The notes below the pieces were generated by a model, which saw only the letters and a list, made by a program, of their open reading frames with translations, was not told where the DNA came from and did not search any database. Positions 1 to 64,000 of a DNA stretch of 64,000 nucleotides are shown one piece after another. Origin of the DNA: Dyella sp. A6 (GTDB lineage: Bacteria; Pseudomonadota; Gammaproteobacteria; Xanthomonadales; Rhodanobacteraceae); assembly GCF_036320485.1 (NCBI RefSeq), contig NZ_CP132911.1:496001-560000 (forward strand). Direction: 5' to 3'. Made by a program: the position numbers and the translations under genes. Every line of letters begins with the position of its first letter. The stretch's first letter is position 1.

Positions 1-256
1 GTACGAACGGGGTGAGCAGCGCGTGCTGGCGTTCGTCGTCCAGGGTCATGATGAACCCGGCGCCATCGAGCAGCACGATGCAGCGGTCGACGCCGGGGAA
101 GGTGGAGAACGGTGCCGCGCTGTCCACTTCGGCCACGCTGACCCGCCACTGGAAGCTGTCCATGTCGGCACCGGGCGGGCAGGTGGCAAGTTCACGGGTG
201 CGTCCCTGCCCGTTCTTCCAGGGGGTGGCGGGGCGGTCGTGCGAGCGGATGATCAT
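1..256 (-). CDS. HutD/Ves family protein, N-terminal part (runs off the window)
   Basis: The minus strand reads from an ATG at 256 to the window edge with no stop, giving about 85 residues. The N-terminus carries P-W-K-N-G-Q-G-R-T-R-E, the family signature of HutD/Ves cupin-like proteins (usually PWKNGGGxTRE), followed by a beta-rich stretch ending D-R-C-I-V-L-L-D-G-A-G-F. HutD proteins accompany histidine utilisation genes in some bacteria and Ves is linked to cold-stimulated expression in E. coli; their biochemical role is not settled. It lies about 55 bp downstream of dinG on the same strand. The C-terminal half is outside the window, so completeness cannot be judged. Confidence 0.75.
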   Translation of the reverse strand, partial: MIIRSHDRPATPWKNGQGRTRELATCPPGADMDSFQWRVSVAEVDSAAPFSTFPGVDRCIVLLDGAGFIMTLDDERQHALLTPFV

Positions 257-310
257 GGGCTTGGCCGGGTGTGCGCGAGGGTCGGGCTGGTTCTGGTCAG
301 ACGTGGTCGA

Positions 311-2410
311 TCAGGCATGTTCGATCAGGCGCTCGAACGGCGGCAGCGCGCGCAGCATGCCGGCGCCGTAGCGCTTGGTGATCACACGGCGGTCCAGCAG
401 CACGATGCGGCCGCTGTCGTCCTCGTTGCGGATCAGTCGGCCGCAGTACTGGATCAGCAGGCGGGTGGCCTCGGGCACGCTCACTTCCAGGAACGGGTTG
501 CGTCCGCGTGATTCCAGCCACTCGGCGTAGGTGGCGCCGACCGGGTCGGTGGGCACCGCGAACGGCAGCTGGGTGATCACGACCGTCTCGCAAAGCTTGC
601 CCGGCAGGTCCAGGCCTTCGCCGAAGCTGGCCAGGCCGAACAGGGTGCTGCCCTTGCCGCCCTCGACGTCGGCACGATGCTCGGCGATCAGCTGGGCCTT
701 GCCCAGCGAGCCCTGCGCGCGCACCTTGCGCACCTTGTCGATCGGCAGTTTCTGCAGCACCCGGTCGAGCTTGGCGCGCGAGGTGAACAGCACCAGGTTG
801 CCGGCGTTCCAGTCGAGGTGGGTATCCAGCCAGTCGCTGATCTCCTGCGCATGCTCTTCGCGCGCGTCCGGCATCGCACGCATCAGCGGCACTTCCAGGC
901 GGGCCTGTGCGCCGAGGTCGAACGGCGAGGGCAGGCTGATCGTGATGGCCTCGTCCGGCAGGCCGACCGCATTGGCGAAGTTGCGGAAATTGCCGCCCGC
1001 GCTGAGCGTGGCCGAGGTCATCACCACCGCACTGGCGTTGCCCCACAGCACTTGCCGCAGCAGGCCGGCGGCGGATACCGACGAGGCATGACAGACCAGC
1101 TGCTGGTCGCCGGCCAGGCTGACCCAGCGCGCCATCGGTGGCGCGTCCTCGTGGTCGTCGTGGCTCCATGCGTGCCAGGTGCCGAGCTGGCGCCCGATGC
1201 GTTCCAGCGCCATGCCCAGCTCGCGCGACAGTGCTTCCTGGGTCGGGCCGCCGTCGCTCATTTCCACCACCGCGCGGCGCACCGCGACCAGCCAGCGCTG
1301 CACCTCGCCGGTCAGCAGGTTGAGCAGGCGCGCCTGTTCAACCCAGGCGTCGGGCAGCTGGCCCAGCGAGCCGCGATAGACGGGTTCGGCCTCGCCCGGA
1401 TCGGGTATCCAGGCAAGACGGATGATCTTTTCCAGTTCCTCCAGCGCGTCGCTCAGTTCCTGCAGCCGGGCGTCGCCGGCGTCCAGCGCGAGCTTGCCCA
1501 GCACTTCCTTGTCGGTGAGCGAGTAGGCGGCATGCACCTGGCGTCCGAGCCGGCTGAGCTGGCGCACGGTGGCGGTCATGAACACTTCGGATGCGCCCCG
1601 GTCCACCGCCTTGCCCGGCACGTGGTGGCCCTCGTCGAACACGTACAGGGTTTCCTCTGGTTTGGGCAGGATCACGCCGCCGAAACCGTCCTGGCCGCTG
1701 GGCATGGTGAGGTCGGCCAGCACCAGGTCCTGGTTGGCAACCACGATGTCGGCATCGCCGATGGCACGGCGCGCGGCGAACAGCGGGCAGATCATGAAAT
1801 GCGCGCAGCGGCGGCCGGTGCAGCCGCCCGAGGTGGTGGTGATCATCGGCCGCAGCAGGTCGCTCACCGGCGCCGGCGCACTGTCCATGTCGCCATCCCA
1901 TTCGTTGCGGTCGAAGGCGGCGGCGAGCCGCGCCAGGGCCTGCTTGTCGCGCTCGGCGGGCGGCCTGGCCCACAGCGCCAGGTCGTTGTCGAGGCCCAGG
2001 CCGAGCTGGGCCGGTTCGTTCAGGCCGTTGGCCGCCATGTGCAGGTTGCGCAGGCACAGGTAACGGCCCATGCCCTTGGCCAGCGCGACCTTGGCCTCGA
2101 TGCCGCTGAGTTTCAGGTAGAGCGGAATATCGCGCTCTACCAGCTGTTCCTGCAGGGCAACTGTAGCGGTGGCGATCAGCAGCTTTTTCTTGTGCGCCCG
2201 CGCCACCGCATGGCCGGCGAGCAGGTAGGCCATCGATTTGCCGGTGCCGGTGGGGGCCTCGATCACGGCGGCCCCGCCCTCCTGCGCGAGGGTCTTGGCG
2301 ACCTCGGCGATCATCCGTCCCTGCGCGGCGCGGGGGCGGAAGCCGGGCAGGCCTTCCTTCAGACGGGTGTAGGTGGCGCGGATGGCGTCCTTGGTGGTGT
2401 CGGTCAGCAT
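311..2410 (-). CDS. dinG: ATP-dependent DNA helicase DinG
   Basis: This 699-residue protein is an XPD-like superfamily 2 helicase of the DinG type, an iron-sulfur 5'-3' DNA helicase that clears R-loops and other blocking structures. Walker A (PTGTGKS) is at about residue 53-59. Four cysteines at about 119, 197, 202 and 208 are placed to bind the 4Fe-4S cluster. The Walker B-type box is D-E-G-H near 259. A T-S-A-T-L motif and the C-terminal Q-Y-C-G-R-L-I-R helicase motif VI region are present. Length matches the family. The start codon is 190 bp from the divergent c-di-GMP gene, so the two share an upstream region. No LexA box was recognised there. Confidence 0.95.
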   Translation of the reverse strand: MLTDTTKDAIRATYTRLKEGLPGFRPRAAQGRMIAEVAKTLAQEGGAAVIEAPTGTGKSMAYLLAGHAVARAHKKKLLIATATVALQEQLVERDIPLYLKLSGIEAKVALAKGMGRYLCLRNLHMAANGLNEPAQLGLGLDNDLALWARPPAERDKQALARLAAAFDRNEWDGDMDSAPAPVSDLLRPMITTTSGGCTGRRCAHFMICPLFAARRAIGDADIVVANQDLVLADLTMPSGQDGFGGVILPKPEETLYVFDEGHHVPGKAVDRGASEVFMTATVRQLSRLGRQVHAAYSLTDKEVLGKLALDAGDARLQELSDALEELEKIIRLAWIPDPGEAEPVYRGSLGQLPDAWVEQARLLNLLTGEVQRWLVAVRRAVVEMSDGGPTQEALSRELGMALERIGRQLGTWHAWSHDDHEDAPPMARWVSLAGDQQLVCHASSVSAAGLLRQVLWGNASAVVMTSATLSAGGNFRNFANAVGLPDEAITISLPSPFDLGAQARLEVPLMRAMPDAREEHAQEISDWLDTHLDWNAGNLVLFTSRAKLDRVLQKLPIDKVRKVRAQGSLGKAQLIAEHRADVEGGKGSTLFGLASFGEGLDLPGKLCETVVITQLPFAVPTDPVGATYAEWLESRGRNPFLEVSVPEATRLLIQYCGRLIRNEDDSGRIVLLDRRVITKRYGAGMLRALPPFERLIEHA

Positions 2411-2600
2411 CGGGGCGTCAGGGCGGCCTGTTCAGCGGTTTCGCGTGCCGTCGGTCATGGAGCATGGCCGGCGGACAGGGCAAAAACATGGATTTCGCGC
2501 AGCTGCGCGGGAATCGGGTTATTTTAGCCGGGCCTGTACGAGCTGCGGCCGGGACATTCGGTTTTTCCCGGCGCGGCCGATAAGGCCAGGGACAAACGAC

Positions 2601-5600
2601 ATGGGAGGTGTCGTGGAACCGGGGGGACGTGCCGACCTTGGTTTCTATCATGGACGGATGCGTTGCGCAGGGGGGGCACGATCATGCGTGCCCGTGTGGG
2701 CACCGGGAAAGTCCAAGGTGCTTAGCGACGCAACACGGTTGGCCTGGTTGAGACGCCTGGTCGGAACGACCACGGTCGAGGCGGTGGACGATCTGCTTGT
2801 CTCCTATGCGCTGGAACAGGCTGGTTGCGTGTCCGCCGCGCTGGTGCGCCCGCAGCGCACGGACAGTGGCTGGAGCGTTGCCGGTTGTGCGATTCCGGCA
2901 GGGGCGCATCAGGTCGTGGTCGACCTGATGCAGCATGGCCAGAACCGGGAGTCCAGTGCGGATGCGCGTCATCAGGCGTTCCGCATGGGTGCGGACGGAT
3001 CGCTGGTGATGGCGATGTCGTTCAGTTCTCCCCCGGCGGATGTCGAGCTCGAACAATCGATCCTGCCATGCCTCGAGCTGGCCGAGCAGCACCTGCAACA
3101 GGTGCGCATGCTGGTCGACCTGCATGCCTCGCACCGTCAACTGGCCCGTTCGGAAAGCCTGCAGCGCGCGCTTTTCACGATCTCCGATCTGTCCGGTTCG
3201 GAGCTGGACATGCCGGAGATGCTGCGCGGCATCCACGACATCCTGCGTTCGCTGATGTACGCGGAGAACTTCTACATCGTCCGCTGCGACCCGAGGCAGT
3301 CCACCCTGCACTTTCTCTACTACGCCGACACCGTTGACGAGACGTCACCGGTGATCGGACAGGAGATGGCCATGGATGCGATCCAGGGCAGTCTGACCTG
3401 GCACCTGATCACGCGCGGCAAGCCATTGATGGGCAGCGCCGAGGAGATCATCGCCCAGCTCGGCGGCTCGCTGAAGGCCCTGGGTCCCGAGAGTGCCGAC
3501 TGGCTGGGCGTGCCGATGCTGCGCGACGGCGTCGTACATGGCGCGCTGGTCGTGCAGAGCTACCGGCAAGGCATCCGCTTTTCCGACGAGGACAGCACGC
3601 TGCTGATGTTCGTGGGCAGCCATATCCTGACCGCGCTGGAACGCAAGCAGAGCAAGCACGAGCTGGAGCAGCACGTGCGTGAACGCACCAGCGAACTGGC
3701 CCGGCTCAACCTTGGCCTGCGGCAGGAAGTGCAGGAGCGGCAGCGCGCGGTGCGCCTGCAGGAATCGCTGTTCCAGCTGGCCCGGCTGGCCACCAGCGAC
3801 CTGGACGAGGATTCGTTCTACCAGCGTGTGCATGCGGTGGTTCGTAAACTGCTGAATGCCGAGAACTTCTTCATCTCGCTGCTGAGCAGCGACCGCCGCA
3901 GCCTGGAGTTGCCGTACTTCGTCGACAAGGGCGTGCGGCATCGCATGACCCGTCCGTTGGGGCGTGGCCTGAGCGAATACGTGCTCAGGCGCGGCGAAGC
4001 CTGGCTGGGTACCCGCGACGACATCAATGCGCTGCAGCGCAGTGGCGAAGTGGTGCCGCACCGGATCGGTGCGCCGTCGATGTCCTGGCTGGGCGTGCCC
4101 CTGCGCTTCGAGGACGAGGTCATCGGCCTGGTCGCAGTGCAGAGTTACGAGCAGGGCGCGAGCTATGGCGCGGCCGACAAGAACCTGCTGTCTTTCGTCG
4201 CCCTGCAGATCGCCCACAGCATCAATCGGCGCCGCAGCGCCGCGGCCCTGCAGGAAGCCAACATCCGGCTCGAGCATCGGGTGGAGGAGCGCACCCGCGA
4301 GCTGCGCGCCGAGATCTCGCGCCGCGAACGGATCCAGCAGCAGCTGCGACATCAGGTGATGCACGATCCGTTGACCGCATTGCCCAACCGCGGCTACCTG
4401 CGCGATCGGCTGGAACGTCTGCTGGCGGTGCTGAAGAGCGAGCCCGGGCGCTGCTGCGCATTGCTGTACATCGACGTCGACCGCTTCAAGATGATCAACG
4501 ACAGCCTGGGTCACCTGGCCGGCGACGAGTTCCTCAAGGTGGTGGCCGAGCGCCTGCGCTACTGCGTGCGCGACCCGGATGTGGTGGCGCGCCTGTCCGG
4601 CGACGAGTTCGCGATCCTGCTGGAGGATATCGGCCCGCACCGCAACGTGGAGGAAGTGGCCAGTCGGGTGCTGCAAGTGATGAATCAGTCGATGCAGATC
4701 GCCGGGCGCGAAATCGAGCCGTCGGTGAGCATGGGTATCGCGGTCGGCGATGGCCACTACGGACATGCCGACGAACTGGTGCGCGATGCCGATATCGCGC
4801 TGTACCGGGCCAAGGAGCTTGGGCGTCGCCGCTACGTGGTGTTCGACCAGACCCTGGCGCGCAGTGCGCAGGACGTGTTCACCCTGGAAGGCGAGCTGCG
4901 TCACGCACTGCAGCGTGACGAATTCGAGCCGTACTTCCAACCGATCCGCCGCCTCGCCGACGGCCGGCTGATGGGCTACGAGGCGCTGCTGCGCTGGAAT
5001 CATCCGTATCGCGGCATGCTCGCGCCGAATGATTTCCTACGGGTGGCGCAGGACACCGGTCACCTGGAGTCGATCGACTGGCGCTTGTTCAAGCGCGCCT
5101 TCCAGTCGTTCGGCAAGATGACATCCAGCGGCCTGTTCTTGTCCATCAATGTCTCGCCGCGACATCTGCGCAACGCGGATTTCGACCGTCGCCTGCTGGG
5201 GCTGCTCGAACGTGCCGGTTTTCCCGGGGCTGCACACCTAGTGGTCGAAGTGACCGAGGGCGCCCTGCTCGAAAGCGCCGGCAAGGTGCAGGCCACGCTG
5301 GGACGCCTGCATGACGCCGGCATCGATGCGGCGCTGGACGATTTCGGTACCGGCTATTCGTCGCTCAGCTACCTGCACACGCTGCCGCTGCGCAAACTGA
5401 AGATCGACCAGTCGTTCGTGCAGGCGTTGGGCGAGCAGGTGCCGGACAACAGCAGCATGGTGGTGGCGGCGATCCTGGCGCTCGGCCGTGCGCTGAACGT
5501 GGTGGTGATCGCCGAGGGCATCGAGACCGAGACCCAGCGGCGCATGCTGCTGGAAATGGGCTGCGAGTACGGCCAGGGTTATCTGCTGGGCCGTCCCGCG

Positions 5601-5642
5601 CCGGCGGAGGCGTGGTCGGTCAAGGCCGGTCAGCCGGCCTGA
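2601..5642 (+). CDS. GAF-GAF-GGDEF-EAL c-di-GMP signalling protein
   Basis: A cytoplasmic protein of about 1013 residues with two GAF sensor domains (about 190-340 and 390-545), a coiled linker, a GGDEF domain (from about 587) and a C-terminal EAL domain (about 770-1005). The cyclase site reads S-G-D-E-F with an RxxD inhibitory site (RDPD) exactly five residues before it. The EAL half keeps its residues: E in EALLRW (~794), N in INVSP, DDFGTGYSS, K in LKIDQSF, AEGIET and GQGYLLGRP, so phosphodiesterase activity is likely. ATG at 2601 was chosen because it follows an AGGGA sequence; the frame is open further upstream into the dinG region. GTG at 2718 is an alternative start. No transmembrane segment was seen. 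Confidence 0.88.
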   Translation: MGGVVEPGGRADLGFYHGRMRCAGGARSCVPVWAPGKSKVLSDATRLAWLRRLVGTTTVEAVDDLLVSYALEQAGCVSAALVRPQRTDSGWSVAGCAIPAGAHQVVVDLMQHGQNRESSADARHQAFRMGADGSLVMAMSFSSPPADVELEQSILPCLELAEQHLQQVRMLVDLHASHRQLARSESLQRALFTISDLSGSELDMPEMLRGIHDILRSLMYAENFYIVRCDPRQSTLHFLYYADTVDETSPVIGQEMAMDAIQGSLTWHLITRGKPLMGSAEEIIAQLGGSLKALGPESADWLGVPMLRDGVVHGALVVQSYRQGIRFSDEDSTLLMFVGSHILTALERKQSKHELEQHVRERTSELARLNLGLRQEVQERQRAVRLQESLFQLARLATSDLDEDSFYQRVHAVVRKLLNAENFFISLLSSDRRSLELPYFVDKGVRHRMTRPLGRGLSEYVLRRGEAWLGTRDDINALQRSGEVVPHRIGAPSMSWLGVPLRFEDEVIGLVAVQSYEQGASYGAADKNLLSFVALQIAHSINRRRSAAALQEANIRLEHRVEERTRELRAEISRRERIQQQLRHQVMHDPLTALPNRGYLRDRLERLLAVLKSEPGRCCALLYIDVDRFKMINDSLGHLAGDEFLKVVAERLRYCVRDPDVVARLSGDEFAILLEDIGPHRNVEEVASRVLQVMNQSMQIAGREIEPSVSMGIAVGDGHYGHADELVRDADIALYRAKELGRRRYVVFDQTLARSAQDVFTLEGELRHALQRDEFEPYFQPIRRLADGRLMGYEALLRWNHPYRGMLAPNDFLRVAQDTGHLESIDWRLFKRAFQSFGKMTSSGLFLSINVSPRHLRNADFDRRLLGLLERAGFPGAAHLVVEVTEGALLESAGKVQATLGRLHDAGIDAALDDFGTGYSSLSYLHTLPLRKLKIDQSFVQALGEQVPDNSSMVVAAILALGRALNVVVIAEGIETETQRRMLLEMGCEYGQGYLLGRPAPAEAWSVKAGQPA

Positions 5643-5658
5643 AGCATGTCGACGGCGC

Positions 5659-5678
5659 CCGGCCAGTCAGCTGGCCGG
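5659..5678. terminator. Bidirectional hairpin between convergent genes
   Basis: A perfect 8-bp stem (CCGGCCAG / CTGGCCGG) with a TCAG loop sits between the convergent c-di-GMP gene and the DsbA-family gene, overlapping the latter's stop codon. There is no U-tract on either strand, so a terminator role is inferred from position only. Confidence 0.4.
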
Positions 5679-6332
5679 CTCGGCCGCGATCTGGCGCAGG
5701 GTCTGGGCAAAGACCTCGACCGGCTGGCCGCCCTGGATCAGATAGCGGTCGTTGACGATGATCGAAGGCACCGAGTGGATGCCCTGGTCCTGGTACAGGC
5801 GCTCGTCGGCGCGCACTTCGTCGGCATAGCGGTCGGTGGACAGTAGCTCGCGCGCAGCGGCGGCATCCAGCCCCGCCTGGGCGGCGACATCTGCCAGTAC
5901 ATCGTGTGAACCGATGTCGCGACCGTCGGTGAAATAGGCACGCAGCAGTGCATGCTTCAGCTCGCGCTGGCGACCTTGCAGGCCGGCCCAGTGCAGCAGG
6001 CGGTGCGCGTCGAAACTGTTGTAGGTGCGGGTGCGCCGGGCCGGGTCGAAGGTGAAGCCCAGTGCCGCGCCGCGCGCCACCAGCGCCTGCTCGTTCGCCT
6101 TGAACTGCTCGGCGCTGACGCCGTACTTGCGCGAGAGATGCTCGAACAGGTCCTCGCCTTCCGGGCCCAGTCCCGGATTCAGCTCGAACGGCTGGAAATG
6201 CAGGTCCGCTTCGACTTCGCCCTGCAGCCCGGCCAACGCGCGTTCCAGTGCGTTGAGACCGACGGCGCACCAGGGGCACACCACGTCGGAGACGAAATCA
6301 ATCTTCAGGCGGGTGGGCGTCGTACTGGACAT
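5667..6332 (-). CDS. DsbA family oxidoreductase, FrnE type
   Basis: A 221-residue thioredoxin-fold protein of the DsbA/FrnE (2-hydroxychromene-2-carboxylate isomerase-like) family. The active-site C-P-W-C lies near residue 19 in the order S-D-V-V-C-P-W-C, typical of cytoplasmic FrnE-type proteins; there is no signal peptide. The helical insertion contains the family-typical E-Q-F and R-T-Y-N-S-F-D-A-H-R segments, and the cis-proline loop is S-V-P-S near the C-terminus. The frame is open to 6506, but ATG at 6332 gives the usual N-terminus beginning just before the first beta strand. The function is probably thiol-disulfide handling in oxidative stress; the substrate is unknown. Confidence 0.88.
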   Translation of the reverse strand: MSSTTPTRLKIDFVSDVVCPWCAVGLNALERALAGLQGEVEADLHFQPFELNPGLGPEGEDLFEHLSRKYGVSAEQFKANEQALVARGAALGFTFDPARRTRTYNSFDAHRLLHWAGLQGRQRELKHALLRAYFTDGRDIGSHDVLADVAAQAGLDAAAARELLSTDRYADEVRADERLYQDQGIHSVPSIIVNDRYLIQGGQPVEVFAQTLRQIAAEPAS

Positions 6333-6414
6333 GGGCTGGCCTTGCGGGAGGTATCTGCCCGATGTGCTGGCGCCGGGGCAGCGATTCAAGACCGTATCGT
6401 TGTCCCGATCGAGC

Positions 6415-8040
6415 TCAGCCTGCCATGCTGCGCGCCACCGCCTCGGCCACGCGGATGCCGTCGACGGCGGCGGAAAGGATGCCACCGGCATAGCCGGCAC
6501 CTTCACCAGCCGGGTACAGGCCGGCGGTGTTCACGCTCTCGTGGCTGGTCGTGTCGCGTTTGAGCCGCAACGGCGACGAGGTGCGTGTTTCCACGCCGGT
6601 GAGCATCGCGTCGGGCATGGCGTAGCCGCGGATCTGCCGGTCGAAGGCGGGAATCGCCTCGCGGATCGCGGCGGTCGCATAGTCGGGCAGGGCCGTGGCG
6701 AGATCGGTCAGGTGCACGCCCGGCTGGTACGACGGCTGCACATCGCCCAGCGCACGGGTGGGCCGGCCGGCCAGAAAGTCGCCCACGCGCTGGGCGGGTG
6801 CGCTGTAGTCACCGCCACCCAGCTGGTAGGCGACGGACTCCCAGTGCCGCTGCAGCGCGATGCCGGCCAGCGGTCCCTCGCCATAGGCGGCGAAATCGGC
6901 CGGTTCGATGCCGCAGACGATCGCCGCGTTGGCATTGCGCTCGTTGCGCGAATACTGGCTCATGCCGTTGGTGACCACGCGGCCGGGTTCGCTGGTCGCC
7001 GCCACCACGGTGCCGCCTGGACACATGCAGAAGCTGTAGACCGAGCGCCCGCCGTTGCCGTGGTGCACGAGCTTGTAGTCGGCGGCGCCGAGGACCGGGT
7101 GACCGGCCTGCGGGCCGAAGCGCGCCTTGTCGATCAGCGACTGCGGGTGTTCGATGCGGAAGCCGATCGAGAACGGCTTGGCTTCCATGTAGACGCCGCG
7201 CGCATGCAGCACCTCGAAGGTATCGCGCGCGCTGTGACCCAGCGCCAGCACCACGTGGTCGCTGCGCAGTTCGCTGCCGTCGGCCAGACGCACGCCGCGC
7301 ACCTGCCGCGTACCGGTGCTGCCCGTCTCGACCAGCAGGTCGTCCACGCGCTGGCCGAAGCGGATCTCGCCGCCCAGTTCGGTGATGGTGTTGCGCATGT
7401 TCTCCACCATCGACACCAGCCGGAAGGTGCCGATGTGCGGCTTGCTGACGTAGAGGATTTCCTCCGGCGCGCCGGCCTTGACGAATTCGCCCAGCACCTT
7501 GCGGCCGTGATGGTGCGGATCGGAGATCTGGCTGTAGAGCTTGCCGTCGGAGAAAGTGCCCGCACCGCCCTCGCCGAACTGCACGTTGGAATCCGGGTGC
7601 AGGTTGCGCTGGCGCCACAGGTCCCAGGTGTCCTTTGTGCGTTCGCGCACGGCCTTGCCGCGTTCCAGCACGATCGGGCGGAAACCCATCTCGGCCAGGA
7701 TCAGCGCGGCGAACAGGCCGCAGGGGCCGAAGCCGATCACCAGCGGCCGGTGCGTCAGCTGTGCCGGGGCCTTTGCCACCGGGCGGTAGCGGGTGTCGGG
7801 CGTGGGTTGTACGTGGCGATCGTCGGCGAAGCGCGCCAGCAGGGCAGCCTCGTCGGCGATATCCACATCCACGGTGTAGATCAGCGCGATCGCACCGCGC
7901 TTGCGTGCGTCGTAACCGCGGCGGAATACGCTGAAACCGCGCAGCGCAGATCGCGGAAGCCCCAGCTTCGCGCAGATCGCGGCGGGCAGGGCGTCGTCCG
8001 CATGGTCCAGCGGGAGCTTGATCTCGGTCAGTCGCAGCAT
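6415..8040 (-). CDS. FAD-dependent dehydrogenase (COG2509 type)
   Basis: About 541 residues. The N-terminus has a small domain typical of the uncharacterised FAD-dependent dehydrogenases of COG2509 (starting M-L-R-L-T-E-I-K). A dinucleotide-binding site follows (V-I-G-F-G-P-C-G-L-F-A-A), then E-R-G-K as the second FAD contact. V-Q-F-G-E-G-G-A-G-T-F-S-D-G-K-L is characteristic of this family, and G-A-G-Y-A-G-G-I near the C-terminus closes the FAD site. ATG at 8040 matches family starts; an in-frame ATG at 8070 is possible. Neither has a convincing ribosome binding site. The substrate of the family is not established. Confidence 0.88.
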   Translation of the reverse strand: MLRLTEIKLPLDHADDALPAAICAKLGLPRSALRGFSVFRRGYDARKRGAIALIYTVDVDIADEAALLARFADDRHVQPTPDTRYRPVAKAPAQLTHRPLVIGFGPCGLFAALILAEMGFRPIVLERGKAVRERTKDTWDLWRQRNLHPDSNVQFGEGGAGTFSDGKLYSQISDPHHHGRKVLGEFVKAGAPEEILYVSKPHIGTFRLVSMVENMRNTITELGGEIRFGQRVDDLLVETGSTGTRQVRGVRLADGSELRSDHVVLALGHSARDTFEVLHARGVYMEAKPFSIGFRIEHPQSLIDKARFGPQAGHPVLGAADYKLVHHGNGGRSVYSFCMCPGGTVVAATSEPGRVVTNGMSQYSRNERNANAAIVCGIEPADFAAYGEGPLAGIALQRHWESVAYQLGGGDYSAPAQRVGDFLAGRPTRALGDVQPSYQPGVHLTDLATALPDYATAAIREAIPAFDRQIRGYAMPDAMLTGVETRTSSPLRLKRDTTSHESVNTAGLYPAGEGAGYAGGILSAAVDGIRVAEAVARSMAG

Positions 8041-8089
8041 GCGTGGCGCAGTCGGCAGGGAATGCACCATTTTCGCATGCCGTGGCAGT

Positions 8090-8121
8090 GGCCGCCCGCC
8101 GTCGTCCGGCAGCGGGCGGCC
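8090..8121. terminator. 10-bp GC-rich hairpin downstream of DUF1993 gene
   Basis: A perfect 10-bp stem (GGCCGCCCGC / GCGGGCGGCC) with a 12-nt loop lies between the stop of the DUF1993 gene and the start of the FAD dehydrogenase gene on the minus strand. No T-run follows it. Confidence 0.4.
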
Positions 8122-8128
8122 GTGGGGC

Positions 8129-8635
8129 TTACATGCTGCCGATGAAGTCGCTCTTGCCCAGCTCCACGCCCATGCCGCGGAACAGGTTGTAGGCGGTGGT
8201 GCAGTGGAAGAACAGGTTGGGCAGGATGAAGTGCAGCAGGTAGGCCTGGCCTTCCAGATTCAGCTCGCCGCTGCGCATCTTCAGCTGGATCGCGCGGGTC
8301 TCGCTGCCGTCGATCTGTTCGGGGCGGAACGACTTGACGTACTCCAGCGCGCGGTCGATGCGGTCGTACACCTGAGCCAGTGTGGTTTCGTTGTCCTCGA
8401 AGCTCTTCGGCTCCGCGCCGGCGAGGCGGGCGGCGCCACGGCAGGCCATGTCGCAGGCGATCTGCACCTGCTTCACCAGCGGCAACATGTCGGGAACCAG
8501 GCGGGTCTGCAGCAGCACGTCGTCCGCTACGTTCTTCGACTTGGCGTGGGCCTCGCCCTTCAGGAATACGTGGCGCAGGTTCGACAGCGCACGCACGAAG
8601 ACGGGGACGGAAGCCTGGTACATGGAAAGACTCAT
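8129..8635 (-). CDS. DUF1993 family protein
   Basis: A 168-residue all-helical cytoplasmic protein beginning M-S-L-S-M-Y-Q-A-S and matching the DUF1993 family, whose members resemble DinB/YfiT-type four-helix bundles but have no established activity. Its ATG (8635-8633) overlaps the TGA of the upstream transporter gene by four bases (ATGA), so the two are translationally coupled. The same frame is open far upstream to 10063, but that part is the out-of-frame shadow of the transporter. The coupling suggests it serves with the MFS pump, but nothing in the sequence says how. Confidence 0.9.
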   Translation of the reverse strand: MSLSMYQASVPVFVRALSNLRHVFLKGEAHAKSKNVADDVLLQTRLVPDMLPLVKQVQIACDMACRGAARLAGAEPKSFEDNETTLAQVYDRIDRALEYVKSFRPEQIDGSETRAIQLKMRSGELNLEGQAYLLHFILPNLFFHCTTAYNLFRGMGVELGKSDFIGSM

Positions 8636-9984
8636 GAGGAATGCTCCGAGGGTGGGTGGGTAAGCGTATCGGCCACGGCCGGGCCTGGCGGCGAGGTCTC
8701 GCCGGCAAGCGCCAGCGCCGGTTGGCCGATGCGGGATGCGGTGGTGTTGCGGGTGGCATACGTCGCCACCGTGAAAGCGGCGACCAGCAGCGCCGCCGCC
8801 AGCAGGAACGAGACGCCGGGCAAGTGCTGCACCGGTGCGTGATCGCTGATGAACAGCGCGAACAGATTGGCGAACATGGCAGGGCCGAAGATGCCGGCCA
8901 GGCTGGCCAGACTGGTCAGCGCACCCTGCAGGCGGCCCTGCTCGTGCGGGTCGACCTGGTGGGTCACCATCGCCTGTACCGGTGGTCCGGACAGCCCGCC
9001 CAGGCACAGCAGCGGAATGCCCAGCACGAACAGCCACATGCCCGGTGCCAGCCCGAACGTCGCATAGCCGCCGGCACACAGGACGAGGCCCAGCATGATC
9101 ATCTTCCGTTCGCCCAGCGACGGCAGCAGGCGTCGTACCAGCACCGCCTGCACCAGGCCGCTGCACAGGCCGACCAGGCTCAGGGTGAAGCCCACGGCCT
9201 GCGGACCCCAGCCGAAGCGGTAGTCGGTATACAGCACGTAGGTCGAGTTGAGCGAGAACTGCGCCAGATTGATCAGGAAATACACCGCGGCCAGACCCAG
9301 TACCTGCGGGTAGCGTCGCAACAGCAGCAAGGCGCCCAGCGGATTGGCGTGGCGCCAGTCCAGGCGGGTGCTGCGACGCTCCCGGGGCAGCGATTCCGGC
9401 AACACGAAAAAGCCGTAGGCGAAGTTGACCAGCGACAGCCCGGCCGCCACCCAGAACGGCAGCCGGATCGACAGGTGGCCAAGAAAGCCGCCGATCGCGG
9501 GGCCGGCGACGAAGCCGATGCCGAAGGCGGCGCCCAGTGTGCCGAACGCGGCGGCCCGTTTCTGGCTGGGCACGATGTCGGCGATATAGGCATTGGCGGT
9601 GCTGAAGCTGGCCGCGCACATGCCGGAGATCGCACGTCCCAGGAACAGCACCCACACCACGGGCGCCAGCGCCATCACGATGAAATCGGCACCGAGTCCG
9701 AAGCTGGAGATCAGCAGCACGGTACGCCGGCCGTAGCGGTCCGACAGCGCCCCCTGGATCGGCGAGCAGACGAACTGCATCAGCATGAACAGGGCGCCGA
9801 ACGCGCCGGCCCACACCGCGGCACCGGCGATGCTGCCACCGATCAGGTCGACGATGAGATGCGGCAGCACCGGGATGATGATGCCGAACGCCAGCATGTC
9901 CACCACTACGGTGACGAAGATGAAGGCCAGTGCGGCCTGGCGTCTGGGGTGTGCCTGGGCAGAGGGTGCCTGGGACGTGTCCAT
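8632..9984 (-). CDS. TCR/Tet-type MFS transporter
   Basis: A 450-residue integral membrane protein with about twelve hydrophobic segments. After the second segment comes the major facilitator motif A in the form G-A-L-S-D-R-Y-G-R-R, as in TetA-type proton/drug antiporters. The first segment contains V-V-V-D-M-L-A-F-G-I-I-I-P-V-L-P, close to TetA and related drug/sugar exporters of the TCR/Tet branch. ATG at 9984 is chosen because it directly precedes a short cytoplasmic leader and the first membrane segment. It is the first gene of a two-gene unit with the DUF1993 gene. The substrate is unknown; resistance should not be assumed from family alone. Confidence 0.88.
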   Translation of the reverse strand: MDTSQAPSAQAHPRRQAALAFIFVTVVVDMLAFGIIIPVLPHLIVDLIGGSIAGAAVWAGAFGALFMLMQFVCSPIQGALSDRYGRRTVLLISSFGLGADFIVMALAPVVWVLFLGRAISGMCAASFSTANAYIADIVPSQKRAAAFGTLGAAFGIGFVAGPAIGGFLGHLSIRLPFWVAAGLSLVNFAYGFFVLPESLPRERRSTRLDWRHANPLGALLLLRRYPQVLGLAAVYFLINLAQFSLNSTYVLYTDYRFGWGPQAVGFTLSLVGLCSGLVQAVLVRRLLPSLGERKMIMLGLVLCAGGYATFGLAPGMWLFVLGIPLLCLGGLSGPPVQAMVTHQVDPHEQGRLQGALTSLASLAGIFGPAMFANLFALFISDHAPVQHLPGVSFLLAAALLVAAFTVATYATRNTTASRIGQPALALAGETSPPGPAVADTLTHPPSEHSS

Positions 9985-10103
9985 GACGATGGTGGCTGGG
10001 GGAGGGGGCTGCCACCATAGCGTATCGGCGCGTTCCTCGCGCGTGTTGGACACGTCCCGGCACGGGGGGAGGGTGCGGCTGGATGCCGCGCCCCGGCAGG
10101 GGG

Positions 10104-10577
10104 TCAGTGGCTGCCGGACGATCCGCTCAGCAGCAGTGCCAGGCCACTGTCGTCGAGGTCCGGCGGCAGCAGGCTGCTGTCGTCGCGACCGTTCTGCGGG
10201 GGCGGTGCGGCGTGCCCGCCGTGATCGTGCGGACCATGCCCCAGCGACCATTTCGCATAGCGCACGTAGGCCTTCTCGCCAAGCAGGCTGCGGATGCTCT
10301 TCGCGCTGTCGGTATCGATCTTGTCGCTGGCGGCCTGTTCGCGCTGACGCAGCGCCTCGTGGGCGTCGCGGCGCTGGATCAGCAGTTGCCGCAACTGCTG
10401 CTGCTGTGCGGTGCTGAGGCCGGGCAAGGTGGCCAGCTGGGCCGGCGATGGCACGCTGCCCGGTCCCATCGGACCACGCGGCATCGGTCCGGGACCCGGA
10501 GGCGGGGCAGACTGCGCAGCTGCCAGCGAACCGGCGAAAAGCAGGGACAGGGGAAGCAGGCGCAAGGTGGCACGCAT
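10104..10577 (-). CDS. Periplasmic Spy/CpxP-like protein with His-rich tail
   Basis: A 157-residue protein with a signal peptide (cleavage probably after A-A-A-Q near residue 22). A proline/glycine/methionine-rich linker follows, then a helical region containing L-S-T-A-Q-Q-Q-Q-L-R-Q-L, which resembles the LTxxQ repeat of CpxP/Spy and zinc-resistance-associated proteins. The tail carries H-G-P-H-D-H-G-G-H, a plausible metal-binding cluster. It is divergent from the baeSR-like two-component system with 171 bp between the start codons. This matches the common arrangement in which a periplasmic chaperone or sensor-modulating protein is a target of the adjacent regulator. The family assignment rests on motif likeness only. 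Confidence 0.65.
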   Translation of the reverse strand: MRATLRLLPLSLLFAGSLAAAQSAPPPGPGPMPRGPMGPGSVPSPAQLATLPGLSTAQQQQLRQLLIQRRDAHEALRQREQAASDKIDTDSAKSIRSLLGEKAYVRYAKWSLGHGPHDHGGHAAPPPQNGRDDSSLLPPDLDDSGLALLLSGSSGSH

Positions 10578-10748
10578 GGCTTGTCTCCGTGTGGGCATCG
10601 GCGATTCCGACCCCGCCAGATTGCGCGTCGAATGCGCAGCCCTAGCACAGATTCCATGGAGAAATTGCGGAGATTGGCGTCGCATCCGGGGTGGCCACCC
10701 GGTCTGCGCTAGGCTGGCGACGATTTTGCCCTGACCGGATGCGAGCGG

Positions 10749-12173
10749 ATGAACCTGTGGCAGCGGCTGTTCCTGGCCTTTGCGATGCTGACGAGCCTGG
10801 TGCTCGGCGGCTTCGTGCTGTGGCAGCAATACGCCTTCCGGAACGGCTTCCGCGAATACCTGGACGCCACCGCGCTGGCCCAGCTCAGGACACAGGCGTT
10901 GGTGCTGGCCCAGGCTTACGGTGCTCACGGCAACTGGAATTTCCTGCGCGACGATCCGGTCCAATTCGACCACTGGCTCAAGCCGGGCGCGCCGTTCGGC
11001 TTGCCGCCGGGTCCGTCGCGACCGCAGGCGAGACCGCCACCTCCGGACATGGGGCCGCCACAGCCCCACATGAGGCCGCCGCATCCGGGGTTTCCGCACG
11101 TGAGCCTGACCGACGCGAGCGGCGAGTTCGTCGCCGGCGATCCGCACCTGCCGGCGCACGGCCGTGCGGTGCCGGTGCGCTGGCGTGGAATCCAGGTCGG
11201 CACGTTGTGGATGGGCATGCAGCGGGGGCCGGTCGACGAGGTGGATCGAGCCTTCGCCGATGCGCAGCGTCGTACGGTGCTGCGCGCCGGTGCAGCGGCG
11301 CTGCTGCTGGCACTGCTGCTGGCCTGGATCTTCGCGCGGACACTGCTGGCCCCGCTGTCGGCGCTGACTGCAGGCACGCGGGCACTGGCCGCTGGCGATT
11401 ACGCGCGTCGCGTCAAGGCCGGCCGGCGCGATGAGCTGGGCCGCCTGGCCGAGGATTTCAACCGCCTGGCCGCCACCCTGGAAGGCCACCGCGAGGCGCG
11501 GCGCCAGTGGGGCGTGGACATCGCGCACGAACTACGTACCCCGCTCGGCGTGCTGCGCGGCGAAATCCAGGCCCTGCAGGATGGCGTGCGCAGACCTGAC
11601 CGGGCCGCGCTGGACTCACTGGAAGCCGAGTGCGAGCGCCTGGCGTCGCTGGTCGAAGACCTCTATCAACTGACGCTGGCAGATGCGGGCGCGCTGGAAT
11701 ACCGCTACGAGACCTTCGATTTGGCCGCGCGCGTGCGTGACGCGGTAGCGCGCAAGCAGCCGGCTTTTCACGATGCAGGGCTGCGCCTCACCGCCGAGGG
11801 GCTGGGGGTGTTCAGCGTGCGTGGCGATCCTCGCCGGCTCGGGCAGTTGCTGGACAACCTGCTGGCCAACGCCCTGCGTTACACCGATGCGCCCGGTCAG
11901 GTGCGGGTGAGCCTGACCGGACATGGCGCGGGCTGCTGCCTGCGCGTGGACGACAGCGCGCCCGGCGTGCCTGCAACGGCATTGCCGCGGTTGTTCGACC
12001 GCCTGTACCGGGTCGATGCCTCGCGCAGCCGCGTGCATGGCGGCGCGGGTCTCGGCCTGGCGATCGCCGCGGCGATCGTCGCCGCGCACGAGGGTCACAT
12101 CGAGGCGCGGGCTTCACCGCTGGGCGGCCTGCGCGTGGAAATCCACCTGCCCGGTGCCGGAGATGCGACATGA
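10749..12173 (+). CDS. Sensor histidine kinase, BaeS-like, with His/Pro-rich sensor loop
   Basis: 474 residues: membrane segment at about 7-27, periplasmic loop to about 180, second membrane segment at 180-200, HAMP, then HisKA with the phospho-acceptor H in D-I-A-H-E-L-R-T-P (about residue 260), the N box (N-L-L-A-N-A-L-R) and G box (G-A-G-L-G-L-A-I). The periplasmic loop contains a run of about 40 residues (about 78-118) very rich in P with several H and M (for example P-H-M-R-P-P-H-P), suggestive of metal binding. It overlaps the response regulator start by four bases (ATGA), so the pair is coupled. BaeS/CpxA-type envelope stress sensing is the nearest known role. Confidence 0.9.
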   Translation: MNLWQRLFLAFAMLTSLVLGGFVLWQQYAFRNGFREYLDATALAQLRTQALVLAQAYGAHGNWNFLRDDPVQFDHWLKPGAPFGLPPGPSRPQARPPPPDMGPPQPHMRPPHPGFPHVSLTDASGEFVAGDPHLPAHGRAVPVRWRGIQVGTLWMGMQRGPVDEVDRAFADAQRRTVLRAGAAALLLALLLAWIFARTLLAPLSALTAGTRALAAGDYARRVKAGRRDELGRLAEDFNRLAATLEGHREARRQWGVDIAHELRTPLGVLRGEIQALQDGVRRPDRAALDSLEAECERLASLVEDLYQLTLADAGALEYRYETFDLAARVRDAVARKQPAFHDAGLRLTAEGLGVFSVRGDPRRLGQLLDNLLANALRYTDAPGQVRVSLTGHGAGCCLRVDDSAPGVPATALPRLFDRLYRVDASRSRVHGGAGLGLAIAAAIVAAHEGHIEARASPLGGLRVEIHLPGAGDAT

Positions 12174-12871
12174 GCGATGGCCGTTGCGTGGTGATTGTCG
12201 AGGACGAGCCGAAGCTGGCGGCCCTGTTGCGGGACTATCTGGCAGCCGCCGGTTTCCGCAGCGAGATCCTCGCGGACGGTCACGCTGCGGTCGAGCGCAT
12301 CCTCGAACTGGCGCCGGCAGCGGTGTTGCTCGACGTGATGCTACCGGGAGAGGACGGCCTGTCGATCTGCCGCCGGCTGCGTGCCGCATCGCAGGTGCCG
12401 GTGCTGCTGCTGACCGCGCGGGTCGAGGAGATCGACCGCCTGCTTGGCCTGGAGCTGGGTGCCGACGACTACATCTGCAAGCCGTACAGCCCGCGTGAGG
12501 TGGTGGCCCGGCTGAGGGCGGTGCTGCGCCGGGTCGGCGAGCAGCCGGCGCAGCCGGATGGTCAGGCTGCGCGCTTGCAGATCGACGAGGAGCGGTTCGA
12601 GGCGCGCATCGACGGCCAGCCGGTGGTGCTGACGCCGGTGGAGTTCCGTCTGCTGCAGCGGCTGGCGGCGCATCCCGGCCGGGTCTACTCGCGCGGCGAG
12701 CTGATCGATGCCGCCTACCGCGATCACCGTGTGGTCAGCGAACGCACCATCGACAGCCACGTGAAGAACTTGCGCCGCAAGCTGCAGACCAGTGGCCTCG
12801 ATGCGATCGGCTCGGTCTACGGCGTGGGCTACCGGCTGGAGTGGCCGCAGCACGGCAGCGCCGACGCATAG
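12170..12871 (+). CDS. OmpR/PhoB-family response regulator, BaeR-like
   Basis: 233 residues. The receiver domain has acidic residues in V-E-D-E-P, phospho-acceptor D at about residue 55 (L-L-D-V-M-L-P-G-E-D-G) and the conserved lysine in C-K-P-Y-S. The C-terminal winged helix reads L-T-P-V-E-F-R-L-L and R-T-I-D-S-H-V-K-N-L-R-R-K-L, typical of the OmpR/PhoB class. It is co-translated with the kinase. Likely targets are the divergent Spy-like gene and its own operon, through the 171-bp gap at 10578-10748. BaeR is the closest named relative by appearance; CreB or an orphan metal regulator cannot be excluded. Confidence 0.9.
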   Translation: MSDGRCVVIVEDEPKLAALLRDYLAAAGFRSEILADGHAAVERILELAPAAVLLDVMLPGEDGLSICRRLRAASQVPVLLLTARVEEIDRLLGLELGADDYICKPYSPREVVARLRAVLRRVGEQPAQPDGQAARLQIDEERFEARIDGQPVVLTPVEFRLLQRLAAHPGRVYSRGELIDAAYRDHRVVSERTIDSHVKNLRRKLQTSGLDAIGSVYGVGYRLEWPQHGSADA

Positions 12872-12886
12872 CTGCAGTGTGCTCGT

Positions 12887-13249
12887 TCAGCCCGGCGGTG
12901 CGGCCAGTTCGCGCGCATCCAGATAACCGTCGTGGTTGCGGTCCAGACGATGGAACTGCCGGCGCAGGTTGTCCTGCCACGAGTGCAGCGTGACCGGACC
13001 GCCGCGCCCGCCGGGCAGTTCGCGGTTTTCCAGCACGCCGTCGCCATTGGTATCCAGCTGGTGGAAGCCGCGGCTCATGTAGGCCACGTATTCCTCTTCG
13101 CTGACCCGGCCGTCGCCGTTGCTGTCCATCAGGTGCAGGTAGGCGGCAGGCGTGCCGGGGTAGCCCTGCGCGACCAGCGGGCCGTTGGCGAGCGCCAGCA
13201 GGCCGGCCAAGGTGGCGACGATAGCGTGGCGTGGCGACATGACTGGCAT
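12887..13249 (-). CDS. Secreted EF-hand calcium-binding protein
   Basis: A 120-residue protein with an N-terminal signal peptide (hydrophobic core about residues 9-24, probable cleavage near L-V-A-Q-G) followed by three canonical EF-hand loops: D-S-N-G-D-G-R-V-S-E-E-E, D-T-N-G-D-G-V-L-E-N-R-E and D-R-N-H-D-G-Y-L-D-A-R-E. All three keep acidic residues at loop positions 1, 5 and 12, so calcium binding is very likely. The odd number of hands suggests dimerisation or a degenerate partner. It is convergent with the response regulator (15-bp gap). An in-frame ATG at 13240 is an alternative start. Its physiological role is unknown. Confidence 0.85.
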   Translation of the reverse strand: MPVMSPRHAIVATLAGLLALANGPLVAQGYPGTPAAYLHLMDSNGDGRVSEEEYVAYMSRGFHQLDTNGDGVLENRELPGGRGGPVTLHSWQDNLRRQFHRLDRNHDGYLDARELAAPPG

Positions 13250-13417
13250 GAGCTCAGTGTGCGGGATGGCCGGGTGAGGCGTCGAGTGCGGCCAGCCGGG
13301 TCGCCCCGCGCACGTCTAGTGCTTCCGGTTCAAACGATAGACCCAAAGGTGGTTTGGCATTGGTTCGCGGATAGGACTAGCGTGGCGGGTCTGGATATTC
13401 GTTACAGCGAGGTCGCC

Positions 13418-14374
13418 ATGATTTACGAAAGCATTCTGGACACCATCGGTGGTACGCCCGTCGTGCGCCTGCATCGGCTGGCCCCGTCGCACGTGGCGCT
13501 GTACGTCAAGGTGGAATCCTTCAATCCGGGCGGCTCGGTCAAGGACCGTCTGGCCCTGTCAGTGATCCTGGATGCCGAGCGCAAGGGCAAGCTCAAGCCC
13601 GGCGACACCGTGGTGGAGGCCACCTCCGGCAATACCGGCGTGGCGCTGGCGATGGTCTGCGCGGCGCGCGGCTACAAGTTCGTGGCGGTGATGACCGAGA
13701 CCTTCTCGGTGGAGCGGCGCAAGCTGATGCGCGCCTACGGCGCCAAGGTGATTCTCACCCCGGCCGCCGAGCGTGGCACCGGCATGGTGCGCAAGGCCGA
13801 GGAGCTGGCCCGCAAGCACGGCTGGTTCCTGGCCAGCCAGTTCGAGAACCCGGCCAACCCGGCCTATCACCGCAGCACCACCGCGGCTGAGATTCTGCGC
13901 GACTTTGCCGGTCGCAGGCTGGATGCCTTCGTCTCCGGCTGGGGCACGGGCGGCACCATCACCGGCGTCGGCGAAGTGCTGCATCTGGCGCGGCCCGACG
14001 TGAAAGTCGTGGTGGCCGAACCGGCGGCAGCGCCCCTGCTGGCGGGCAAGGATTGGCAGCCGCACAAGATCCAGGGCTGGGCGCCCGATTTCCTGCCCGG
14101 CGTGCTCAATCGCGAGGTCGTCGACGTGAATGTGCCGGTGGACGACACCGTGGCCCGCGACACCGCACGTCGCCTGGCCGCCGAGGAAGGCATCTTCGTC
14201 GGCGTGTCGGCCGGCGCCACGGTGGCGGCCGCGCTGGAGTATGCGAAGAACGCCGAGCAAGGCAGCGTGATCCTGGCGATGCTGCCGGATACCGGCGAGC
14301 GCTACCTTTCCACCTTCCTGTTCGAGGGTGTGCCCGAGGGTTCCGACGACGAGTGGCTGGCAAGCCTCGGCTGA
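13418..14374 (+). CDS. cysK: Cysteine synthase A (O-acetylserine sulfhydrylase)
   Basis: 318 residues, a fold-type II PLP enzyme that makes L-cysteine from O-acetyl-L-serine and sulfide in the cytoplasm. The PLP lysine is K42 in G-G-S-V-K-D-R. The substrate loop T-S-G-N-T-G and the phosphate-binding G-T-G-G-T-I-T-G are intact, and the C-terminal serine contact is P-D-T-G-E-R-Y-L-S-T. ATG at 13418 gives the standard N-terminus (M-I-Y-E-S-I-L-D-T-I-G-G-T-P). CysK rather than CysM is preferred from this N-terminus and length. The gene stands alone, with 168 bp upstream and a terminator-like hairpin downstream. cysG and cysB lie elsewhere in the window. Confidence 0.93.
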   Translation: MIYESILDTIGGTPVVRLHRLAPSHVALYVKVESFNPGGSVKDRLALSVILDAERKGKLKPGDTVVEATSGNTGVALAMVCAARGYKFVAVMTETFSVERRKLMRAYGAKVILTPAAERGTGMVRKAEELARKHGWFLASQFENPANPAYHRSTTAAEILRDFAGRRLDAFVSGWGTGGTITGVGEVLHLARPDVKVVVAEPAAAPLLAGKDWQPHKIQGWAPDFLPGVLNREVVDVNVPVDDTVARDTARRLAAEEGIFVGVSAGATVAAALEYAKNAEQGSVILAMLPDTGERYLSTFLFEGVPEGSDDEWLASLG

Positions 14375-14388
14375 CGCCGGTTCATGTG

Positions 14389-14418
14389 CACGGATGCCCC
14401 TGCGACGGGGTGTCCGTG
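14389..14418. terminator. 12-bp hairpin between convergent cysK and diguanylate cyclase gene
   Basis: CACGGATGCCCC and GGGGTGTCCGTG pair along all twelve positions, two of them G-U, around a 6-nt loop. It sits 15 bp after the cysK stop and 20 bp before the end of the opposing gene. No U-run is present; the terminator role is inferred from position. Confidence 0.45.
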
Positions 14419-14438
14419 GCCAGAGCGGCAGTGGTCGC

Positions 14439-15599
14439 TCAGGCCGCTGCGGTCACGACGCGGTTGCGCCCCGTGTGCTTGGCGGCGTAGAGCGCACGGT
14501 CGGCGCGATGGATCAGGGCATGCTCGTCCGTATCCGCCGCAGAGCTGACCGCCACGCCGATGGAAATGGTCAGGCCGGCGCTGCCGGTCATCAACTTGAG
14601 CGCAGCGACATCGCTGCGCAGCTGCTCGCCCAGAGCCATGGCCTCCGCCGTGGCGGTGTCCGGCAGCAGGACCAGGAACTCCTCGCCGCCGATACGTCCC
14701 AGCCTGTCGGCGTGCCGCAGACGCCCGCCGAGGCAGGCGGCCAGCCTAGCCAGTACGCGGTCGCCGTCGGCGTGGCCGAAATGGTCGTTGACCTGCTTGA
14801 AGTGGTCGGTGTCGATCATCAGTGCGGCCAGCGGACGTGCCTCACTGCGGGCCTGGCGGAACAGGCGTTCGGCTTCCTCGTCCAGTCCCAGCCGGTTCAG
14901 TACGCCGGTGAGCGGGTCGGTACGGGCCTGGCGGCGCAGTTCGGCCTGTGCGTCCTCGTTGTAGATCAGCATAAAGCCGATCGTGGCGAGCACCGGTTCG
15001 GTGGCGCCGTACACGAGGCTGATCACGTTGCCCAGCGATAACGTCAGCAGGCTGTTGCCGGTATCGACACCGGTCAGCAGCAGGGCGAGCCGATAGGCCC
15101 AGACCACCGCGCCGGCCAGCAGCACGAAAAGCATCGCCCGTTGCGCGCGGGAGCCGCCGCGGCGAAGGGAGCCGAACAGTGGGGCGATCAGCAACATCAG
15201 GTAGACGCTGGTCGCGAGCGAGCTGGCATACCTGCGCATGGCGTAGTCGGGCCGCACCACACCGAACCAGGCGATGCCGAGCCAGCCGATGATCGTGACC
15301 GCGCCGACCAGCAAGCGGCGTCGTGGCTGACGCAGCAGCATGCGCAGCGCACAGGTGGTCGCGGCGTAGGACCCCAGCAGCGAGCCGCTGGCGATCGTGA
15401 AGGTGACCCAGGGAGCGAGTCGGCCATGCATGGCCATCAGAGTCCAGCCCAGCCCCTGCAGCACCAGCGCGGCGTTCCACACATGCAGGCTGCGGCGTGC
15501 GACGCCGGAATAGGCACGGGTGGCGGCGAGCAGCGGCGGTACCAGCAGCAGCGCCTGCAGGGCGCCGAGCATGGCGATGGTCGCCAGGTCTATGGGCAT
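14439..15599 (-). CDS. Membrane-bound diguanylate cyclase
   Basis: 386 residues. The N-terminal half has about six hydrophobic segments (roughly residues 5-195). The C-terminal half is a GGDEF domain: D-P-L-T-G-V-L-N-R starts it, the active site is I-G-G-E-E-F (about 303), and an RxxD product-inhibition site (RHAD) lies five residues ahead. It should therefore make c-di-GMP and be feedback-inhibited. No phosphodiesterase domain is present. It follows folE on the same strand with a 78-bp gap and converges on cysK. The membrane region is not recognisably MHYT, MASE or 7TMR; the signal is unknown. Confidence 0.92.
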   Translation of the reverse strand: MPIDLATIAMLGALQALLLVPPLLAATRAYSGVARRSLHVWNAALVLQGLGWTLMAMHGRLAPWVTFTIASGSLLGSYAATTCALRMLLRQPRRRLLVGAVTIIGWLGIAWFGVVRPDYAMRRYASSLATSVYLMLLIAPLFGSLRRGGSRAQRAMLFVLLAGAVVWAYRLALLLTGVDTGNSLLTLSLGNVISLVYGATEPVLATIGFMLIYNEDAQAELRRQARTDPLTGVLNRLGLDEEAERLFRQARSEARPLAALMIDTDHFKQVNDHFGHADGDRVLARLAACLGGRLRHADRLGRIGGEEFLVLLPDTATAEAMALGEQLRSDVAALKLMTGSAGLTISIGVAVSSAADTDEHALIHRADRALYAAKHTGRNRVVTAAA

Positions 15600-15677
15600 G
15601 GCGTCATGGCGAGGACTTCGCTTGGTCGGGGCGCACGTCGGCGCAACGGCCGTTGATCGGCCGCGGTCGCGGAAACT

Positions 15678-16280
15678 TTAGCGGACCCGGCCGTGGATGC
15701 CGATGAACTGCAGGAACTCCGAGCGGGTGCGCGCGTCCTCGCGGAACGTGCCCAGCATCTGGCTGGTGATCATCGACACGCCGCGCTTGTGCACGCCGCG
15801 TGTGGTCATGCATTCGTGGCTTGCGTCGATCACCACGGCCACGCCGGCCGGCTGCAGGGTTTCCTGGATGCAGTGGGCGATCTGCGCGGTGAGCTTTTCC
15901 TGTACCTGGAAGCGGCGCGCGAAACCGTCCACCACGCGGGCCAGCTTGCTGATGCCGACCACCCGGTTGGTCGGCAGGTAGCCGACGTGGGCGCGGCCGA
16001 TGATCGGTGCCATGTGGTGTTCGCAGTGGCTTTCGAACTCGATGTCGCGCAGCACCACCATCTCGTCGTAGCCTTCGACTTCCTCGAAGGTGCGGCGCAG
16101 GTAGTCGGCCGGGTCGCTGGCATAGCCGGCGAACCAGTCCCGGTACGCCTTGACCACGCGCTTGGGCGTGTCCAGCAGGCCTTCGCGCGACGGATCCTCG
16201 CCCGCCCAGCGCAGCAGGGTGCGCACCGCGTCCTCGGCTTCTTCGCGGGTCACGCCGTGGTCGGAATCGGGCTTGTTCAT
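15678..16280 (-). CDS. folE: GTP cyclohydrolase I
   Basis: 200 residues. FolE converts GTP to 7,8-dihydroneopterin triphosphate, the first step of folate synthesis. Zinc ligands lie in [10 protein letters not shown] and C-M-T-T-R-G-V. The family signatures [13 protein letters not shown] and Q-V-Q-E-K-L-T are also present. ATG at 16280 follows a GGACCCCCG stretch and gives the usual length; the frame is open to 16550 but upstream residues have no family likeness. Cysteine and histidine zinc ligands are intact, so this is the zinc-dependent FolE1 type. It is in line with the FUSC-like gene (68-bp gap) and the diguanylate cyclase gene. Confidence 0.95.
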
Positions 16281-16348
16281 CGGGGGTCCTTGGCGTTCGG
16301 GGAGCGCCATAGTGTAACGGTCATGGAAGCCCGGCGCGGCCGGGGACG

Positions 16349-16921
16349 TCAGCGCGGGGTGCCGAGCAGCCTGCGTTCGGCGATGTCGAACGCGCGCGTG
16401 ACCAGCAGCGCGGCCACCGCGCCCAGCACCACCTCGCCGAGCCGGAACAGGGCGAACTGCAGGAAAGTGCCCTGGTGCGGCACCAGCATCACGATGGTGG
16501 TGGTGATGCCGGCGATACGCCCGGCTGCCCCCAGGTCCAGCACCCAGCACAGCGTCATGCCGGCGATGACGGCCAGCGCGTAGGCCGGGAACTGGTTGTG
16601 CACCAGTGCCGCTGCGGCGATGCCGACCAGGCCGCCGATGATCGCGCCGATGAACTGGTCGCGCGACGAGTGGCGCACTTCGGCATAGCTGGCCTGAGTC
16701 ACCGAGATCGCGGTGATCGCGGCCCAGAAGCCCTGTTCTAGGCCCAGCAGCAGGGCGCCGTAGTAGCCCAGCGCGGCCGCCAGCACCGCGCGCAGTGCGT
16801 GCATCAGGCCGGCTACCAGGCGGTCGCCCCGGGTCAGGTTCTGGCGCAGCCGGGTCGCTTCGTCGGCCATCTGTTCGAGGCGCTGCATCAGTTCAGCCAG
16901 TGCGCGGCGCGGTGAGTTCAT
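16349..16921 (-). CDS. FUSC-type inner membrane protein (short form)
   Basis: 190 residues with a cytoplasmic coiled N-terminus (about 1-30) followed by about five or six hydrophobic segments. The pattern [21 protein letters not shown] and [11 protein letters not shown] resembles the membrane half of fusaric acid resistance/aromatic acid exporter (FUSC) proteins. It lacks the large cytoplasmic domain of full-length AaeB-type exporters, so it is a half-size member. Its ATG overlaps the TGA of rmuC by four bases (ATGA), indicating translational coupling. The substrate is unknown. Confidence 0.8.
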
Positions 16922-18366
16922 GTGTCGTCGTCCGTGTCGTTGGGGTCTTCCTCGCCGATCGTGGCATCGCCGAGCAGGCGGTTCGCGTCGTCGCTGGACA
17001 GCGATTCCACACCGCGCAGTTTGCGTTCGATGGTGCGGGTTTTCTTGCCGGCGTCGCCGATGCTCTTGCTGACCGTGTTGAGCTGCCGCTCGGCCTTCTC
17101 GAGGATGCTTGCGAACTTGCCGAACTCGCTCTTCACCGCGCCGAGCAGCTGCCATACCTCACTGGAACGCTGCTGGATCGCCAGCGTGCGGAAGCCCATC
17201 TGCAGGCTGTTGAGCAGGGCGCTCAGTGTGGTCGGGCCGGTCACGGTGACGCGATGTTCGCGCTGCAGTGCCTCGAACAGGCCGGGGCGGCGCAGCACTT
17301 CGGCGTACAGGCCCTCCGTGGGCAGGAACAGGATTGCGAAATCGGTCGTGTGCGGTGGTGCCACGTACTTGGCGCGGATGGTCTTGGCCTCGTCGCGGAT
17401 GCGGCGCTCCAGCGCCACCGCGGCGAGGTTGGCGGCCTCGGCGTCGGCGCGTTCCTGTGCGTCCAGCAGCCGCTCGTAATCCTCGCGCGGGAACTTGGCG
17501 TCCACCGGCAGCGACACCGGGTGTTCGCGGTCGGCGCCGGGCAGCCGGATGGCGAATTCCACGCGGTCGCCGGAGCCGGGCACGGTGGCGACGTTGGCTT
17601 CGTACTGTTCGGGCGTGAGCAGTTGTTCGAGCAGCGCGCCGAGCTGCACTTCGCCCAGGATGCCGCGCGTCTTCACGTTGCCGAGCACGCGCTTCAGGTC
17701 GCCCACGCCGGTGGCCAGCGATTGCATTTCGCCCAGCCCGCGCTGCACCGCCTCGAGCCGTTCGGACACCAGCTTGAACGACTGGCCCAGCCGCGTCTCA
17801 AGGGTGGCGTGCAGCTTTTCGTCGACGGTGGCGCGCATCTGTTCCAGCTTGGCGGCGTTGTCCTGCTGGATCGCGCCGAGCTTGGCTTCCACCGTGGTGC
17901 GCATCTCGCCCATGCGCTTGTCGTTTTCCGTGGCCAGCGCACTCAGTCGCTGCTGCTGCTGTTCGCCGAAACGGCCCAGCGCCAGGGTGATCTCCTCGCG
18001 GTTCTTGCGCGCGTCGTCGAGCAGGCGCTGGGCCAGGCTGTCGAGGCCCTTGCCGGTGCTGTCGGTGAGGCTGGCAAGACGCTGGCCGAAGCCGTCGATG
18101 CGTTCGGCCTGCCGTTGTGACATGCCGTCGAGCTGCTCGCCGACGTGACTGCGGAAGCGGTCGAAGCCCTGCTGCAGTTCCTCGCGGCCGGCACGCTGCT
18201 CCTCGCGCAGGGCGCGCTGCAGCCGTTCGTTGTCATCGCGCAGCGCATCGAGCCGCGTCTGCAGGCCGGTGTCGGCACGGCTGCGCAGCAGCGCGACCAC
18301 CTGCAGGACAAGGACGGCGAACACCGCGACAAGCAGCAGGACGATGAGGAGCTGGGTGGTGGGCAT
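16918..18366 (-). CDS. rmuC: DNA recombination protein RmuC
   Basis: 482 residues. An N-terminal membrane anchor (about 5-26) is followed by a long coiled coil (about 30-200, rich in E, R, Q and L) and the RmuC nuclease-like domain. That domain carries G-D-L-K-R-V-L-G-N-V-K-T-R-G-I-L-G-E-V-Q and K-F-P-R-E-D-Y and, further on, A-P-P-H-T-T-D-F-A-I-L-F-L-P-T-E-G-L-Y-A-E. RmuC limits inversions at short inverted repeats and belongs to the PD-(D/E)XK-like superfamily. The start is ATG 18366, just before the membrane anchor. It leads a coupled pair with the FUSC-like gene and is divergent from alaC. Confidence 0.93.
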   Translation of the reverse strand: MPTTQLLIVLLLVAVFAVLVLQVVALLRSRADTGLQTRLDALRDDNERLQRALREEQRAGREELQQGFDRFRSHVGEQLDGMSQRQAERIDGFGQRLASLTDSTGKGLDSLAQRLLDDARKNREEITLALGRFGEQQQQRLSALATENDKRMGEMRTTVEAKLGAIQQDNAAKLEQMRATVDEKLHATLETRLGQSFKLVSERLEAVQRGLGEMQSLATGVGDLKRVLGNVKTRGILGEVQLGALLEQLLTPEQYEANVATVPGSGDRVEFAIRLPGADREHPVSLPVDAKFPREDYERLLDAQERADAEAANLAAVALERRIRDEAKTIRAKYVAPPHTTDFAILFLPTEGLYAEVLRRPGLFEALQREHRVTVTGPTTLSALLNSLQMGFRTLAIQQRSSEVWQLLGAVKSEFGKFASILEKAERQLNTVSKSIGDAGKKTRTIERKLRGVESLSSDDANRLLGDATIGEEDPNDTDDDT

Positions 18367-18554
18367 GACGCGTTCCGCAGGAAGACCCGACCATTCTACG
18401 GTGCCCCGGTCGCAGCGGCTGGGACGGGCATGGCGCCAGTGCCCGAGCCGCGCTATCGTCGGCGTAACCGGCGGCCGCGTGGCCATCGGCCAGGCCGCGC
18501 CTGCGGCCGGCGTCGCTCGGACGGTTCCGGGCGCTTACGTACAACGAGGCCCTC

Positions 18555-19799
18555 ATGACCGAGCCCGGATCGCCGCGCCGTTTCGCGCGTATCGAACGTC
18601 TTCCGCCCTATGTCTTCAACATCACCGCCGAACTGAAGATGGCCGCGCGCCGTCGCGGCGAGGACATCGTCGACTTCAGCATGGGCAACCCCGACGGCCC
18701 GACGCCGCCGCACATCGTGGAAAAGCTCTGCGCGGTGGCGCAGCGGCCAGACACCCATGGCTATTCCACCTCGCGCGGCATCCCGCGCCTGCGCCGGGCC
18801 ATCGCGCGCTGGTACGCGGACCGCTACCAGGTCGAGATCGACCCCGAGAGCGAGGCGATCGTCACGATCGGCTCGAAGGAGGGTCTGGCGCACCTGATGC
18901 TGGCCACGCTGGAGCGCGGCGACAGCGTGCTGGTACCCAACCCCAGCTACCCGATCCACATCTACGGCGCGGTGATCGCCGGCGCGCAGATCCGTTCGGT
19001 GCCGATGGCGCCCGGGGTGGATTTCTTCGCCGAGCTGGAACGCGGCATCCGCGAGACCATTCCGAAGCCGAAGATGATGATCCTGGGCTTCCCCTCCAAC
19101 CCCACCGCGCAATGCGTGGAGCTGGACTTCTTCGAGCGGGTGGTCGCACTGGCCAAGCAGTATGACGTGCTGGTGGTGCACGACCTGGCCTACGCCGACA
19201 TCACCTACGACGGCTGGACGGCGCCGTCGATCATGCAGGTGCCGGGTGCGAAGGACATCGCGGTGGAGTTCTTCACCCTGTCCAAGAGCTACAACATGGC
19301 CGGCTGGCGGATCGGTTTCATGGTCGGCAACCCGGAGCTGGTCGCCGCGCTGGCGCGCATCAAGAGCTATCACGACTACGGCACCTTCACCCCGCTGCAG
19401 GTGGCGGCGATCGCCGCGCTGGAGGGCGACCAGCAGTGCGTGCGCGACATTGCCGCCGAATACCAGCGCCGCCGCGACACCCTGGTGAAGGGGCTGCACG
19501 AGGCCGGCTGGATGGTCGAGAACCCACGTGCCTCGATGTACGTGTGGGCGAAGATCCCAGAGCCGTACGCGCATCTGGGTTCGCTGGAGTTCGCCAAGAA
19601 ACTGCTGGCCGACGCCAAGGTCTCGGTATCGCCGGGCATCGGCTTTGGCGACTACGGCGACGACCACGTGCGCTTCGCCCTGATCGAGAACCAGGACCGC
19701 ATCCGTCAGGCGGTACGCGGGATCAAGGCGATGTTCCGCAAGGACGGCCTGCTGGCGCCGGCGAAGCCGAAGAAGGGCGAGGGTACACAGCCGGAGTGA
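18555..19799 (+). CDS. alaC: Alanine transaminase AlaC-type aminotransferase
   Basis: 414 residues, a fold-type I class I/II aminotransferase. It begins with the AlaC/YfdZ-like [20 protein letters not shown]. The PLP-phosphate region is [11 protein letters not shown], the PLP lysine is about K244 in [12 protein letters not shown], and the carboxylate-binding arginine lies near the C-terminus ([11 protein letters not shown]). AlaC makes alanine from pyruvate and glutamate. A C-terminal extension rich in K, P and G follows the domain. The substrate assignment is by family resemblance; a methionine/tyrosine specificity cannot be ruled out by eye. Confidence 0.88.
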
Positions 19800-19806
19800 G
19801 CATTGC

Positions 19807-19838
19807 ACACCCTGCGCGGCGGTCGCCGCGCAGGGTGT
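19807..19838. terminator. Perfect 14-bp hairpin between convergent alaC and rlmI
   Basis: ACACCCTGCGCGGC pairs perfectly with GCCGCGCAGGGTGT around a GGTC loop, eight bases after the alaC stop and 58 bases before the rlmI stop. There is no U-tract on either strand. The strength of the stem and convergent setting suggest a shared bidirectional terminator. Confidence 0.6.
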
Positions 19839-19895
19839 CAGTGTCTGGCCGGTCTGTCGTCGCTTGCCGATCGGCCGGCGGCCGCGCAAGCGGCT

Positions 19896-21068
19896 TCAGT
19901 CGACCCGGCAGAACACCGCTTTCAGGTAGCGGCTTTCCGGCACGTCGCTGCGTACCGGGTGGTCCGGGCCGGCGCCGCGCACGTCGAGGATCTGGATCTC
20001 GCGGCCCGCGTTTAGCGAGACCCGGCGCAGCATTTCCAGGAAGTCCGCCTCGCTCACCAGGCCGGTGCACGAACAGGTCAGCAGCAGGCCGCCGGGCGGG
20101 ATCACGTCCAGCGTCATGCGGTTCATCGCGAAGTATTTCTTCAGCGCGTCGAACACCTTGTTGCGGTCGCGGGTGAGCTTGGCCGGGTCGAGGATCACCG
20201 CGTCGTAGCGCTCGCCACGCGCCACTGCGGCGCGCACCCAGTCGAAGATGTCGGCCTGCTGGAAGTCCACCGCCACGTTGTTGGCGTCGGCATTGGCGCG
20301 GGCGATCTCCAGGATGCCGGCGTCCATGTCCACGCCGATCGCCGACTGTGCACCGGCCGCCATCGCATGCACCGCGAAGCCGCCGGCGTTGCAGCACAGG
20401 TCGAGCACGCGGCGGTCCTTCGCCAGCTCGGCGAAGCGGCGGCGGTTGTCGCGCTGGTCGGCGAAGAAACCGGTCTTGTGGCCCAGCCCGGGCGCGGCGT
20501 GGAAGGCCAGGCCGTGTTCGTGTACCTGCACCGGCGCGGGCGGCTCGGGACTGCGGCAGTCGAACGACTCCTGCTTCTGCACGTGGTTTTCGGCGAACCA
20601 GTACAGCCGCGCACCGGGAAAGTGAGCGAGCAGGGCAGCGTGGATCGCCTCGCGGAATTTCCACATGCCGGCGGCGAAGTATTCCACCACCAGGATGTCG
20701 GCGTAGCGGTCCACGATCAGGCCGGACAAGCCGTCGCCCTCGCTGTGCACCACGCGCCAGGCATCGCTGTCGCGGTCGAGTTGCAGCAGTTCGCGGCGCA
20801 GCTGCACGGCGCGGTCGATGCGCGCGGCGATCCAGTCGGCGTCGATCGGCTGGTCGGCATCGCCGCTGAGCAGGCGCAGCGCGATGCGTGCGTGGCCGTT
20901 CCAGAAGCCGCGCCCGACGAAACGGTTCTTCGCGTCGACCACGTCGACCACGCTGCCGGGCGGCAGCCGGTCGGCGGGCTTGTGTACCTGCGCCGACCAC
21001 ACCCAGGGATGGCCGGGCGTGCGGTCGGACTTCAGGCGGATGGTCGGGTAGGCAGCAGGTGTATTCAT
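19896..21068 (-). CDS. rlmI: 23S rRNA (cytosine-C5) methyltransferase RlmI
   Basis: 390 residues. An N-terminal PUA domain (about 1-85; H-P-W-V-W-S-A-Q-V and V-D-A-K-N-R-F-V-G-R-G-F) precedes a central EEHEE domain and a Rossmann SAM methyltransferase. Motif I is L-D-L-C-C-N-A-G-G-F; the catalytic region is V-I-L-D-P-A-K-L and T-C-S-C-T-G. RlmI methylates C1962 of E. coli 23S rRNA. The usual motif DPPK/DPPAF appears here as D-P-A-K-L, still within family variation. It is the last gene of a run with srkA and the small membrane protein gene. Confidence 0.92.
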   Translation of the reverse strand: MNTPAAYPTIRLKSDRTPGHPWVWSAQVHKPADRLPPGSVVDVVDAKNRFVGRGFWNGHARIALRLLSGDADQPIDADWIAARIDRAVQLRRELLQLDRDSDAWRVVHSEGDGLSGLIVDRYADILVVEYFAAGMWKFREAIHAALLAHFPGARLYWFAENHVQKQESFDCRSPEPPAPVQVHEHGLAFHAAPGLGHKTGFFADQRDNRRRFAELAKDRRVLDLCCNAGGFAVHAMAAGAQSAIGVDMDAGILEIARANADANNVAVDFQQADIFDWVRAAVARGERYDAVILDPAKLTRDRNKVFDALKKYFAMNRMTLDVIPPGGLLLTCSCTGLVSEADFLEMLRRVSLNAGREIQILDVRGAGPDHPVRSDVPESRYLKAVFCRVD

Positions 21069-21105
21069 CGCTGAATGATACCGGCTTCGCGCCCGTTTCC
21101 TGTGC

Positions 21106-21543
21106 TCAGCGCAGTCGCAGCACCAGCCACGACAGCAGCGCCAGCAGGTTGATGCCGATATGCGACACGCCGGGGCCCGCCAGTACCAGCCGGAAACCTT
21201 CGCTGCCGAAGTGCTGCTCGAAGATCAGGTGCGGCGGCCAGTGCAGGGTGGCGAACAGGTCGACGTAGGCGCCACAGTGCAGGGCATAACTGAAGATCGG
21301 CGTGGCGATCAGCGGCAGCTGCAGCAGCTGAGCCCAGCGCGACAGGCGGATGCCGCGCTCGCTGCCTTCAAGCAGCAGCACACCGGCGATCAGCACGAAG
21401 GCATAGGCGGCCAGCGCGAGCAGGGCGGGCACGGTATCGCGGGCGGCACTCAGCGGCAGCAACCGGTACAGCGTGGCGGCGAAGCCATACAGGCCGCCGG
21501 CCACTTCGAAGATGCCGATCAGGCGGAACAGGACGGTACGCAT
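21106..21543 (-). CDS. Small integral membrane protein, unknown
   Basis: 145 residues with about four hydrophobic segments: roughly 5-28, 38-60, 75-95 and 122-143. No family was recognised. The segments are typical of inner membrane proteins and the loop F-E-Q-H-F-G-S-E-G-F-R-L-V-L is the only polar patch of note. The gene lies 29 bp downstream of srkA and 37 bp upstream of rlmI on the same strand, so it is probably co-transcribed with both. Codon use and GC are like its neighbours, so there is no sign of recent transfer. Confidence 0.75.
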   Translation of the reverse strand: MRTVLFRLIGIFEVAGGLYGFAATLYRLLPLSAARDTVPALLALAAYAFVLIAGVLLLEGSERGIRLSRWAQLLQLPLIATPIFSYALHCGAYVDLFATLHWPPHLIFEQHFGSEGFRLVLAGPGVSHIGINLLALLSWLVLRLR

Positions 21544-21572
21544 CGATCAGGGGTTCCAGCAGGGTGATGGGG

Positions 21573-22520
21573 TCATGCCAGCTCGTCGGCCAGCTCGTGC
21601 AGGTCGGCGATGTGCTGTTCCCACCAGCGGGGTTCGTCCGCGAACGGAAACGCGGCGGGAAAGGCGGGGTCGTGCCAGCGCTGGGCGATCCAGCCGGCGT
21701 GGTGAACCTGGCGCATCGCGCGCAGTGCGGGTACCAGCGCCAGCTCGGCCGGGTCGAAGTCGCGCATGGAGGCATAGCCTTCCAGCAGCGCATCCATGGC
21801 GCGGTCGTCGTGCGCGAGCATCCACAGGTCCTGCACCGCCGGCCCCATGCGGGCGTCGTCGAGGTCGACGAAGTGCGGGCCGGCGTCGGTCCACAGCAGG
21901 TTACCCGGGTGACAGTCGCCATGCAGGCGCAGCATGCGCATCGGGCCGACTGCTTCCTGGCGGACGCGGACCGCGGCGTCGAGCCGGTCCACGGCGGCGC
22001 GGTAGCTGTCGTGCAGGTGGACCGGCAGCAGCGGCGAGGCCAGCACCGCGCGTGCCGGTTGCGCGATCATCGTGGCGTGGTCGAGCGTGCCGCGATGGGC
22101 GAACGGCTGGCGTGCGCCCACCGTGTGCATGCGGGCGATCAGCCGGCCCAGCCATTCGAGCTGGTCGGTCGATTCCAGCGAAGGCGCGCGACCGCCCTTG
22201 CGCGGTGCCAGCGCATAGCGGAAACCGTCGTGATGCAGCAGGCTGCGGCCGCCGATCAGCAGCGGCGCCACTACCGGCAGTTCGGCGTCGGCCAGTTCCT
22301 GCGCGAAGGCGTGCTCCTCCAGGATCGCCGTGTCGCTCCAGCGCGCCGGCCGGTAGAACTTGGCGATCACCGGCGCGGCATCCTCGATGCCCACCTGCCA
22401 CACCCGGTTCTCGTAGCTGTTGAGTGCCAGCAGGCGGCCGTCCGGCCACAGGCCGCAGGCGCTCACGGCGTCGAGCACCAGGTCGGGCGTGAGGCGGGCG
22501 TAGGGAGCGGCCTCGGTCAT
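21573..22520 (-). CDS. srkA: Stress response kinase A (YihE/RdoA family)
   Basis: 315 residues with an aminoglycoside phosphotransferase-type kinase fold. Visible motifs are an N-terminal N-S-Y-E-N-R-V-W-Q-V glycine-poor loop, V-I-A-K-F-Y-R-P (ATP lysine), the catalytic loop H-G-D-C-H-P-G-N-L-L-W and the metal-binding F-V-D-L-D-D-A-R-M-G-P. These match SrkA/YihE, a Ser/Thr protein kinase that counters stress-induced death and is Cpx-linked in E. coli. It begins 16 bp after the thioesterase stop. In E. coli the gene neighbours dsbA; here it does not. Confidence 0.92.
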   Translation of the reverse strand: MTEAAPYARLTPDLVLDAVSACGLWPDGRLLALNSYENRVWQVGIEDAAPVIAKFYRPARWSDTAILEEHAFAQELADAELPVVAPLLIGGRSLLHHDGFRYALAPRKGGRAPSLESTDQLEWLGRLIARMHTVGARQPFAHRGTLDHATMIAQPARAVLASPLLPVHLHDSYRAAVDRLDAAVRVRQEAVGPMRMLRLHGDCHPGNLLWTDAGPHFVDLDDARMGPAVQDLWMLAHDDRAMDALLEGYASMRDFDPAELALVPALRAMRQVHHAGWIAQRWHDPAFPAAFPFADEPRWWEQHIADLHELADELA

Positions 22521-22536
22521 GGACGGGCAACGACGC

Positions 22537-22974
22537 TCACTTGCCCACCGCGCTTGCGGGAACCACGGCCATGGTCAGCCGCGACATGCACACCAGCTGG
22601 CCGTCCTCGTTCTCGATGCGGATCTCCCAGACCTGGGTGGAGCGCCCCAGATGCAGCGGTCGTGCGGTGCCGGTGACGCTGCCCTCGCGCACGCCGCGAA
22701 CGTGATTGGCATTGATGTCCAGGCCCACCGAGCGTTCCCGGGTCGGGTCCAGGGTGAGCATCGAGGCCACGCTGCCCAGCGTCTCGGCCAGCGCCACCGA
22801 GGCGCCGCCATGCAGCAGGCCATAGGGCTGATGGGTGCGGTGGTCCACCGGCATGGTGCCCTGCAGCCAGTCCTCGCCGATCGCGGTGACGCGGATGCCC
22901 AGCGCGTCCAGCAGCGTGTTCTCGCGCCAGCCGGCGATACGTTCCAGATCGGTGTCCTGCTTCCAGATGCTCAT
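22537..22974 (-). CDS. Hotdog-fold thioesterase (YdiI/EntH/PaaI-like)
   Basis: 145 residues. H-Q-P-Y-G-L-L-H-G-G-A-S-V-A-L-A-E-T-L-G-S is the active-site segment of the YdiI/EntH hotdog thioesterases, with the catalytic E in the A-L-A-E-T helix. G-L-D-I-N-A-N-H-V-R-G-V-R-E-G follows as in MenI/YdiI. ATG at 22974 starts at the family-typical M-S-I-W-K; the frame is open a further 24 codons with no likeness. YdiI-like enzymes hydrolyse acyl-CoAs such as 1,4-dihydroxy-2-naphthoyl-CoA. No men genes are nearby, and Xanthomonadales normally use ubiquinone, so a general acyl-CoA role is more likely. It is divergent from the 2Fe-2S reductase gene (56-bp gap). Confidence 0.9.
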   Translation of the reverse strand: MSIWKQDTDLERIAGWRENTLLDALGIRVTAIGEDWLQGTMPVDHRTHQPYGLLHGGASVALAETLGSVASMLTLDPTRERSVGLDINANHVRGVREGSVTGTARPLHLGRSTQVWEIRIENEDGQLVCMSRLTMAVVPASAVGK

Positions 22975-23030
22975 GCCTTGATACTCGCTGCAAAGTCCCG
23001 CATTGTCGGTCGGTTGCCGTTGCGGCGACA

Positions 23031-24122
23031 ATGGCCGACGTCGCAAGAGTTCTCGTCTACGTGTTCATCGTCACCCTGAAACGCTCGGGTCACCGCTTTG
23101 AAGTGGCTCCGGGCGAAACCGTGCTGGAAGCCGCGCAGCGCGCCGGCATCGCCCTGCCGTACTCGTGTCGCGCCGGTGCCTGCGGCAGTTGCAAGGCCAC
23201 GCTGCTGGAGGGCCGCTGCACGTATCCGCGCAACCCGCCGGCAGCACTGGATGCCGGCGAGCGTGCACGGCATGCGGTGCTACTGTGCCAGGCGGTGCCC
23301 GCCAGCGATCTGCTGCTGGAAGCCCGCGAGGTGACCTCGGTGGAGGACATCGCGCGCCGCCAGCTGGACGTGGTGGTCGCCGAGAAGCGTCTGCTGGCAC
23401 CCGAGATCATCGGGCTGCGCCTGCAGCCGGCCGCGGGCGAGATGCGTCTGCGCTGGCTGGCCGGCCAGTATCTCGACGTGCTGCTGGACGAGAACCGGCG
23501 CCGGCCGTTTTCGATCGCCAACGAGCCGCGGGCGGACGGTTCCATCGAACTGCATGTGCGCCATGTGACGGGCGGCGGCTTCACCTCGTGGGTGGCCGAC
23601 GGGTTGAAAGTGGGCGACACGCTGCGGGTGGAGGGGCCGCTGGGCACCTTCGTGCCGCGCGAGGATTCGGAACGGCCGATGCTGTTCGTCGCCGGTGGCA
23701 CCGGGTTCGCGCCGGTGCGGGCGATCGTCGGGCATTTCCTGGCGCTGGGGACGCGGCGGCCGATGGCGGTCTACTGGGGTGCGCGTGGTGCCGCGGACCT
23801 GTATCTGCGCGGCGAGGCGGAAGCCTGGACGCAGGCCGCGTCGAATGTGCGTTTCCAGCCGGTGTTGTCCGATCCGGGCGAGGCGCGCGCGGCCGGACTG
23901 CGCGAGGGTCTGGTGCACGAGGCGCTGCTGGCCGATCATCCCGACCTGTCCGGTCACGACGTCTACATGAGCGGTCCGCCGGCGATGATCGATGCGGCCC
24001 GCCACCGCTTCGTGGCGGCGGGCCTGCCGGAAGACCGGCTCTACTACGACTCGTTCGACTACGCGCCCGACGTGCTGGCGCAGATCATGGCCGGTCGCGC
24101 GGGCATCCATCCCGCGCTGTAG
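23031..24122 (+). CDS. 2Fe-2S/FAD/NAD(P)H oxidoreductase (CDP-glucoseen reductase-like)
   Basis: 363 residues in the order ferredoxin, FAD domain, NAD domain. The plant-type 2Fe-2S ligands are Y-S-C-R-A-G-A-C-G-S-C-K with the last cysteine in V-L-L-C-Q. The FAD motif is R-R-P-F-S-I-A-N and the NAD site is F-V-A-G-G-T-G-F-A-P-V. The C-terminus has Y-M-S-G-P-P-A-M-I. This arrangement is that of AscD-type CDP-6-deoxy-delta-3,4-glucoseen reductases and of phenol hydroxylase reductase components. No partner oxygenase is adjacent, so the electron acceptor is unknown. GTG at 23061 gives the common family start (F-I-V-T-L) and may be the real one; neither start has a strong ribosome binding site. Confidence 0.88.
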   Translation: MADVARVLVYVFIVTLKRSGHRFEVAPGETVLEAAQRAGIALPYSCRAGACGSCKATLLEGRCTYPRNPPAALDAGERARHAVLLCQAVPASDLLLEAREVTSVEDIARRQLDVVVAEKRLLAPEIIGLRLQPAAGEMRLRWLAGQYLDVLLDENRRRPFSIANEPRADGSIELHVRHVTGGGFTSWVADGLKVGDTLRVEGPLGTFVPREDSERPMLFVAGGTGFAPVRAIVGHFLALGTRRPMAVYWGARGAADLYLRGEAEAWTQAASNVRFQPVLSDPGEARAAGLREGLVHEALLADHPDLSGHDVYMSGPPAMIDAARHRFVAAGLPEDRLYYDSFDYAPDVLAQIMAGRAGIHPAL

Positions 24123-24135
24123 GCACCGCGCAGGT

Positions 24136-24579
24136 TTACTGCTTGCCCTTGACCACCGGCATCTGCGCCTGGCTCCACGCGCCCATGCCGCCGCCGAGGT
24201 AATAGACCTTCTCGAAACCGGCCTTGACCAGGCGCTTGGCCGCGCCCTGGGCGGTCTGGCCCGAACGGCAGATCAGCACCACCGGCATGCTCTTGGCCTT
24301 GGTCAGGTCCTTGTTCTCCGGGTCGAACTGACTCATCAGCACATGCTTGGCGCCCGGAATGTGGCCCTTCTCGAAGCTGTCGCGCGGGGAAATATCCACC
24401 AGCAGCGGATTTTCGCGGTTCATCATCATGGTGAGGCTGGCCGGGCTGAGTTCCTTGAACTTGCGGAACCGCTCGGCGATGAAGGTGACGATCAGTGCGA
24501 TCAGCAGAATCACGAACAGCGCCGACAGCGCGAGGTGATGATTCACGAACTGGGGCAGCTTGTGCAGGAAGTCGTTCAT
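24136..24579 (-). CDS. Membrane-anchored rhodanese (YibN-like)
   Basis: 147 residues: one N-terminal membrane segment (about 15-35), a short linker and a rhodanese domain with the catalytic cysteine in L-I-C-R-S-G-Q-T-A. The active-site loop C-R-S-G-Q-T matches YibN/PspE-like sulfurtransferases. The segment V-D-I-S-P-R-D-S-F-E-K-G-H-I-P-G-A starts the domain. Nothing shows the sulfur acceptor. It ends 13 bp from the convergent reductase gene. The lipoprotein gene lies upstream on the same strand, separated by 98 bp. Confidence 0.9.
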   Translation of the reverse strand: MNDFLHKLPQFVNHHLALSALFVILLIALIVTFIAERFRKFKELSPASLTMMMNRENPLLVDISPRDSFEKGHIPGAKHVLMSQFDPENKDLTKAKSMPVVLICRSGQTAQGAAKRLVKAGFEKVYYLGGGMGAWSQAQMPVVKGKQ

Positions 24580-24677
24580 GGCGCGTCCGTATCGCGCGGC
24601 GTCGGCCGCGCAGGGTCAGGTGAACTGCCAATTGTACGGCATGGCCCGCGGCGGAGGGGCAGGCTCGCGGGCAGGCG

Positions 24678-25091
24678 CTATTGCGTGATGTCCGGCAGGC
24701 CGCTTTCCAGCCACCAGCGGTGCAGCTTGGGGTCGTAGCGCCAGGTCTGATGATCGATCACGGTGCGCTCGACCTGCGTGTTGCGGTTGATCAGGCCGAT
24801 CTTCACCATCTGCTGCACTTCGTTCTGGCTCACCGGCACCGCGCCCGCGTCGTCGTCGTAGTCGCTGACCCGCACCTGCTGGTAGCGCGCGATGTCCAGC
24901 GGGGTCAGCGGGTGCGCCTTGCGTACTTTCGGGTCGACGAACTGCAGCGCGCTCTGGAAGCCGTTCCAGCGGATCGCATTGCCGTAGGCGAGCAGCGTCT
25001 CGGTCAGCGTCTGGCTGCGCTGGTCGGCAGCGCAGCCGGCAAGCGAGAGCAGGGCGGCCCCGATCAGGACGATGGCGATGATGCGGCGCAT
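24678..25091 (-). CDS. Small lipoprotein of unknown function
   Basis: 137 residues with a lipoprotein signal peptide: M-R-R-I-I-A-I-V then a hydrophobic core ending in the lipobox L-S-L-A-G-C, so the mature protein starts at about Cys 19. The soluble part (V-D-P-K-V-R-K-A-H-P-L-T and H-Q-T-W-R-Y-D-P-K-L-H-R-W-W) looks like a small NTF2/SnoaL-like or Nuc-transport-type fold, but no family was firmly recognised. ATG at 25091 was chosen because a GGGGAG ribosome binding site lies nine bases upstream; the frame is open 13 codons further. Confidence 0.82.
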   Translation of the reverse strand: MRRIIAIVLIGAALLSLAGCAADQRSQTLTETLLAYGNAIRWNGFQSALQFVDPKVRKAHPLTPLDIARYQQVRVSDYDDDAGAVPVSQNEVQQMVKIGLINRNTQVERTVIDHQTWRYDPKLHRWWLESGLPDITQ

Positions 25092-25135
25092 GGGCGATCT
25101 CCCCGTGGAAACCGCATCATTCTGCCGCATTGCGC

Positions 25136-25642
25136 TCAGGCGTGGGTGACCGGTGCCTGGCGGCGCTTGGCGACGAAGCGTCCAAGCAGCGTGGCGGCGG
25201 GTTTGCCGTCGTCACCCGGGATCTCGCAGGTCACTTCGATCCGCGCCCGGCCGCGGGCGGCCAGGGTGGTGAAGAAGCTGTCCCAGTCAGCCTCGTCGGC
25301 CAGCCGGGCCTGAGCCTGGAAATCGCCCCACAGCGGGCTGAGGTAGCGCACGGTCGACTCGCCGACGAACACGTCGCAGTCTTCGCCGCGGTCGCGCAGC
25401 GCCAGCTCCACCAGGCCCCAGCCGGTCAGCGTCATCAGGCTCACCAGACTGCCGCCGAAGGCGCAGCCCTTGTCGTTGACGTTGGGCGGCAGTGGTGCGG
25501 ACAGGGTCAGCCGGTCGCCGTCGTAGTGATGCAGTTGCAGTGCCATCGCACGTGCCAGCGGGATGCCGTCGTGGATGAATTCGACCAGGGCCTGCGCGGA
25601 TGCGTGCGGGTGTGCCGGGTGCGGGGTACTGCTGGAAACCAT
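25136..25642 (-). CDS. Hotdog thioesterase, YiiD C-terminal type
   Basis: 168 residues. It resembles the putative thioesterase domain found at the C-terminus of YiiD: F-I-H-D-G-I-P-L-A-R-A-M, then N-D-K-G-C-A-F-G-G-S-L-V-S-L-M-T-L-T-G-W-G, then Y-L-S-P-L-W-G-D-F. The ATG at 25642 is downstream of a run that overlaps the divergent hemD start region, and no better start was seen. It ends 44 bp upstream of the lipoprotein gene. The substrate is unknown; acyl-CoA or acyl-carrier-protein hydrolysis is the family expectation. Confidence 0.85.
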   Translation of the reverse strand: MVSSSTPHPAHPHASAQALVEFIHDGIPLARAMALQLHHYDGDRLTLSAPLPPNVNDKGCAFGGSLVSLMTLTGWGLVELALRDRGEDCDVFVGESTVRYLSPLWGDFQAQARLADEADWDSFFTTLAARGRARIEVTCEIPGDDGKPAATLLGRFVAKRRQAPVTHA

Positions 25643-25698
25643 GGCCTGCTCGTCGTGGGGTGGGGTGCGCAGTGTAGACGCTACACTGGGTACAACCC

Positions 25699-26481
25699 AT
25701 GGGCGGATCGTGTGGCGTGACAAGGCAAGCGACATCGCAGGCGGGCGCACTGGGCGGACGTACGCTGGTGATCACCCGTCCTGCCGGCACGGCCGCCGCG
25801 CTGGCGCGGCAGGTGCGTACGCGGGACGGTGTGCCGCTGCTGCTGCCGGGCCTTTCGCTGCGTGCGACGGGTGATGCCGTGGCGACCCGCGAGGCATTGC
25901 GGCAGGCGTTGCGCGACGACGTGCTGGTGTTCACGAGCCCGGCTGCGGTCCGGTTCGCGGCCGCGCTGCTGCCGCTGGACACCACCGCCACGGTACTGGC
26001 GGTGGGCCAGGGTACGGCACGCGCGTTGCGCCGGCAGGGTGTGGGTGCGCTGGCGCCGACCCGGCGGCAGGACAGCGAAGGCTTGCTCGCCGTGCCGTCG
26101 ATGCAGCAGTTGCAGCAACGCCGGGTCGCGCTGATCGGTGCGCCGGGCGGGCGTGGGCTGCTGCGCGAACAGCTGCTTGCGCGAGGCGCGTGCCTGCGCG
26201 AGCTGCATGTCTACCGGCGCATGCCGCCGCGGCTCGGGCGGCATCATGTGGACGCCGTACTTGGCCTGCCGGCGAATGCCTGTGTGCTGCTGTCCAGTGG
26301 CGAGGCGCTGGGCAACCTGAAGGCCGCGTTGCCTTCATTGGCCTGGTCGCGGCTGTGTGCGGCGATGGCGGTGGTCAGCAGCGACCGGATCGCCGTGCTG
26401 GCCCGTGCGGCGGGTTTCGCCTCGGTGCGTGTCGCGGACTCGGCCGGTGCCGCCGACATGCTGGCCGCCGCGGCGCGCTGA
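25699..26481 (+). CDS. hemD: Uroporphyrinogen-III synthase
   Basis: 260 residues. HemD cyclises hydroxymethylbilane to uroporphyrinogen III. The family is poorly conserved, but the two-lobed pattern is visible: T-L-V-I-T-R-P-A-G near the start, D-V-L-V-F-T-S-P-A-A-V-R-F at about 75, R-V-A-L-I-G-A-P-G-G-R-G-L-L at about 140, and C-V-L-L-S-S-G-E-A-L in the second lobe. It is first in the hemD-hemX-hemY run, the standard gammaproteobacterial order, with 55 bp to hemX. hemC is not beside it here: the upstream neighbour is a divergent thioesterase gene. ATG at 25699 is uncertain; GTG at 25717 is also possible. Confidence 0.9.
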   Translation: MGGSCGVTRQATSQAGALGGRTLVITRPAGTAAALARQVRTRDGVPLLLPGLSLRATGDAVATREALRQALRDDVLVFTSPAAVRFAAALLPLDTTATVLAVGQGTARALRRQGVGALAPTRRQDSEGLLAVPSMQQLQQRRVALIGAPGGRGLLREQLLARGACLRELHVYRRMPPRLGRHHVDAVLGLPANACVLLSSGEALGNLKAALPSLAWSRLCAAMAVVSSDRIAVLARAAGFASVRVADSAGAADMLAAAAR

Positions 26482-26536
26482 GCGATCTTCACCCGTCGCC
26501 TACGAAGCCGTCCGCATGGGCTGCTAGCATGCGCGC

Positions 26537-27655
26537 ATGAGCCAGGACGACACCTCCCGCGAATCCGCAGCGCCGACCGGCGCCCCTTCCGCCCCTCGCC
26601 GCAGCGCGGCGGCCGCACCCACGCGTCGTGGTGGCGGCACGCTGGCGCTGGCCCTGCTGCTGGCCTTGCTGGCCCTGGCTGGCACCGGTTACGTCGGCTG
26701 GCAGCAGTGGCAGCAGACCCGCCACGGCGACGCACGCAGCCAGACCGTGGCCGGATTGCAGCAGCGGGTGAGCGTGCTGGAACACACGCTGGCGGGCGTC
26801 AGCAGCGACGGCAGCTCCTTGCAGCAGCGGCTCGACGATGCCGAGCAGGTCAACCGTTCCCTGCGCGATGAACTGCTCTCCCAGTCCGATCGTCTGCGGG
26901 CGCTGGAAAGTGCAGTGGGCAAGCTGTCCGAGAAGACCCTGTCCGGCCATGACGCCATGCTGCTGGACGATACCGAATCACTGTTGCGCATGGGCCAGCA
27001 GCGCTATGCGCTGTTCCATGACGCGCAGGGCGCGGCCCAGGCCTATGCCATGGCCGCCCAGACGCTGGCCGGGGTGGACGATCAGGCATTCGCGGGTCTG
27101 CAGCAGGACATCCAGGCCGAGCGCCAGGCCCTGCTGCAGAGCGTGCCGGCGAATCAGCCGGCGATGCTGGCCATGCTCGGGCAGCTGCGCGGCGAGGTTC
27201 CCGCGCTGCCGCTGAAGCCGCTGGACCAGTCCAGTGCGCCGGGGCACGGCGCGTGGGCGCGCATTGGGCATGCCCTGGCCAGTGTCGTCAGCATCCGCCG
27301 CGACAATGGCGCGCCGGGAGCGGCGACCGATGCTTCGCTGGCGCACGAGCTGCTGGTGCTCGACCTGGCCCAGGCCCAGGCAGCTTTGCTGGCGCACGAC
27401 AGCACCGCGGCCGAAGCTGCGCTCAAGCAGGCGGATGCCGGCCTGGCGGCCTGGTTCGATCCGCAGGCCGACGGCGTGAAACAGGCGCGCGCGCACGTCG
27501 GTGCGCTGCTCGGCCAGATCAAGCCCGCAACCCAGGTGCAACTGGGGGCGGCCCTGAGTGAGCTGCGCAACCTGCGCGCGGTGCATGCGCTTTCGGATGC
27601 GGCGGTCGCGCCGGCACCGGCGGCCGCATCGTCCAGTCATGGTGCCCAGCCATGA
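26537..27655 (+). CDS. hemX: HemX family membrane protein
   Basis: 372 residues. A basic, alanine/proline-rich cytoplasmic N-terminus (1-32) is followed by one membrane segment (about 34-55), a coiled coil (about 65-130) and a helical domain typical of HemX. Some databases call this uroporphyrinogen-III C-methyltransferase, but no SAM-binding motif is present, so that name should not be used as a function. Members may scaffold haem biosynthesis at the membrane. The TGA overlaps the ATG of hemY (ATGA). The Q-rich coiled coil and A/P-rich tail are usual for the family. Confidence 0.9.
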   Translation: MSQDDTSRESAAPTGAPSAPRRSAAAAPTRRGGGTLALALLLALLALAGTGYVGWQQWQQTRHGDARSQTVAGLQQRVSVLEHTLAGVSSDGSSLQQRLDDAEQVNRSLRDELLSQSDRLRALESAVGKLSEKTLSGHDAMLLDDTESLLRMGQQRYALFHDAQGAAQAYAMAAQTLAGVDDQAFAGLQQDIQAERQALLQSVPANQPAMLAMLGQLRGEVPALPLKPLDQSSAPGHGAWARIGHALASVVSIRRDNGAPGAATDASLAHELLVLDLAQAQAALLAHDSTAAEAALKQADAGLAAWFDPQADGVKQARAHVGALLGQIKPATQVQLGAALSELRNLRAVHALSDAAVAPAPAAASSSHGAQP

Positions 27656-28905
27656 AGTTGTGGCGCTGGATTCTGCTGCTGGTGATCGTCGCCGCGCTGG
27701 CCGCGTTTGGCTGGCACTGGGTCGCGGCCGATCCGGGTGACGTGCTGATCCGCATCCGTGGCTGGCGGGTCGAAACCTCGCTGGTGGCCGCGGTAGGGTT
27801 TTTGCTGCTGGCGTGGGCGCTGCTGGTCGGCGCATGGCGACTCGCGCGCTGGCCGTTCGGAGCCTTGTCGCGGCGGCATCGCCGGCTCAGCCACCAGCGT
27901 CTGGGCGAGGGCCTGATCGCCCTGACCGAAGGGCGTCACGGCGATGCCGAGCGCGACCTCAACCGGGCCTCGAGGCTAGCTTCGCTGCGTGGCCCGGCCT
28001 TGCTGGCGTCGGCGGAGGCCGCGTCGCGTCGCGGCGAGCACGCACGCGCGCTGGAAACCCTTGGCGAGGCCGCACAGGTGGCTCCGCAGGCCGCCCGCGT
28101 GCTGCGCGCCCGGGTATTGCGTCGCGACGGCAAGCCGGCCGAGGCACTGGCGCTGCTGGCGCCGGAGGCGGATGCCAACAAGCTCAGCCCGGGCGGCTGG
28201 CGCGAGCTGGCACTGGCGGCGCTGGCGGCCGGCGATATCCGGCGTGCCCGCGAGGCGCTGGAGCCCCTGCAGAAAAGCGGCGCGCTGGGTACCCGTGCCT
28301 ATGCCGCGCTGGAATCCCGTGTGCTGGTCGCGTCGATCGTGGCGGCCGCCGATGCCGCCGCGCTGAATACGCTGTGGTCGCAATGGCCCAAGACGCAGCG
28401 CCGGCTGCCGGTCGTGGTCGATGCCTATGCCCGTCGCGCCGCCGGTTTCGGGCTGATGCTGCCGGCGATGGATGAGGTGGAGTCGGCGATTCGGCGTGAA
28501 TGGTCGCCGGCTCTGGTGGAAACCTGGGGCACGCTGCCCGGCGGCGATATCGAGGTGCGTCTGCGGCGTGCCGAGGGCTGGCTGGACGCGCACCCTAACG
28601 ATGCTGTGCTGCTGCTGACGCTGGGCCGGTTGTGCGTGCAGCAGAAGCTGTGGGGCAAGGCGCGCCAGTATCTGGAACGTTCCCTAGCGCTGGCCCCGGG
28701 TGCGGGTGCCTGGGAAGCGCTGGGCGATGCCTGCGCCGGGCAGGGCGACGCGACCCAGGCACAGCGCTGTTACCGCAACGCGTTGTCGGCGGTGCGCGGC
28801 GAAGCGTCACCGGAGCTTCCCGGTACGACAGCCTCGTCGATCGACGCCCGCGGCATCGCGATGGAAGAACGCAACGAACACGGCATGCCCCGCCTGCGCG
28901 GCTGA
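27652..28905 (+). CDS. hemY: HemY haem biosynthesis-associated TPR protein
   Basis: 417 residues. Two membrane segments at about 1-22 and 40-65 precede a cytoplasmic alpha-helical array of TPR-like repeats (for example A-L-L-A-S-A-E-A-A-S-R-R-G-E-H-A-R-A-L-E). The final repeats are at about 310-385. This is the proteobacterial HemY, not the protoporphyrinogen oxidase of the same name in Gram-positives. It is co-translated with hemX through a 4-bp overlap. The gene ends 31 bp before the first attC-like site, so the accessory segment starts immediately behind the hem operon. Confidence 0.92.
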   Translation: MKLWRWILLLVIVAALAAFGWHWVAADPGDVLIRIRGWRVETSLVAAVGFLLLAWALLVGAWRLARWPFGALSRRHRRLSHQRLGEGLIALTEGRHGDAERDLNRASRLASLRGPALLASAEAASRRGEHARALETLGEAAQVAPQAARVLRARVLRRDGKPAEALALLAPEADANKLSPGGWRELALAALAAGDIRRAREALEPLQKSGALGTRAYAALESRVLVASIVAAADAAALNTLWSQWPKTQRRLPVVVDAYARRAAGFGLMLPAMDEVESAIRREWSPALVETWGTLPGGDIEVRLRRAEGWLDAHPNDAVLLLTLGRLCVQQKLWGKARQYLERSLALAPGAGAWEALGDACAGQGDATQAQRCYRNALSAVRGEASPELPGTTASSIDARGIAMEERNEHGMPRLRG

Positions 28906-28935
28906 TCCAGCGGCTTCTGGTCAAGGCGCTGAGGA

Positions 28936-28993
28936 GCGCATTAAATCATTCGAGGCGGACGGCTCCGCCGTCGCTCAACTTTAAGCGTTAGGT
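28936..28993 (+). other. attC-like integron recombination site 1
   Basis: A 58-bp site ending in the core sequence GTTAGGT (28987-28993), which fits the R' consensus GTTRRRY. Inside it GAGGCGGACGGC faces GCCGTCGCTC; these pair fully if two G residues on the left arm stay unpaired, as the extrahelical bases of attC sites do. The sequence CATTCGAGGCGGACGGC-TCCG-CCGTCGCTCAACTTTAAGCGTTAGG closely follows the aadA-type attC pattern. The left core (GCATTAA) is degenerate. The site lies 4 bp before the first cassette start codon. Confidence 0.78.
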
Positions 28994-28997
28994 CGCC

Positions 28998-29294
28998 ATG
29001 GCAGACCAAAACAAAGTAAAGGAGCTTTTCCATAGCACAGGCGAACTGCTTTACCGCTTGGAACTCAAGTGTGGTTTGCCGCACGGGCTAGAAGAAACCT
29101 GGGCTCAACCAGGCATCCTGACCCAACGCGCACACTTTCATGAGGGTCAGCTTCACGGAAGTTATGAAAGCTGGTGGAGCAACGGCAAGCCTAAGGAGCG
29201 CGGCGCATACGCAAGTGGGCGTAAGGTTGGTGTTTATTTCTGGTACGACACATCGGGCAACGTCTTGTCACAGCATGACTTTGGCGTAGCCTGA
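28998..29294 (+). CDS. Cassette-borne MORN-repeat protein
   Basis: 98 residues with MORN-type repeats: G-L-P-H-G-L-E-E-T-W, G-Q-L-H-G-S-Y-E-S-W-W-S-N-G-K-P, and G-R-K-V-G-V-Y-F-W-Y-D-T-S-G-N. These fit the MORN_2 class seen in YwqK-type proteins, sometimes annotated as antitoxins, but the biochemical role is unproven. GC is clearly below that of the surrounding core genes. The ORF fills the space between two attC-like sites and its TGA lies within the left core of the second, the standard layout of an integron gene cassette. No toxin partner is adjacent. Confidence 0.8.
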   Translation: MADQNKVKELFHSTGELLYRLELKCGLPHGLEETWAQPGILTQRAHFHEGQLHGSYESWWSNGKPKERGAYASGRKVGVYFWYDTSGNVLSQHDFGVA

Positions 29295-29343
29295 CTACTC
29301 ATCCACGCGCGCTGACGCGTACCGTTTAGCTCCAGCATTAGGC
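29289..29343 (+). other. attC-like integron recombination site 2
   Basis: A 55-bp site from GCCTGAC (29289-29295, R''-like) to ATTAGGC (29337-29343, R'-like, one mismatch to GTTRRRY). A central stem ACGCG / CGCGT is present. The stop codon of the first cassette ORF lies in the left core. The left half (GCCTGACTACTCATCCA) is nearly the same as that of site 3, supporting a common origin. Confidence 0.75.
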
Positions 29344-29348
29344 ACCAC

Positions 29349-29663
29349 ATGAAGAATGTCGTGAACCTTGGTAACAATGCTCGTATCGCAGGCACCTGGA
29401 AACACTGCGATGGGTTCTCTGACACGGAGTTCACGTTCTCGATTGTAGGTGCGGAGTTGTCCGTTACGGCGATCGACGTCACTGACGGTGAATTGCCAGA
29501 GATTTACGATGTCAGCTGGAACGATGCAAAGTTGGAAGTCAGCTTTGCAGCTCTCTGGAGTAGCGGAAGATTGCTCAAATATCGGGTCTCCGTGGGTCCC
29601 AACAAAGACAGACTTCAGGCTACGATTTCTGCCGCCTGGCAAGAGTTGTGGGAGCGACAGTGA
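29349..29663 (+). CDS. Cassette-borne protein, unknown
   Basis: 104 residues with no recognised family. The sequence alternates short polar and hydrophobic strands (for example T-E-F-T-F-S-I-V-G-A-E-L-S-V-T-A-I-D-V and L-E-V-S-F-A-A-L-W), suggesting a small all-beta protein. No signal peptide, membrane segment or metal motif is seen. The ATG lies 6 bp after attC site 2 and the TGA 2 bp before the left core of site 3, so it occupies its cassette end to end. Base composition is lower in GC than flanking core genes, consistent with acquisition. Confidence 0.72.
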   Translation: MKNVVNLGNNARIAGTWKHCDGFSDTEFTFSIVGAELSVTAIDVTDGELPEIYDVSWNDAKLEVSFAALWSSGRLLKYRVSVGPNKDRLQATISAAWQELWERQ

Positions 29664-29664
29664 G

Positions 29665-29712
29665 GCCTGACAACTCATCCAAGCGGACATGTTGACGCGC
29701 GCCTCCTAAGTC
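29665..29712 (+). other. attC-like site 3, right half degenerate
   Basis: The left half GCCTGACAACTCATCCAAGCGGAC matches the left half of site 2 and of typical attC sites; a GACGCGCGCC stretch follows. No GTTRRRY core is found where the right end should be (sequence CTCCTAAGTC instead), so this end is decayed or truncated and the cassette array stops here. The limits given are approximate. Confidence 0.5.
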
Positions 29713-29762
29713 AGTGATGTCCGGCGGGTTGAAGGCGCGCTGCTGCGATCGATCACCGGAGG

Positions 29763-29776
29763 TCGGAAATTTCCGA
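29763..29776. promoter_or_regulatory. Perfect 14-bp palindrome upstream of glsB-like gene
   Basis: TCGGAAATTTCCGA is a perfect palindrome in the otherwise featureless 29713-29945 stretch. It lies 170 bp before the glsB-like start and could be an operator. No known regulator consensus was matched. Confidence 0.3.
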
Positions 29777-29945
29777 TGTCCAGTGAGCGTGCCGGGATGC
29801 ACACTCGACGCTGGCTGGCTCGGGACTGCTCGCAGGGGGCACCTCGGGCCGGCATGCAGGAGCACAAGCAGGATGGGCTGGATGCACGGTGTGGTGGTTG
29901 CACGGTAATTCCGTTGGGATTGTCGACTGACAGGAGGACGGCGTC

Positions 29946-30191
29946 ATGGGCTTCATTGCGTGGATCGTGGTTGGTGCCATCGCCGGCTGGCTGGCCGGCG
30001 TACTGGTCAAGGGCGGCGGCTTCGGCCTGCTCGTGGATATCGTGGTGGGTATCGTCGGTGCCTTCATCGGCGGCTGGGTGTTCGGCCTGTTGGGCATCCA
30101 TCTCGGCAGTGGCTGGATCGGCTCGATCATCACCGCCGTCATCGGTGCCGTGATCCTGTTGTGGGTGGTGCGGCTGATCAAACGAGCCTAG
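29946..30191 (+). CDS. GlsB/YeaQ/YmgE family membrane stress protein
   Basis: 81 residues with three hydrophobic segments (about 3-22, 28-50, 57-76), each glycine-rich, as in the transglycosylase-associated/GlsB/YeaQ family. The start G-F-I-A-W-I-V-V-G-A-I-A-G-W-L-A-G and the G-A-F-I-G-G-W-V-F-G-L-L-G motif are diagnostic. A strong ribosome binding site, AGGAGG, lies 8-9 bases before the ATG. Family members are often induced by acid or general stress; the mechanism is unknown. It is a single-gene unit followed by two hairpins. Confidence 0.92.
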   Translation: MGFIAWIVVGAIAGWLAGVLVKGGGFGLLVDIVVGIVGAFIGGWVFGLLGIHLGSGWIGSIITAVIGAVILLWVVRLIKRA

Positions 30192-30202
30192 GTAGCAAAC
30201 AA

Positions 30203-30227
30203 GCCCGGGTATCGAACGAGCCCGGGC
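30203..30227. terminator. Hairpin behind glsB-like gene
   Basis: GCCCGGG and CCCGGGC form a 7-bp stem around an 11-nt loop, 11 bp after the stop codon. No T-run follows. A second, better terminator lies at 30280. Confidence 0.35.
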
Positions 30228-30279
30228 ATCCGTTATCGCAGTCACTCGTTGGCGACTGTGTGGATGGCACCAGTCGACA

Positions 30280-30306
30280 CGCCCCGCCTGTCGGGGCGTT
30301 TCCTTT
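30280..30306 (+). terminator. Rho-independent terminator
   Basis: CGCCCCG (30280-30286), loop CCTGT, CGGGGCG (30292-30298), then TTTCCTTTT. A standard intrinsic terminator for the plus-strand glsB-like transcript, about 90 bp behind its stop and 12 bp before the IS left end. Confidence 0.8.
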
Positions 30307-30334
30307 TGCGGTGAGCGTGTCGACTCCCCGTAAA

Positions 30335-31183
30335 TCAGTGCCAAGCTAAATTAGAGGTTGCCGGGTCGTTCTGAAGTCGGAATTCGACGGGCGTGAGCCC
30401 GTCGAGGCTGTCGTGGGGAGTCTCGTTGTTGTAGTCGGCCAGCCACCGTTCCGCGTGCTCACGTACTTCGGTGAGCGTGCGGAAGATGTACATGTCGAGC
30501 ACGCCACGGCGGAAGCTGCCGTTGAAACGCTCGATGAAGCCGTTTTGCATGGGCCTGCCGGGCTCGATGAAGTCCAGAGTGATGCCTTTGCGCTCGGCCC
30601 ATTCGGCCAGCGCCAGTGCGATGAATTCCGGCCCGTTGTCCAGGCGAAGCTTGGCCGGATAGCCGCGCCAGGCCGCAATCCGCTCCAGCGTGCGGATGAC
30701 ACGCGTGGCGGGCAGGTTGAGGTCGACCTCGATGGCCAGTGCTTCGCGACTGAAGTCGTCAATCACGTTGAACGTCCGGAAGCGCCGCCCATCCCACAGG
30801 GCGTCGGACATGAAGTCGATCGACCAACTAGCGTTGATCTGCTCGCCAGCCACCAAGGGCATCGGATGCCGGTTCGGTACACGCTTCTTGCCGCGTCGGC
30901 GGCGATTGAGTTGCATCCGGCAATACACGCGCCACACCCTCTTGTGGTTCCACACCAGACCGCGGCGTCGAATCAGCTGAAACAGCTTGCCGAAGCCACG
31001 CTCTGGAAACCGTTCCGCCAGTTCAGCGAGCAGCGCAATCACTTCCTCGTCCCGATCCGGTCGGCGGCGGTAACGCGCCGTTGATCGCGACAAGCCCATC
31101 GCCGAACAAGCCCGGCGCTCGCTCCAGCCGTAGTGATTCATCAACCACGTCAGCAGCGGGCGCTTGTGCGCCGGGTCTACAAC
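30335..31183 (-). CDS. IS3-family transposase OrfB (integrase core)
   Basis: About 282 residues in the -1 frame relative to OrfA. It contains an HTH_21-like region ([16 protein letters not shown]) and the rve catalytic core with the DDE triad: D in W-S-I-D-F-M-S-D, D in L-R-L-D-N-G-P-E-F, and E in [11 protein letters not shown]. The C-terminus ([16 protein letters not shown]) is typical of IS3 OrfB. It has no good start of its own near the junction, so it is made as an OrfAB fusion by frameshifting at 31183-31189. The open frame continues upstream to 31363, overlapping OrfA, but that part is shadow. Confidence 0.93.
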
Positions 31184-31443
31184 TTTTTTGCAATCAGATC
31201 CTTCAGCGCGTGGTTCTCCATCGCCAGCTCGGCATACATCCGCTTGAGCTTGGCGTGCTCCGCCTCGACGTCGCGCAGCCGCTGTATGTCGGACGCTTCC
31301 ATCCCGCCATACTTGGACTTCCACACGTAGTACGTGGCGTCCGATATGCCCAACTCGCGGCACACATCTTTGACCTGCCGACCGCCTTCGACCTGCTTCA
31401 GCGTCGCGACGATCTGACTTTCGGTGAACTTGCTCTTGCGCAT
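31177..31443 (-). CDS. IS3-family transposase OrfA
   Basis: 88 residues of the IS407-type OrfA: a helix-turn-helix ([12 protein letters not shown], then [19 protein letters not shown]) and a leucine-zipper-like coiled coil ([15 protein letters not shown]). It ends at TAG two codons after the slippery heptamer. It binds the terminal repeats in related elements, and the frameshifted product OrfAB is the active transposase. Confidence 0.94.
31183..31189 (-). promoter_or_regulatory. Programmed -1 frameshift site (A AAA AAG)
   Basis: On the minus strand the OrfA codons read GCA AAA AAG TTG TAG, so the heptamer A-AAA-AAG sits two codons before the OrfA stop. A slip of one base back continues GTT GTA GAC into the OrfB frame. 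This is the classical IS3 arrangement. Confidence 0.9.
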
Positions 31444-31635
31444 CTTCGGTCTCCTTGGGGCTAGTTTGCCCGGAGACCTCCAGTTATGCCTGGATCAAGA
31501 TTACGGGGAGTCGACAAGCGCGCGTATCGATCCGTGTGGGGCAGCTACTGGCTGCGCGCTTGGCGTACCATGAAAAGTCGATCGCCCGGGCGATGCGTAC
31601 GCGCGCCCGGGCCGCCACCCCTGCCGGAGGATTCC

Positions 31636-33675
31636 ATGAAGCGTCGTCTTGCTATCGCCTGCCTGCCTGTTGCCCTGTCCGCGCTGATGGCGCCGGCGAT
31701 CCACGCGGCCGCAGCGCCGATCCAGCTGCACGACTACCGTCAGCTGGTCCGCATGGGATCGCTGGAGTTCTCGCCCGATGGGCAGCAGCTGGCCTTTCTG
31801 ACGGTCACTTCCGATTTCGCCCACGACCGCTACGACGCCAGCTTGCGCGTGATGGATGCGAAGGCCGGTGCCGTCTCGCGGGTGCTGGTCAGCGGCATGC
31901 AGGACCTGCACCAGCCGCGCTGGTCGCCGGACGGCCGAACGCTGGCGTTCATCGCCAAGGCCGGCGATGGCAAGGACGAGCTGTACAGCGTGCCTGCCCG
32001 TGGCGGCAAGCCGACCGAACTCGGCAAGGCGCCGAACGGCGTGCAGCAGTTTGCGTGGAGCCCGGACGGCCACACCATCGCCTATGTCACGCCGGACAAT
32101 TCGCCGCTGTCGGCCAGCGATCGCGCCAGTCACCATGATCTTTTCACCATCCATGACGACGACTACCAGATCACCGCGCCGCCGGTCGCCTCGCATATCT
32201 GGCTGCTGTCGCTGGCCAGCGGCCAGGCGCGCCAGCTGACCCACGGCAGCACCAGCGTGCTGGAGAACCCACCGCCGTTCGGCGGTGGCGTCACCGCGCC
32301 GGCATGGACCGCGGACGGGCGCTGGATCGTCTATACCCGCCAGGTCGACGATCACGACAGCGATTCGGACCGGACCTCGATCGCCGCGGTGAACGTCGCC
32401 ACCGGTGCTGAGCACCTGGTCACCGGTCGGACCAGCTACGAATATGCGCCGGTCACCGCGCCCAGGGGCGATACGCTGGCCTACCTGTATCCGCAGGGTC
32501 CGGGACCGATCAGCGACATGGACCTGCTGGTCGCTACGCCCACCGGCGGCAAGGCGCGCGATGTCAGTATCGACCTGGACCGCAACTTCTACCCGGGCTT
32601 CGCCTGGCTGCCCGATGCGCGTGGCCTGGTCGGCATCGCCGACGACCATGCCGGCAGCTCGCTGTATGTGCAGCCGCTGCACGGCAAGGGACATGCGCTG
32701 GCGATGGGCGGGCTCAACCCGCTGGCGGTGGCGGTGTCTTCGCAAGGCAAGCTGGCGGTGGTGGCGGACAACGCCACCACGGCGCCGGAGCTGTATCTGA
32801 TGGACGGCCTGGGCAGTCGCCCGCAACGGCTGACCGCGATCAACCATGCCTTCGCCGCCTATGCCTATCCGCGCACCGTGGAAGTGCGCTGGAAAGCGCC
32901 GGACGGCCAGCCCGACGACGGCCTGCTGACCTATCCGAACGGTTATGTGGCCGGTCGGCACTACCCGTTGGTGGTGTACAGCCATGGTGGTCCGGAAGCG
33001 GCATCCTCGGCGGATTTCGATACCGGCGAGATCGGCCCGCTGCGCGACCTGTTCGCCGCCAAGGGTTTCGTGGTGTTCGAACCCAACTACCGCGGCAGCG
33101 ACAACCTGGGCAGCGCGCACGAGCATGCGATCTATCGCGATCCGGGCAACGGGCCCGACAGCGACGTCATCTCGGGCATCACGATGCTCGAAAAGCAGGG
33201 CCTCGTGGATAGTTCTCGCATCGCCGCGGTGGGTCACTCCTACGGCGGCTACATGACGGCATGGCTGATCGGGCATCACCATTTCTGGCGTTGCGCGGTG
33301 GTGGCCGATGGTGCGCTGGACTGGACCGAGGAATACGAGCTGTCCGGCGAGGGCAATCTGGCCTGGACGCGCGATTCGCTGGGCGGCACTCCGTGGGACC
33401 CGAAGAGTGCGGCGCTGTACCGCAGCGGTTCGCCGATCACCTACGCCGGGCAGATCACCACGCCCACGCTGATCCTGTCCGGCACCGCCGACACCACGGT
33501 GCCGATCACCGAGTCGTTCGCGCTGTACCACGCGCTGAGCAGCCGCCACGTGCCGGTGGAGTTCATCGGCCTTCCCGGTGGCCACCACTCGCCGCAGGAC
33601 CCGGTGCACCGCGAGCTGTACTACGGCGCGATCGAGAAGTGGGTAGTGGCGAAGATGCAGGGCAAGGCGGGCTGA
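31636..33675 (+). CDS. Secreted S9 family peptidase (prolyl oligopeptidase type)
   Basis: 679 residues. The signal peptide (cleavage near I-H-A-A-A) is followed by a beta-propeller with TolB-like repeats (L-E-F-S-P-D-G-Q-Q-L-A-F and R-W-S-P-D-G-R-T-L-A-F), then an alpha/beta hydrolase domain. The catalytic triad is S535 in G-H-S-Y-G-G-Y, D619 in G-T-A-D-T-T-V-P and the His at about 650 in G-G-H-H-S-P-Q. It is probably periplasmic or exported and acts on short peptides. ATG 31636 is preceded by CCGGAGG; the frame opens upstream inside the IS element. The IS inserted 119 bp upstream may have changed its promoter. Confidence 0.92.
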   Translation: MKRRLAIACLPVALSALMAPAIHAAAAPIQLHDYRQLVRMGSLEFSPDGQQLAFLTVTSDFAHDRYDASLRVMDAKAGAVSRVLVSGMQDLHQPRWSPDGRTLAFIAKAGDGKDELYSVPARGGKPTELGKAPNGVQQFAWSPDGHTIAYVTPDNSPLSASDRASHHDLFTIHDDDYQITAPPVASHIWLLSLASGQARQLTHGSTSVLENPPPFGGGVTAPAWTADGRWIVYTRQVDDHDSDSDRTSIAAVNVATGAEHLVTGRTSYEYAPVTAPRGDTLAYLYPQGPGPISDMDLLVATPTGGKARDVSIDLDRNFYPGFAWLPDARGLVGIADDHAGSSLYVQPLHGKGHALAMGGLNPLAVAVSSQGKLAVVADNATTAPELYLMDGLGSRPQRLTAINHAFAAYAYPRTVEVRWKAPDGQPDDGLLTYPNGYVAGRHYPLVVYSHGGPEAASSADFDTGEIGPLRDLFAAKGFVVFEPNYRGSDNLGSAHEHAIYRDPGNGPDSDVISGITMLEKQGLVDSSRIAAVGHSYGGYMTAWLIGHHHFWRCAVVADGALDWTEEYELSGEGNLAWTRDSLGGTPWDPKSAALYRSGSPITYAGQITTPTLILSGTADTTVPITESFALYHALSSRHVPVEFIGLPGGHHSPQDPVHRELYYGAIEKWVVAKMQGKAG

Positions 33676-33702
33676 GGCCCGCGTCGCCGCACTTCGAATC
33701 GC

Positions 33703-35907
33703 TCAGAGCGGGGTGAGGTTGGCGTAGGCGGCGACCAGCCATTTGCTGCCGGCCTCGGCGAAGTTCACCTGCAGGCGCGCATGTGCACCGCTGCCTTCGG
33801 CGGCGGTGACCACGCCCTCGCCGAAGCTGGGATGGTTGACCCGCTGTCCCAGCTTCACCGGCGGCTCCTCCTGCCATGACGATGTGCCGCCGGTGGAGCC
33901 GCGTCCGCTGTACAGCGGACGGCTGACCTGCACCCGTGGGCGCACCTCGTCGACCAGTTCGGCGGGTATTTCGCCGAGGAAGCGCGACGGCCGCGACAGC
34001 ATTTCGGTGCCGTGCATGCGGCGCGATTCGGCATAGCTCAGCACCAGCCGCGCACGGGCACGGGTAATGCCGACGTAGGCAAGCCGCCGTTCCTCTTCCA
34101 GCCGGCCCTCGTCTTCCACCGAGCGCTGGCTGGGGAACAGGCCTTCTTCCAGGCCGACCAGGAACACCAGCGGAAACTCCAGGCCCTTGGCCGAGTGCAG
34201 AGTCATCAGCTGCACGCAGTCGTCCCAGGCTTCGCCCTGGCCTTCGCCCGCTTCCAGTGCGGCATGCGAGAGGAACGCGGACAGCTCGTCGAGACCGGCT
34301 TCCAGGTCCTCGGCAGTGGGCTCGAAGCGGCTGGCCACGTTGACCAGTTCGTCGAGGTTTTCCACTCGTGCGTCGCCGTTGCCGCGGGTGTCGCGCTCGT
34401 GGATGTCGCGCAGGCCGGTGTGGTTGACGACATGGTCGATCTGCTCGGCCAGGGACAGGCGGGCCGACGCATCGTCCGATGCGGCCCCGAAGTCCCGTGC
34501 CATTTGCTCGATCAGCGCCAGGAACGCCTTCACCGCGTTCTTCGCCCGGCCGGCCAGTTCGCCGGCGCCGGCGAGCTCGCCCAGCACGGCCTCCCACATC
34601 GAGGTGTTGTCGCTGCGGGCGCGCCGGCGCAGCACGTCCAGGGTACGGTCGCCGATGCCGCGTGGCGGCGTGTTCACCGCGCGCTCGAAGGCTGCGTCGT
34701 CGTGGCGGTTGGCGACCAGCCGCAGGTACGCCAGGGCATCCTTGATCTCGGCGCGCTCGAAGAAGCGCTGACCGCCATAGACGCGGTACTTGATGCCGTG
34801 CTGGCTGAGCTGTTCCTCGAAATTGCGTGATTGCGCGTTGGAGCGGTAGAGGATGGCGCAGTCGCGTGCATCGCCCTGTTCGCGGACGTATTCGCGGATG
34901 CGCTCGACCACGAAACGAGCTTCGTCCTGCTCGTTGTAGGCCGCGTACAGCGCGATGCGCTCGCCGTCGTCGCCGGCGGTCCACAGGTCCTTGCCGAGGC
35001 GTCCGCCATTGCGTGCGATCACGCTGTTGGCAGCCTTCAGAATGGTAGCGGTGGAGCGGTAGTTCTGCTCCAGCTTGATCGTCCTGGCGCCGGGGAAGTC
35101 CTTCAGGAACTGCTGCATGTTCTCCACCCGCGCGCCACGCCAGCCGTAGATCGACTGGTCGTCGTCGCCGACCGCGAAGACCGTGCCGCTGGCGCCGGCC
35201 AGCACGCGCACCCAGGCGTATTGCAGCGCGTTGGTGTCCTGGAACTCGTCGATCAGCAGATGTCGCCAGCGCTGCTGGTAATGCTCCAGCACGGCGGGAT
35301 GCTTCAGCCACAGCTCGTGGGCGCGCAGCAGCAGCTCGGCGAAGTCGACCAGGCCGGCGCGCCGGCAGGCGTCTTCGTAGGCGCGGTAGATCTGCACAAG
35401 CGTGCGGGTGACCGGGTGGTCGCGGTGCTCGATGGCGTCGGGGCGCTTGCCCTCGTCCTTCCAGCCGTTGATGGTCCAGGTGGCCTGACGCGGGGGAAAG
35501 CGGGACTCGTCCAGTCCCAGTCCGGCCACCACCCGCTTGACCAGCCGTTGCTGGTCGTCGGCGTCCAGGATCTGGAAGCCCTCCGGCAGACCCGCCTCAT
35601 GCCAGTGCCGGCGCAGCAGGCGGTGCGCGATGCCGTGGAAGGTGCCCACGGTCAGCCCCTGGGTGTGGCCGGGGATCAGCGAGTCCAGCCGCGCGCGCAT
35701 TTCGCCGGCGGCCTTGTTGGTGAAGGTGACGGCGAGGATCGCCCACGGCGGTATGTGCTCGACCTGGGTGAGCCAGCCGATGCGGCGGGTCAGTACGCTG
35801 GTCTTGCCGGAGCCGGCGCCAGCGAGGACGAGGTAGTGGCCGGGCGGGGCGCAGACGGCTTCGCGCTGCGCGTCGTTGAGCGTGTCGATCAGGTGCGAGA
35901 CATCCAT
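33703..35907 (-). CDS. uvrD: DNA helicase II (UvrD/Rep superfamily I)
   Basis: 734 residues, the usual UvrD length. Walker A is A-G-A-G-S-G-K-T-S-V (about 31-40), followed by G-T-F-H-G-I-A-H-R, L-I-D-E-F-Q-D-T-N (motif II), D-D-D-Q-S-I-Y-G-W-R-G-A, Q-N-Y-R-S, and motif VI Y-V-G-I-T-R-A-R. The C-terminus carries the G-Q-R-V-N-H-P-S-F-G-E-G-V-V tail of UvrD, which contacts RNA polymerase in E. coli UvrD. It takes part in mismatch and nucleotide excision repair. It converges on the S9 peptidase gene (27-bp gap). No SOS box was recognised upstream. Confidence 0.95.
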   Translation of the reverse strand: MDVSHLIDTLNDAQREAVCAPPGHYLVLAGAGSGKTSVLTRRIGWLTQVEHIPPWAILAVTFTNKAAGEMRARLDSLIPGHTQGLTVGTFHGIAHRLLRRHWHEAGLPEGFQILDADDQQRLVKRVVAGLGLDESRFPPRQATWTINGWKDEGKRPDAIEHRDHPVTRTLVQIYRAYEDACRRAGLVDFAELLLRAHELWLKHPAVLEHYQQRWRHLLIDEFQDTNALQYAWVRVLAGASGTVFAVGDDDQSIYGWRGARVENMQQFLKDFPGARTIKLEQNYRSTATILKAANSVIARNGGRLGKDLWTAGDDGERIALYAAYNEQDEARFVVERIREYVREQGDARDCAILYRSNAQSRNFEEQLSQHGIKYRVYGGQRFFERAEIKDALAYLRLVANRHDDAAFERAVNTPPRGIGDRTLDVLRRRARSDNTSMWEAVLGELAGAGELAGRAKNAVKAFLALIEQMARDFGAASDDASARLSLAEQIDHVVNHTGLRDIHERDTRGNGDARVENLDELVNVASRFEPTAEDLEAGLDELSAFLSHAALEAGEGQGEAWDDCVQLMTLHSAKGLEFPLVFLVGLEEGLFPSQRSVEDEGRLEEERRLAYVGITRARARLVLSYAESRRMHGTEMLSRPSRFLGEIPAELVDEVRPRVQVSRPLYSGRGSTGGTSSWQEEPPVKLGQRVNHPSFGEGVVTAAEGSGAHARLQVNFAEAGSKWLVAAYANLTPL

Positions 35908-35934
35908 TGCACCGATTGTAGCCGGGCCCGATGC

Positions 35935-35960
35935 GGAACCGCCGCCGCTGCGGCGGTTCC
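35935..35960. terminator. 11-bp perfect hairpin between DUF3185 gene and uvrD
   Basis: GGAACCGCCGC pairs fully with GCGGCGGTTCC around a CGCT loop. It lies 20 bp behind the DUF3185 stop and 27 bp before the uvrD start on the minus strand. It lacks a U-run; a terminator or 5' mRNA stabiliser is possible. Confidence 0.5.
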
Positions 35961-35980
35961 GGGGCGGCGATGCGACCGGA

Positions 35981-36199
35981 TCAGTGCTTCTTCAGAATGC
36001 CGCCGAGGGTCAGCACGATCCCGGCCACGATGCCGGCGATGCCGGCCCAGTGCGGGATGGCCTTGTCGTGGGTGGCGGTGAGCTTGGCCGAGCCGATCTG
36101 TACCAGGGTGTCGGTCTGCTGATAGCTGCCGTGGCCCAGCACGACCCAGAGGCCGGCCGCCAGCAGGACGAGGCCGACGATGATCAGTCCAGCGCGCAT
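35981..36199 (-). CDS. DUF3185 family small membrane protein
   Basis: 72 residues with two hydrophobic segments (about 4-22 and 50-68) separated by a polar loop. The first segment (G-L-I-I-V-G-L-V-L-L-A-A-G-L-W-V-V) and final G-I-V-L-T-L-G-G-I-L-K-K match DUF3185, a family of small membrane proteins without known function. It lies between the candidate sRNA terminator and uvrD, all on the minus strand. The strong terminator at 36304 suggests it has its own promoter in 36200-36303. Confidence 0.82.
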   Translation of the reverse strand: MRAGLIIVGLVLLAAGLWVVLGHGSYQQTDTLVQIGSAKLTATHDKAIPHWAGIAGIVAGIVLTLGGILKKH

Positions 36200-36303
36200 G
36201 CAGTGCTCCTACGGATGGGTGTGGCCCCGAAGTATGCAGGCTGTCGCTGTGTACGCACAGTCACGCAGCTTTGCCGGCGCAGTGTCATCGCCGATTCGCG
36301 GAC

Positions 36304-36342
36304 AAAAAAAGCCCCGAGGACTTAGGGGGTAGTCCTCGGGGC
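36304..36342 (-). terminator. Rho-independent terminator behind polA / sRNA
   Basis: On the minus strand GCCCCGAGGACT and AGTCCTCGGGGC form a perfect 12-bp stem with loop ACCCCCTA, followed directly by seven U. A textbook intrinsic terminator, about 200 nt past the polA stop. The C5 loop is unusual for a plain terminator and is treated as part of the candidate sRNA. Confidence 0.93.
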
Positions 36343-36430
36343 CGGGGAACGGAACCCAGGGGAGAGGTCCGTTCCGGATGGCTACTCAGCAATGCGAGAG
36401 CCCGGCGGATGCCGTTGCGTGCATCCGAAG
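36304..36430 (-). ncRNA. Candidate sX13-like small RNA behind polA
   Basis: The minus-strand transcript would fold into three hairpins. The first is 36426-36407 (GGATGC/GCATCC). The second is 36375-36346 (GGAACGGA/TCCGTTCC with a loop holding CCCC). The third is the terminator hairpin 36342-36311 with loop ACCCCCTA, followed by U7. Two C-rich loops in a roughly 120-nt RNA recall sX13 of Xanthomonas, whose C-rich loops pair with G-rich sequences near start codons. The polA-downstream position is also used by Spot 42 and ErsA in other gammaproteobacteria. The 5' end is a guess; no clear promoter was found. The identity with sX13 is inferred from structure and position. Confidence 0.65.
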
Positions 36431-36539
36431 GATTGGAACGTGCGGATGGAGGAAAGTTGCAGATCACCGCCACGGATTTGGCCACCGTTCAGCGTTACAA
36501 AATCCTAACCATTGGGCCGGGTCTTCCCGTGTCGGCCGG

Positions 36540-39287
36540 TCAGTGCGCCTCGTCCCAGTTGGCGCCCACGCCTACCTCGACCAGCAGTGGGACGGCCAGC
36601 TGTGCGGCGCCCTGCATGTGCTCGCGCACCGCCTCGCGCACTGTTTCCAGTGCGTCTGTGCGGACCTCGAACACCAGTTCGTCGTGCACCTGCATCAGCA
36701 TGTGGGCATCGTCGCGCGGCTTCAGCCAGGCATCCACGGCGATCATCGCGCGCTTGATGATGTCGGCGGCGGTGCCCTGCATCGGCGCATTCACCGCCGC
36801 GCGCTCGGCACCGGCGCGCAGGGCCTGGTTGCGGGCATTCAAGTTGTCCAGGTAGAGCCGCCGGCCGAACAGGGTTTCCACGTAGCCGTCGCGGTGCGCC
36901 TGCGCGCGGGTGGCCTCCATGAAGGCGTGCACGCCGGGGTAGCGGGCGAAGTAGCGGGCCATGTAGTCGCTGGCTTCGCCGCGGTCCACGCCGAGCTGGC
37001 GGGCCAGCCCGAACGCGCTCATGCCGTACATCAGGCCGAAGTTGATCGCCTTGGCGGCCCGGCGCTGGTTCGGTGTGACTTCTTCCGGCGTGACGCCGAA
37101 GACTTCGGCGGCGGTGGCACGGTGCACGTCGCCGCCCTCATGGAAGGCCTTGAGCAGGCCTTCGTCGCCGGACAGGTGCGCCATGATGCGCAGCTCGATC
37201 TGCGAATAGTCGGCTGCCATCACCAGCCAGCCCTCGGGGGCGATGAAGGCCTGGCGGATGCGCCGGCCCTCCTCGGTCCGCACCGGGATGTTCTGCAGGT
37301 TCGGGTCGGACGATGAAATGCGCCCGGTGGCCACCGCACCCTGGTGGTAGCTGGTGTGCACGCGGCCGGTGCGCGGGTTGACGATGTCGGCCAGCTTGTC
37401 GGTGTAGGTCGAGCGCAGCTTGGCCAGCCCGCGGTAGTCGAGGATCAGCCTTGGCAGCGGGTGGTCGTCGGCGATCGCCTCCAGCGCCTCCTCGTTGGTC
37501 GAGGGTTGGCCCTTGGGCGTCTTCAGCTTGGCCGGCAGGCCCAGTTCGTCGAACAGGATCGCCTGTAGCTGCTTGGGCGAGTCGAGGTTGAATTCATGGC
37601 CGGCTTCGACGTGGGCCTGCTGCTGCAGTTCGAGCATGCGCTTGCCGAGCTGCTGGCTCTGCCGCCGTAGCTCGGACACGTCGATCAGCACACCGCGCTG
37701 TTCCATTTGGGCCAGCACCGGCACCAGCGGAATCTCGATGTCCTCATACACCTTGCGCAGGCTGGGCACGCTTTCCAGCTTCGGCCACAGCGCGTGGTGC
37801 AAGCGCAGGGTGACGTCGGCGTCCTCGGCGGCGTAGCGGCAGGCGGTGTCCAGGTCGACCTGCGAGAACGGGATCTGCTTCGCGCCCTTGCCGGCCACCT
37901 GTTCGTACTTCACCGTTTCGTAGCCGAGATACTTCTGCGCAAGCGAATCCATGTCGTGGCGCGTAGCGGTGGCGTTCCACACGTAGGATTCCAGCATGCT
38001 GTCGTGCCGCAGTCCCTGCACGACGATGTCGTAGTGCGACAGGATGTTCATGTCGTACTTCGCATGCTGTCCGAGCTTGGGACAGTCGGGATCTTCCAGC
38101 ACCGGTTTCAGCGCGGCCAGGACGGCGGCGCGGTCGAGCTGCGCGGGCGCGCCGGGGTAGTCGTGCGCCAGCGGGATATAGCAGGCCCGCCCCGGTTCCA
38201 CCGACAGGCTGAGTCCGACGATGTCGGCGCGCATCGGGTCGAGCCCGGTGGTCTCGGTGTCGAAGGCGATCAGCGGTGCGGAGCGCAGCGTGTCCAGCCA
38301 TGCATCGAGCTGCGGCTGGCTGGTGACCAGTTCGTAGCTGCCGGGGGCGGACAGGCTGGCGTCGACGGCTGGCGCGGCGGTTGCCGTGGTCGTGCTGTCG
38401 TTCGATGCGGAGAGGGCGCTCGCGGCCGGCCCGTTGCCGCTGGAACCACCATCCAGATCCTTCAGCGCAGCCTTGAAATCGTAACGTTCGTACAGCGTGC
38501 GCAGCGCGGCGGTGTCGGCGTCGCGCAGCGCGAGGTCAGCGGGGCCCAGGTCCAGCGGCACGTCGGTCTTGATGGTGACCAGGGCGCGTGACAGCGGCAG
38601 TTGCGGCAGCGCTTCGCGCAGGTACTCGCCGATCTTGCCGCCGATCTTGTCGGCATGCGCCATCACGCCGTCCAGCGTGTCGTATTCGGCCAGCCACTTG
38701 GCGGCGGTCTTGGGGCCGCATTTGTGCACGCCCGGCACGTTGTCGATGTTGTCGCCGGTCAGCGCGAGGAAGTCGATGATGCGCTCCGGCGGCACGCCGA
38801 ATTTTTCCTGCACCGCGGCGCCGTCCATGGTGGTGCTGGTCATCGTGTTGATCAGGCTGACCCCGGGGCGCACCAGCTGCGCCATGTCCTTGTCGCCGGT
38901 GGATATCTCCACCTCGATGCCCTGGGCGTTGGCCTGCAGTGCCAGGGTGCCGATCACGTCGTCCGCCTCCACCCCCGGTTCGCGCAGGATCGGAAAGCCC
39001 AGCGCCGCCACGATCGCCAGCATCGGCTCGACCTGTGCGCGCAGGTCGTCCGGCATTGGCGGGCGGTTGGCCTTGTACTGGTCGTACATGGCATCGCGGA
39101 AGGTGGGGCCGGAGGCGTCGCTGACGAAGGCGACGTAGTCGGGCCTTGCCTTCAGCGTGGCACGCAGCATGTTGACCACGCCGAACAGCGCGCCGGTGGG
39201 CTCGCCCTGGGCGTTGGTCAGCGGGGGCAGCGCGTGGAAGGCACGATAGAGATACGACGAACCGTCGATGAGAATGAGCTTGGCCAT
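36540..39287 (-). CDS. polA: DNA polymerase I
   Basis: 915 residues with all three domains. The 5'-3' exonuclease (1 to about 290) has L-I-D-G-S-S-Y-L-Y-R-A-F, E-A-D-D-V-I-G-T and S-T-G-D-K-D-M. The 3'-5' exonuclease has F-D-T-E-T-T-G-L-D-P. The polymerase has D-Y-S-Q-I-E-L-R, R-R-A-A-K-A-I-N-F-G-L-M-Y-G and Q-V-H-D-E-L-V-F-E. Proofreading residues are intact, so this is a fully functional type. A low-complexity linker rich in S, T and A (about 285-315) joins the first two domains. It is divergent from the DUF2782 gene and is followed by the candidate sRNA. Confidence 0.97.
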   Translation of the reverse strand: MAKLILIDGSSYLYRAFHALPPLTNAQGEPTGALFGVVNMLRATLKARPDYVAFVSDASGPTFRDAMYDQYKANRPPMPDDLRAQVEPMLAIVAALGFPILREPGVEADDVIGTLALQANAQGIEVEISTGDKDMAQLVRPGVSLINTMTSTTMDGAAVQEKFGVPPERIIDFLALTGDNIDNVPGVHKCGPKTAAKWLAEYDTLDGVMAHADKIGGKIGEYLREALPQLPLSRALVTIKTDVPLDLGPADLALRDADTAALRTLYERYDFKAALKDLDGGSSGNGPAASALSASNDSTTTATAAPAVDASLSAPGSYELVTSQPQLDAWLDTLRSAPLIAFDTETTGLDPMRADIVGLSLSVEPGRACYIPLAHDYPGAPAQLDRAAVLAALKPVLEDPDCPKLGQHAKYDMNILSHYDIVVQGLRHDSMLESYVWNATATRHDMDSLAQKYLGYETVKYEQVAGKGAKQIPFSQVDLDTACRYAAEDADVTLRLHHALWPKLESVPSLRKVYEDIEIPLVPVLAQMEQRGVLIDVSELRRQSQQLGKRMLELQQQAHVEAGHEFNLDSPKQLQAILFDELGLPAKLKTPKGQPSTNEEALEAIADDHPLPRLILDYRGLAKLRSTYTDKLADIVNPRTGRVHTSYHQGAVATGRISSSDPNLQNIPVRTEEGRRIRQAFIAPEGWLVMAADYSQIELRIMAHLSGDEGLLKAFHEGGDVHRATAAEVFGVTPEEVTPNQRRAAKAINFGLMYGMSAFGLARQLGVDRGEASDYMARYFARYPGVHAFMEATRAQAHRDGYVETLFGRRLYLDNLNARNQALRAGAERAAVNAPMQGTAADIIKRAMIAVDAWLKPRDDAHMLMQVHDELVFEVRTDALETVREAVREHMQGAAQLAVPLLVEVGVGANWDEAH

Positions 39288-39368
39288 GGTCTCATTCTCG
39301 CATGGCCGGATTCACGGGACGGTGCAGCCGGCGCTGGTATGCTGACATTCCTTTCCGAGGTCGTCGCC

Positions 39369-39887
39369 ATGAAGCCTGTCGCCTGTCTGTTCGCTCTAGC
39401 CGCTTTCGCCGCCCTGCCGGCCTTCGCCCAGTCGACGTCCACCACCAAGCCGACGTTCAGCCCGGCGCCGCCGCCGCCCGGCATGAACGATCCCGGCGTC
39501 GATCCCACGCCGGTCGCGTCATCGCCGGCGCCGGCCAAGCCGATGACCTCGCCGGCCGAGCCCACCCCCAGCAGCTATCCGAGCAAGCCGATTCCGATGC
39601 CCAGGATGCCCGGCCAGACCAAGGCGTCCGATGCCAATCTGCCGCCGCCGCCGGATATCGACGTGAAGCAGCAGGGCGACAACACGGTGGAGGAGTACCG
39701 CCAGAACGGTCGCGTCTACATGGTCGTGGTACGCCCCAAGCATGGCATCCCGCAGACCTACATGGTCGATCCGCAGGGGCGCCTGCATGCGCAGAACGGT
39801 GCGCCGCCGGTGCAGCCGGTGATGTACACGATCCTCAAGTGGGGCAAGAGCAAGCCCGCCGAGGCATCGTCCTCGGACGGCAACTGA
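39369..39887 (+). CDS. DUF2782 family exported protein
   Basis: 172 residues. The signal peptide (M-K-P-V-A-C-L-F-A-L, probable cleavage after A-F-A) is followed by a long proline/serine/threonine-rich region (about 22-95) and the compact DUF2782 domain (E-E-Y-R-Q-N-G-R-V-Y-M-V-V-V-R-P-K-H-G-I-P-Q-T-Y-M-V-D). The family is found mainly in gammaproteobacteria, often beside polA as here. Its function is unknown. ATG 39369 gives the signal peptide. The next gene, an EamA-type protein, starts 11 bp behind it, so the two are probably co-transcribed. Confidence 0.88.
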   Translation: MKPVACLFALAAFAALPAFAQSTSTTKPTFSPAPPPPGMNDPGVDPTPVASSPAPAKPMTSPAEPTPSSYPSKPIPMPRMPGQTKASDANLPPPPDIDVKQQGDNTVEEYRQNGRVYMVVVRPKHGIPQTYMVDPQGRLHAQNGAPPVQPVMYTILKWGKSKPAEASSSDGN

Positions 39888-39897
39888 GGCGGCCCGC

Positions 39898-40323
39898 GTG
39901 CGCAGCGGCTGGTTGCTGTTTGCCCTCGGTTCGGCCTTCTTCGCCGCGCTGACAGCTTTGTTCGGCAAGCTGGGCGTGGCGGGCATGAACGCCAACCTGG
40001 CCACCTTCATTCGCACCATCGTGATCCTCGTGGTGGTGGCGGCGATCGTCAGCCTGCGCGGCGACTGGGCCAAGCCCGATGCGGTGCCGTGGCACAACTG
40101 GCTGTTCCTGGTGCTGTCGGGAGTCGCCACCGGCCTGTCGTGGCTGTGCTACTACCGTGCGCTGCAGCTGGGTCCGGTCAGCAAGGTGGCGCCGATCGAC
40201 AAGCTGAGCGTGGCGCTGGTCATCGCGTTCGGCCTGGTTTTCCTGGGCGAGCGGCCCAGCGTACCGGTGCTGGTCGGCGGCGGGCTGATCCTGGCCGGAG
40301 CCATGGTGATCGCGCTGTTCTGA
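39898..40323 (+). CDS. Half-size EamA/DMT transporter
   Basis: 141 residues with about five hydrophobic segments, one EamA domain only, where full-size exporters have two. Features are A-L-T-A-L-F-G-K-L-G-V-A-G near the start, and the family-typical Y-Y-R-A-L-Q-L-G-P-V-S-K-V-A-P-I-D-K-L-S-V followed by E-R-P-S. Single-domain members probably work as dimers. The start is GTG at 39898, 11 bp after the upstream stop; no ATG gives the first segment. It ends four bases from the convergent GST gene. The substrate is unknown. Confidence 0.85.
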   Translation: MRSGWLLFALGSAFFAALTALFGKLGVAGMNANLATFIRTIVILVVVAAIVSLRGDWAKPDAVPWHNWLFLVLSGVATGLSWLCYYRALQLGPVSKVAPIDKLSVALVIAFGLVFLGERPSVPVLVGGGLILAGAMVIALF

Positions 40324-40327
40324 CGCG

Positions 40328-41038
40328 TCAGCGGCGCGTATCCAGTGCCGCGTAATGCCGGAAAATACCGTTTTCGTTGAACGCAATGCGCCGTGGTGAA
40401 GCCAGGTAGGCAGCGATGCGTGGACGTTCCGACACGCGCCGGGCCAGTGCATGCAGTTGCGGCAACTGTGGTTGCAGCCTCTGCATGACGCGCGGGAAGG
40501 CGTAGTGCAGGCCGGTAACCAGCTGGAACAACGACAGGTCCACGTACGAATGCTGCGCCAGAGCATGCTGGCCATCGCCACGCGCCAGCACGCCTTCGAA
40601 GTAACCGAGGAACTTCGGCAGGCGTAGACGGCGAAAATCCGCTGCGCGTTGCCGGGCGGCCTCGAGCTGGTCCTGGTAGTAGAGGCTGGCAGCGATCGGA
40701 TGGTGGGTGTCGTGGATCTCGACGACCAGGTCGCTGATGGTCAGCTGCAGTTGCTGTGCCTGCAGCCGGGCGGTGGCGCCTTCGGGCAGCAGGCCCAGAC
40801 GGGGACCGAGCCAGGCTAAGATCAGTGCCGTCTGCGCCAGCACGGTACGACCGGCCTTGAGGAAGGGCGGGGCGAAAGGCGGCAGGCCGCTATATTCGCC
40901 CTGAAACCACGGCATGATCGCTTCGTCGCCGCGTTCGCGTGCGACATCCAGGTAATCGGCGCCGGCGTCTTCCAGTGCCAGTCGCACGAATTCGCCGCGC
41001 CCCTGGATGCCGGGCCAGTAATAGAGTTCGTAGCGCAT
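40328..41038 (-). CDS. Glutathione S-transferase family protein
   Basis: 236 residues. The thioredoxin-like N-domain begins Y-E-L-Y-Y-W-P-G-I-Q-G-R-G-E-F-V-R-L-A-L, like sigma/mu-type GSTs in which the tyrosine after strand 1 activates glutathione. The S-x-S glutathione-contact region of the family appears as L-A-Q-T-A-L-I-L-A-W-L-G. The C-terminal helical domain contains Y-V-D-L-S-L-F-Q-L. An in-frame ATG at 41053 is possible; 41038 gives the canonical M-R-Y-E-L-Y-Y. The substrate is unknown. Confidence 0.87.
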   Translation of the reverse strand: MRYELYYWPGIQGRGEFVRLALEDAGADYLDVARERGDEAIMPWFQGEYSGLPPFAPPFLKAGRTVLAQTALILAWLGPRLGLLPEGATARLQAQQLQLTISDLVVEIHDTHHPIAASLYYQDQLEAARQRAADFRRLRLPKFLGYFEGVLARGDGQHALAQHSYVDLSLFQLVTGLHYAFPRVMQRLQPQLPQLHALARRVSERPRIAAYLASPRRIAFNENGIFRHYAALDTRR

Positions 41039-41279
41039 GCTTTCGCCTTCCAATCGATCGCCGACAGGCTAGGGCGGTGGCATTCAACGTGGCGTGAGCG
41101 TGTGCCGCGGGTGCCCGGAGCTGTTATGCCGCGGCAACGGCGAAGCGATAGGACACCGGTTTGCGCTTATACGGAAATCGTATCAACAGGCACGACAAAA
41201 ACGATTTGATTAATCCGTGCGCGGACGCTGCAATGTAAGCCCGTGTGTTTCAGCCATCCGTGTGAATGGCATCCGTCCC

Positions 41280-42281
41280 ATGTCGTTGCGTCGCTTCCTG
41301 CCCGATCCGTTCATCGGCGCCCTGTTGACCACCGTCGCACTGGCCAGCGTGCTGCCCTGCCATGGCTTGGCAGCGAGGGCGTTCGGCGCACTGACCGACG
41401 TGGCAATCGCGCTGCTGTTCTTCCTGCATGGCGCGAAGCTGTCGCGTTCCGCCGCGCTGGCCGGACTGACCCACTGGCGTCTGCACATGTGCGTGCTGGC
41501 CAGCACGTTCGTGCTTTTTCCGCTGTTCGGGCTGGTGCTGAAGCCGCTACTGCAACCACTGGTGACGCCGGACATCTATCTCGGTGTGCTGTTCCTGTGC
41601 TGTGTGCCGTCGACGGTGCAGTCGTCGATCGCGTTCACGTCGATCGCGCGCGGCAATGTGTCGGCCGCGGTGTGTGCGGCCTCGGCGTCGAGCCTGCTCG
41701 GCATCTTCATCACGCCCCTGCTGGTGGGGCTGATGCTGGAGGCACACGGGCAGGGCGGTTTCTCGTGGGATGCGGTGGGCGACATCGTGCTGCAGCTGTT
41801 GGTGCCGTTCGTGGCCGGACAGGTGGCGCAGCGCTGGATCGGCGGCTGGGTGCAGCGGCACCGCACCCTGGTCGGTCTGGTCGATCGGGGCTCGATCCTG
41901 CTGGTGGTCTATACCGCGTTCAGTGCCGCGGTGCTGGAAGGCCTGTGGCAGTCCACGCCGCTGCCGGTGCTGGGTGGCCTGCTGCTGGTCGATGCGGTAT
42001 TGCTGGCGTTGGCGCTGCTGGTCACGCGCTACGGCGCACGCGCGCTGGGCTTCCGGCGCGAAGACGAAATCACCATCGTGTTCTGCGGCTCGAAGAAGAG
42101 TCTGGCCAGTGGCATTCCGATGGCCAAGGTGTTGTTCGCCGGACCGGCAATCGGGGCGATCGTGCTGCCGCTGATGCTGTTCCATCAGATCCAGCTGATG
42201 GTCTGTGCCGTGCTGGCCAGGCGCTATGCCCGCGATGGGCAGCTGCCGACAGCGACCACCGTGGGCAACGAGGCGGGCTGA
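41280..42281 (+). CDS. SBF-like (YfeH-type) bile acid:sodium symporter family protein
   Basis: 333 residues with about ten hydrophobic segments. It belongs to the SBF-like branch: F-F-L-H-G-A-K-L-S near residue 65, C-C-V-P-S-T-V-Q-S-S-I-A-F-T-S-I-A-R-G-N (the crossover region with polar residues in a membrane helix) and C-G-S-K-K-S-L-A-S-G-I-P-M-A-K-V-L-F (second crossover). These are the sodium/substrate-binding segments of the fold. ATG 41280 is preferred; the frame opens at 41217. The substrate is unknown and bile acids are unlikely. The upstream gap 41039-41279 is divergent with the GST gene. Confidence 0.9.
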   Translation: MSLRRFLPDPFIGALLTTVALASVLPCHGLAARAFGALTDVAIALLFFLHGAKLSRSAALAGLTHWRLHMCVLASTFVLFPLFGLVLKPLLQPLVTPDIYLGVLFLCCVPSTVQSSIAFTSIARGNVSAAVCAASASSLLGIFITPLLVGLMLEAHGQGGFSWDAVGDIVLQLLVPFVAGQVAQRWIGGWVQRHRTLVGLVDRGSILLVVYTAFSAAVLEGLWQSTPLPVLGGLLLVDAVLLALALLVTRYGARALGFRREDEITIVFCGSKKSLASGIPMAKVLFAGPAIGAIVLPLMLFHQIQLMVCAVLARRYARDGQLPTATTVGNEAG

Positions 42282-42291
42282 TGGCGCAGGG

Positions 42292-42969
42292 TCAGGCGCG
42301 GGCCAGCACGGCCACATGCACGTCGCTGCGCCACGCGAAGCCCAGGCTCTCGTAGAGACGTATCGCCGCCGTGTTGTCGCGCCAGGCATGCAGGAAGGCG
42401 GTGTCGCCGCGTGTGGCAATCCCGGCGGCGACATGCTGCGACAGGCGTCGTGCCAGGCCGCGCCCGCGGAAATCCGGATGGGTGCAGACGCCGCTGACCT
42501 CGGTCCAGCCGGGGAAGCGGAAACGCTCGCCCGCCATGGCGGCGAGGCGGCCATCGATGCGGATGCCGGTGAACTGGCCCATGCGATGCGTGTGCGCCAG
42601 AAACGGGCCGGGCTGGGTGAGTCGTGCCAGTGCCAGCATCTCGGAGGCATCGGTGTCGCCCAGCAGCACCATGCCGGACGTGTCTGCTGCGGGCGCGAGC
42701 GGGGCAGTGGCCACCATCTGCACGCCCCAGGCTTGCTTCGTCGCAACCAGTGCAGGCGGTATCGCGATGGCCGGCACCTGCAGCTGGTACACCTGCTGGC
42801 CGGGATCGACCAGGGCGGCCAGCGCAGCCAACGCCTCGGTGCTGTCGTCGCATGCCGAGGCAAACAGATTGACGTCGCTGGCGTAGCGTCGGGCCAGCGC
42901 GTTGCCCAGCGACAGCGCATGGTGCGCGGTCGTCAGGCTGGACCAGACGGGTCGGTCGAGCGGATGCAT
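42292..42969 (-). CDS. GNAT family N-acetyltransferase
   Basis: 225 residues. The acetyl-CoA site lies in the C-terminal half: [19 protein letters not shown] (motif A, R-G-x-G-x-A) and [19 protein letters not shown] (motif B). The N-terminal half is a degenerate GNAT-like domain, as in FR47-type members. ATG at 42969 is chosen because upstream residues are shadow of purH; 25 bp separate it from the purH stop. The substrate cannot be predicted. Confidence 0.88.
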
Positions 42970-42994
42970 GCGACGGTCCGGCGGACGCGCTGGC

Positions 42995-44605
42995 TCAGTG
43001 GCGGAAGTGGCGCATGCCGGTGAACACCATCGCCATGCCGTGCTCGTCGGCCGCGGCGATGACTTCCGCGTCGCGCATCGAGCCACCCGGCTGGATCACC
43101 GCGCTGATGCCGGCGGCGGCCGCGGCATCGATACCGTCGCGGAACGGGAAGAAGGCGTCGGACGCCATTACCGAACCACGTACTTCCAGCTTCTCGTCGG
43201 CCGCCTTGATACCGGCGATCTTCGCGCTGTACACGCGGCTCATCTGGCCGGCGCCGATGCCGATGGTCTGGCGGTTCTTCGCGTAGACGATGGCGTTGGA
43301 CTTGACGAACTTGGCCACCTTCCAGGCGAAGATCAGGTCATCGATCTGCTGCGGCGTCGGCGCGACCTTGGTGACCACCTTGAGGTCGGCGGCCTGCACC
43401 ATGCCGGTATCGGCGGTCTGGATCAGCAGGCCCGAGCCGACGCGCTTGGAGTTGTTGCCCGGGTGTGCGGCGACCAGGTCGGTGCCCGGCGGTACCGGGA
43501 TCTCCAGCACGCGCACGTTGCCTTTCTTGGCGAAGGCCTTCAGCGCGTCGTCGCTGTAGGACGGAGCCAGCACCACTTCGACGAACTGGCGCGCCACGAT
43601 GGCGGCGGCAGTGGTGCCGTCGCACTCGCGGTTGAACGCGATGATGCCGCCGAAGGCCGAGGTTGGATCGGTCTGGTGGGCCAGGTCGTAGGCCTTGCCG
43701 ATGCCGTCCAGGCTCACCGCCACGCCGCACGGGTTGGCGTGCTTGACGATCACGCAGGCCGGTTTGCTGAAGCTGCGCACGCATTCCCACGCGGCGTCGG
43801 CGTCGGCGATGTTGTTGAACGACAGCTCCTTGCCCTGCAGCTGCTTGAACGTGGCCAGCGTGCCGGCGGCGGGATACAGGTCGCGATAGAAGGCGGCGCT
43901 CTGGTGCGGGTTCTCGCCGTAGCGCAGGTCCATCAGCTTGATGAAACGGCTGTTGACCTGGGCCGGGAACGCATCGTGACCGCTGATTGCCGTGTGCGAT
44001 TCGTCGAGCTGCACGCCGGAGAGAAAGTCGCTGATCGCACCGTCGTAGTTGGCCACGTTGTTGAACGCTGCGACCGACAGCTTGAAGCGGGTGGCGCGGC
44101 TCAGGCCGCCCTGCTGTTCGATCTCTGCGATCGCCTCGCCGTACTGTGCCGGATCGGTGAGCACGCCGACGTCGTTCCAGTTCTTGGCCGCCGAACGCAG
44201 CATGGCCGGGCCGCCGATATCGATGTTCTCGATGGCGTCTTCCAGCGTGCAGTCGGGCTTGGCCACTGTCGCTTCGAACGGGTACAGGTTGAGCACCAGC
44301 AGGTCGATCGGCGCGATGCCGAGTTCGGCCATCACCGCATCGTCGGTACCGCGACGGCCGAGCAGGGCGCCGTGCACTTTCGGGTGCAGCGTCTTGACCC
44401 GGCCGTCCATGATTTCGGGGAAGCCGGTGACGTCGCTGACGTCCTTCACGGCAATGCCGGCTTCGCGCAGGGCGCGTGCGGTGCCGCCGGTGGAGAGCAG
44501 TTCCACACCCGCCTTTTCAAGGCGCTGGCCGAGTTCGATCAGTCCGTTCTTGTCCGAGACGCTGAGCAGCGCACGGCGGATGGGCGTGACGGCGGGAGTG
44601 GTCAT
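42995..44605 (-). CDS. purH: Bifunctional AICAR transformylase / IMP cyclohydrolase
   Basis: 536 residues. The N-terminal IMP cyclohydrolase domain (MGS-like) has [12 protein letters not shown] and S-T-G-G-T-A-R-A-L; the C-terminal AICAR transformylase has L-R-Y-G-E-N-P-H-Q and [11 protein letters not shown]. It catalyses the last two steps of IMP synthesis. It follows fis by 87 bp on the same strand. purD, often next to purH, is not present here; a GNAT gene follows instead. Confidence 0.97.
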
Positions 44606-44692
44606 GGCAGGCTTCCGGAGCGGGAAAGCCGCACATTATAGCCGGATCGGCACCCGGGCGCCCTGGCGTTTGGATGGCTAAATGCAGAAGGG

Positions 44693-44980
44693 TTACAGCA
44701 GGCCGTGCGCAGTGAGCTTCTTGCGCAGGGTGGCGCGGTTGATGCCGAGCGCGGCGGCGGCACGGCTCTGGTTGCCGTCGTGGAACGCCAATACTTCGCG
44801 CAGCAGGGGTCCCTCGACCTCGCGGATCACCAGGGCATGCAGGCCCTCGCCGAAGTCCGCGTCACCGATATCGCTCAGGTAGCGTTGCACGGTGCGGCTG
44901 ACGCATTCGCTCAGCGCGCTCTGCGTCGAGGCTTCCCTGTTCGCCCCGTTGGCAGGCAGTCTGACGGCGTTCACGGACAT
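44693..44980 (-). CDS. fis: DNA-binding protein Fis
   Basis: 95 residues with the Fis C-terminal helix-turn-helix: N-Q-S-R-A-A-A-A-L-G-I-N-R-A-T-L-R-K-K-L. This is a nucleoid-associated protein that acts in rRNA transcription, recombination and growth-phase control. The N-terminal segment (S-V-N-A-V-R-L-P) is shorter and less conserved than in enterics, which is normal for Xanthomonadales. It lies between the DUF3426 gene and purH, the order seen in related genomes; in E. coli fis instead follows dusB. Confidence 0.95.
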   Translation of the reverse strand: MSVNAVRLPANGANREASTQSALSECVSRTVQRYLSDIGDADFGEGLHALVIREVEGPLLREVLAFHDGNQSRAAAALGINRATLRKKLTAHGLL

Positions 44981-45146
44981 GTCCCCTCACGAGCTCACGC
45001 AACGGCTGCATCGGCCGTCGCCTTGGTTATGGTTTTGCCGTGCATGACGGCGGATAGGCTCCGCGCCTGACAAGCGCGCGGGTCGTTGAGTGTACCCGTG
45101 CGTGACGACAAATTTAAGTGCGGCGTAAGCGAAAAACGGATGTTGC

Positions 45147-45935
45147 CTATTCGAAATCAAGCGAAAAGGTCACCGCGCGCTTGCCCGGGTCGTCCACTTC
45201 GAACACCAGCGCGGTGGTGGCGTCCGGTCCCAGGCCGCGCCGTTGCGCGGCGGGATCGCCCAGGTATTCGGACGGTCCCAGGCGGCGCATGGCGATGGCC
45301 TTGCCATTGAGGTCGTAGAGGGTGATGCCGACGACCGGCCAGGGCTGCGCGAAGTCCGCGTCGTTGCGCACGGTCGCGCTGATGAGCAGTGCGTCGGGCA
45401 CGGTCGGGTGGGTCTGCACGTCGCGTGCGAGCAATTGCAGCTTGCTGGCATCGCGGACCAGCGGCAGCCTGCAGTCGAGTACGGTGCAGGTCGAACGCAG
45501 CCAGTGGCCGGTCACCGGATTGGCGATCAGCACGTCGCGGCAGGCCCAGCCAAGCTGGGCCGCCAGCAGCAGCGTCAACACCAGGCAGGTCAGTACCCAT
45601 GGCCAGTGCCGGGGCCCCGGCTCGCGGCTGCGCGCGAAGCGCGGCGTGACGACGAGCTGCGCGAATTCGTCCAGTTCCGCGAGCGGTTCGGCGAGGGACG
45701 GCTCCGGTTCGTCCTGGTGCGGCCGGTACACGGCGAGGTCCAGCTGCGGCGGCGTGAACGCCGGCTCGTTGGCAGGCAGTTCCTGGAAGGGTTCGGGTGG
45801 AAGCTGTTCGGTCAGCGTGGCCAGGCTGTCGAAGCCGGCGCTGCAATGTCCGCACATGACATAGCCGTGCGCCTGCGCAAGCGTGTGCGCATCCAGCGAA
45901 AACACGGAGAGACATTCAGGGCATTGCGTGTACAT
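45147..45935 (-). CDS. DUF3426 / MJ0042 zinc-ribbon membrane protein
   Basis: 262 residues. An N-terminal zinc ribbon with two CxxC pairs (C-P-E-C near residue 5 and C-G-H-C near 28) is followed by an acidic proline-rich linker. One membrane segment (about 112-130) and a C-terminal DUF3426 domain (beta-rich, periplasmic) complete it. This is the standard companion between prmA and fis in gammaproteobacteria. The function is unknown; the ribbon faces the cytoplasm and the DUF3426 domain the periplasm. The gap to prmA (45936-46073) holds no clear feature. Confidence 0.9.
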   Translation of the reverse strand: MYTQCPECLSVFSLDAHTLAQAHGYVMCGHCSAGFDSLATLTEQLPPEPFQELPANEPAFTPPQLDLAVYRPHQDEPEPSLAEPLAELDEFAQLVVTPRFARSREPGPRHWPWVLTCLVLTLLLAAQLGWACRDVLIANPVTGHWLRSTCTVLDCRLPLVRDASKLQLLARDVQTHPTVPDALLISATVRNDADFAQPWPVVGITLYDLNGKAIAMRRLGPSEYLGDPAAQRRGLGPDATTALVFEVDDPGKRAVTFSLDFE

Positions 45936-46073
45936 GCAGAGCTTGTCGACCGAACCGCGGCAAGCTTAGCAGGAGCAGACGATGCGACTGTGCGCGCGGC
46001 GTCGTGCCGGAAGACTCCGGCGGGCGCTGGTGACATGATGAGGGGCTGGACGAATGCGCCCGGACAAGGGTAC

Positions 46074-46973
46074 TCAGCCGCGCCGGCGACCGCTGATGCG
46101 GACCCAGTCCTCGCGCGTATCCACCTTCAGTTCGTCGAACCATGCGGCGTAGCGCTGCAGCAGTTCGTCCTGCTGGCTGTCCAGGATGCCGGAGATCGCG
46201 AACGGTGCGCCGGCTTTCGCGGCGGCGGCGAAGGTCGGGGCGAGCTCGCCCAGCGGCCCGGCCAGGATGTTGGCGACGAATACCTCGGCCGGTTCCACTA
46301 CATGGTCTTCGGGCAGGAACAGGGTGAGCCTGCCGGCCACACCGTTGCGTTCGGCGTTGTCGGCGGATGCGGTCAGGGCCTGCGGATCGTTGTCCACGCC
46401 CACGGCGCGGTCGGCGCCGAGCTTGAGTGCGGCGATGGCGAGGATGCCGGAACCGCAGCCGTAGTCGATCACCGACTTGCCGGTCAGCTCGAGGCTGTCC
46501 AGCCATTCCAGGCACAGTGCCGTGGTCGGATGCGTGCCGCTGCCGAAAGCGAGGCCGGGATCGAGGCGCACCACCACCGCGTCATCATCGGCCGGCGGCT
46601 CGATGTTCCAGGGGTAGATCCACAGGCGCCGACCGAACGACATCGGTTTGAACTGGTCCATCCAGGCACGTTCCCAGTCCTCGTCGGCGACCTCCTGCAG
46701 GCCGAGCTGGTCGGGCTCCAGCCAGGGCAGCAGTTCGCCGAGTGTCTCCATCAGCCCGCGACGATCGATGTCGGCATCGAACAGCGCACTGAGCGTGATC
46801 GTCGGCCACAGCGGCAGTTCGCCCACGCCCGGCTCGAAGATCGCCTGCTCGTCGGGCGTTTCGGCGTCGGCGTCGCGAAGCGTGATCGACAGCGCGCCGA
46901 TATCGTCCAGCGCCTCTTCGGTACGGGGCTGTTGTTCGGCGCGGACGGTCAGGGTGAGTTCGAGAAAGGGCAT
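46074..46973 (-). CDS. prmA: Ribosomal protein L11 methyltransferase
   Basis: 299 residues. The N-terminal L11-binding domain ends in an aromatic-rich linker (W-M-D-Q-F-K-P-M-S-F-G-R-R-L-W-I-Y-P-W). The SAM domain shows D-P-G-L-A-F-G-S-G-T-H-P-T-T-A-L-C-L-E-W and motif I V-I-D-Y-G-C-G-S-G-I-L-A-I-A. It trimethylates L11. It is in line with accC (148 bp away); that gap contains an imperfect repeat of GC-rich sequence but no convincing terminator. Confidence 0.96.
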   Translation of the reverse strand: MPFLELTLTVRAEQQPRTEEALDDIGALSITLRDADAETPDEQAIFEPGVGELPLWPTITLSALFDADIDRRGLMETLGELLPWLEPDQLGLQEVADEDWERAWMDQFKPMSFGRRLWIYPWNIEPPADDDAVVVRLDPGLAFGSGTHPTTALCLEWLDSLELTGKSVIDYGCGSGILAIAALKLGADRAVGVDNDPQALTASADNAERNGVAGRLTLFLPEDHVVEPAEVFVANILAGPLGELAPTFAAAAKAGAPFAISGILDSQQDELLQRYAAWFDELKVDTREDWVRISGRRRG

Positions 46974-47121
46974 GGAGCGCTAGGTGAGGAAAAAGAAGTG
47001 AGGAGTGGGAGGAAGGCGGTTGGTTTCGGGATGGAGCGCGGGGCGGTCGATTACATGAGCGGGCCGTTAGCGCGGGCCCTCGCTCACTCCTCGCTTCGCT
47101 TCCCTCGCGCCTCCGCTACGC

Positions 47122-48495
<1,374 letters not shown>

Positions 48496-48497
48496 GG

Positions 48498-48959
48498 TCA
48501 GGCGATCACGAACATGGGCTCGTCGAATTCCACCGGCTGGCCGTTCTCGACCAGGATGGCCTGCACGGTACCGGAGACGTCGGCCTCGATCTGGTTGAAC
48601 ATCTTCATCGCTTCGATGATGCCCAGCGTTTCACCCTGTTTGACCTGCTGGCCGACCTTGACGAAGGCGGCTGCGCCGGGGGTGGCCGAGCCGTAGAAAG
48701 TGCCGACCATCGGCGCCTTCACCACGTGGCCGGCCGGCAGTGCGTCGGCGGCGGCCTCGGTAACGGGGGCTGCGGCAGGAGCGGCAGCCGGCGCGACTGG
48801 TGCGGCGGCCACGGCGACCGGCGCCGGGGCGGCCATCGTCACGCCACCCTTGGGCACGCGCGACAGGCGAACCACTTCCTCGCCTTCCTTGATTTCCAGT
48901 TCGGCGAGGTTCGATTCCTCGAGCAGGTCGATGAGTTTCTTGATCTTGCGCAAATCCAT
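48498..48959 (-). CDS. accB: Acetyl-CoA carboxylase, biotin carboxyl carrier protein
   Basis: 153 residues. The N-terminal helix ([15 protein letters not shown]) is followed by an alanine/proline-rich flexible linker and the biotinyl domain. The biotin lysine is in E-A-M-K-M-F-N, and the thumb loop precedes it ([13 protein letters not shown]). It is linked to accC with a two-base gap and preceded by aroQ at 56 bp. Expression of AccB and AccC is normally tightly coupled, in keeping with this spacing. Confidence 0.96.
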
Positions 48960-49015
48960 CGGATCGGCCTTCTTGTTGAGTCACGGATGCCGCCGCAGCG
49001 GCTGGAAAGGTAATG

Positions 49016-49456
49016 TCAGGCGGACAGGCGGCGCAGGGCCGCGTCCAGGGCCAGCAGATAACTGTCGCTGCCGAAGCCGCATACCACGCCGACGGCGAGG
49101 TCGGACAGGTGGGAGTGATGCCGGAACGGCTCGCGTGCGAACACGTTGGAAAGGTGCACTTCGATGAACGGGATCGCCACGCCGGCCAGTGCGTCGCGCA
49201 GTGCGATGCTGGTATGCGTCAGGGCGCCGGCGTTGCACAGGATCATCGCGACCTGCTCGTCGCGCGCCTGGTGCACGCGGCCGATCAGCTCATGCTCGGC
49301 GTTGGACTGGAACCACAGCAGTTCATGGCCCGACGCCTGTGCGTGCTCGGCGAGCCGCGCATTGATGTCGGCGAGTGTGTCGCGGCCGTAGATATCCGGC
49401 TCGCGCACGCCCAGCAGATTGAGGTTGGGTCCGTGCAGGACCAGGAGCTTCGCCAC
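49016..49456 (-). CDS. aroQ: 3-Dehydroquinate dehydratase, type II
   Basis: 146 residues. Features are H-G-P-N-L-N-L-L-G near the start, the catalytic Tyr of the flexible loop in [16 protein letters not shown], and the catalytic His in E-V-H-L-S-N. It converts 3-dehydroquinate to 3-dehydroshikimate. It heads the aroQ-accB-accC operon. The 147-bp gap upstream holds a palindrome at 49563. Confidence 0.96.
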
Positions 49457-49562
49457 GCGATAACCTTGAAGCGGCGCCCAGGACTCGGGAACGCGCGCAG
49501 TGTGCTCGCACTTGTGTGTATTGTCCAGTTCGATGGAGTTCGGCGATGTTTGAAGGAGAACT

Positions 49563-49578
49563 GCACGTTAAAACGTGC
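49563..49578. promoter_or_regulatory. 16-bp palindrome upstream of aroQ-accBC
   Basis: GCACGTTAAAACGTGC is a perfect palindrome between the tlpA-like stop and the aroQ start (about 105 bp upstream of aroQ). Position suggests an operator for the aroQ-accB-accC operon or a terminator for the thiol-redox genes; no T-run follows. It matches no consensus known to me. Confidence 0.35.
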
Positions 49579-49603
49579 GGCGACGTATGTTGAGCCGTTT
49601 CCT

Positions 49604-50152
49604 TCAGTGCGTGTCGCGCGCCGGCGACAGCCATGCGTGCAACTGCGTGGCGTCCAGCGGGCCGCGATGGATGGCCAGAACGCGACCGTCGGCGCCCAGC
49701 AGCACACTGTACGGCAGGACCCTGTCCGTGTCGCCGAAGCGCAGCGAGGTACTGGGCGAGGCGAGCTGACCGATCAGCACCGGATAGTTCACCGGGTGGG
49801 CGGCCAGGAACGCGCGCACGCGGCCCGGGTCGTCCATCGCGATGCCGATGATGCGTGCGCCCTGCCTGCCCTGGCTGGACTGCGCTTTCGTCAGTGCCGC
49901 CATCTCGTCGAGGCAGGGGCCGCACCAGGTGGCCCAGAAGTTAATCAGTACGCGGTGGCCGCGGAAGTCCGACAGACGGTGTCCATGACCGGCTGTGTCC
50001 AGCAGTGCCATGTCGGGTGCCTGCTCGCCGATCGCGGTCACATGGACGCCGGCCGGCACACGCGCCAGCCGGCTTTCGTGCTGGAGCCAGGCGCCCGCGG
50101 CGGCGGCCAGTGCAGCGAGGGCGAGGATCAGCCAGGTCGAGCGGGTGAACAT
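49604..50152 (-). CDS. TlpA-like membrane-anchored thiol-disulfide reductase
   Basis: 182 residues: an N-terminal membrane anchor (about 5-23) and a periplasmic thioredoxin fold with the active site N-F-W-A-T-W-C-G-P-C-L-D-E-M. The cis-proline loop reads V-L-P-Y-S. Members keep periplasmic cysteines reduced, for example for cytochrome maturation. Its start lies one base past the dsbD stop, so it is very likely coupled to dsbD, which would supply its electrons. Confidence 0.92.
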   Translation of the reverse strand: MFTRSTWLILALAALAAAAGAWLQHESRLARVPAGVHVTAIGEQAPDMALLDTAGHGHRLSDFRGHRVLINFWATWCGPCLDEMAALTKAQSSQGRQGARIIGIAMDDPGRVRAFLAAHPVNYPVLIGQLASPSTSLRFGDTDRVLPYSVLLGADGRVLAIHRGPLDATQLHAWLSPARDTH

Positions 50153-50153
50153 C

Positions 50154-52367
50154 TCAGTGGCCCGCCGTCAACGCTTGTTCGACCCGGTCCGCGGTCAGCA
50201 CCGTCGGCAGCAGCTGTCCCTTGCCGCCTCCCCGCGGGAAGATCACGTACAGGGGCACACCCGGCGAATGGTAGTGCTTCAGGAACTTGGTGATGGCGGG
50301 GTCCTCGTTGGTCCAGTCGCCCTTCATGTAGACCGTGCCGGTGCGCTTGAGCAGGGCGCGGAACGTATCGGTGTCCAGTACGGCGTGCTCGTTGGCCTGG
50401 CAGGTGATGCACCAGTCGGCCGACATATCCACGAACACCGGGGTGCCGGCCGCGCGCAGTGCCGCCAGTTTCTGCGCGTTGTACGGCATCACGTCGGCAC
50501 TTTCCGTGGCATGCGTGCCGGCACGGGCAGGCAGGCGGGCGAGCGCGTAAAGCGGCACGACCGTGAGCAATGCGAAGACCAGCACCCATGCACGGTTGCC
50601 GATGCTGCGATGGCGGCTTTTCTCGAACCACCACAAGCTCATCGCCAGCATGACTGCCGCGACCAGCAGCAGGCCCACGGCGTTGGCGCCGCGCTGGTTG
50701 GCCAGCACCCAGGCAAGCCAGACGGCGGCCAGGTACATCGGGAAGGCGAGAAACTGCTTGAGCGTCTCCATCCACGCGCCCGGCCTGGGCAACAGCCGGG
50801 CCAGCGCGGGTACAAAGCCGATCAACAGGAACGGCGATGCCAGTCCAAGGCCCAGCGCCACGAAGACCAGCAGGGCCAGTGCCGGTGGCGCAGTCAGCGC
50901 ATAGCCCAGTGCCGGCCCCATCAGCGGGCCGGTGCATGGGCTGGCAACGACTACGGCAAGCACGCCCACGAAGAAGTCGCCACGCCAGCCTGGCTGATTG
51001 GCCAGCGAGCTGCCCACATTGCCCAGCGAACTGCCGAACTGCACCACGCCGGAAAGCCACAGGCCCGACGTCAGCATGACCAGGGCCAGCACTGCCACCA
51101 CCATGGCGTGTTGCAGCTGTGTCCCCCATGCGGCCTTGAGCATGATCACGACCAGTCCCAGCACGATGAAGCTGGCCAGCACGCCCGCTGTGTACAGCAG
51201 GGCGTGGCGTCGGCGTCGCGCGGGGCTTTCGCCGCTTTCGATGACCGACACCGCCTTGATCGACAGCACCGGCAGGACGCAGGGCATCAGGTTGAGGATC
51301 AGTCCACCGCCCAGAGCCAGCAGAAGCGCGGCGATCAGGCCGGGACCCGCCGTAGTGGTCACGCTCGCGCCGGTCGCCGCGGTCGGATGCCCGGCCACTG
51401 GAGGCGTCGCCACGCCTTGGGCGATGGCGCCGCTGGTGAGGTCCACCGTCACCGTGCGGGTCATTCGCGGGTAACACACACCGCCGTCCTGGCAGCCCAG
51501 GAAGCTGGCCTGCAGGGTCAGTCTGCGATGGCCGGTGGTGTCGCCCTCGACCGGCACCGGCAGTTCCAGTTGCCCGAAATACACCGTGACATTGCCGTAC
51601 TGGGCATCCTGGTGCGTCACGCCGCCAGCAGGCCAGGCCGGTGCGCCCAGGCGCAGGTTGCCGGCATTCAGCAACTGCAGGCTGATGTGGTTCTGGTAGA
51701 CGTAGTAGTCCTTCGGCATCGTCCACTGCAGCAGCAGGTGGTGTGGGTCCTGCGCGACGGCACTGAACTGGAACGCCTGCGCGGCGGGCAGTGGGCGTCC
51801 CTCGCTGGGGCCCGGCGATGCGCCGTTCAGGCGACCCAGTGCCGCGCTGAGCGGGTTGTTGCCCGGCGCCCCGCCGGCATCGGGACTGGTAACGGGTGCG
51901 GCGGCCGGCAAGGGCAGGTCCAGCTGTTCGGTATGCGGCGGATAGCAGATCTTCGGTTCTACCTCATGGCAGCCCTGGAACTGCACGCTCAGGCGCAGCC
52001 GGGTCGTGCCGGGCGCTACCGTATACGGAATGGTGGCGTCGACGCTGTGATGATAGGTCTCCACCGGCCCTAGATAGGGGTCCACATGCTTGTCGCCGGC
52101 CGGTAACTGCGCCACGCCCAGGGTCACCCCGGGGCCGGCGGTGAACTTCATGCGGCCCCGATAGAGGTAGTAGTGCGGTGCGATGACCCAGTGCAGCTTC
52201 AGCACGCCCGGCGCGGACGCATCGGCGCTGAGCTTGTAGGCCTGGGTGACCGGCAGGATGTTGTCGCTCTGTGCGAGGGCGGCCGATGAACCCAGCAGAA
52301 CGGAGCCCAGCAGAGCAGTCAGCAACAGCAGCGATCTGGCCCAGCGGCCGTGGAAAATCCGGCGCAT
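50154..52367 (-). CDS. dsbD: Thiol:disulfide interchange protein DsbD with duplicated alpha domain
   Basis: 737 residues, longer than the usual 560-600. After the signal peptide come two DsbD-alpha-like domains in tandem: the first at about 38-155 with cysteines 133 and 141, the second at about 192-310 with cysteines 292 and 298. Each has a C...C-Y-P pattern. Then follow eight hydrophobic segments of the CcdA/beta domain with the cysteines in L-M-P-C-V-L-P-V and A-S-P-C-T-G-P, and the C-terminal thioredoxin domain with W-C-I-T-C. Electrons pass from cytosolic thioredoxin to periplasmic clients. ATG 52367 gives the signal peptide. It is cotranscribed with tlpA. Confidence 0.93.
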   Translation of the reverse strand: MRRIFHGRWARSLLLLTALLGSVLLGSSAALAQSDNILPVTQAYKLSADASAPGVLKLHWVIAPHYYLYRGRMKFTAGPGVTLGVAQLPAGDKHVDPYLGPVETYHHSVDATIPYTVAPGTTRLRLSVQFQGCHEVEPKICYPPHTEQLDLPLPAAAPVTSPDAGGAPGNNPLSAALGRLNGASPGPSEGRPLPAAQAFQFSAVAQDPHHLLLQWTMPKDYYVYQNHISLQLLNAGNLRLGAPAWPAGGVTHQDAQYGNVTVYFGQLELPVPVEGDTTGHRRLTLQASFLGCQDGGVCYPRMTRTVTVDLTSGAIAQGVATPPVAGHPTAATGASVTTTAGPGLIAALLLALGGGLILNLMPCVLPVLSIKAVSVIESGESPARRRRHALLYTAGVLASFIVLGLVVIMLKAAWGTQLQHAMVVAVLALVMLTSGLWLSGVVQFGSSLGNVGSSLANQPGWRGDFFVGVLAVVVASPCTGPLMGPALGYALTAPPALALLVFVALGLGLASPFLLIGFVPALARLLPRPGAWMETLKQFLAFPMYLAAVWLAWVLANQRGANAVGLLLVAAVMLAMSLWWFEKSRHRSIGNRAWVLVFALLTVVPLYALARLPARAGTHATESADVMPYNAQKLAALRAAGTPVFVDMSADWCITCQANEHAVLDTDTFRALLKRTGTVYMKGDWTNEDPAITKFLKHYHSPGVPLYVIFPRGGGKGQLLPTVLTADRVEQALTAGH

Positions 52368-52440
52368 TGCGACTCCAGCATGTTCTTGGGATAAGACCTG
52401 GATTATCGCCCAGCTTCGGCCCGATACCAGAATCCGGGCA

Positions 52441-53346
52441 TCAGGTTTCCTCTCCCAGCAGCCTGCGCCGACCAGCGCCGAAGCGCAGCATGCCTGTGGC
52501 CAGGGCCACGCCGAGCAGGATGATCGCGCAGCCGCCGGCCATGACACTGGTGACCTTCTCGCCCAGGAAGATTGCTCCCCACAGCACGCCGAACACCGGA
52601 ATCAGATACAGCACGACCATCGCGCGGTTCGAGCCGACGCGCGCCAGCAGGCGGTAGAACAGCACATAGGCCAGCGACGTGCAGGCGGCCGCCAGCAGGA
52701 AAAGCGCGGCCCATGCGCCGGGTGTTGGCATCCGCGCCGGCCAGAACCAGAGCGTCGCTGGCAGCAGCAGGATGGCTGCAGCGAACTGGCTGCCGGTCGC
52801 CACGGTCAGCGGCGACACGACCTGCAGGTGGCGATGGCTGTAGTGGGTGCCGAAGGTGTAGCAGACATTCGCCCCCACACAGGCGGCCATGGCCCAGCCG
52901 GTCGACGCGCCGCCGTGGCCGAAACCTAGTGTGCCGCCGATCAGCCAGACCACACCGGCCAGGCCGATCAACAGCCCGCAGGTTCGCGGTGCATCGAGCT
53001 TCTCGCCCAGCCACAGCCAGCCGGAAGCGGCCACCAGCAGGGGCGCGATCGTGTCGAAAATGGCGGACAGCCCGGCGGGCAGGCTTTGCGCGGCATAGGA
53101 GAACAGCACGAACGGCAGCGCGGAATTGGCGATACCCACCAGGGTCACTGCCCGCCAATGCGCGCGCAACTCCGCGCGGCGGCTGCGGGAGGCCAGCAGT
53201 GGCAGCGAATAGGCGGCGGCGACGATGGCGCGCATGCCCGCCAGCGCCACCCCGCCGAACTGGTTGGCGCCCATGCGCATGAACAGGAACGAGCCGCCCC
53301 ACAGGGCACCAAGCAGCAACAACGCGGCAAGGTCGGACTTTTTCAT
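52441..53346 (-). CDS. EamA/DMT family transporter (two-domain)
   Basis: 301 residues with ten hydrophobic segments in two EamA repeats. The first repeat has A-L-L-W-G-G-S-F-L-F-M-R and the conserved S-A-I-F-D-T-I-A-P-L-L-V; the second has V-Y-L-I-P-V-F-G-V-L-W-G-A-I-F-L-G-E-K. These fit the RhaT/YdcZ-like drug/metabolite exporters. It lies between cutA (97 bp) and dsbD (73 bp), interrupting the usual cutA-dsbD pair. The substrate is unknown. Confidence 0.88.
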   Translation of the reverse strand: MKKSDLAALLLLGALWGGSFLFMRMGANQFGGVALAGMRAIVAAAYSLPLLASRSRRAELRAHWRAVTLVGIANSALPFVLFSYAAQSLPAGLSAIFDTIAPLLVAASGWLWLGEKLDAPRTCGLLIGLAGVVWLIGGTLGFGHGGASTGWAMAACVGANVCYTFGTHYSHRHLQVVSPLTVATGSQFAAAILLLPATLWFWPARMPTPGAWAALFLLAAACTSLAYVLFYRLLARVGSNRAMVVLYLIPVFGVLWGAIFLGEKVTSVMAGGCAIILLGVALATGMLRFGAGRRRLLGEET

Positions 53347-53443
53347 GGCGTGGCTCGGGTATCCGGGGTGGATACCTTAAGGTGGGGTGCTGACAGAACC
53401 TGTCAGCAGTCTTGCTATCGGTAGGGCGTGTTGGCCGCAGCGC

Positions 53444-53764
53444 TCAGTCGACCGCCTGCCGGGCCCAGTCCAGGTAGGCGGCATGGCCACGCTCCACCGG
53501 CACCGCGATCAATTCCGGCACCTCGTAGGGGTGCAGCTCCAGCAGCCGGTTCCTGAGTGCCTCGAAGCGGCCGCCGGTGGTCTTGATCAGCAGCAGTTCC
53601 TCGGTGTCGGTGACCACCTCGCCCTGCCAGGCATAGGTGGACGACACCCCCGGAATGCGGTTGACGCAGGCGGCCAGCCGTTCGTCGACCAGCGCCGTTG
53701 CGAGCGCCAGGGCGCTGGTGGCGTCAGGGCAGGTGCAGTAGCAGAGTAGGACCGGTTCGGACAT
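53444..53764 (-). CDS. cutA: Divalent cation tolerance protein CutA
   Basis: 106 residues, a trimeric CutA1-type ferredoxin-like fold. Features are Y-C-T-C-P-D near the start, [28 protein letters not shown] and the C-terminal [13 protein letters not shown]. It was named for copper tolerance in E. coli, where the effect has been attributed to the adjacent dsbD. It starts 207 bp from the divergent groES start. Confidence 0.95.
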
Positions 53765-53862
53765 GGCGGCGTGGCGACGGGGCGGCGCACAAGATTAACG
53801 CTCCGGCCCTTGAAATGCCGTCCGCGCGCTCCATGTCCGTGTCAGGTCGATGGATCGGCCCC

Positions 53863-53890
53863 TTGCAGGGGCGTTTTGCATCATTACAAT
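53863..53890 (+). promoter_or_regulatory. Sigma70-type promoter of groESL
   Basis: TTGCAG (53863-53868) and TACAAT (53885-53890) are separated by 16 bp. The transcription start would fall at about 53897, inside the CIRCE element. Both boxes are close to consensus; a sigma32 promoter was not identified. Confidence 0.6.
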
Positions 53891-53916
53891 TGGCACTCGC
53901 TTCGGTGGAGTGCTAA
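53890..53916 (+). promoter_or_regulatory. CIRCE operator (HrcA site) of groESL
   Basis: TTGGCACTC (53890-53898), nine bases, GAGTGCTAA (53908-53916): one mismatch to the CIRCE consensus TTAGCACTC-N9-GAGTGCTAA. It immediately follows the -10 box, so HrcA bound here would block groESL transcription. CIRCE control is also found in Xanthomonas and Xylella. Confidence 0.93.
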
Positions 53917-53971
53917 CAGCACGGTCCGAACCTCAACTTTTCCTCAACCTACTCATCAAGCTGGAGTCGTC

Positions 53972-54265
53972 ATGAGCAAACTGCGTCCGCTGCACGATCG
54001 CGTCATCGTCAAGCGCCTGGAAGAGGAGCGCGTCTCCGCCGGCGGTATCGTCATCCCCGACAGCGCCACCGAAAAGCCGACCCGCGGCAAGGTCATCGCC
54101 GCCGGTACCGGCCGCATCATGGAGGACGGCAAGGTTCGTCCGATGTCGCTGAAGGAAGGCGACGTGGTGCTGTTCGGCAAGTACGCCGGCCAGGAAATCA
54201 AGATCGACGGCGAAGAGCTGGTCTTCCTGAAGGAAGACGACATCGTGGCCGTGATCGAAGGCTGA
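53972..54265 (+). CDS. groES: Co-chaperonin GroES
   Basis: 97 residues, standard length. It begins [15 protein letters not shown]; the mobile loop is [11 protein letters not shown], which contacts GroEL, and the roof is [11 protein letters not shown] 53972 follows a GGAG ribosome binding site. It is under the CIRCE promoter and followed by groL at 99 bp. Confidence 0.98.
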
Positions 54266-54352
54266 TCGGGTTGAGCGCGTAGACCGCGCTCGCCAGTCGC
54301 CGGGCTCGCTTTCGAGACCAGCAACCCCTTTCCTTTATTTCGAAATTTTTGA

Positions 54353-56011
<1,659 letters not shown>

Positions 56012-56037
56012 TCCATCCGGTCCCGTCGTTCCAGAAG

Positions 56038-56066
56038 GAAACCCCGCTTCGGCGGGGTTTCTTTTT
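56038..56066 (+). terminator. Rho-independent terminator of groESL
   Basis: GAAACCCCGC (56038-56047), loop TTCG, GCGGGGTTTC (56052-56061), then TTTTT. A perfect 10-bp stem with a UUCG-type loop and U-tract, a strong terminator for the groESL transcript. It may also act on the converging GTPase operon (stem is symmetric, with AAA on the other side). Confidence 0.95.
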
Positions 56067-56121
56067 GGGGCGGTGTCGATGTGATTGGCGTCAACGGATA
56101 CGCGGAGTGTCCATGGCTGTC

Positions 56122-56673
56122 TCAGGCGCTGGCGATCTGGCTGCCGACGAAGCGGCTCGACAAAAGGATCTTGACGAGAAAGTCGACCTGTTCGGGTTCA
56201 CGAGCATCCACCTTCACGACCGGCAGGCGAAAGCCCTTCGTGATGAGATCGTTGCGGAATGCGTCAAGCCTGAAGCTTGGTACCAGATCGCTCCTCGTGA
56301 CGCCTACCGCGAAGCTGGCGTGCGGAGCCAGCTTGGAAAACTCCTCCAGCATCAGTGCGGCGTAGGTCAGTTTCTGGGGTGAACACGCATTGACCAGAAC
56401 GATGATGCCCATGGCGCCGTGGCAGACCATGGGCCACATGAAGTCGAGGTACTTCTGGCCGGGAACGCCATAAATGTGCAGCAATTCGCCGTCGTCCAGT
56501 TCGACCGTGCTGTAGTCCAGCGCCACCGTCGTGGTGAGCTTGCCATCGATCTGTTCGCTGCTCATCGGCATCTCGGTGCTCACCGGAGGGACGTCGGAGA
56601 TGGACCGGATGGCGGTGGTTTTGCCAGCCCCAACATGACCAACGAAAACGAGTTTGTTCTGGTAATTATCCAT
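56122..56673 (-). CDS. Small Ras-like GTPase of the conservon (CvnD) type
   Basis: 183 residues. P-loop G-H-V-G-A-G-K-T is at 12-19. The G3 box is Y-G-V-P-G-Q-K-Y-L-D-F-M-W (about 68-80) in place of the canonical D-x-x-G-Q; this Gly for Asp change and the following F-M-W are features of the conservon GTPases of actinobacteria (CvnD), which have F-G-T-P-G-Q-E-R-F-W-F-M-W. The G4 box is T-R-S-D (126-129) rather than N-K-x-D, so nucleotide specificity may differ. ATG at 56673 overlaps the end of the upstream gene by 8 bp. It is the last gene of the Roadblock operon and faces the groESL terminator. Confidence 0.88.
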   Translation of the reverse strand: MDNYQNKLVFVGHVGAGKTTAIRSISDVPPVSTEMPMSSEQIDGKLTTTVALDYSTVELDDGELLHIYGVPGQKYLDFMWPMVCHGAMGIIVLVNACSPQKLTYAALMLEEFSKLAPHASFAVGVTRSDLVPSFRLDAFRNDLITKGFRLPVVKVDAREPEQVDFLVKILLSSRFVGSQIASA

Positions 56674-57634
56674 GCTGCCGTCCGAATAACTTGAGTCCGA
56701 AGCGTTTTGCCACATTCATGAACGAGTGCGTCAGCGTTGCCTTGCCGGCCAGCGAGTGCACGTTGTGCCGGGATGGCGTCGTGACGGTGAGGCCACTCAG
56801 ATGGGCTACCTGGATAAGTCGAGTGGCATCGGCCGGATCGATGCCGGTGGTCCGTGCCAGGCTGTCTGCGGTGGATCCGGAATACATCAGTTGCGCAATG
56901 GCTGGAAGCCATTGTGGCGGGCAATAGTGTGCGTCTAGCTCGGGCCATGCCGACAGCTGCACTGGGCGTGCATCGTCCCCTTTAGGCAGCGCGAATGTTT
57001 CGTGCGTGACGATACGCCACCAAAGCGATTCGATCGTCACCGTGTTGTACGCCTGTTCTGTCAGGCGGGTGTTGCAAGCCCTGGTATCGAGCGCCTTGGA
57101 TGTCCAGTCATCGGCCATCGAGTGCGTGACGATGTCTTCCATGGCGGCTGGATCGGACAGTAGTACCAGGCCGGCACCCTGATCCACGATGAAAGAAGTG
57201 GTGCCGCGTGCAAAGGTCATGATGCCGTTGGCCAAGCGACTGCGGTCCAGAGCCTGCAGCAAGGGAGGAAGGAGCTTGCGTGCCTTTGTGCCCGACACGC
57301 TCACGATCGCGATCAACTGCTTGAGCGCGGTGGCGATATCCCTGACGGTCGCATTGAGCGGGAGCGACATCGACGAGGCCGGCCCGATACTGGTGACCCG
57401 GTTGAAAGTCAGTAAGGGCAATTTTGTGGACAACGCCGAACTGGCGGCGGAGCGGCCGTCGACGGAAGTCGTGTCGGCCACCAGGATGTCCGCAGGGGAC
57501 GTGCCCCATGGCATCACGCTGACATCGAGCCGTTCGGCGGCGAGCAGGTTGCATGCGACCTTCAGCCGAGTGGCAGGCAGAATGTCCAGCCCGGCGATTG
57601 CGATGGCGGCCTTTGTGGTCATGTGGCGTGTCAT
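56666..57634 (-). CDS. Winged-helix-containing partner protein, unknown (DUF742-like inference)
   Basis: 322 residues. The N-terminal part (about 8-110) alternates strands and helices like a receiver domain (D-I-L-V-A-D-T-T-S-V-D-G at the third strand), but key acidic residues are not in place, so it is at best a pseudo-receiver. The C-terminal part (about 235-300) has a helix-turn-helix look (S-T-A-D-S-L-A-R-T-T-G-I-D-P-A-D-A-T-R-L-I-Q-V-A-H-L-S-G-L-T-V). In conservons the third protein, CvnC (DUF742), is also a winged-helix protein. The likeness is inferred, not shown by sequence alignment. It is coupled to the GTPase gene by an 8-bp overlap. The frame has a possible second start at M5. Confidence 0.65.
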   Translation of the reverse strand: MTRHMTTKAAIAIAGLDILPATRLKVACNLLAAERLDVSVMPWGTSPADILVADTTSVDGRSAASSALSTKLPLLTFNRVTSIGPASSMSLPLNATVRDIATALKQLIAIVSVSGTKARKLLPPLLQALDRSRLANGIMTFARGTTSFIVDQGAGLVLLSDPAAMEDIVTHSMADDWTSKALDTRACNTRLTEQAYNTVTIESLWWRIVTHETFALPKGDDARPVQLSAWPELDAHYCPPQWLPAIAQLMYSGSTADSLARTTGIDPADATRLIQVAHLSGLTVTTPSRHNVHSLAGKATLTHSFMNVAKRFGLKLFGRQHG

Positions 57635-57649
57635 GCGATGAGATCCGGA

Positions 57650-57679
57650 AACGCGTGGCCGCCTGGGCGGCCACGCGTT
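57650..57679 (-). terminator. 13-bp hairpin between roadblock gene and partner gene (attenuator?)
   Basis: AACGCGTGGCCGC pairs perfectly with GCGGCCACGCGTT around a 4-nt loop; an outer CCGGAAA / TTTCCGG pair (57645-57651 and 57689-57695) extends or competes with it. It lies inside the operon, 15 bp from the partner gene start. With no U-run it may act as an mRNA stabiliser, processing site or partial terminator that lowers the two distal genes. Confidence 0.5.
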
Positions 57680-57705
57680 GATCGAAATTTCCGGATTGCG
57701 CCCGA

Positions 57706-58065
57706 TCAGCTGAAATCCAGCGAGGATTCGTAGGCCTTCAGTTCATGGCGGGCCATGGCGAGGTTGGACTTGGCGCGATCCAGCACGACGTACAGGAACA
57801 GCTGCTCGTTGCTCTGCAGGGGGCGCAGCAGGTGATACTGCTTGCCGAGCGTAATGAGGATGTCTTCGATGGTGTCGTCCAGGTTCAGTTGAGAAGCGAC
57901 ACGGCGCTTTGCGCGCATCACTTCGGTGTTGCCGGCGGCGGCGACTTCCAGGTCGACGGAGCCGCCACCTGCGGTGGCGAGTGCCATGCCGCTGTCCGTG
58001 TCGACCAATGCCGCACCGACGAAGCCGGCGATGTCCGAAAGCTGCTCAAGATTGAATTTCGTCAT
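57706..58065 (-). CDS. Roadblock/LC7-family protein
   Basis: 119 residues with the Roadblock/LC7 pattern: N-L-E-Q-L-S-D-I-A-G-F-V-G-A-A-L-V-D-T-D-S-G-M-A-L-A (first helix and strand) and L-I-T-L-G-K-Q-Y-H-L-L-R-P-L. Roadblock proteins act with small GTPases of the MglA/CvnD type, commonly as activating partners. It lies second in the operon, behind the other Roadblock gene (87-bp gap). No signal peptide or membrane segment. Confidence 0.78.
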   Translation of the reverse strand: MTKFNLEQLSDIAGFVGAALVDTDSGMALATAGGGSVDLEVAAAGNTEVMRAKRRVASQLNLDDTIEDILITLGKQYHLLRPLQSNEQLFLYVVLDRAKSNLAMARHELKAYESSLDFS

Positions 58066-58152
58066 GTTCTTTCCCGTTGATTGTCGATTTTGAAGGTCAT
58101 AGCCACGGTTGCCGCCTATTGCGACAGTGCCGGAGCCGGTGTTTGTGGAGTG

Positions 58153-58566
58153 TCAGGCAGCTCTGGGAATCAGTGCGCTGACCCGCTGGGCGCAGTTGCG
58201 CGCAGCAAAAAGCAGGGACGCCAGGGCGGCGCGGGAATCGTCCATGGCGGCCAAAGTCATGGGGGTTGGACCGTTGATGCGAATAAGCACCATGTTTCCA
58301 CCCGGGGTGCAGACGGTGGCGTACTCAGCCGAACGCATGCCGAGCTCGCGTGCCATGGTCTCGCCCAGGGTCAGGAATGAGTTGGTCATGGCGGCCAGTC
58401 GTCTGGGATCGGCGATGTTCGATGCCGTCCAGTTGCACACAGCCCTGCCATCCGCGGTGGACAAAAGAATCAGTGCGATGCCTGGCACTTGGTTCGACAT
58501 GTCCTGGAATTCATGCATCACCTGATCTGCGTCGGGCAGCGATGCAGCATGTGACCGTGTGTGCAT
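58153..58566 (-). CDS. Roadblock/LC7-domain protein
   Basis: 137 residues. The domain is at about 12-130: Q-V-M-H-E-F-Q-D-M-S-N-Q-V-P-G-I-A-L-I-L-L-S-T-A-D-G-R-A-V-C-N-W, then R-R-L-A-A-M-T-N-S-F-L-T-L-G-E-T-M-A-R-E-L. That is the MglB/CvnB-type layout. ATG 58566 is preceded by CAGGAGCTCC, a good ribosome binding site. First gene of the four-gene operon. The frame is open upstream but without likeness. Confidence 0.85.
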   Translation of the reverse strand: MHTRSHAASLPDADQVMHEFQDMSNQVPGIALILLSTADGRAVCNWTASNIADPRRLAAMTNSFLTLGETMARELGMRSAEYATVCTPGGNMVLIRINGPTPMTLAAMDDSRAALASLLFAARNCAQRVSALIPRAA

Positions 58567-58708
58567 GGAGCTCCTGATTTTATGTGTGGTTGCCTGTTGC
58601 AATGCATTGCTCCTGGGCGGGGCTGTTCCTGGCTGGCAACATGGGTGTCGGGCGCATATCGATGCAACCAATACAGCCGCTTGGCGGTTGCGATGCTCTC
58701 GGTGGCGC

Positions 58709-58740
58709 GTAAACAAGAGCGACAAAGCGCTATTGCTTAC
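58709..58740. promoter_or_regulatory. Imperfect inverted repeat upstream of the Roadblock operon
   Basis: GTAAACAAGAGCG and CGCTATTGCTTAC match in 11 of 13 positions around a 6-nt loop, about 143-174 bp upstream of the first Roadblock gene. The gap 58567-58770 otherwise holds nothing clear. A repressor or regulator site is possible. Confidence 0.3.
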
Positions 58741-58772
58741 CTGGGCTTCGGTGATGGCGCGCCTTCATTTAA

Positions 58773-58788
58773 TGTGATGCGCATCACG
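58773..58788. promoter_or_regulatory. CRP/Clp binding site
   Basis: TGTGA-TGCGCA-TCACG (58773-58788) matches the CRP/Clp consensus TGTGA-N6-TCACA at nine of ten positions and is flanked by AT-rich DNA. In Xanthomonas, Clp is the CRP homologue that responds to c-di-GMP. It lies between the Roadblock operon (207 bp) and the candidate RNA at 58815, and could serve either. Confidence 0.75.
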
Positions 58789-58814
58789 AAAATGTGGGGC
58801 TAGACTAATGGGCG

Positions 58815-58913
58815 ACGGGCCCGCTTTTCATAGGAGCCTTCTTAATTTGTAGTCCGGCGAGCCGTGCTGTAAGCGGTACGCCTACAGCAGATTTGAAAAA
58901 GACCTAGGCCCGT
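58815..58913 (+). ncRNA. Candidate structured RNA behind a Clp site
   Basis: The segment starts with ACGGGCC and ends with GGCCCGT, a closing 7-bp stem. Inside, TGCTGTA (58865-58871) and TACAGCA (58883-58889) form a 7-bp stem with an inner GCG/CGC. A possible -10 box (TAGACT, 58801-58806) and the Clp site precede it. No ORF lies within and no plus-strand gene follows until cysB. It fits no riboswitch or RNA family I know. The remaining sequence 58914-59141 holds nothing recognisable. Confidence 0.4.
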
Positions 58914-59141
58914 TTCGGGAGGCCGTGGGTGTGATCGCATACGTCGGCGCGGCGATCGATAAGGGGGCGACGCGTTGGTGCTGTCACGGTCCGGTACGTG
59001 CCGGGCGGTAACGGTAGTTATTGCGACCGCACTTCCTGGCGGGACTCATGTCCCAGGACGATGCCGATGTCCAGCACCCCGGCTGCGTTGCAACCAGGAT
59101 GTGCGCAATCGGTGGGCGGCTTGCCAGTGGCCGGTGTGCCC

Positions 59142-61019
59142 TCAACGCAAAGGCGCTGCCGTGGCGGGGGCCGCGGCAGGAGTTGTCGCCGATGGCGTGG
59201 CCGGCAGTTGCAGCACGGCGTCGATCAGCCTGTCCAGCTTGCCTTTCATGCGCAGCAGCGCGGCGCTGGACATTTCGTTGTCGAGTTTTTGTTGCGCGGG
59301 CGTCTCGTGAATCGGCGGGGCGCCGGGCGCGCGGGTGAGCATGGCCAGCTGCGACACCAGCCGGGTCAGGGCGAAGTAGCCGTCGTTGTGGATGCCGGCG
59401 GCATCGAGCAGCATGCCGGGGAGCATCCAGGCGGCCACATCCTCGTGCACGGCCTTGCCGGGATGTCCCGGGTCGACCAACAGCCAGGTGCCCGGCTCGG
59501 CGAGCATGTTGCCGCCGTCGACGAAGCCGTCGGTCCGGTAGACGCCGGTCAGTGCAGGCAGGTGGTCGCCGTAGAACAGCAACAGGGTGGGGCGCTTGCG
59601 CCTGGCCACCATCGCGGCGAGGCGCCCCAGCTGCTGGTCCGCGTGCTGCATGTGATACAGGTAATTCTGAAGTTCGAGCTTGTCCCTGCCCTCGATGCCG
59701 GCAGGCACGGCAATGCGGTCGCGTGCAGCGGTGTCGGCGGGCGTGATGTCGTAGGGGCCGTGGGCTTCGATGCTGATGGCGAACAGGAACTGTGGCGGCC
59801 CGCTGTCCTTGAGCTGGCGCATGATCTGGTCGGTCATCGCGCTGTCGGCCATGTACTTGCCGTCGTTCGCTGCGTCGGCGGGGAAGTCGTTGCGCGAGAT
59901 GAAGCGCTCGAATCCCAGGGCCTTGAACGCCACGTTGCGGTTCCAGAACGTGGGGTCGTTACCGTGGATCGCCACGGTCTGGTAGCCGTGAGCCCGCAGT
60001 GTGCGGACGATGCTGGGGACGACTTTCTGGTTGAGCTGCAGGTAAGGGAACTGCAGGTCGTCGAAATAACGCAGTGGCAGTCCCGTCAGCATCTCGAATT
60101 CGGTGCGGATCGTGCCGCCGCCGAAAGTCGGGACGCGCAGCGGGCCGCTGGCGCCCTCGGCGGCAAGTCGGCGCAGGTTGGGCGTCAGGTTCGCGTGCTG
60201 GTAACCGCGCAGGATCGACGGGTCGAAGAACGACTCGCTCTGGATCACCACGATATCCGGCAGTGCAGCAGCGGCTGCGGCCGGTTGCTCCATCTGCTGG
60301 CGAAGCGCAGGTCCGGTCTGGCCAAGCAGTTGCCTGACCGCGGCGGGGTCGGCCTTGCGCTTGGTGTGGCCGTACTGGATGTCGAACAGCAGCAGTGAGC
60401 TGATCAGGCCGGAATGGGTGGTGGTCGACGCGGCCGACCAGGGCTCCAGCCACAACACGCGGGCGTTGTAGATGCCGGCCCAGGCCGGATTTCCGGCCAG
60501 CAGCGTGCCGAGCAGTGCAGCCAGGATGGCGCCGCCGGCCAGCCGTTTGCCGCGTGTGCGGCGCTCGAAAAGCGGCGGCTCGAAACGCCACAGCGCGACC
60601 ACCGCGGCGCCGCCGGCCAGCAGGGCGAGGTAGGGCCAGGGGCTATGTGGCAGATAGCCGGCCAGCAGGTGCACCCCGCCATGGCGCAACTGCCCGACCA
60701 TGCGGAAGTCGGCCGGCATCAGCGGTGTGCCGAGGTTGGCCACCTTCAGCGCGTTGATGCCGTAGAGCACAGCCTGCAGCAGGCAGACAAGTCCGTACGA
60801 CCAGAACAAGCGACGGCTGAGCGCAAGCAGAAGTCCGCCCAGCAGCAGGCCAGGAAGCGCATTGGCCAGCGGAAACCTGGGTTGCTGCAAAAGGCGCAGC
60901 GGAGCGACACCGGGATGGCCGTCCAGAAGTCCGGTAAGCAGTACGAAAACGACGAGCGTCACCGCCAGCAGCGCAGCGCGCGCCGGAAGCGAACGTGGAT
61001 AGAAATGTCGTGAAGGCAT
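59142..61019 (-). CDS. LTA synthase-like membrane sulfatase
   Basis: 625 residues. Five hydrophobic segments (about 12-185) precede an extracytoplasmic sulfatase-type domain. Catalytic features include I-Q-S-E-S-F-F-D-P (metal-binding Glu), the nucleophile Thr in F-G-G-G-T-I-R-T-E-F-E, S-I-E-A-H-G-P-Y-D and Y-G-D-H-L-P-A-L. This is the LtaS/OpgB-like group, which transfers phosphoglycerol or phosphoethanolamine onto envelope glycans. In a Gram-negative a role on osmoregulated periplasmic glucans or lipid A-related targets is more likely than lipoteichoic acid. The C-terminal tail is alanine/proline/threonine-rich. ATG 61019 is preferred to 61070. Confidence 0.88.
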   Translation of the reverse strand: MPSRHFYPRSLPARAALLAVTLVVFVLLTGLLDGHPGVAPLRLLQQPRFPLANALPGLLLGGLLLALSRRLFWSYGLVCLLQAVLYGINALKVANLGTPLMPADFRMVGQLRHGGVHLLAGYLPHSPWPYLALLAGGAAVVALWRFEPPLFERRTRGKRLAGGAILAALLGTLLAGNPAWAGIYNARVLWLEPWSAASTTTHSGLISSLLLFDIQYGHTKRKADPAAVRQLLGQTGPALRQQMEQPAAAAAALPDIVVIQSESFFDPSILRGYQHANLTPNLRRLAAEGASGPLRVPTFGGGTIRTEFEMLTGLPLRYFDDLQFPYLQLNQKVVPSIVRTLRAHGYQTVAIHGNDPTFWNRNVAFKALGFERFISRNDFPADAANDGKYMADSAMTDQIMRQLKDSGPPQFLFAISIEAHGPYDITPADTAARDRIAVPAGIEGRDKLELQNYLYHMQHADQQLGRLAAMVARRKRPTLLLFYGDHLPALTGVYRTDGFVDGGNMLAEPGTWLLVDPGHPGKAVHEDVAAWMLPGMLLDAAGIHNDGYFALTRLVSQLAMLTRAPGAPPIHETPAQQKLDNEMSSAALLRMKGKLDRLIDAVLQLPATPSATTPAAAPATAAPLR

Positions 61020-61190
61020 GGATGTCCGGTGACCTTTCGGCAGGCGGCCGGACTGTAACGTGAGTGACATGAACCCGTTGTCGGGCGGCGTGCATCCGTT
61101 GCCGCGGGTTCAGATCGTGCCGAACCCGGCATGTATGGCTGGTACGTTGCCTTCGTGACCGGCAGGCTCGGCAGAGCAGGGGCGGCTGGA

Positions 61191-62639
61191 TCAGGCGGCG
61201 TCGGCGAGCGTGCCGGAGTATTGCTGTGCGCCGGCTGCCGAAGTGCCCGGTTGCAGCAGTTCGCCATACCAGTGCAGCGAGCTGGCGAACGACGCCACTT
61301 CGCCGACGATCAGCAGTGCAGGTGCCGAGATCGCGTGGCGTTGTGCCAGTTCCGGCAGCTCGGCCAGCGAGCCGGTCAGGGTGCGTTGTTGCGGCATGGA
61401 GCCGTTTTCCACCAGTGCGAACGGGGTGGCGGCATCGCGCCCGTGGGTAAGCAGTTTCTCCGACACGGTATCGAGTCGGCCGACGCCCATGTAGAAGGCC
61501 AGGGTCTGGCGCTCGCGGGCCAGTGCCGGCCAATCGATGCGATCGAGGGAGTCCTTGCAGTGTGCGGTGACCAGCCGTACCGACTGTGCATGGTCGCGGT
61601 GGGTCAGTGGCACGCCAGCGTGCGCCGCGCAGGCAACGGCGGCGGTAATGCCGGGCACGACTTCGAAGGCGATGCCGTGGCGCTGCAGGAACTGCAGTTC
61701 TTCGCCGCCGCGGCCGAAGACGAACGGGTCGCCACCCTTCAGTCGTACCACGCGACTTCCCTTGCGTGCATGCTTCAACAGCAGGCCATGGATGTCGTCC
61801 TGCGGCGTGTGAACGCCGCCGCTGCGCTTGCCCACGGCGATGCGTTCGGCATCGCGTCGCGCCAGTTCGAGCACCGCCGCAGGTACCAGTGCGTCGTGAA
61901 GAATCACGTCGGCCTCGTTCAGTGCGCGCAACGCGCGCAGGGTCAGCAGGCCGGGATCGCCAGGGCCGGCGCCAACCAGGACCACGGAGCCGGGCGATGC
62001 TGCATGTGCCTGGGTTTCGAGCGCGGTCTGCAGCGTGTGTTCGGCCAGCGCCGGCTGTGCGGCGCGCAGCAGTGCACGCACCGGGCCGTCGTGCAGCCAG
62101 TCGTAGAACCGGCGGCGCTGTGCGAGGTCCGGGTGGCGATCACGGATGCGCGGTCGGTAACGGTGGGCCAGTCGTAACAGCGGGCCCCAGGCGGGATCGA
62201 GCAGGCCTTCGATCCGTTCACGCAGGCGGCGGGCCAGTGCGGGAGCCACACCTGCGGTGGAAATGGCGACCTGCAGCGGCGAGCGGTCGATCACGGCCGG
62301 CACCTGGAAGGTCGAGAGCGCCGGGTCGTCCACTACGTTCACCAGCCGACGCCGGGCGGTGGCTTCAGCGGCGATGCGCATGTTCAGCGGCCGGTCGCCG
62401 GTCGCCGCGATCACCATCCAGCTGCCCTTCTGCCAGTTGCGTTGATAGCGTCCGGGAAGATGCGTGATGCGCCCCTGCACGGCCCATTCGCCGAGAGTGT
62501 CAGTAAGTGTCGGGGCGCCGACGCTGACCCGCGCGCCGGCATCGAGCAGTGCCGCCGTTTTGCGCTCGGCCACCATGCCGCCACCCACCACCAGCACGGT
62601 GCGGTCAGTGAGATCGGCGAACAGGGGATAGAGCGGCAT
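61191..62639 (-). CDS. cysG: Siroheme synthase CysG
   Basis: 482 residues. The N-terminal bifunctional dehydrogenase/ferrochelatase has [20 protein letters not shown] and the C-terminal SAM uroporphyrinogen-III methyltransferase has [21 protein letters not shown], and [17 protein letters not shown]. It makes sirohaem, the cofactor of sulfite and nitrite reductases. It is divergent from the cysB leader with a 217-bp gap, consistent with control by CysB. Confidence 0.97.
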
Positions 62640-62856
62640 GGCGGCGGCGTTCGGGTGGAATGAGGCGGATCCACGTTACGGCATGACGCCGCGCGTACTG
62701 AAATGACCGCTATGAACGAGGTTATGCCGGGCCATCATGATCTCCGAAAGCCTAGGCTCAATAAGGATTCAAATGGATGGATAGACGTCCAAATTGTCGA
62801 TGTGTTAAGGTCGCGTGCATGTTGCCCGGCATGGTGCCGGCACCTGGAGATACGTC

Positions 62857-62964
62857 ATGCTGAAAATCATGTATAGCTATCCGCCGCGCACCATGTCCTG
62901 TCCGTGTTCCAAGCGTCGCGTCGATACCCCTCATTCACGCTCATCACTGGACAGGACATCATGA
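62857..62964 (+). CDS. 35-codon cysteine-containing leader ORF of cysB
   Basis: ATG 62857 follows a strong ribosome binding site GGAGA (62846-62850) at 6 nt spacing. The 35-residue product has Cys at positions 15 and 17 in M-S-C-P-C-S-K. Its TGA (62962-62964) overlaps the cysB ATG (62961) as ATGA, so translation is coupled. The first Cys codons lie in the left arm of an inverted repeat whose right arm covers the cysB ribosome binding site. The peptide itself has no known family. Expression is inferred from the signals only. Confidence 0.7.
   Translation: MLKIMYSYPPRTMSCPCSKRRVDTPHSRSSLDRTS
62893..62959 (+). promoter_or_regulatory. RBS-sequestering hairpin in the cysB leader
   Basis: ATGTCCTGTCC (62893-62903) and GGACAGGACAT (62949-62959) are perfect complements (11 bp, plus a possible G-U pair). 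The right arm contains AGGAC, the likely cysB ribosome binding site, and ends one base before the cysB ATG. The left arm contains codons 13-16 of the leader ORF, including the Cys codon TGT. The pairing would repress cysB translation unless a ribosome occupies or stalls on the left arm. Confidence 0.7.
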
Positions 62965-63968
62965 CCCTCACCCAGCTCCGCTATATCGTCGCCATTGCAG
63001 AGGCCGGCCTGAACATCACCATGGCCGCCGAAAACGTCTACGCCACGCAGTCGGGCATCAGCAAGCAGCTCAAGCAGCTGGAAGGGGAGCTCGGCTTCCA
63101 GGTGTTCACCCGGCGCGGCAAGAGTCTCGACAGCATCACGCCGGCCGGCGCGCAGGTGCTGGAGCGGGCCCGCATCATCCTCAACGAATCGCACAACATT
63201 CGTGCCCTGGCGGCCAATCTGCGTGCGGAATCGCGCGGTGAACTGGCGCTGGCCACCACCCACACCCAGGCGCGTTTCGTGCTGCCCGAGCCGATCGCGC
63301 GGCTCAAGAAGCAGTATCCCGACCTCAGCGTGCATATCCGTCCGCAGGGCGAGAGCCGGGTGATCAGCCTGTTCGAAAGCGGCGAGGTCGACCTGGCCAT
63401 CGTCAGCACCAGTGGGGCGCAGCCGGAGGGCGGCATCGCGGTGCCGCTGTATCGCTGGCGTCGACGTGCCGTGGTGCCGCGCGGGCATGCGCTGGCGAAG
63501 CTGAAGCGGCCGCTGCGGCTGGCCGATCTGGCCGATCTTCCACTGGTCAGCTACGAGTCCTCGCTGCAGCCGGAATCCTCGCTGCGCCGTGCGTTCGCCG
63601 CGGTCGGCCTGGAGCCGAACATCGCCTGCACCTCGGCCGATGCCGATCTGATCAAGACCTACGTGCTGGCCGGCCTGGGCGTGGGCATTCTCGCCGAGAT
63701 GGCATTGGGAGACGCTGACGCGCGCGAGCTGGTGGTGCTGGATATCGACACCTTGCTGCCCGAATGCATCAGCTGGCTGGTGTTGCGTCGGGACCGCGTG
63801 CTGCGTAGTTATGTGGCGCAGCTGGCGCGCCTGGTCGCACCGCAGCTGGACGAGTCCGAGCTGCGCCGTGTGGTGGCCGGCCACGCCGCTCCGTCCTGGC
63901 CAAAGGCGCCACTGTGGCGCGAAAGCGGTTCGCGCGGCAGGCGTGCGGCGGCGGTCCACGCGGCCTGA
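62961..63968 (+). CDS. cysB: LysR-family regulator CysB
   Basis: 335 residues. The winged helix-turn-helix N-terminus (T-L-T-Q-L-R-Y-I-V-A-I-A-E-A-G-L-N-I-T-M-A-A) contains T-Q-S-G-I-S-K-Q-L-K-Q-L-E, and the effector domain has the CysB-type T-H-T-Q-A-R-F-V-L-P and E-S-R-V-I-S-L-F-E-S-G-E-V-D-L-A-I-V-S-T. CysB activates sulfate assimilation genes with N-acetylserine and falls silent with sulfide/thiosulfate. The protein runs close to the window end but is complete. It is coupled to the leader ORF upstream and divergent from cysG. Confidence 0.96.
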   Translation: MTLTQLRYIVAIAEAGLNITMAAENVYATQSGISKQLKQLEGELGFQVFTRRGKSLDSITPAGAQVLERARIILNESHNIRALAANLRAESRGELALATTHTQARFVLPEPIARLKKQYPDLSVHIRPQGESRVISLFESGEVDLAIVSTSGAQPEGGIAVPLYRWRRRAVVPRGHALAKLKRPLRLADLADLPLVSYESSLQPESSLRRAFAAVGLEPNIACTSADADLIKTYVLAGLGVGILAEMALGDADARELVVLDIDTLLPECISWLVLRRDRVLRSYVAQLARLVAPQLDESELRRVVAGHAAPSWPKAPLWRESGSRGRRAAAVHAA

Positions 63969-64000
63969 GATCGTCGCGGGCACGGCGGTCCGCGTCCGTC

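What the first reader, a model, noticed from the sequence alone, without database searches (positions are those of the whole stretch)
62846..62964. Cysteine-codon leader ORF with a hairpin that hides the cysB ribosome binding site
A 35-codon ORF with a strong RBS (GGAGA, 6 nt before ATG 62857) ends by ATGA overlap with cysB. An 11-bp perfect inverted repeat pairs codons 13-16 (including Cys codon 15) with the cysB RBS. Ribosome stalling at the two Cys codons when Cys-tRNA is scarce would keep the RBS free. This would make a translational attenuator of the sulfur regulator itself, comparable in logic to erm leaders and to polycysteine attenuators in mycobacteria. I know of no such leader for cysB.
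Basis: partly seen in the sequence, partly recalled or inferred. Interest (0 to 1): 0.88.

Follow-up and report, generated by a model that had tools for sequence, protein, structure and literature searches.

The report
Cysteine-codon leader peptide before cysB
A short open reading frame with cysteine codons sits directly in front of the gene for a CysB-type sulphur regulator, recurs in many related bacteria (in one sister group with a complete textbook attenuator), and probably adjusts how much of this regulator is made to how much charged cysteine tRNA the cell has.

Summary
Observation confirmed: a 35-codon ORF (62857-62964) with ribosome-binding site GGAGA, Cys codons 15 and 17, ATGA overlap with cysB, and a perfect 11-bp inverted repeat pairing codons 13-16 with the cysB ribosome-binding site. 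Alone this is only mildly unusual. Comparison makes it convincing: a Cys-blind rule over 59 representative cysB upstream regions of the family found 20 ATGA-overlapping leaders, 19 with Cys and 12 with CC or CxC. In a sister family, 10 of 14 cysB upstream regions examined carry a Cys-rich leader followed by an intrinsic terminator, with a competing antiterminator; 4 of these 10 show the same divergent cysG-cysB arrangement. A cysteine-sensing leader of cysB is thus well supported. The specific hairpin is not: 9 of 11 pairs remain in R. glycinis, 7 of 11 in Fulvimonas; no double changes in the Dyella-group stem; other lineages hide the site with other stems or not at all. Leader translation, stalling and the sign of the response are inferred. 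New variant of a known kind (ribosome-mediated attenuation).

The parts
61191..62639 (-). cysG (siroheme synthase), divergent from cysB
   Evidence: NCBIfam NF007922 585.8 bits, cut-off 400; divergent cysG-cysB in 50 of 57 own-family loci with long flanks (records present in two collections counted twice)
62783..62790 (+). AGACGTCC, single MetJ-box-like site in the presumed cysB promoter
   Evidence: sequence; similar sites by eye in many own-family upstream regions; metJ gene in the genome; MetJ consensus recalled, no binding test
62826..62840 (+). CCGGC-ATGGT-GCCGG hairpin in the presumed 5' UTR before the leader
   Evidence: sequence; similar small hairpins by eye in some relatives
62846..62850 (+). 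leader ribosome-binding site GGAGA
   Evidence: sequence; GGAG-like site before most curated leaders
62857..62964 (+). leader ORF, 35 codons, ATGA overlap with cysB
   Evidence: Cys-containing ATGA-overlapping leaders in relatives
62893..62903 (+). left arm of the stem (codons 13-16)
   Evidence: pairing probabilities
62899..62901 (+). Cys codon 15 (TGT)
   Evidence: kept in R. glycinis and Fulvimonas sp. R45
62905..62907 (+). Cys codon 17 (TGT)
   Evidence: kept in R. glycinis, Ser in Fulvimonas sp. R45
62949..62959 (+). right arm of the stem, covering the cysB ribosome-binding site (AGGA 62953-62956)
   Evidence: opening cost 20.3 kcal/mol free, 6.2 with a ribosome at Cys15 or Cys17
62961..62964 (+). 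ATGA overlap: leader stop and cysB start
62961..63968 (+). cysB-family LysR regulator
   Evidence: NCBIfam NF009325 (PRK12680) 440.8 bits, below its cut-off of 482; CysB NF009326 284.1 bits, cut-off 436; Pfam HTH_1 and LysR_substrate

Best explanation
The ORF is a cis-acting leader peptide that senses charged cysteine tRNA and sets how much CysB is made. When Cys-tRNA is scarce the ribosome stalls at codons 15/17, covers the left arm and leaves the cysB ribosome-binding site free for new ribosomes; when Cys-tRNA is plentiful the leader is finished quickly, the stem re-forms between ribosomes, and cysB is fed mainly by ribosomes that end at ATGA. Shown here: the ORF, the stem, the recurrence of Cys-codon leaders before cysB, and the anatomy of complete transcription attenuators before cysB in a sister family. 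Inferred: translation of the leader, stalling, and that starvation raises CysB.
For: Cys-blind search of 59 representative upstream regions, all frames: 27 ORFs, 20 ATGA-overlapping, of these 19 with Cys and 12 with CC/CxC; against the window's short ORFs p = 0.001 for CC/CxC and 0.04 for any Cys. CC/CxC within 100 nt of cysB in 18 of 59 in the leader frame against 23 of 295 in the other five frames, p = 9e-6. All 15 distinct leaders of genus group g18 (Dyella) keep Cys11 and Cys13; Cys13 is written TGC or TGT. Curated leaders differ widely in sequence but mostly keep the start signal and Cys. Sister family f8: 10 of 14 upstream regions examined have a Cys-rich leader followed by a hairpin and a run of 5-9 T; terminator 97% and competing antiterminator 91% of cells paired, against at most 48% and 51% for slid versions. 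Folding: opening the window's cysB start costs 20.3 kcal/mol in free RNA and 6.2 with a ribosome at Cys15 or Cys17. Closure beyond the synonymous-recoding null (at most 5 of 100) in 8 of 26 leaders tested, 1.3 expected; I picked the 26 from 45 and they are partly related.
Against: Stem not conserved: 9 of 11 pairs in R. glycinis, 7 of 11 in Fulvimonas, and R. glycinis is no more closed than its recoded versions (84 of 100 reach it). The g18 stem uses other codons, has no double changes, and all 500 shuffles reach its pairing. The f8 helices stand out against slid versions but not against shuffles (61 and 139 of 500 reach the pairing). Nine of the 26 tested leaders are at or below their null (59 or more of 100 as closed: L001, L004, L023, L024, L047, L062, L068, L075, L084, L100 make ten with L001). 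Any stall from codon 12 onward frees the window's site, so the place of the Cys codons is not very specific. Right arm lies inside the leader ORF. dN/dS in the g18 leaders is only 0.68, and 0.67 in one other frame. 39 of 59 representatives lack such a leader by the rule. No expression data.
Confidence: 0.58

Rival explanations
1. Translational coupling gate. The stem blocks independent initiation at cysB; ribosomes that translate the leader melt it and restart at ATGA. Cys codons then slow the delivery of ribosomes, so Cys starvation lowers CysB (opposite sign), or leader translation merely licenses cysB.
For: 20 of 27 ORFs found by the Cys-blind rule end in ATGA (the 45 curated leaders were chosen in that frame, so they do not count here); right arm inside the ORF; leader ribosome-binding sites look stronger than those of cysB (by eye); several leaders have no closing stem.
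Against: Does not explain repeated CC/CxC/CCCC, nor the sister-family attenuators, in which a stall should favour read-through.
Confidence: 0.2
2. Rho-linked control. The C-rich, G-poor stretch between the Cys codons and cysB is a Rho loading site; the speed of leader translation decides whether Rho terminates before cysB.
For: C-over-G skew 0.38 at -65 to -15 in the window, reached by 0.7% of 50-nt windows; above 0.3 in 29 of 92 family upstream regions against 2.7% of windows. Rho was proposed for mycobacterial Cys leaders (PMC1262725, passages).
Against: The skew may reflect the codons used or an unstructured start region; it is also present upstream of cysB in loci without a curated leader; a stall would expose the site and give the less useful sign.
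Confidence: 0.1
3. The ORF encodes a small Cys-rich functional protein (metal or redox), its place before cysB being an operon arrangement.
For: Translated-looking, Cys-rich.
Against: Sequences diverge widely outside start and Cys; no Pfam or NCBIfam family for six leaders tested; sister family shows attenuator anatomy.
Confidence: 0.04
4. Chance: a non-functional ORF with an accidental inverted repeat.
For: CC/CxC in 7 of 41 short ORFs of the window; 10 places with comparable repeats in 64 kb; no stem conservation.
Against: Recurrence of Cys leaders and the sister-family attenuators.
Confidence: 0.08

Closest known systems
Polycysteine leaderless short ORFs of mycobacterial cys operons (Canestrari et al. 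2020; paper not held, seen only through citing passages and its title; leaders predicted earlier in PMC1262725, passages)
   Same: Short ORF with Cys codons upstream of sulphur genes, reading Cys availability through ribosome speed; PMC1262725 found no conserved terminator hairpin there
   Different: Those precede biosynthetic operons in Actinobacteria and are leaderless; here a regulator gene of a gammaproteobacterium, with a ribosome-binding site, ATGA overlap and a stem over the next start
uORFC-8-2 motif before cysS in Rhodobacterales (PMC8632094, passages)
   Same: uORF with two tandem Cys codons, inferred ribosome-mediated attenuation; close in anatomy to the sister-family f8 loci
   Different: Another gene (Cys-tRNA synthetase) and class (alphaproteobacteria), with an intrinsic terminator that the window lacks
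trp/his-type transcription attenuators of proteobacteria (recalled)
   Same: Leader codons of the end-product amino acid; sister family f8 has terminator plus antiterminator
   Different: No terminator in the window; the target is a regulator, not a biosynthetic operon
erm leaders (recalled)
   Same: A stall in the leader releases a hidden ribosome-binding site
   Different: Signal is a drug, not tRNA charging; as I recall, erm leaders do not overlap the main ORF

Membership tests
Amino-acid-responsive ribosome-mediated leader (attenuator), Cys type | short ORF with a ribosome-binding site upstream of the target gene | tested here: met
Amino-acid-responsive ribosome-mediated leader (attenuator), Cys type | codons of the relevant amino acid recur in relatives beyond chance | tested here: met
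   19 of 20 leaders with Cys, 12 of 20 with CC/CxC; window background 30 and 7 of 41
Amino-acid-responsive ribosome-mediated leader (attenuator), Cys type | RNA structure switched by the stalled ribosome | tested here: inconclusive
   present in the window and several lineages, absent in others, no covariation
Amino-acid-responsive ribosome-mediated leader (attenuator), Cys type | expression responds to Cys-tRNA charging through the Cys codons | not testable with these tools
   needs reporters
Transcription attenuator with intrinsic terminator | terminator hairpin and T-run between leader and gene | tested here: not met
   no T-run between leader and cysB in the window (read by eye; they overlap); met in 10 of 14 f8 regions examined
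Known Rfam leader family | match to a covariance model | tested here: not met
   no hit at E up to 1 in 61500-64000; six loci gave two sub-gathering hits, neither at a leader on its strand (a miRNA model far from the L180 leader; Trp_leader on the strand opposite the L178 leader, over its terminator region)
CysB (NCBIfam equivalog NF009326) | score above curated cut-off | tested here: not met
   284.1 bits, cut-off 436; best model PRK12680 440.8, cut-off 482: CysB-like, divergently paired with cysG

The most novel reading that the evidence does not exclude
The CysB-type sulphur regulator gene itself is under Cys-tRNA-sensing leader control in several families of one order of Gammaproteobacteria, and the same input (Cys codons upstream of cysB, often between divergent cysG and cysB) is wired to different outputs: intrinsic-terminator attenuation in one family, and stall-released translation initiation with several independently arisen stems in the Rhodanobacter/Dyella family. 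A natural series for watching an attenuator change mechanism while keeping its sensor.
Probability: 0.45. Interest if true: 0.85.

Novelty: new variant of a known kind. Interest (0 to 1): 0.7.

Why it matters
CysB is usually described as controlled by acetylserine, sulphide and its own promoter (recalled). A leader that reads Cys-tRNA charging would add a second input, at translation, to the top of the sulphur regulon, put a cysteine attenuator on a regulator rather than on a biosynthetic operon, and, since related families seem to use transcription and translation outputs, allow direct study of how one attenuator type turns into the other.

Tried and rejected
Class-wide spread: of 369 genomes sampled from the class, 88 had a match at 1e-60. 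I scanned upstream regions of 45 loci from outside the order and saw no consistent Cys leader by my reading; hits in family f154 (L158, L163) did not form a consistent leader among the 18 loci and were dropped.

Covariation in the stem: none in genus group g18 (0 pairs with a double change, all 500 shuffles at least as high); window, R. glycinis and Fulvimonas stems decay rather than covary.

A second CxC ORF at 62777-62863 is not Cys-rich in the Dyella upstream regions and lies over the presumed promoter: set aside.

MetJ boxes: the pattern search in the own genome gave 68 and 76 matches against 136 and 125 for the reversed control, so no enrichment; MetJ control of cysB stays a side remark.

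Selection and rows dropped: L013 (28% identity) and L124-L126 (metJ loci) left out of upstream sets; duplicates removed by identical last 150-200 nt. The 92-locus family set leaves out L028 and L036 (family f2) and also L012, although its duplicate L074 (G264) lies in the own family, so one CC-bearing leader is missing from the counts. The 92 are part of what 172 matching family genomes would give, chosen mostly by similarity to the window's cysB. The 45 curated leaders were picked by eye in the ATGA frame (43 in the family plus L012 and L104); the counts do not depend on that list. Curated Cys leaders L059, L065, L075 and L084 fail the ribosome-site rule and are not among its 20. Leader starts were chosen by me.

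Full report
Observation. The sequence carries everything described at the stated coordinates: GGAGA 62846-62850, ATG 62857, 35 codons, Cys at codons 15 and 17, TGA 62962-62964 overlapping the cysB ATG 62961, and a perfect 11-bp repeat between 62893-62903 and 62949-62959 that covers the AGGA of cysB. Seen alone this is modest evidence: CC/CxC occurs in 7 of 41 short ORFs of the window, two of them at this locus, an equal or tighter closure arises in 2 of 100 synonymous recodings, and the ATGA overlap follows from the Met-Thr start of these proteins.

What the gene is. The downstream gene is a CysB-family LysR regulator (best NCBIfam model PRK12680, 440.8 bits, cut-off 482; CysB 284.1, cut-off 436), divergent from cysG. 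The divergent cysG-cysB pair is seen in 50 of 57 own-family loci that have long flanks (some records counted in two collections). The window's cysB is 93% identical to that of Rhodanobacter glycinis, 92% to Fulvimonas sp. R45 and 80-83% to Dyella.

Leaders in relatives. Upstream regions were collected through searches of 99, 233 and 369 genomes, with overlap, and from named records; 92 distinct ones of the own family were read, a part of those that 172 matching family genomes would give. Curated examples: R. glycinis MLNIKQIRSAENMPCPCRASC..., Fulvimonas MQNLKPIRPLGHMPCPS..., Dyella MKRRPGWCVSCMCCAMRNAQPC..., others MTFLHKARCCCRQ..., MKPFEPTCCCCRRD..., MKIVNQCPCCCMCPR..., MKHAPCKRMCCRRAPPC..., MKRIGSECVACCRRF.... 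These were chosen in the ATGA frame. A rule that ignores Cys (ribosome-binding site, ATG/GTG start, 8-60 codons, all frames) over 59 representatives gave 27 ORFs, 20 of them ATGA-overlapping; 19 of the 20 contain Cys and 12 contain CC/CxC. Against the window's own short ORFs this is p = 0.001 for CC/CxC and 0.04 for any Cys. Frame control over all 59: CC/CxC in 18 in the leader frame, and 6, 5, 5, 6 and 1 in the other five (p = 9e-6). By this rule 39 of 59 representatives, among them those of most other members of genus group g1, show no such leader; four curated Cys leaders (L059, L065, L075, L084) also fail it for lack of a clear ribosome-binding site.

Sister families. In f8, a family of the same order, 14 of 39 genomes matched at 1e-45, with 15 loci; one locus lacks the gene start. 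Of 14 upstream regions examined, 10 have a Cys-rich leader (for example MNHYTNMCKCCNCPQTRRRVV, MPEIRTLMCRCKCPVPDGCVVC...VMCMCICLPPPGRVG; the weakest have only CC or CxC) followed by a G+C hairpin and 5-9 T; 4 show no leader. cysG lies divergent within the flank in 4 of the 10. On the alignment of the 10 the terminator pairs in 97% of 70 lettered cells and an antiterminator between the end of the leader and the terminator's left arm in 91% of 99, against at most 48% and 51% when slid; double changes are few (1 pair each), and shuffles reach the observed pairing in 61 and 139 of 500, so covariation adds nothing. This is standard attenuator anatomy; its sign is the usual one by inference. In f4, 9 of 10 genomes matched, with 10 loci, and 5 of the 10 show a Cys-containing leader-like ORF by my reading (L191 and L195 ending in ATGA; L194, L196 and L197 running into cysB).

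The stem. In the window the cysB start costs 20.3 kcal/mol to open and 6.2 with a ribosome at either Cys codon. Several genus-group g18 loci behave alike (L007 17.7 to 4.8, L006 15.5 to 5.5, L009 14.9 to 4.6) through codons 4-7; others of that group do not (L004 4.4, L011 7.0). L092 (9 bp), L027 and L012 (Cys codons themselves pair with the cysB start) use yet other pairings. R. glycinis keeps 9 of 11 pairs and is not more closed than its recoded versions; Fulvimonas keeps 7 of 11 but has another 6-bp pairing and is closed at 4 of 100. Of 26 leaders chosen for the recoding test, 8 were closed at the 5% level, more than the 1.3 expected (p = 3e-5 if independent, which they are not fully); ten were no more closed than typical recodings (59 or more of 100). 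Leaders with nothing to show include L023, L024, L062 (g13), L068 (g15), L075, L084 (g26) and L100 (g9). The g18 stem pairs in 89% of cells against at most 55% when slid, but with no double change and no excess over shuffles. So hiding the cysB start is recurrent, not conserved.

Mechanism. I favour a Cys-tRNA-sensing leader with stall-released initiation. The chief difficulty is the ATGA overlap: finishing ribosomes also open the stem and may restart on cysB, so the non-starved state is not simply off. The coupling rival and a Rho-linked rival (C-over-G stretch before cysB) remain. The sister-family attenuators argue for starvation increasing cysB expression.

Literature. Searches aimed at a Cys leader of cysB listed no paper that by title or start of abstract describes one; I did not open most listed papers, and only the open-licence library was searched. 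Precedents for Cys leaders on other genes: Actinobacteria cys operons (PMC1262725, passages), Rhodobacterales cysS (PMC8632094, passages), mycobacterial polycysteine ORFs (Canestrari et al. 2020, not held, through PMC9031893, PMC9094748 and PMC13236596, passages). No Pfam or NCBIfam family matched the six leaders tested, and no Rfam family matched a leader in the regions scanned.

Noticed in passing
L174-L180, L182, L183, L185 (family f8), e.g. L178:1282-1432: Cys-leader transcription attenuators (Cys-rich leader, antiterminator, terminator with T-run) before cysB relatives in a sister family.
   Followed up: yes
about -60 from cysB in e.g. L029, L032-L035, L037-L040, L043, L080, L087, L090, L119, L120: Many upstream regions without the ATGA leader share GCGATGTA about 60 nt before cysB (by eye); in another frame it encodes (M)RC(M/I/T)R, in genus group g1 in a possible leaderless ORF (e.g. 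MAITHVESSPSSGRLMRTRTMRCMRAQ...). May be a diverged one-Cys leader or a DNA/RNA element.
   Followed up: partly
window 62783-62790; similar sites: AGACGTCC MetJ-box-like sites, in some relatives in tandem, sit in the presumed cysB promoter; metJ is in 24 of 25 own-family genomes and 1 of 16 from other families.
   Followed up: partly
genomes G000, G006, G010 against the rest of G001-G014: Within one genus group, three genomes have a Dyella-like cysB (92-100% to the window) and the other 11 with a match have one only about 60% identical; where flanks were read both lie divergent from cysG. Possible gene replacement together with the leader.
   Followed up: no
L018, -84 to -57 from cysB: An 8-residue ORF (GTG start, VFRNLPCC, stop) with AGGAG before it, followed by an ATGATC...GATCAT hairpin: a minimal Cys-Cys leader not overlapping cysB.
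   Followed up: no
window 62896-62945: C-rich, G-poor stretch before cysB (C-G skew 0.38), common in the family: possible Rho site.
   Followed up: partly
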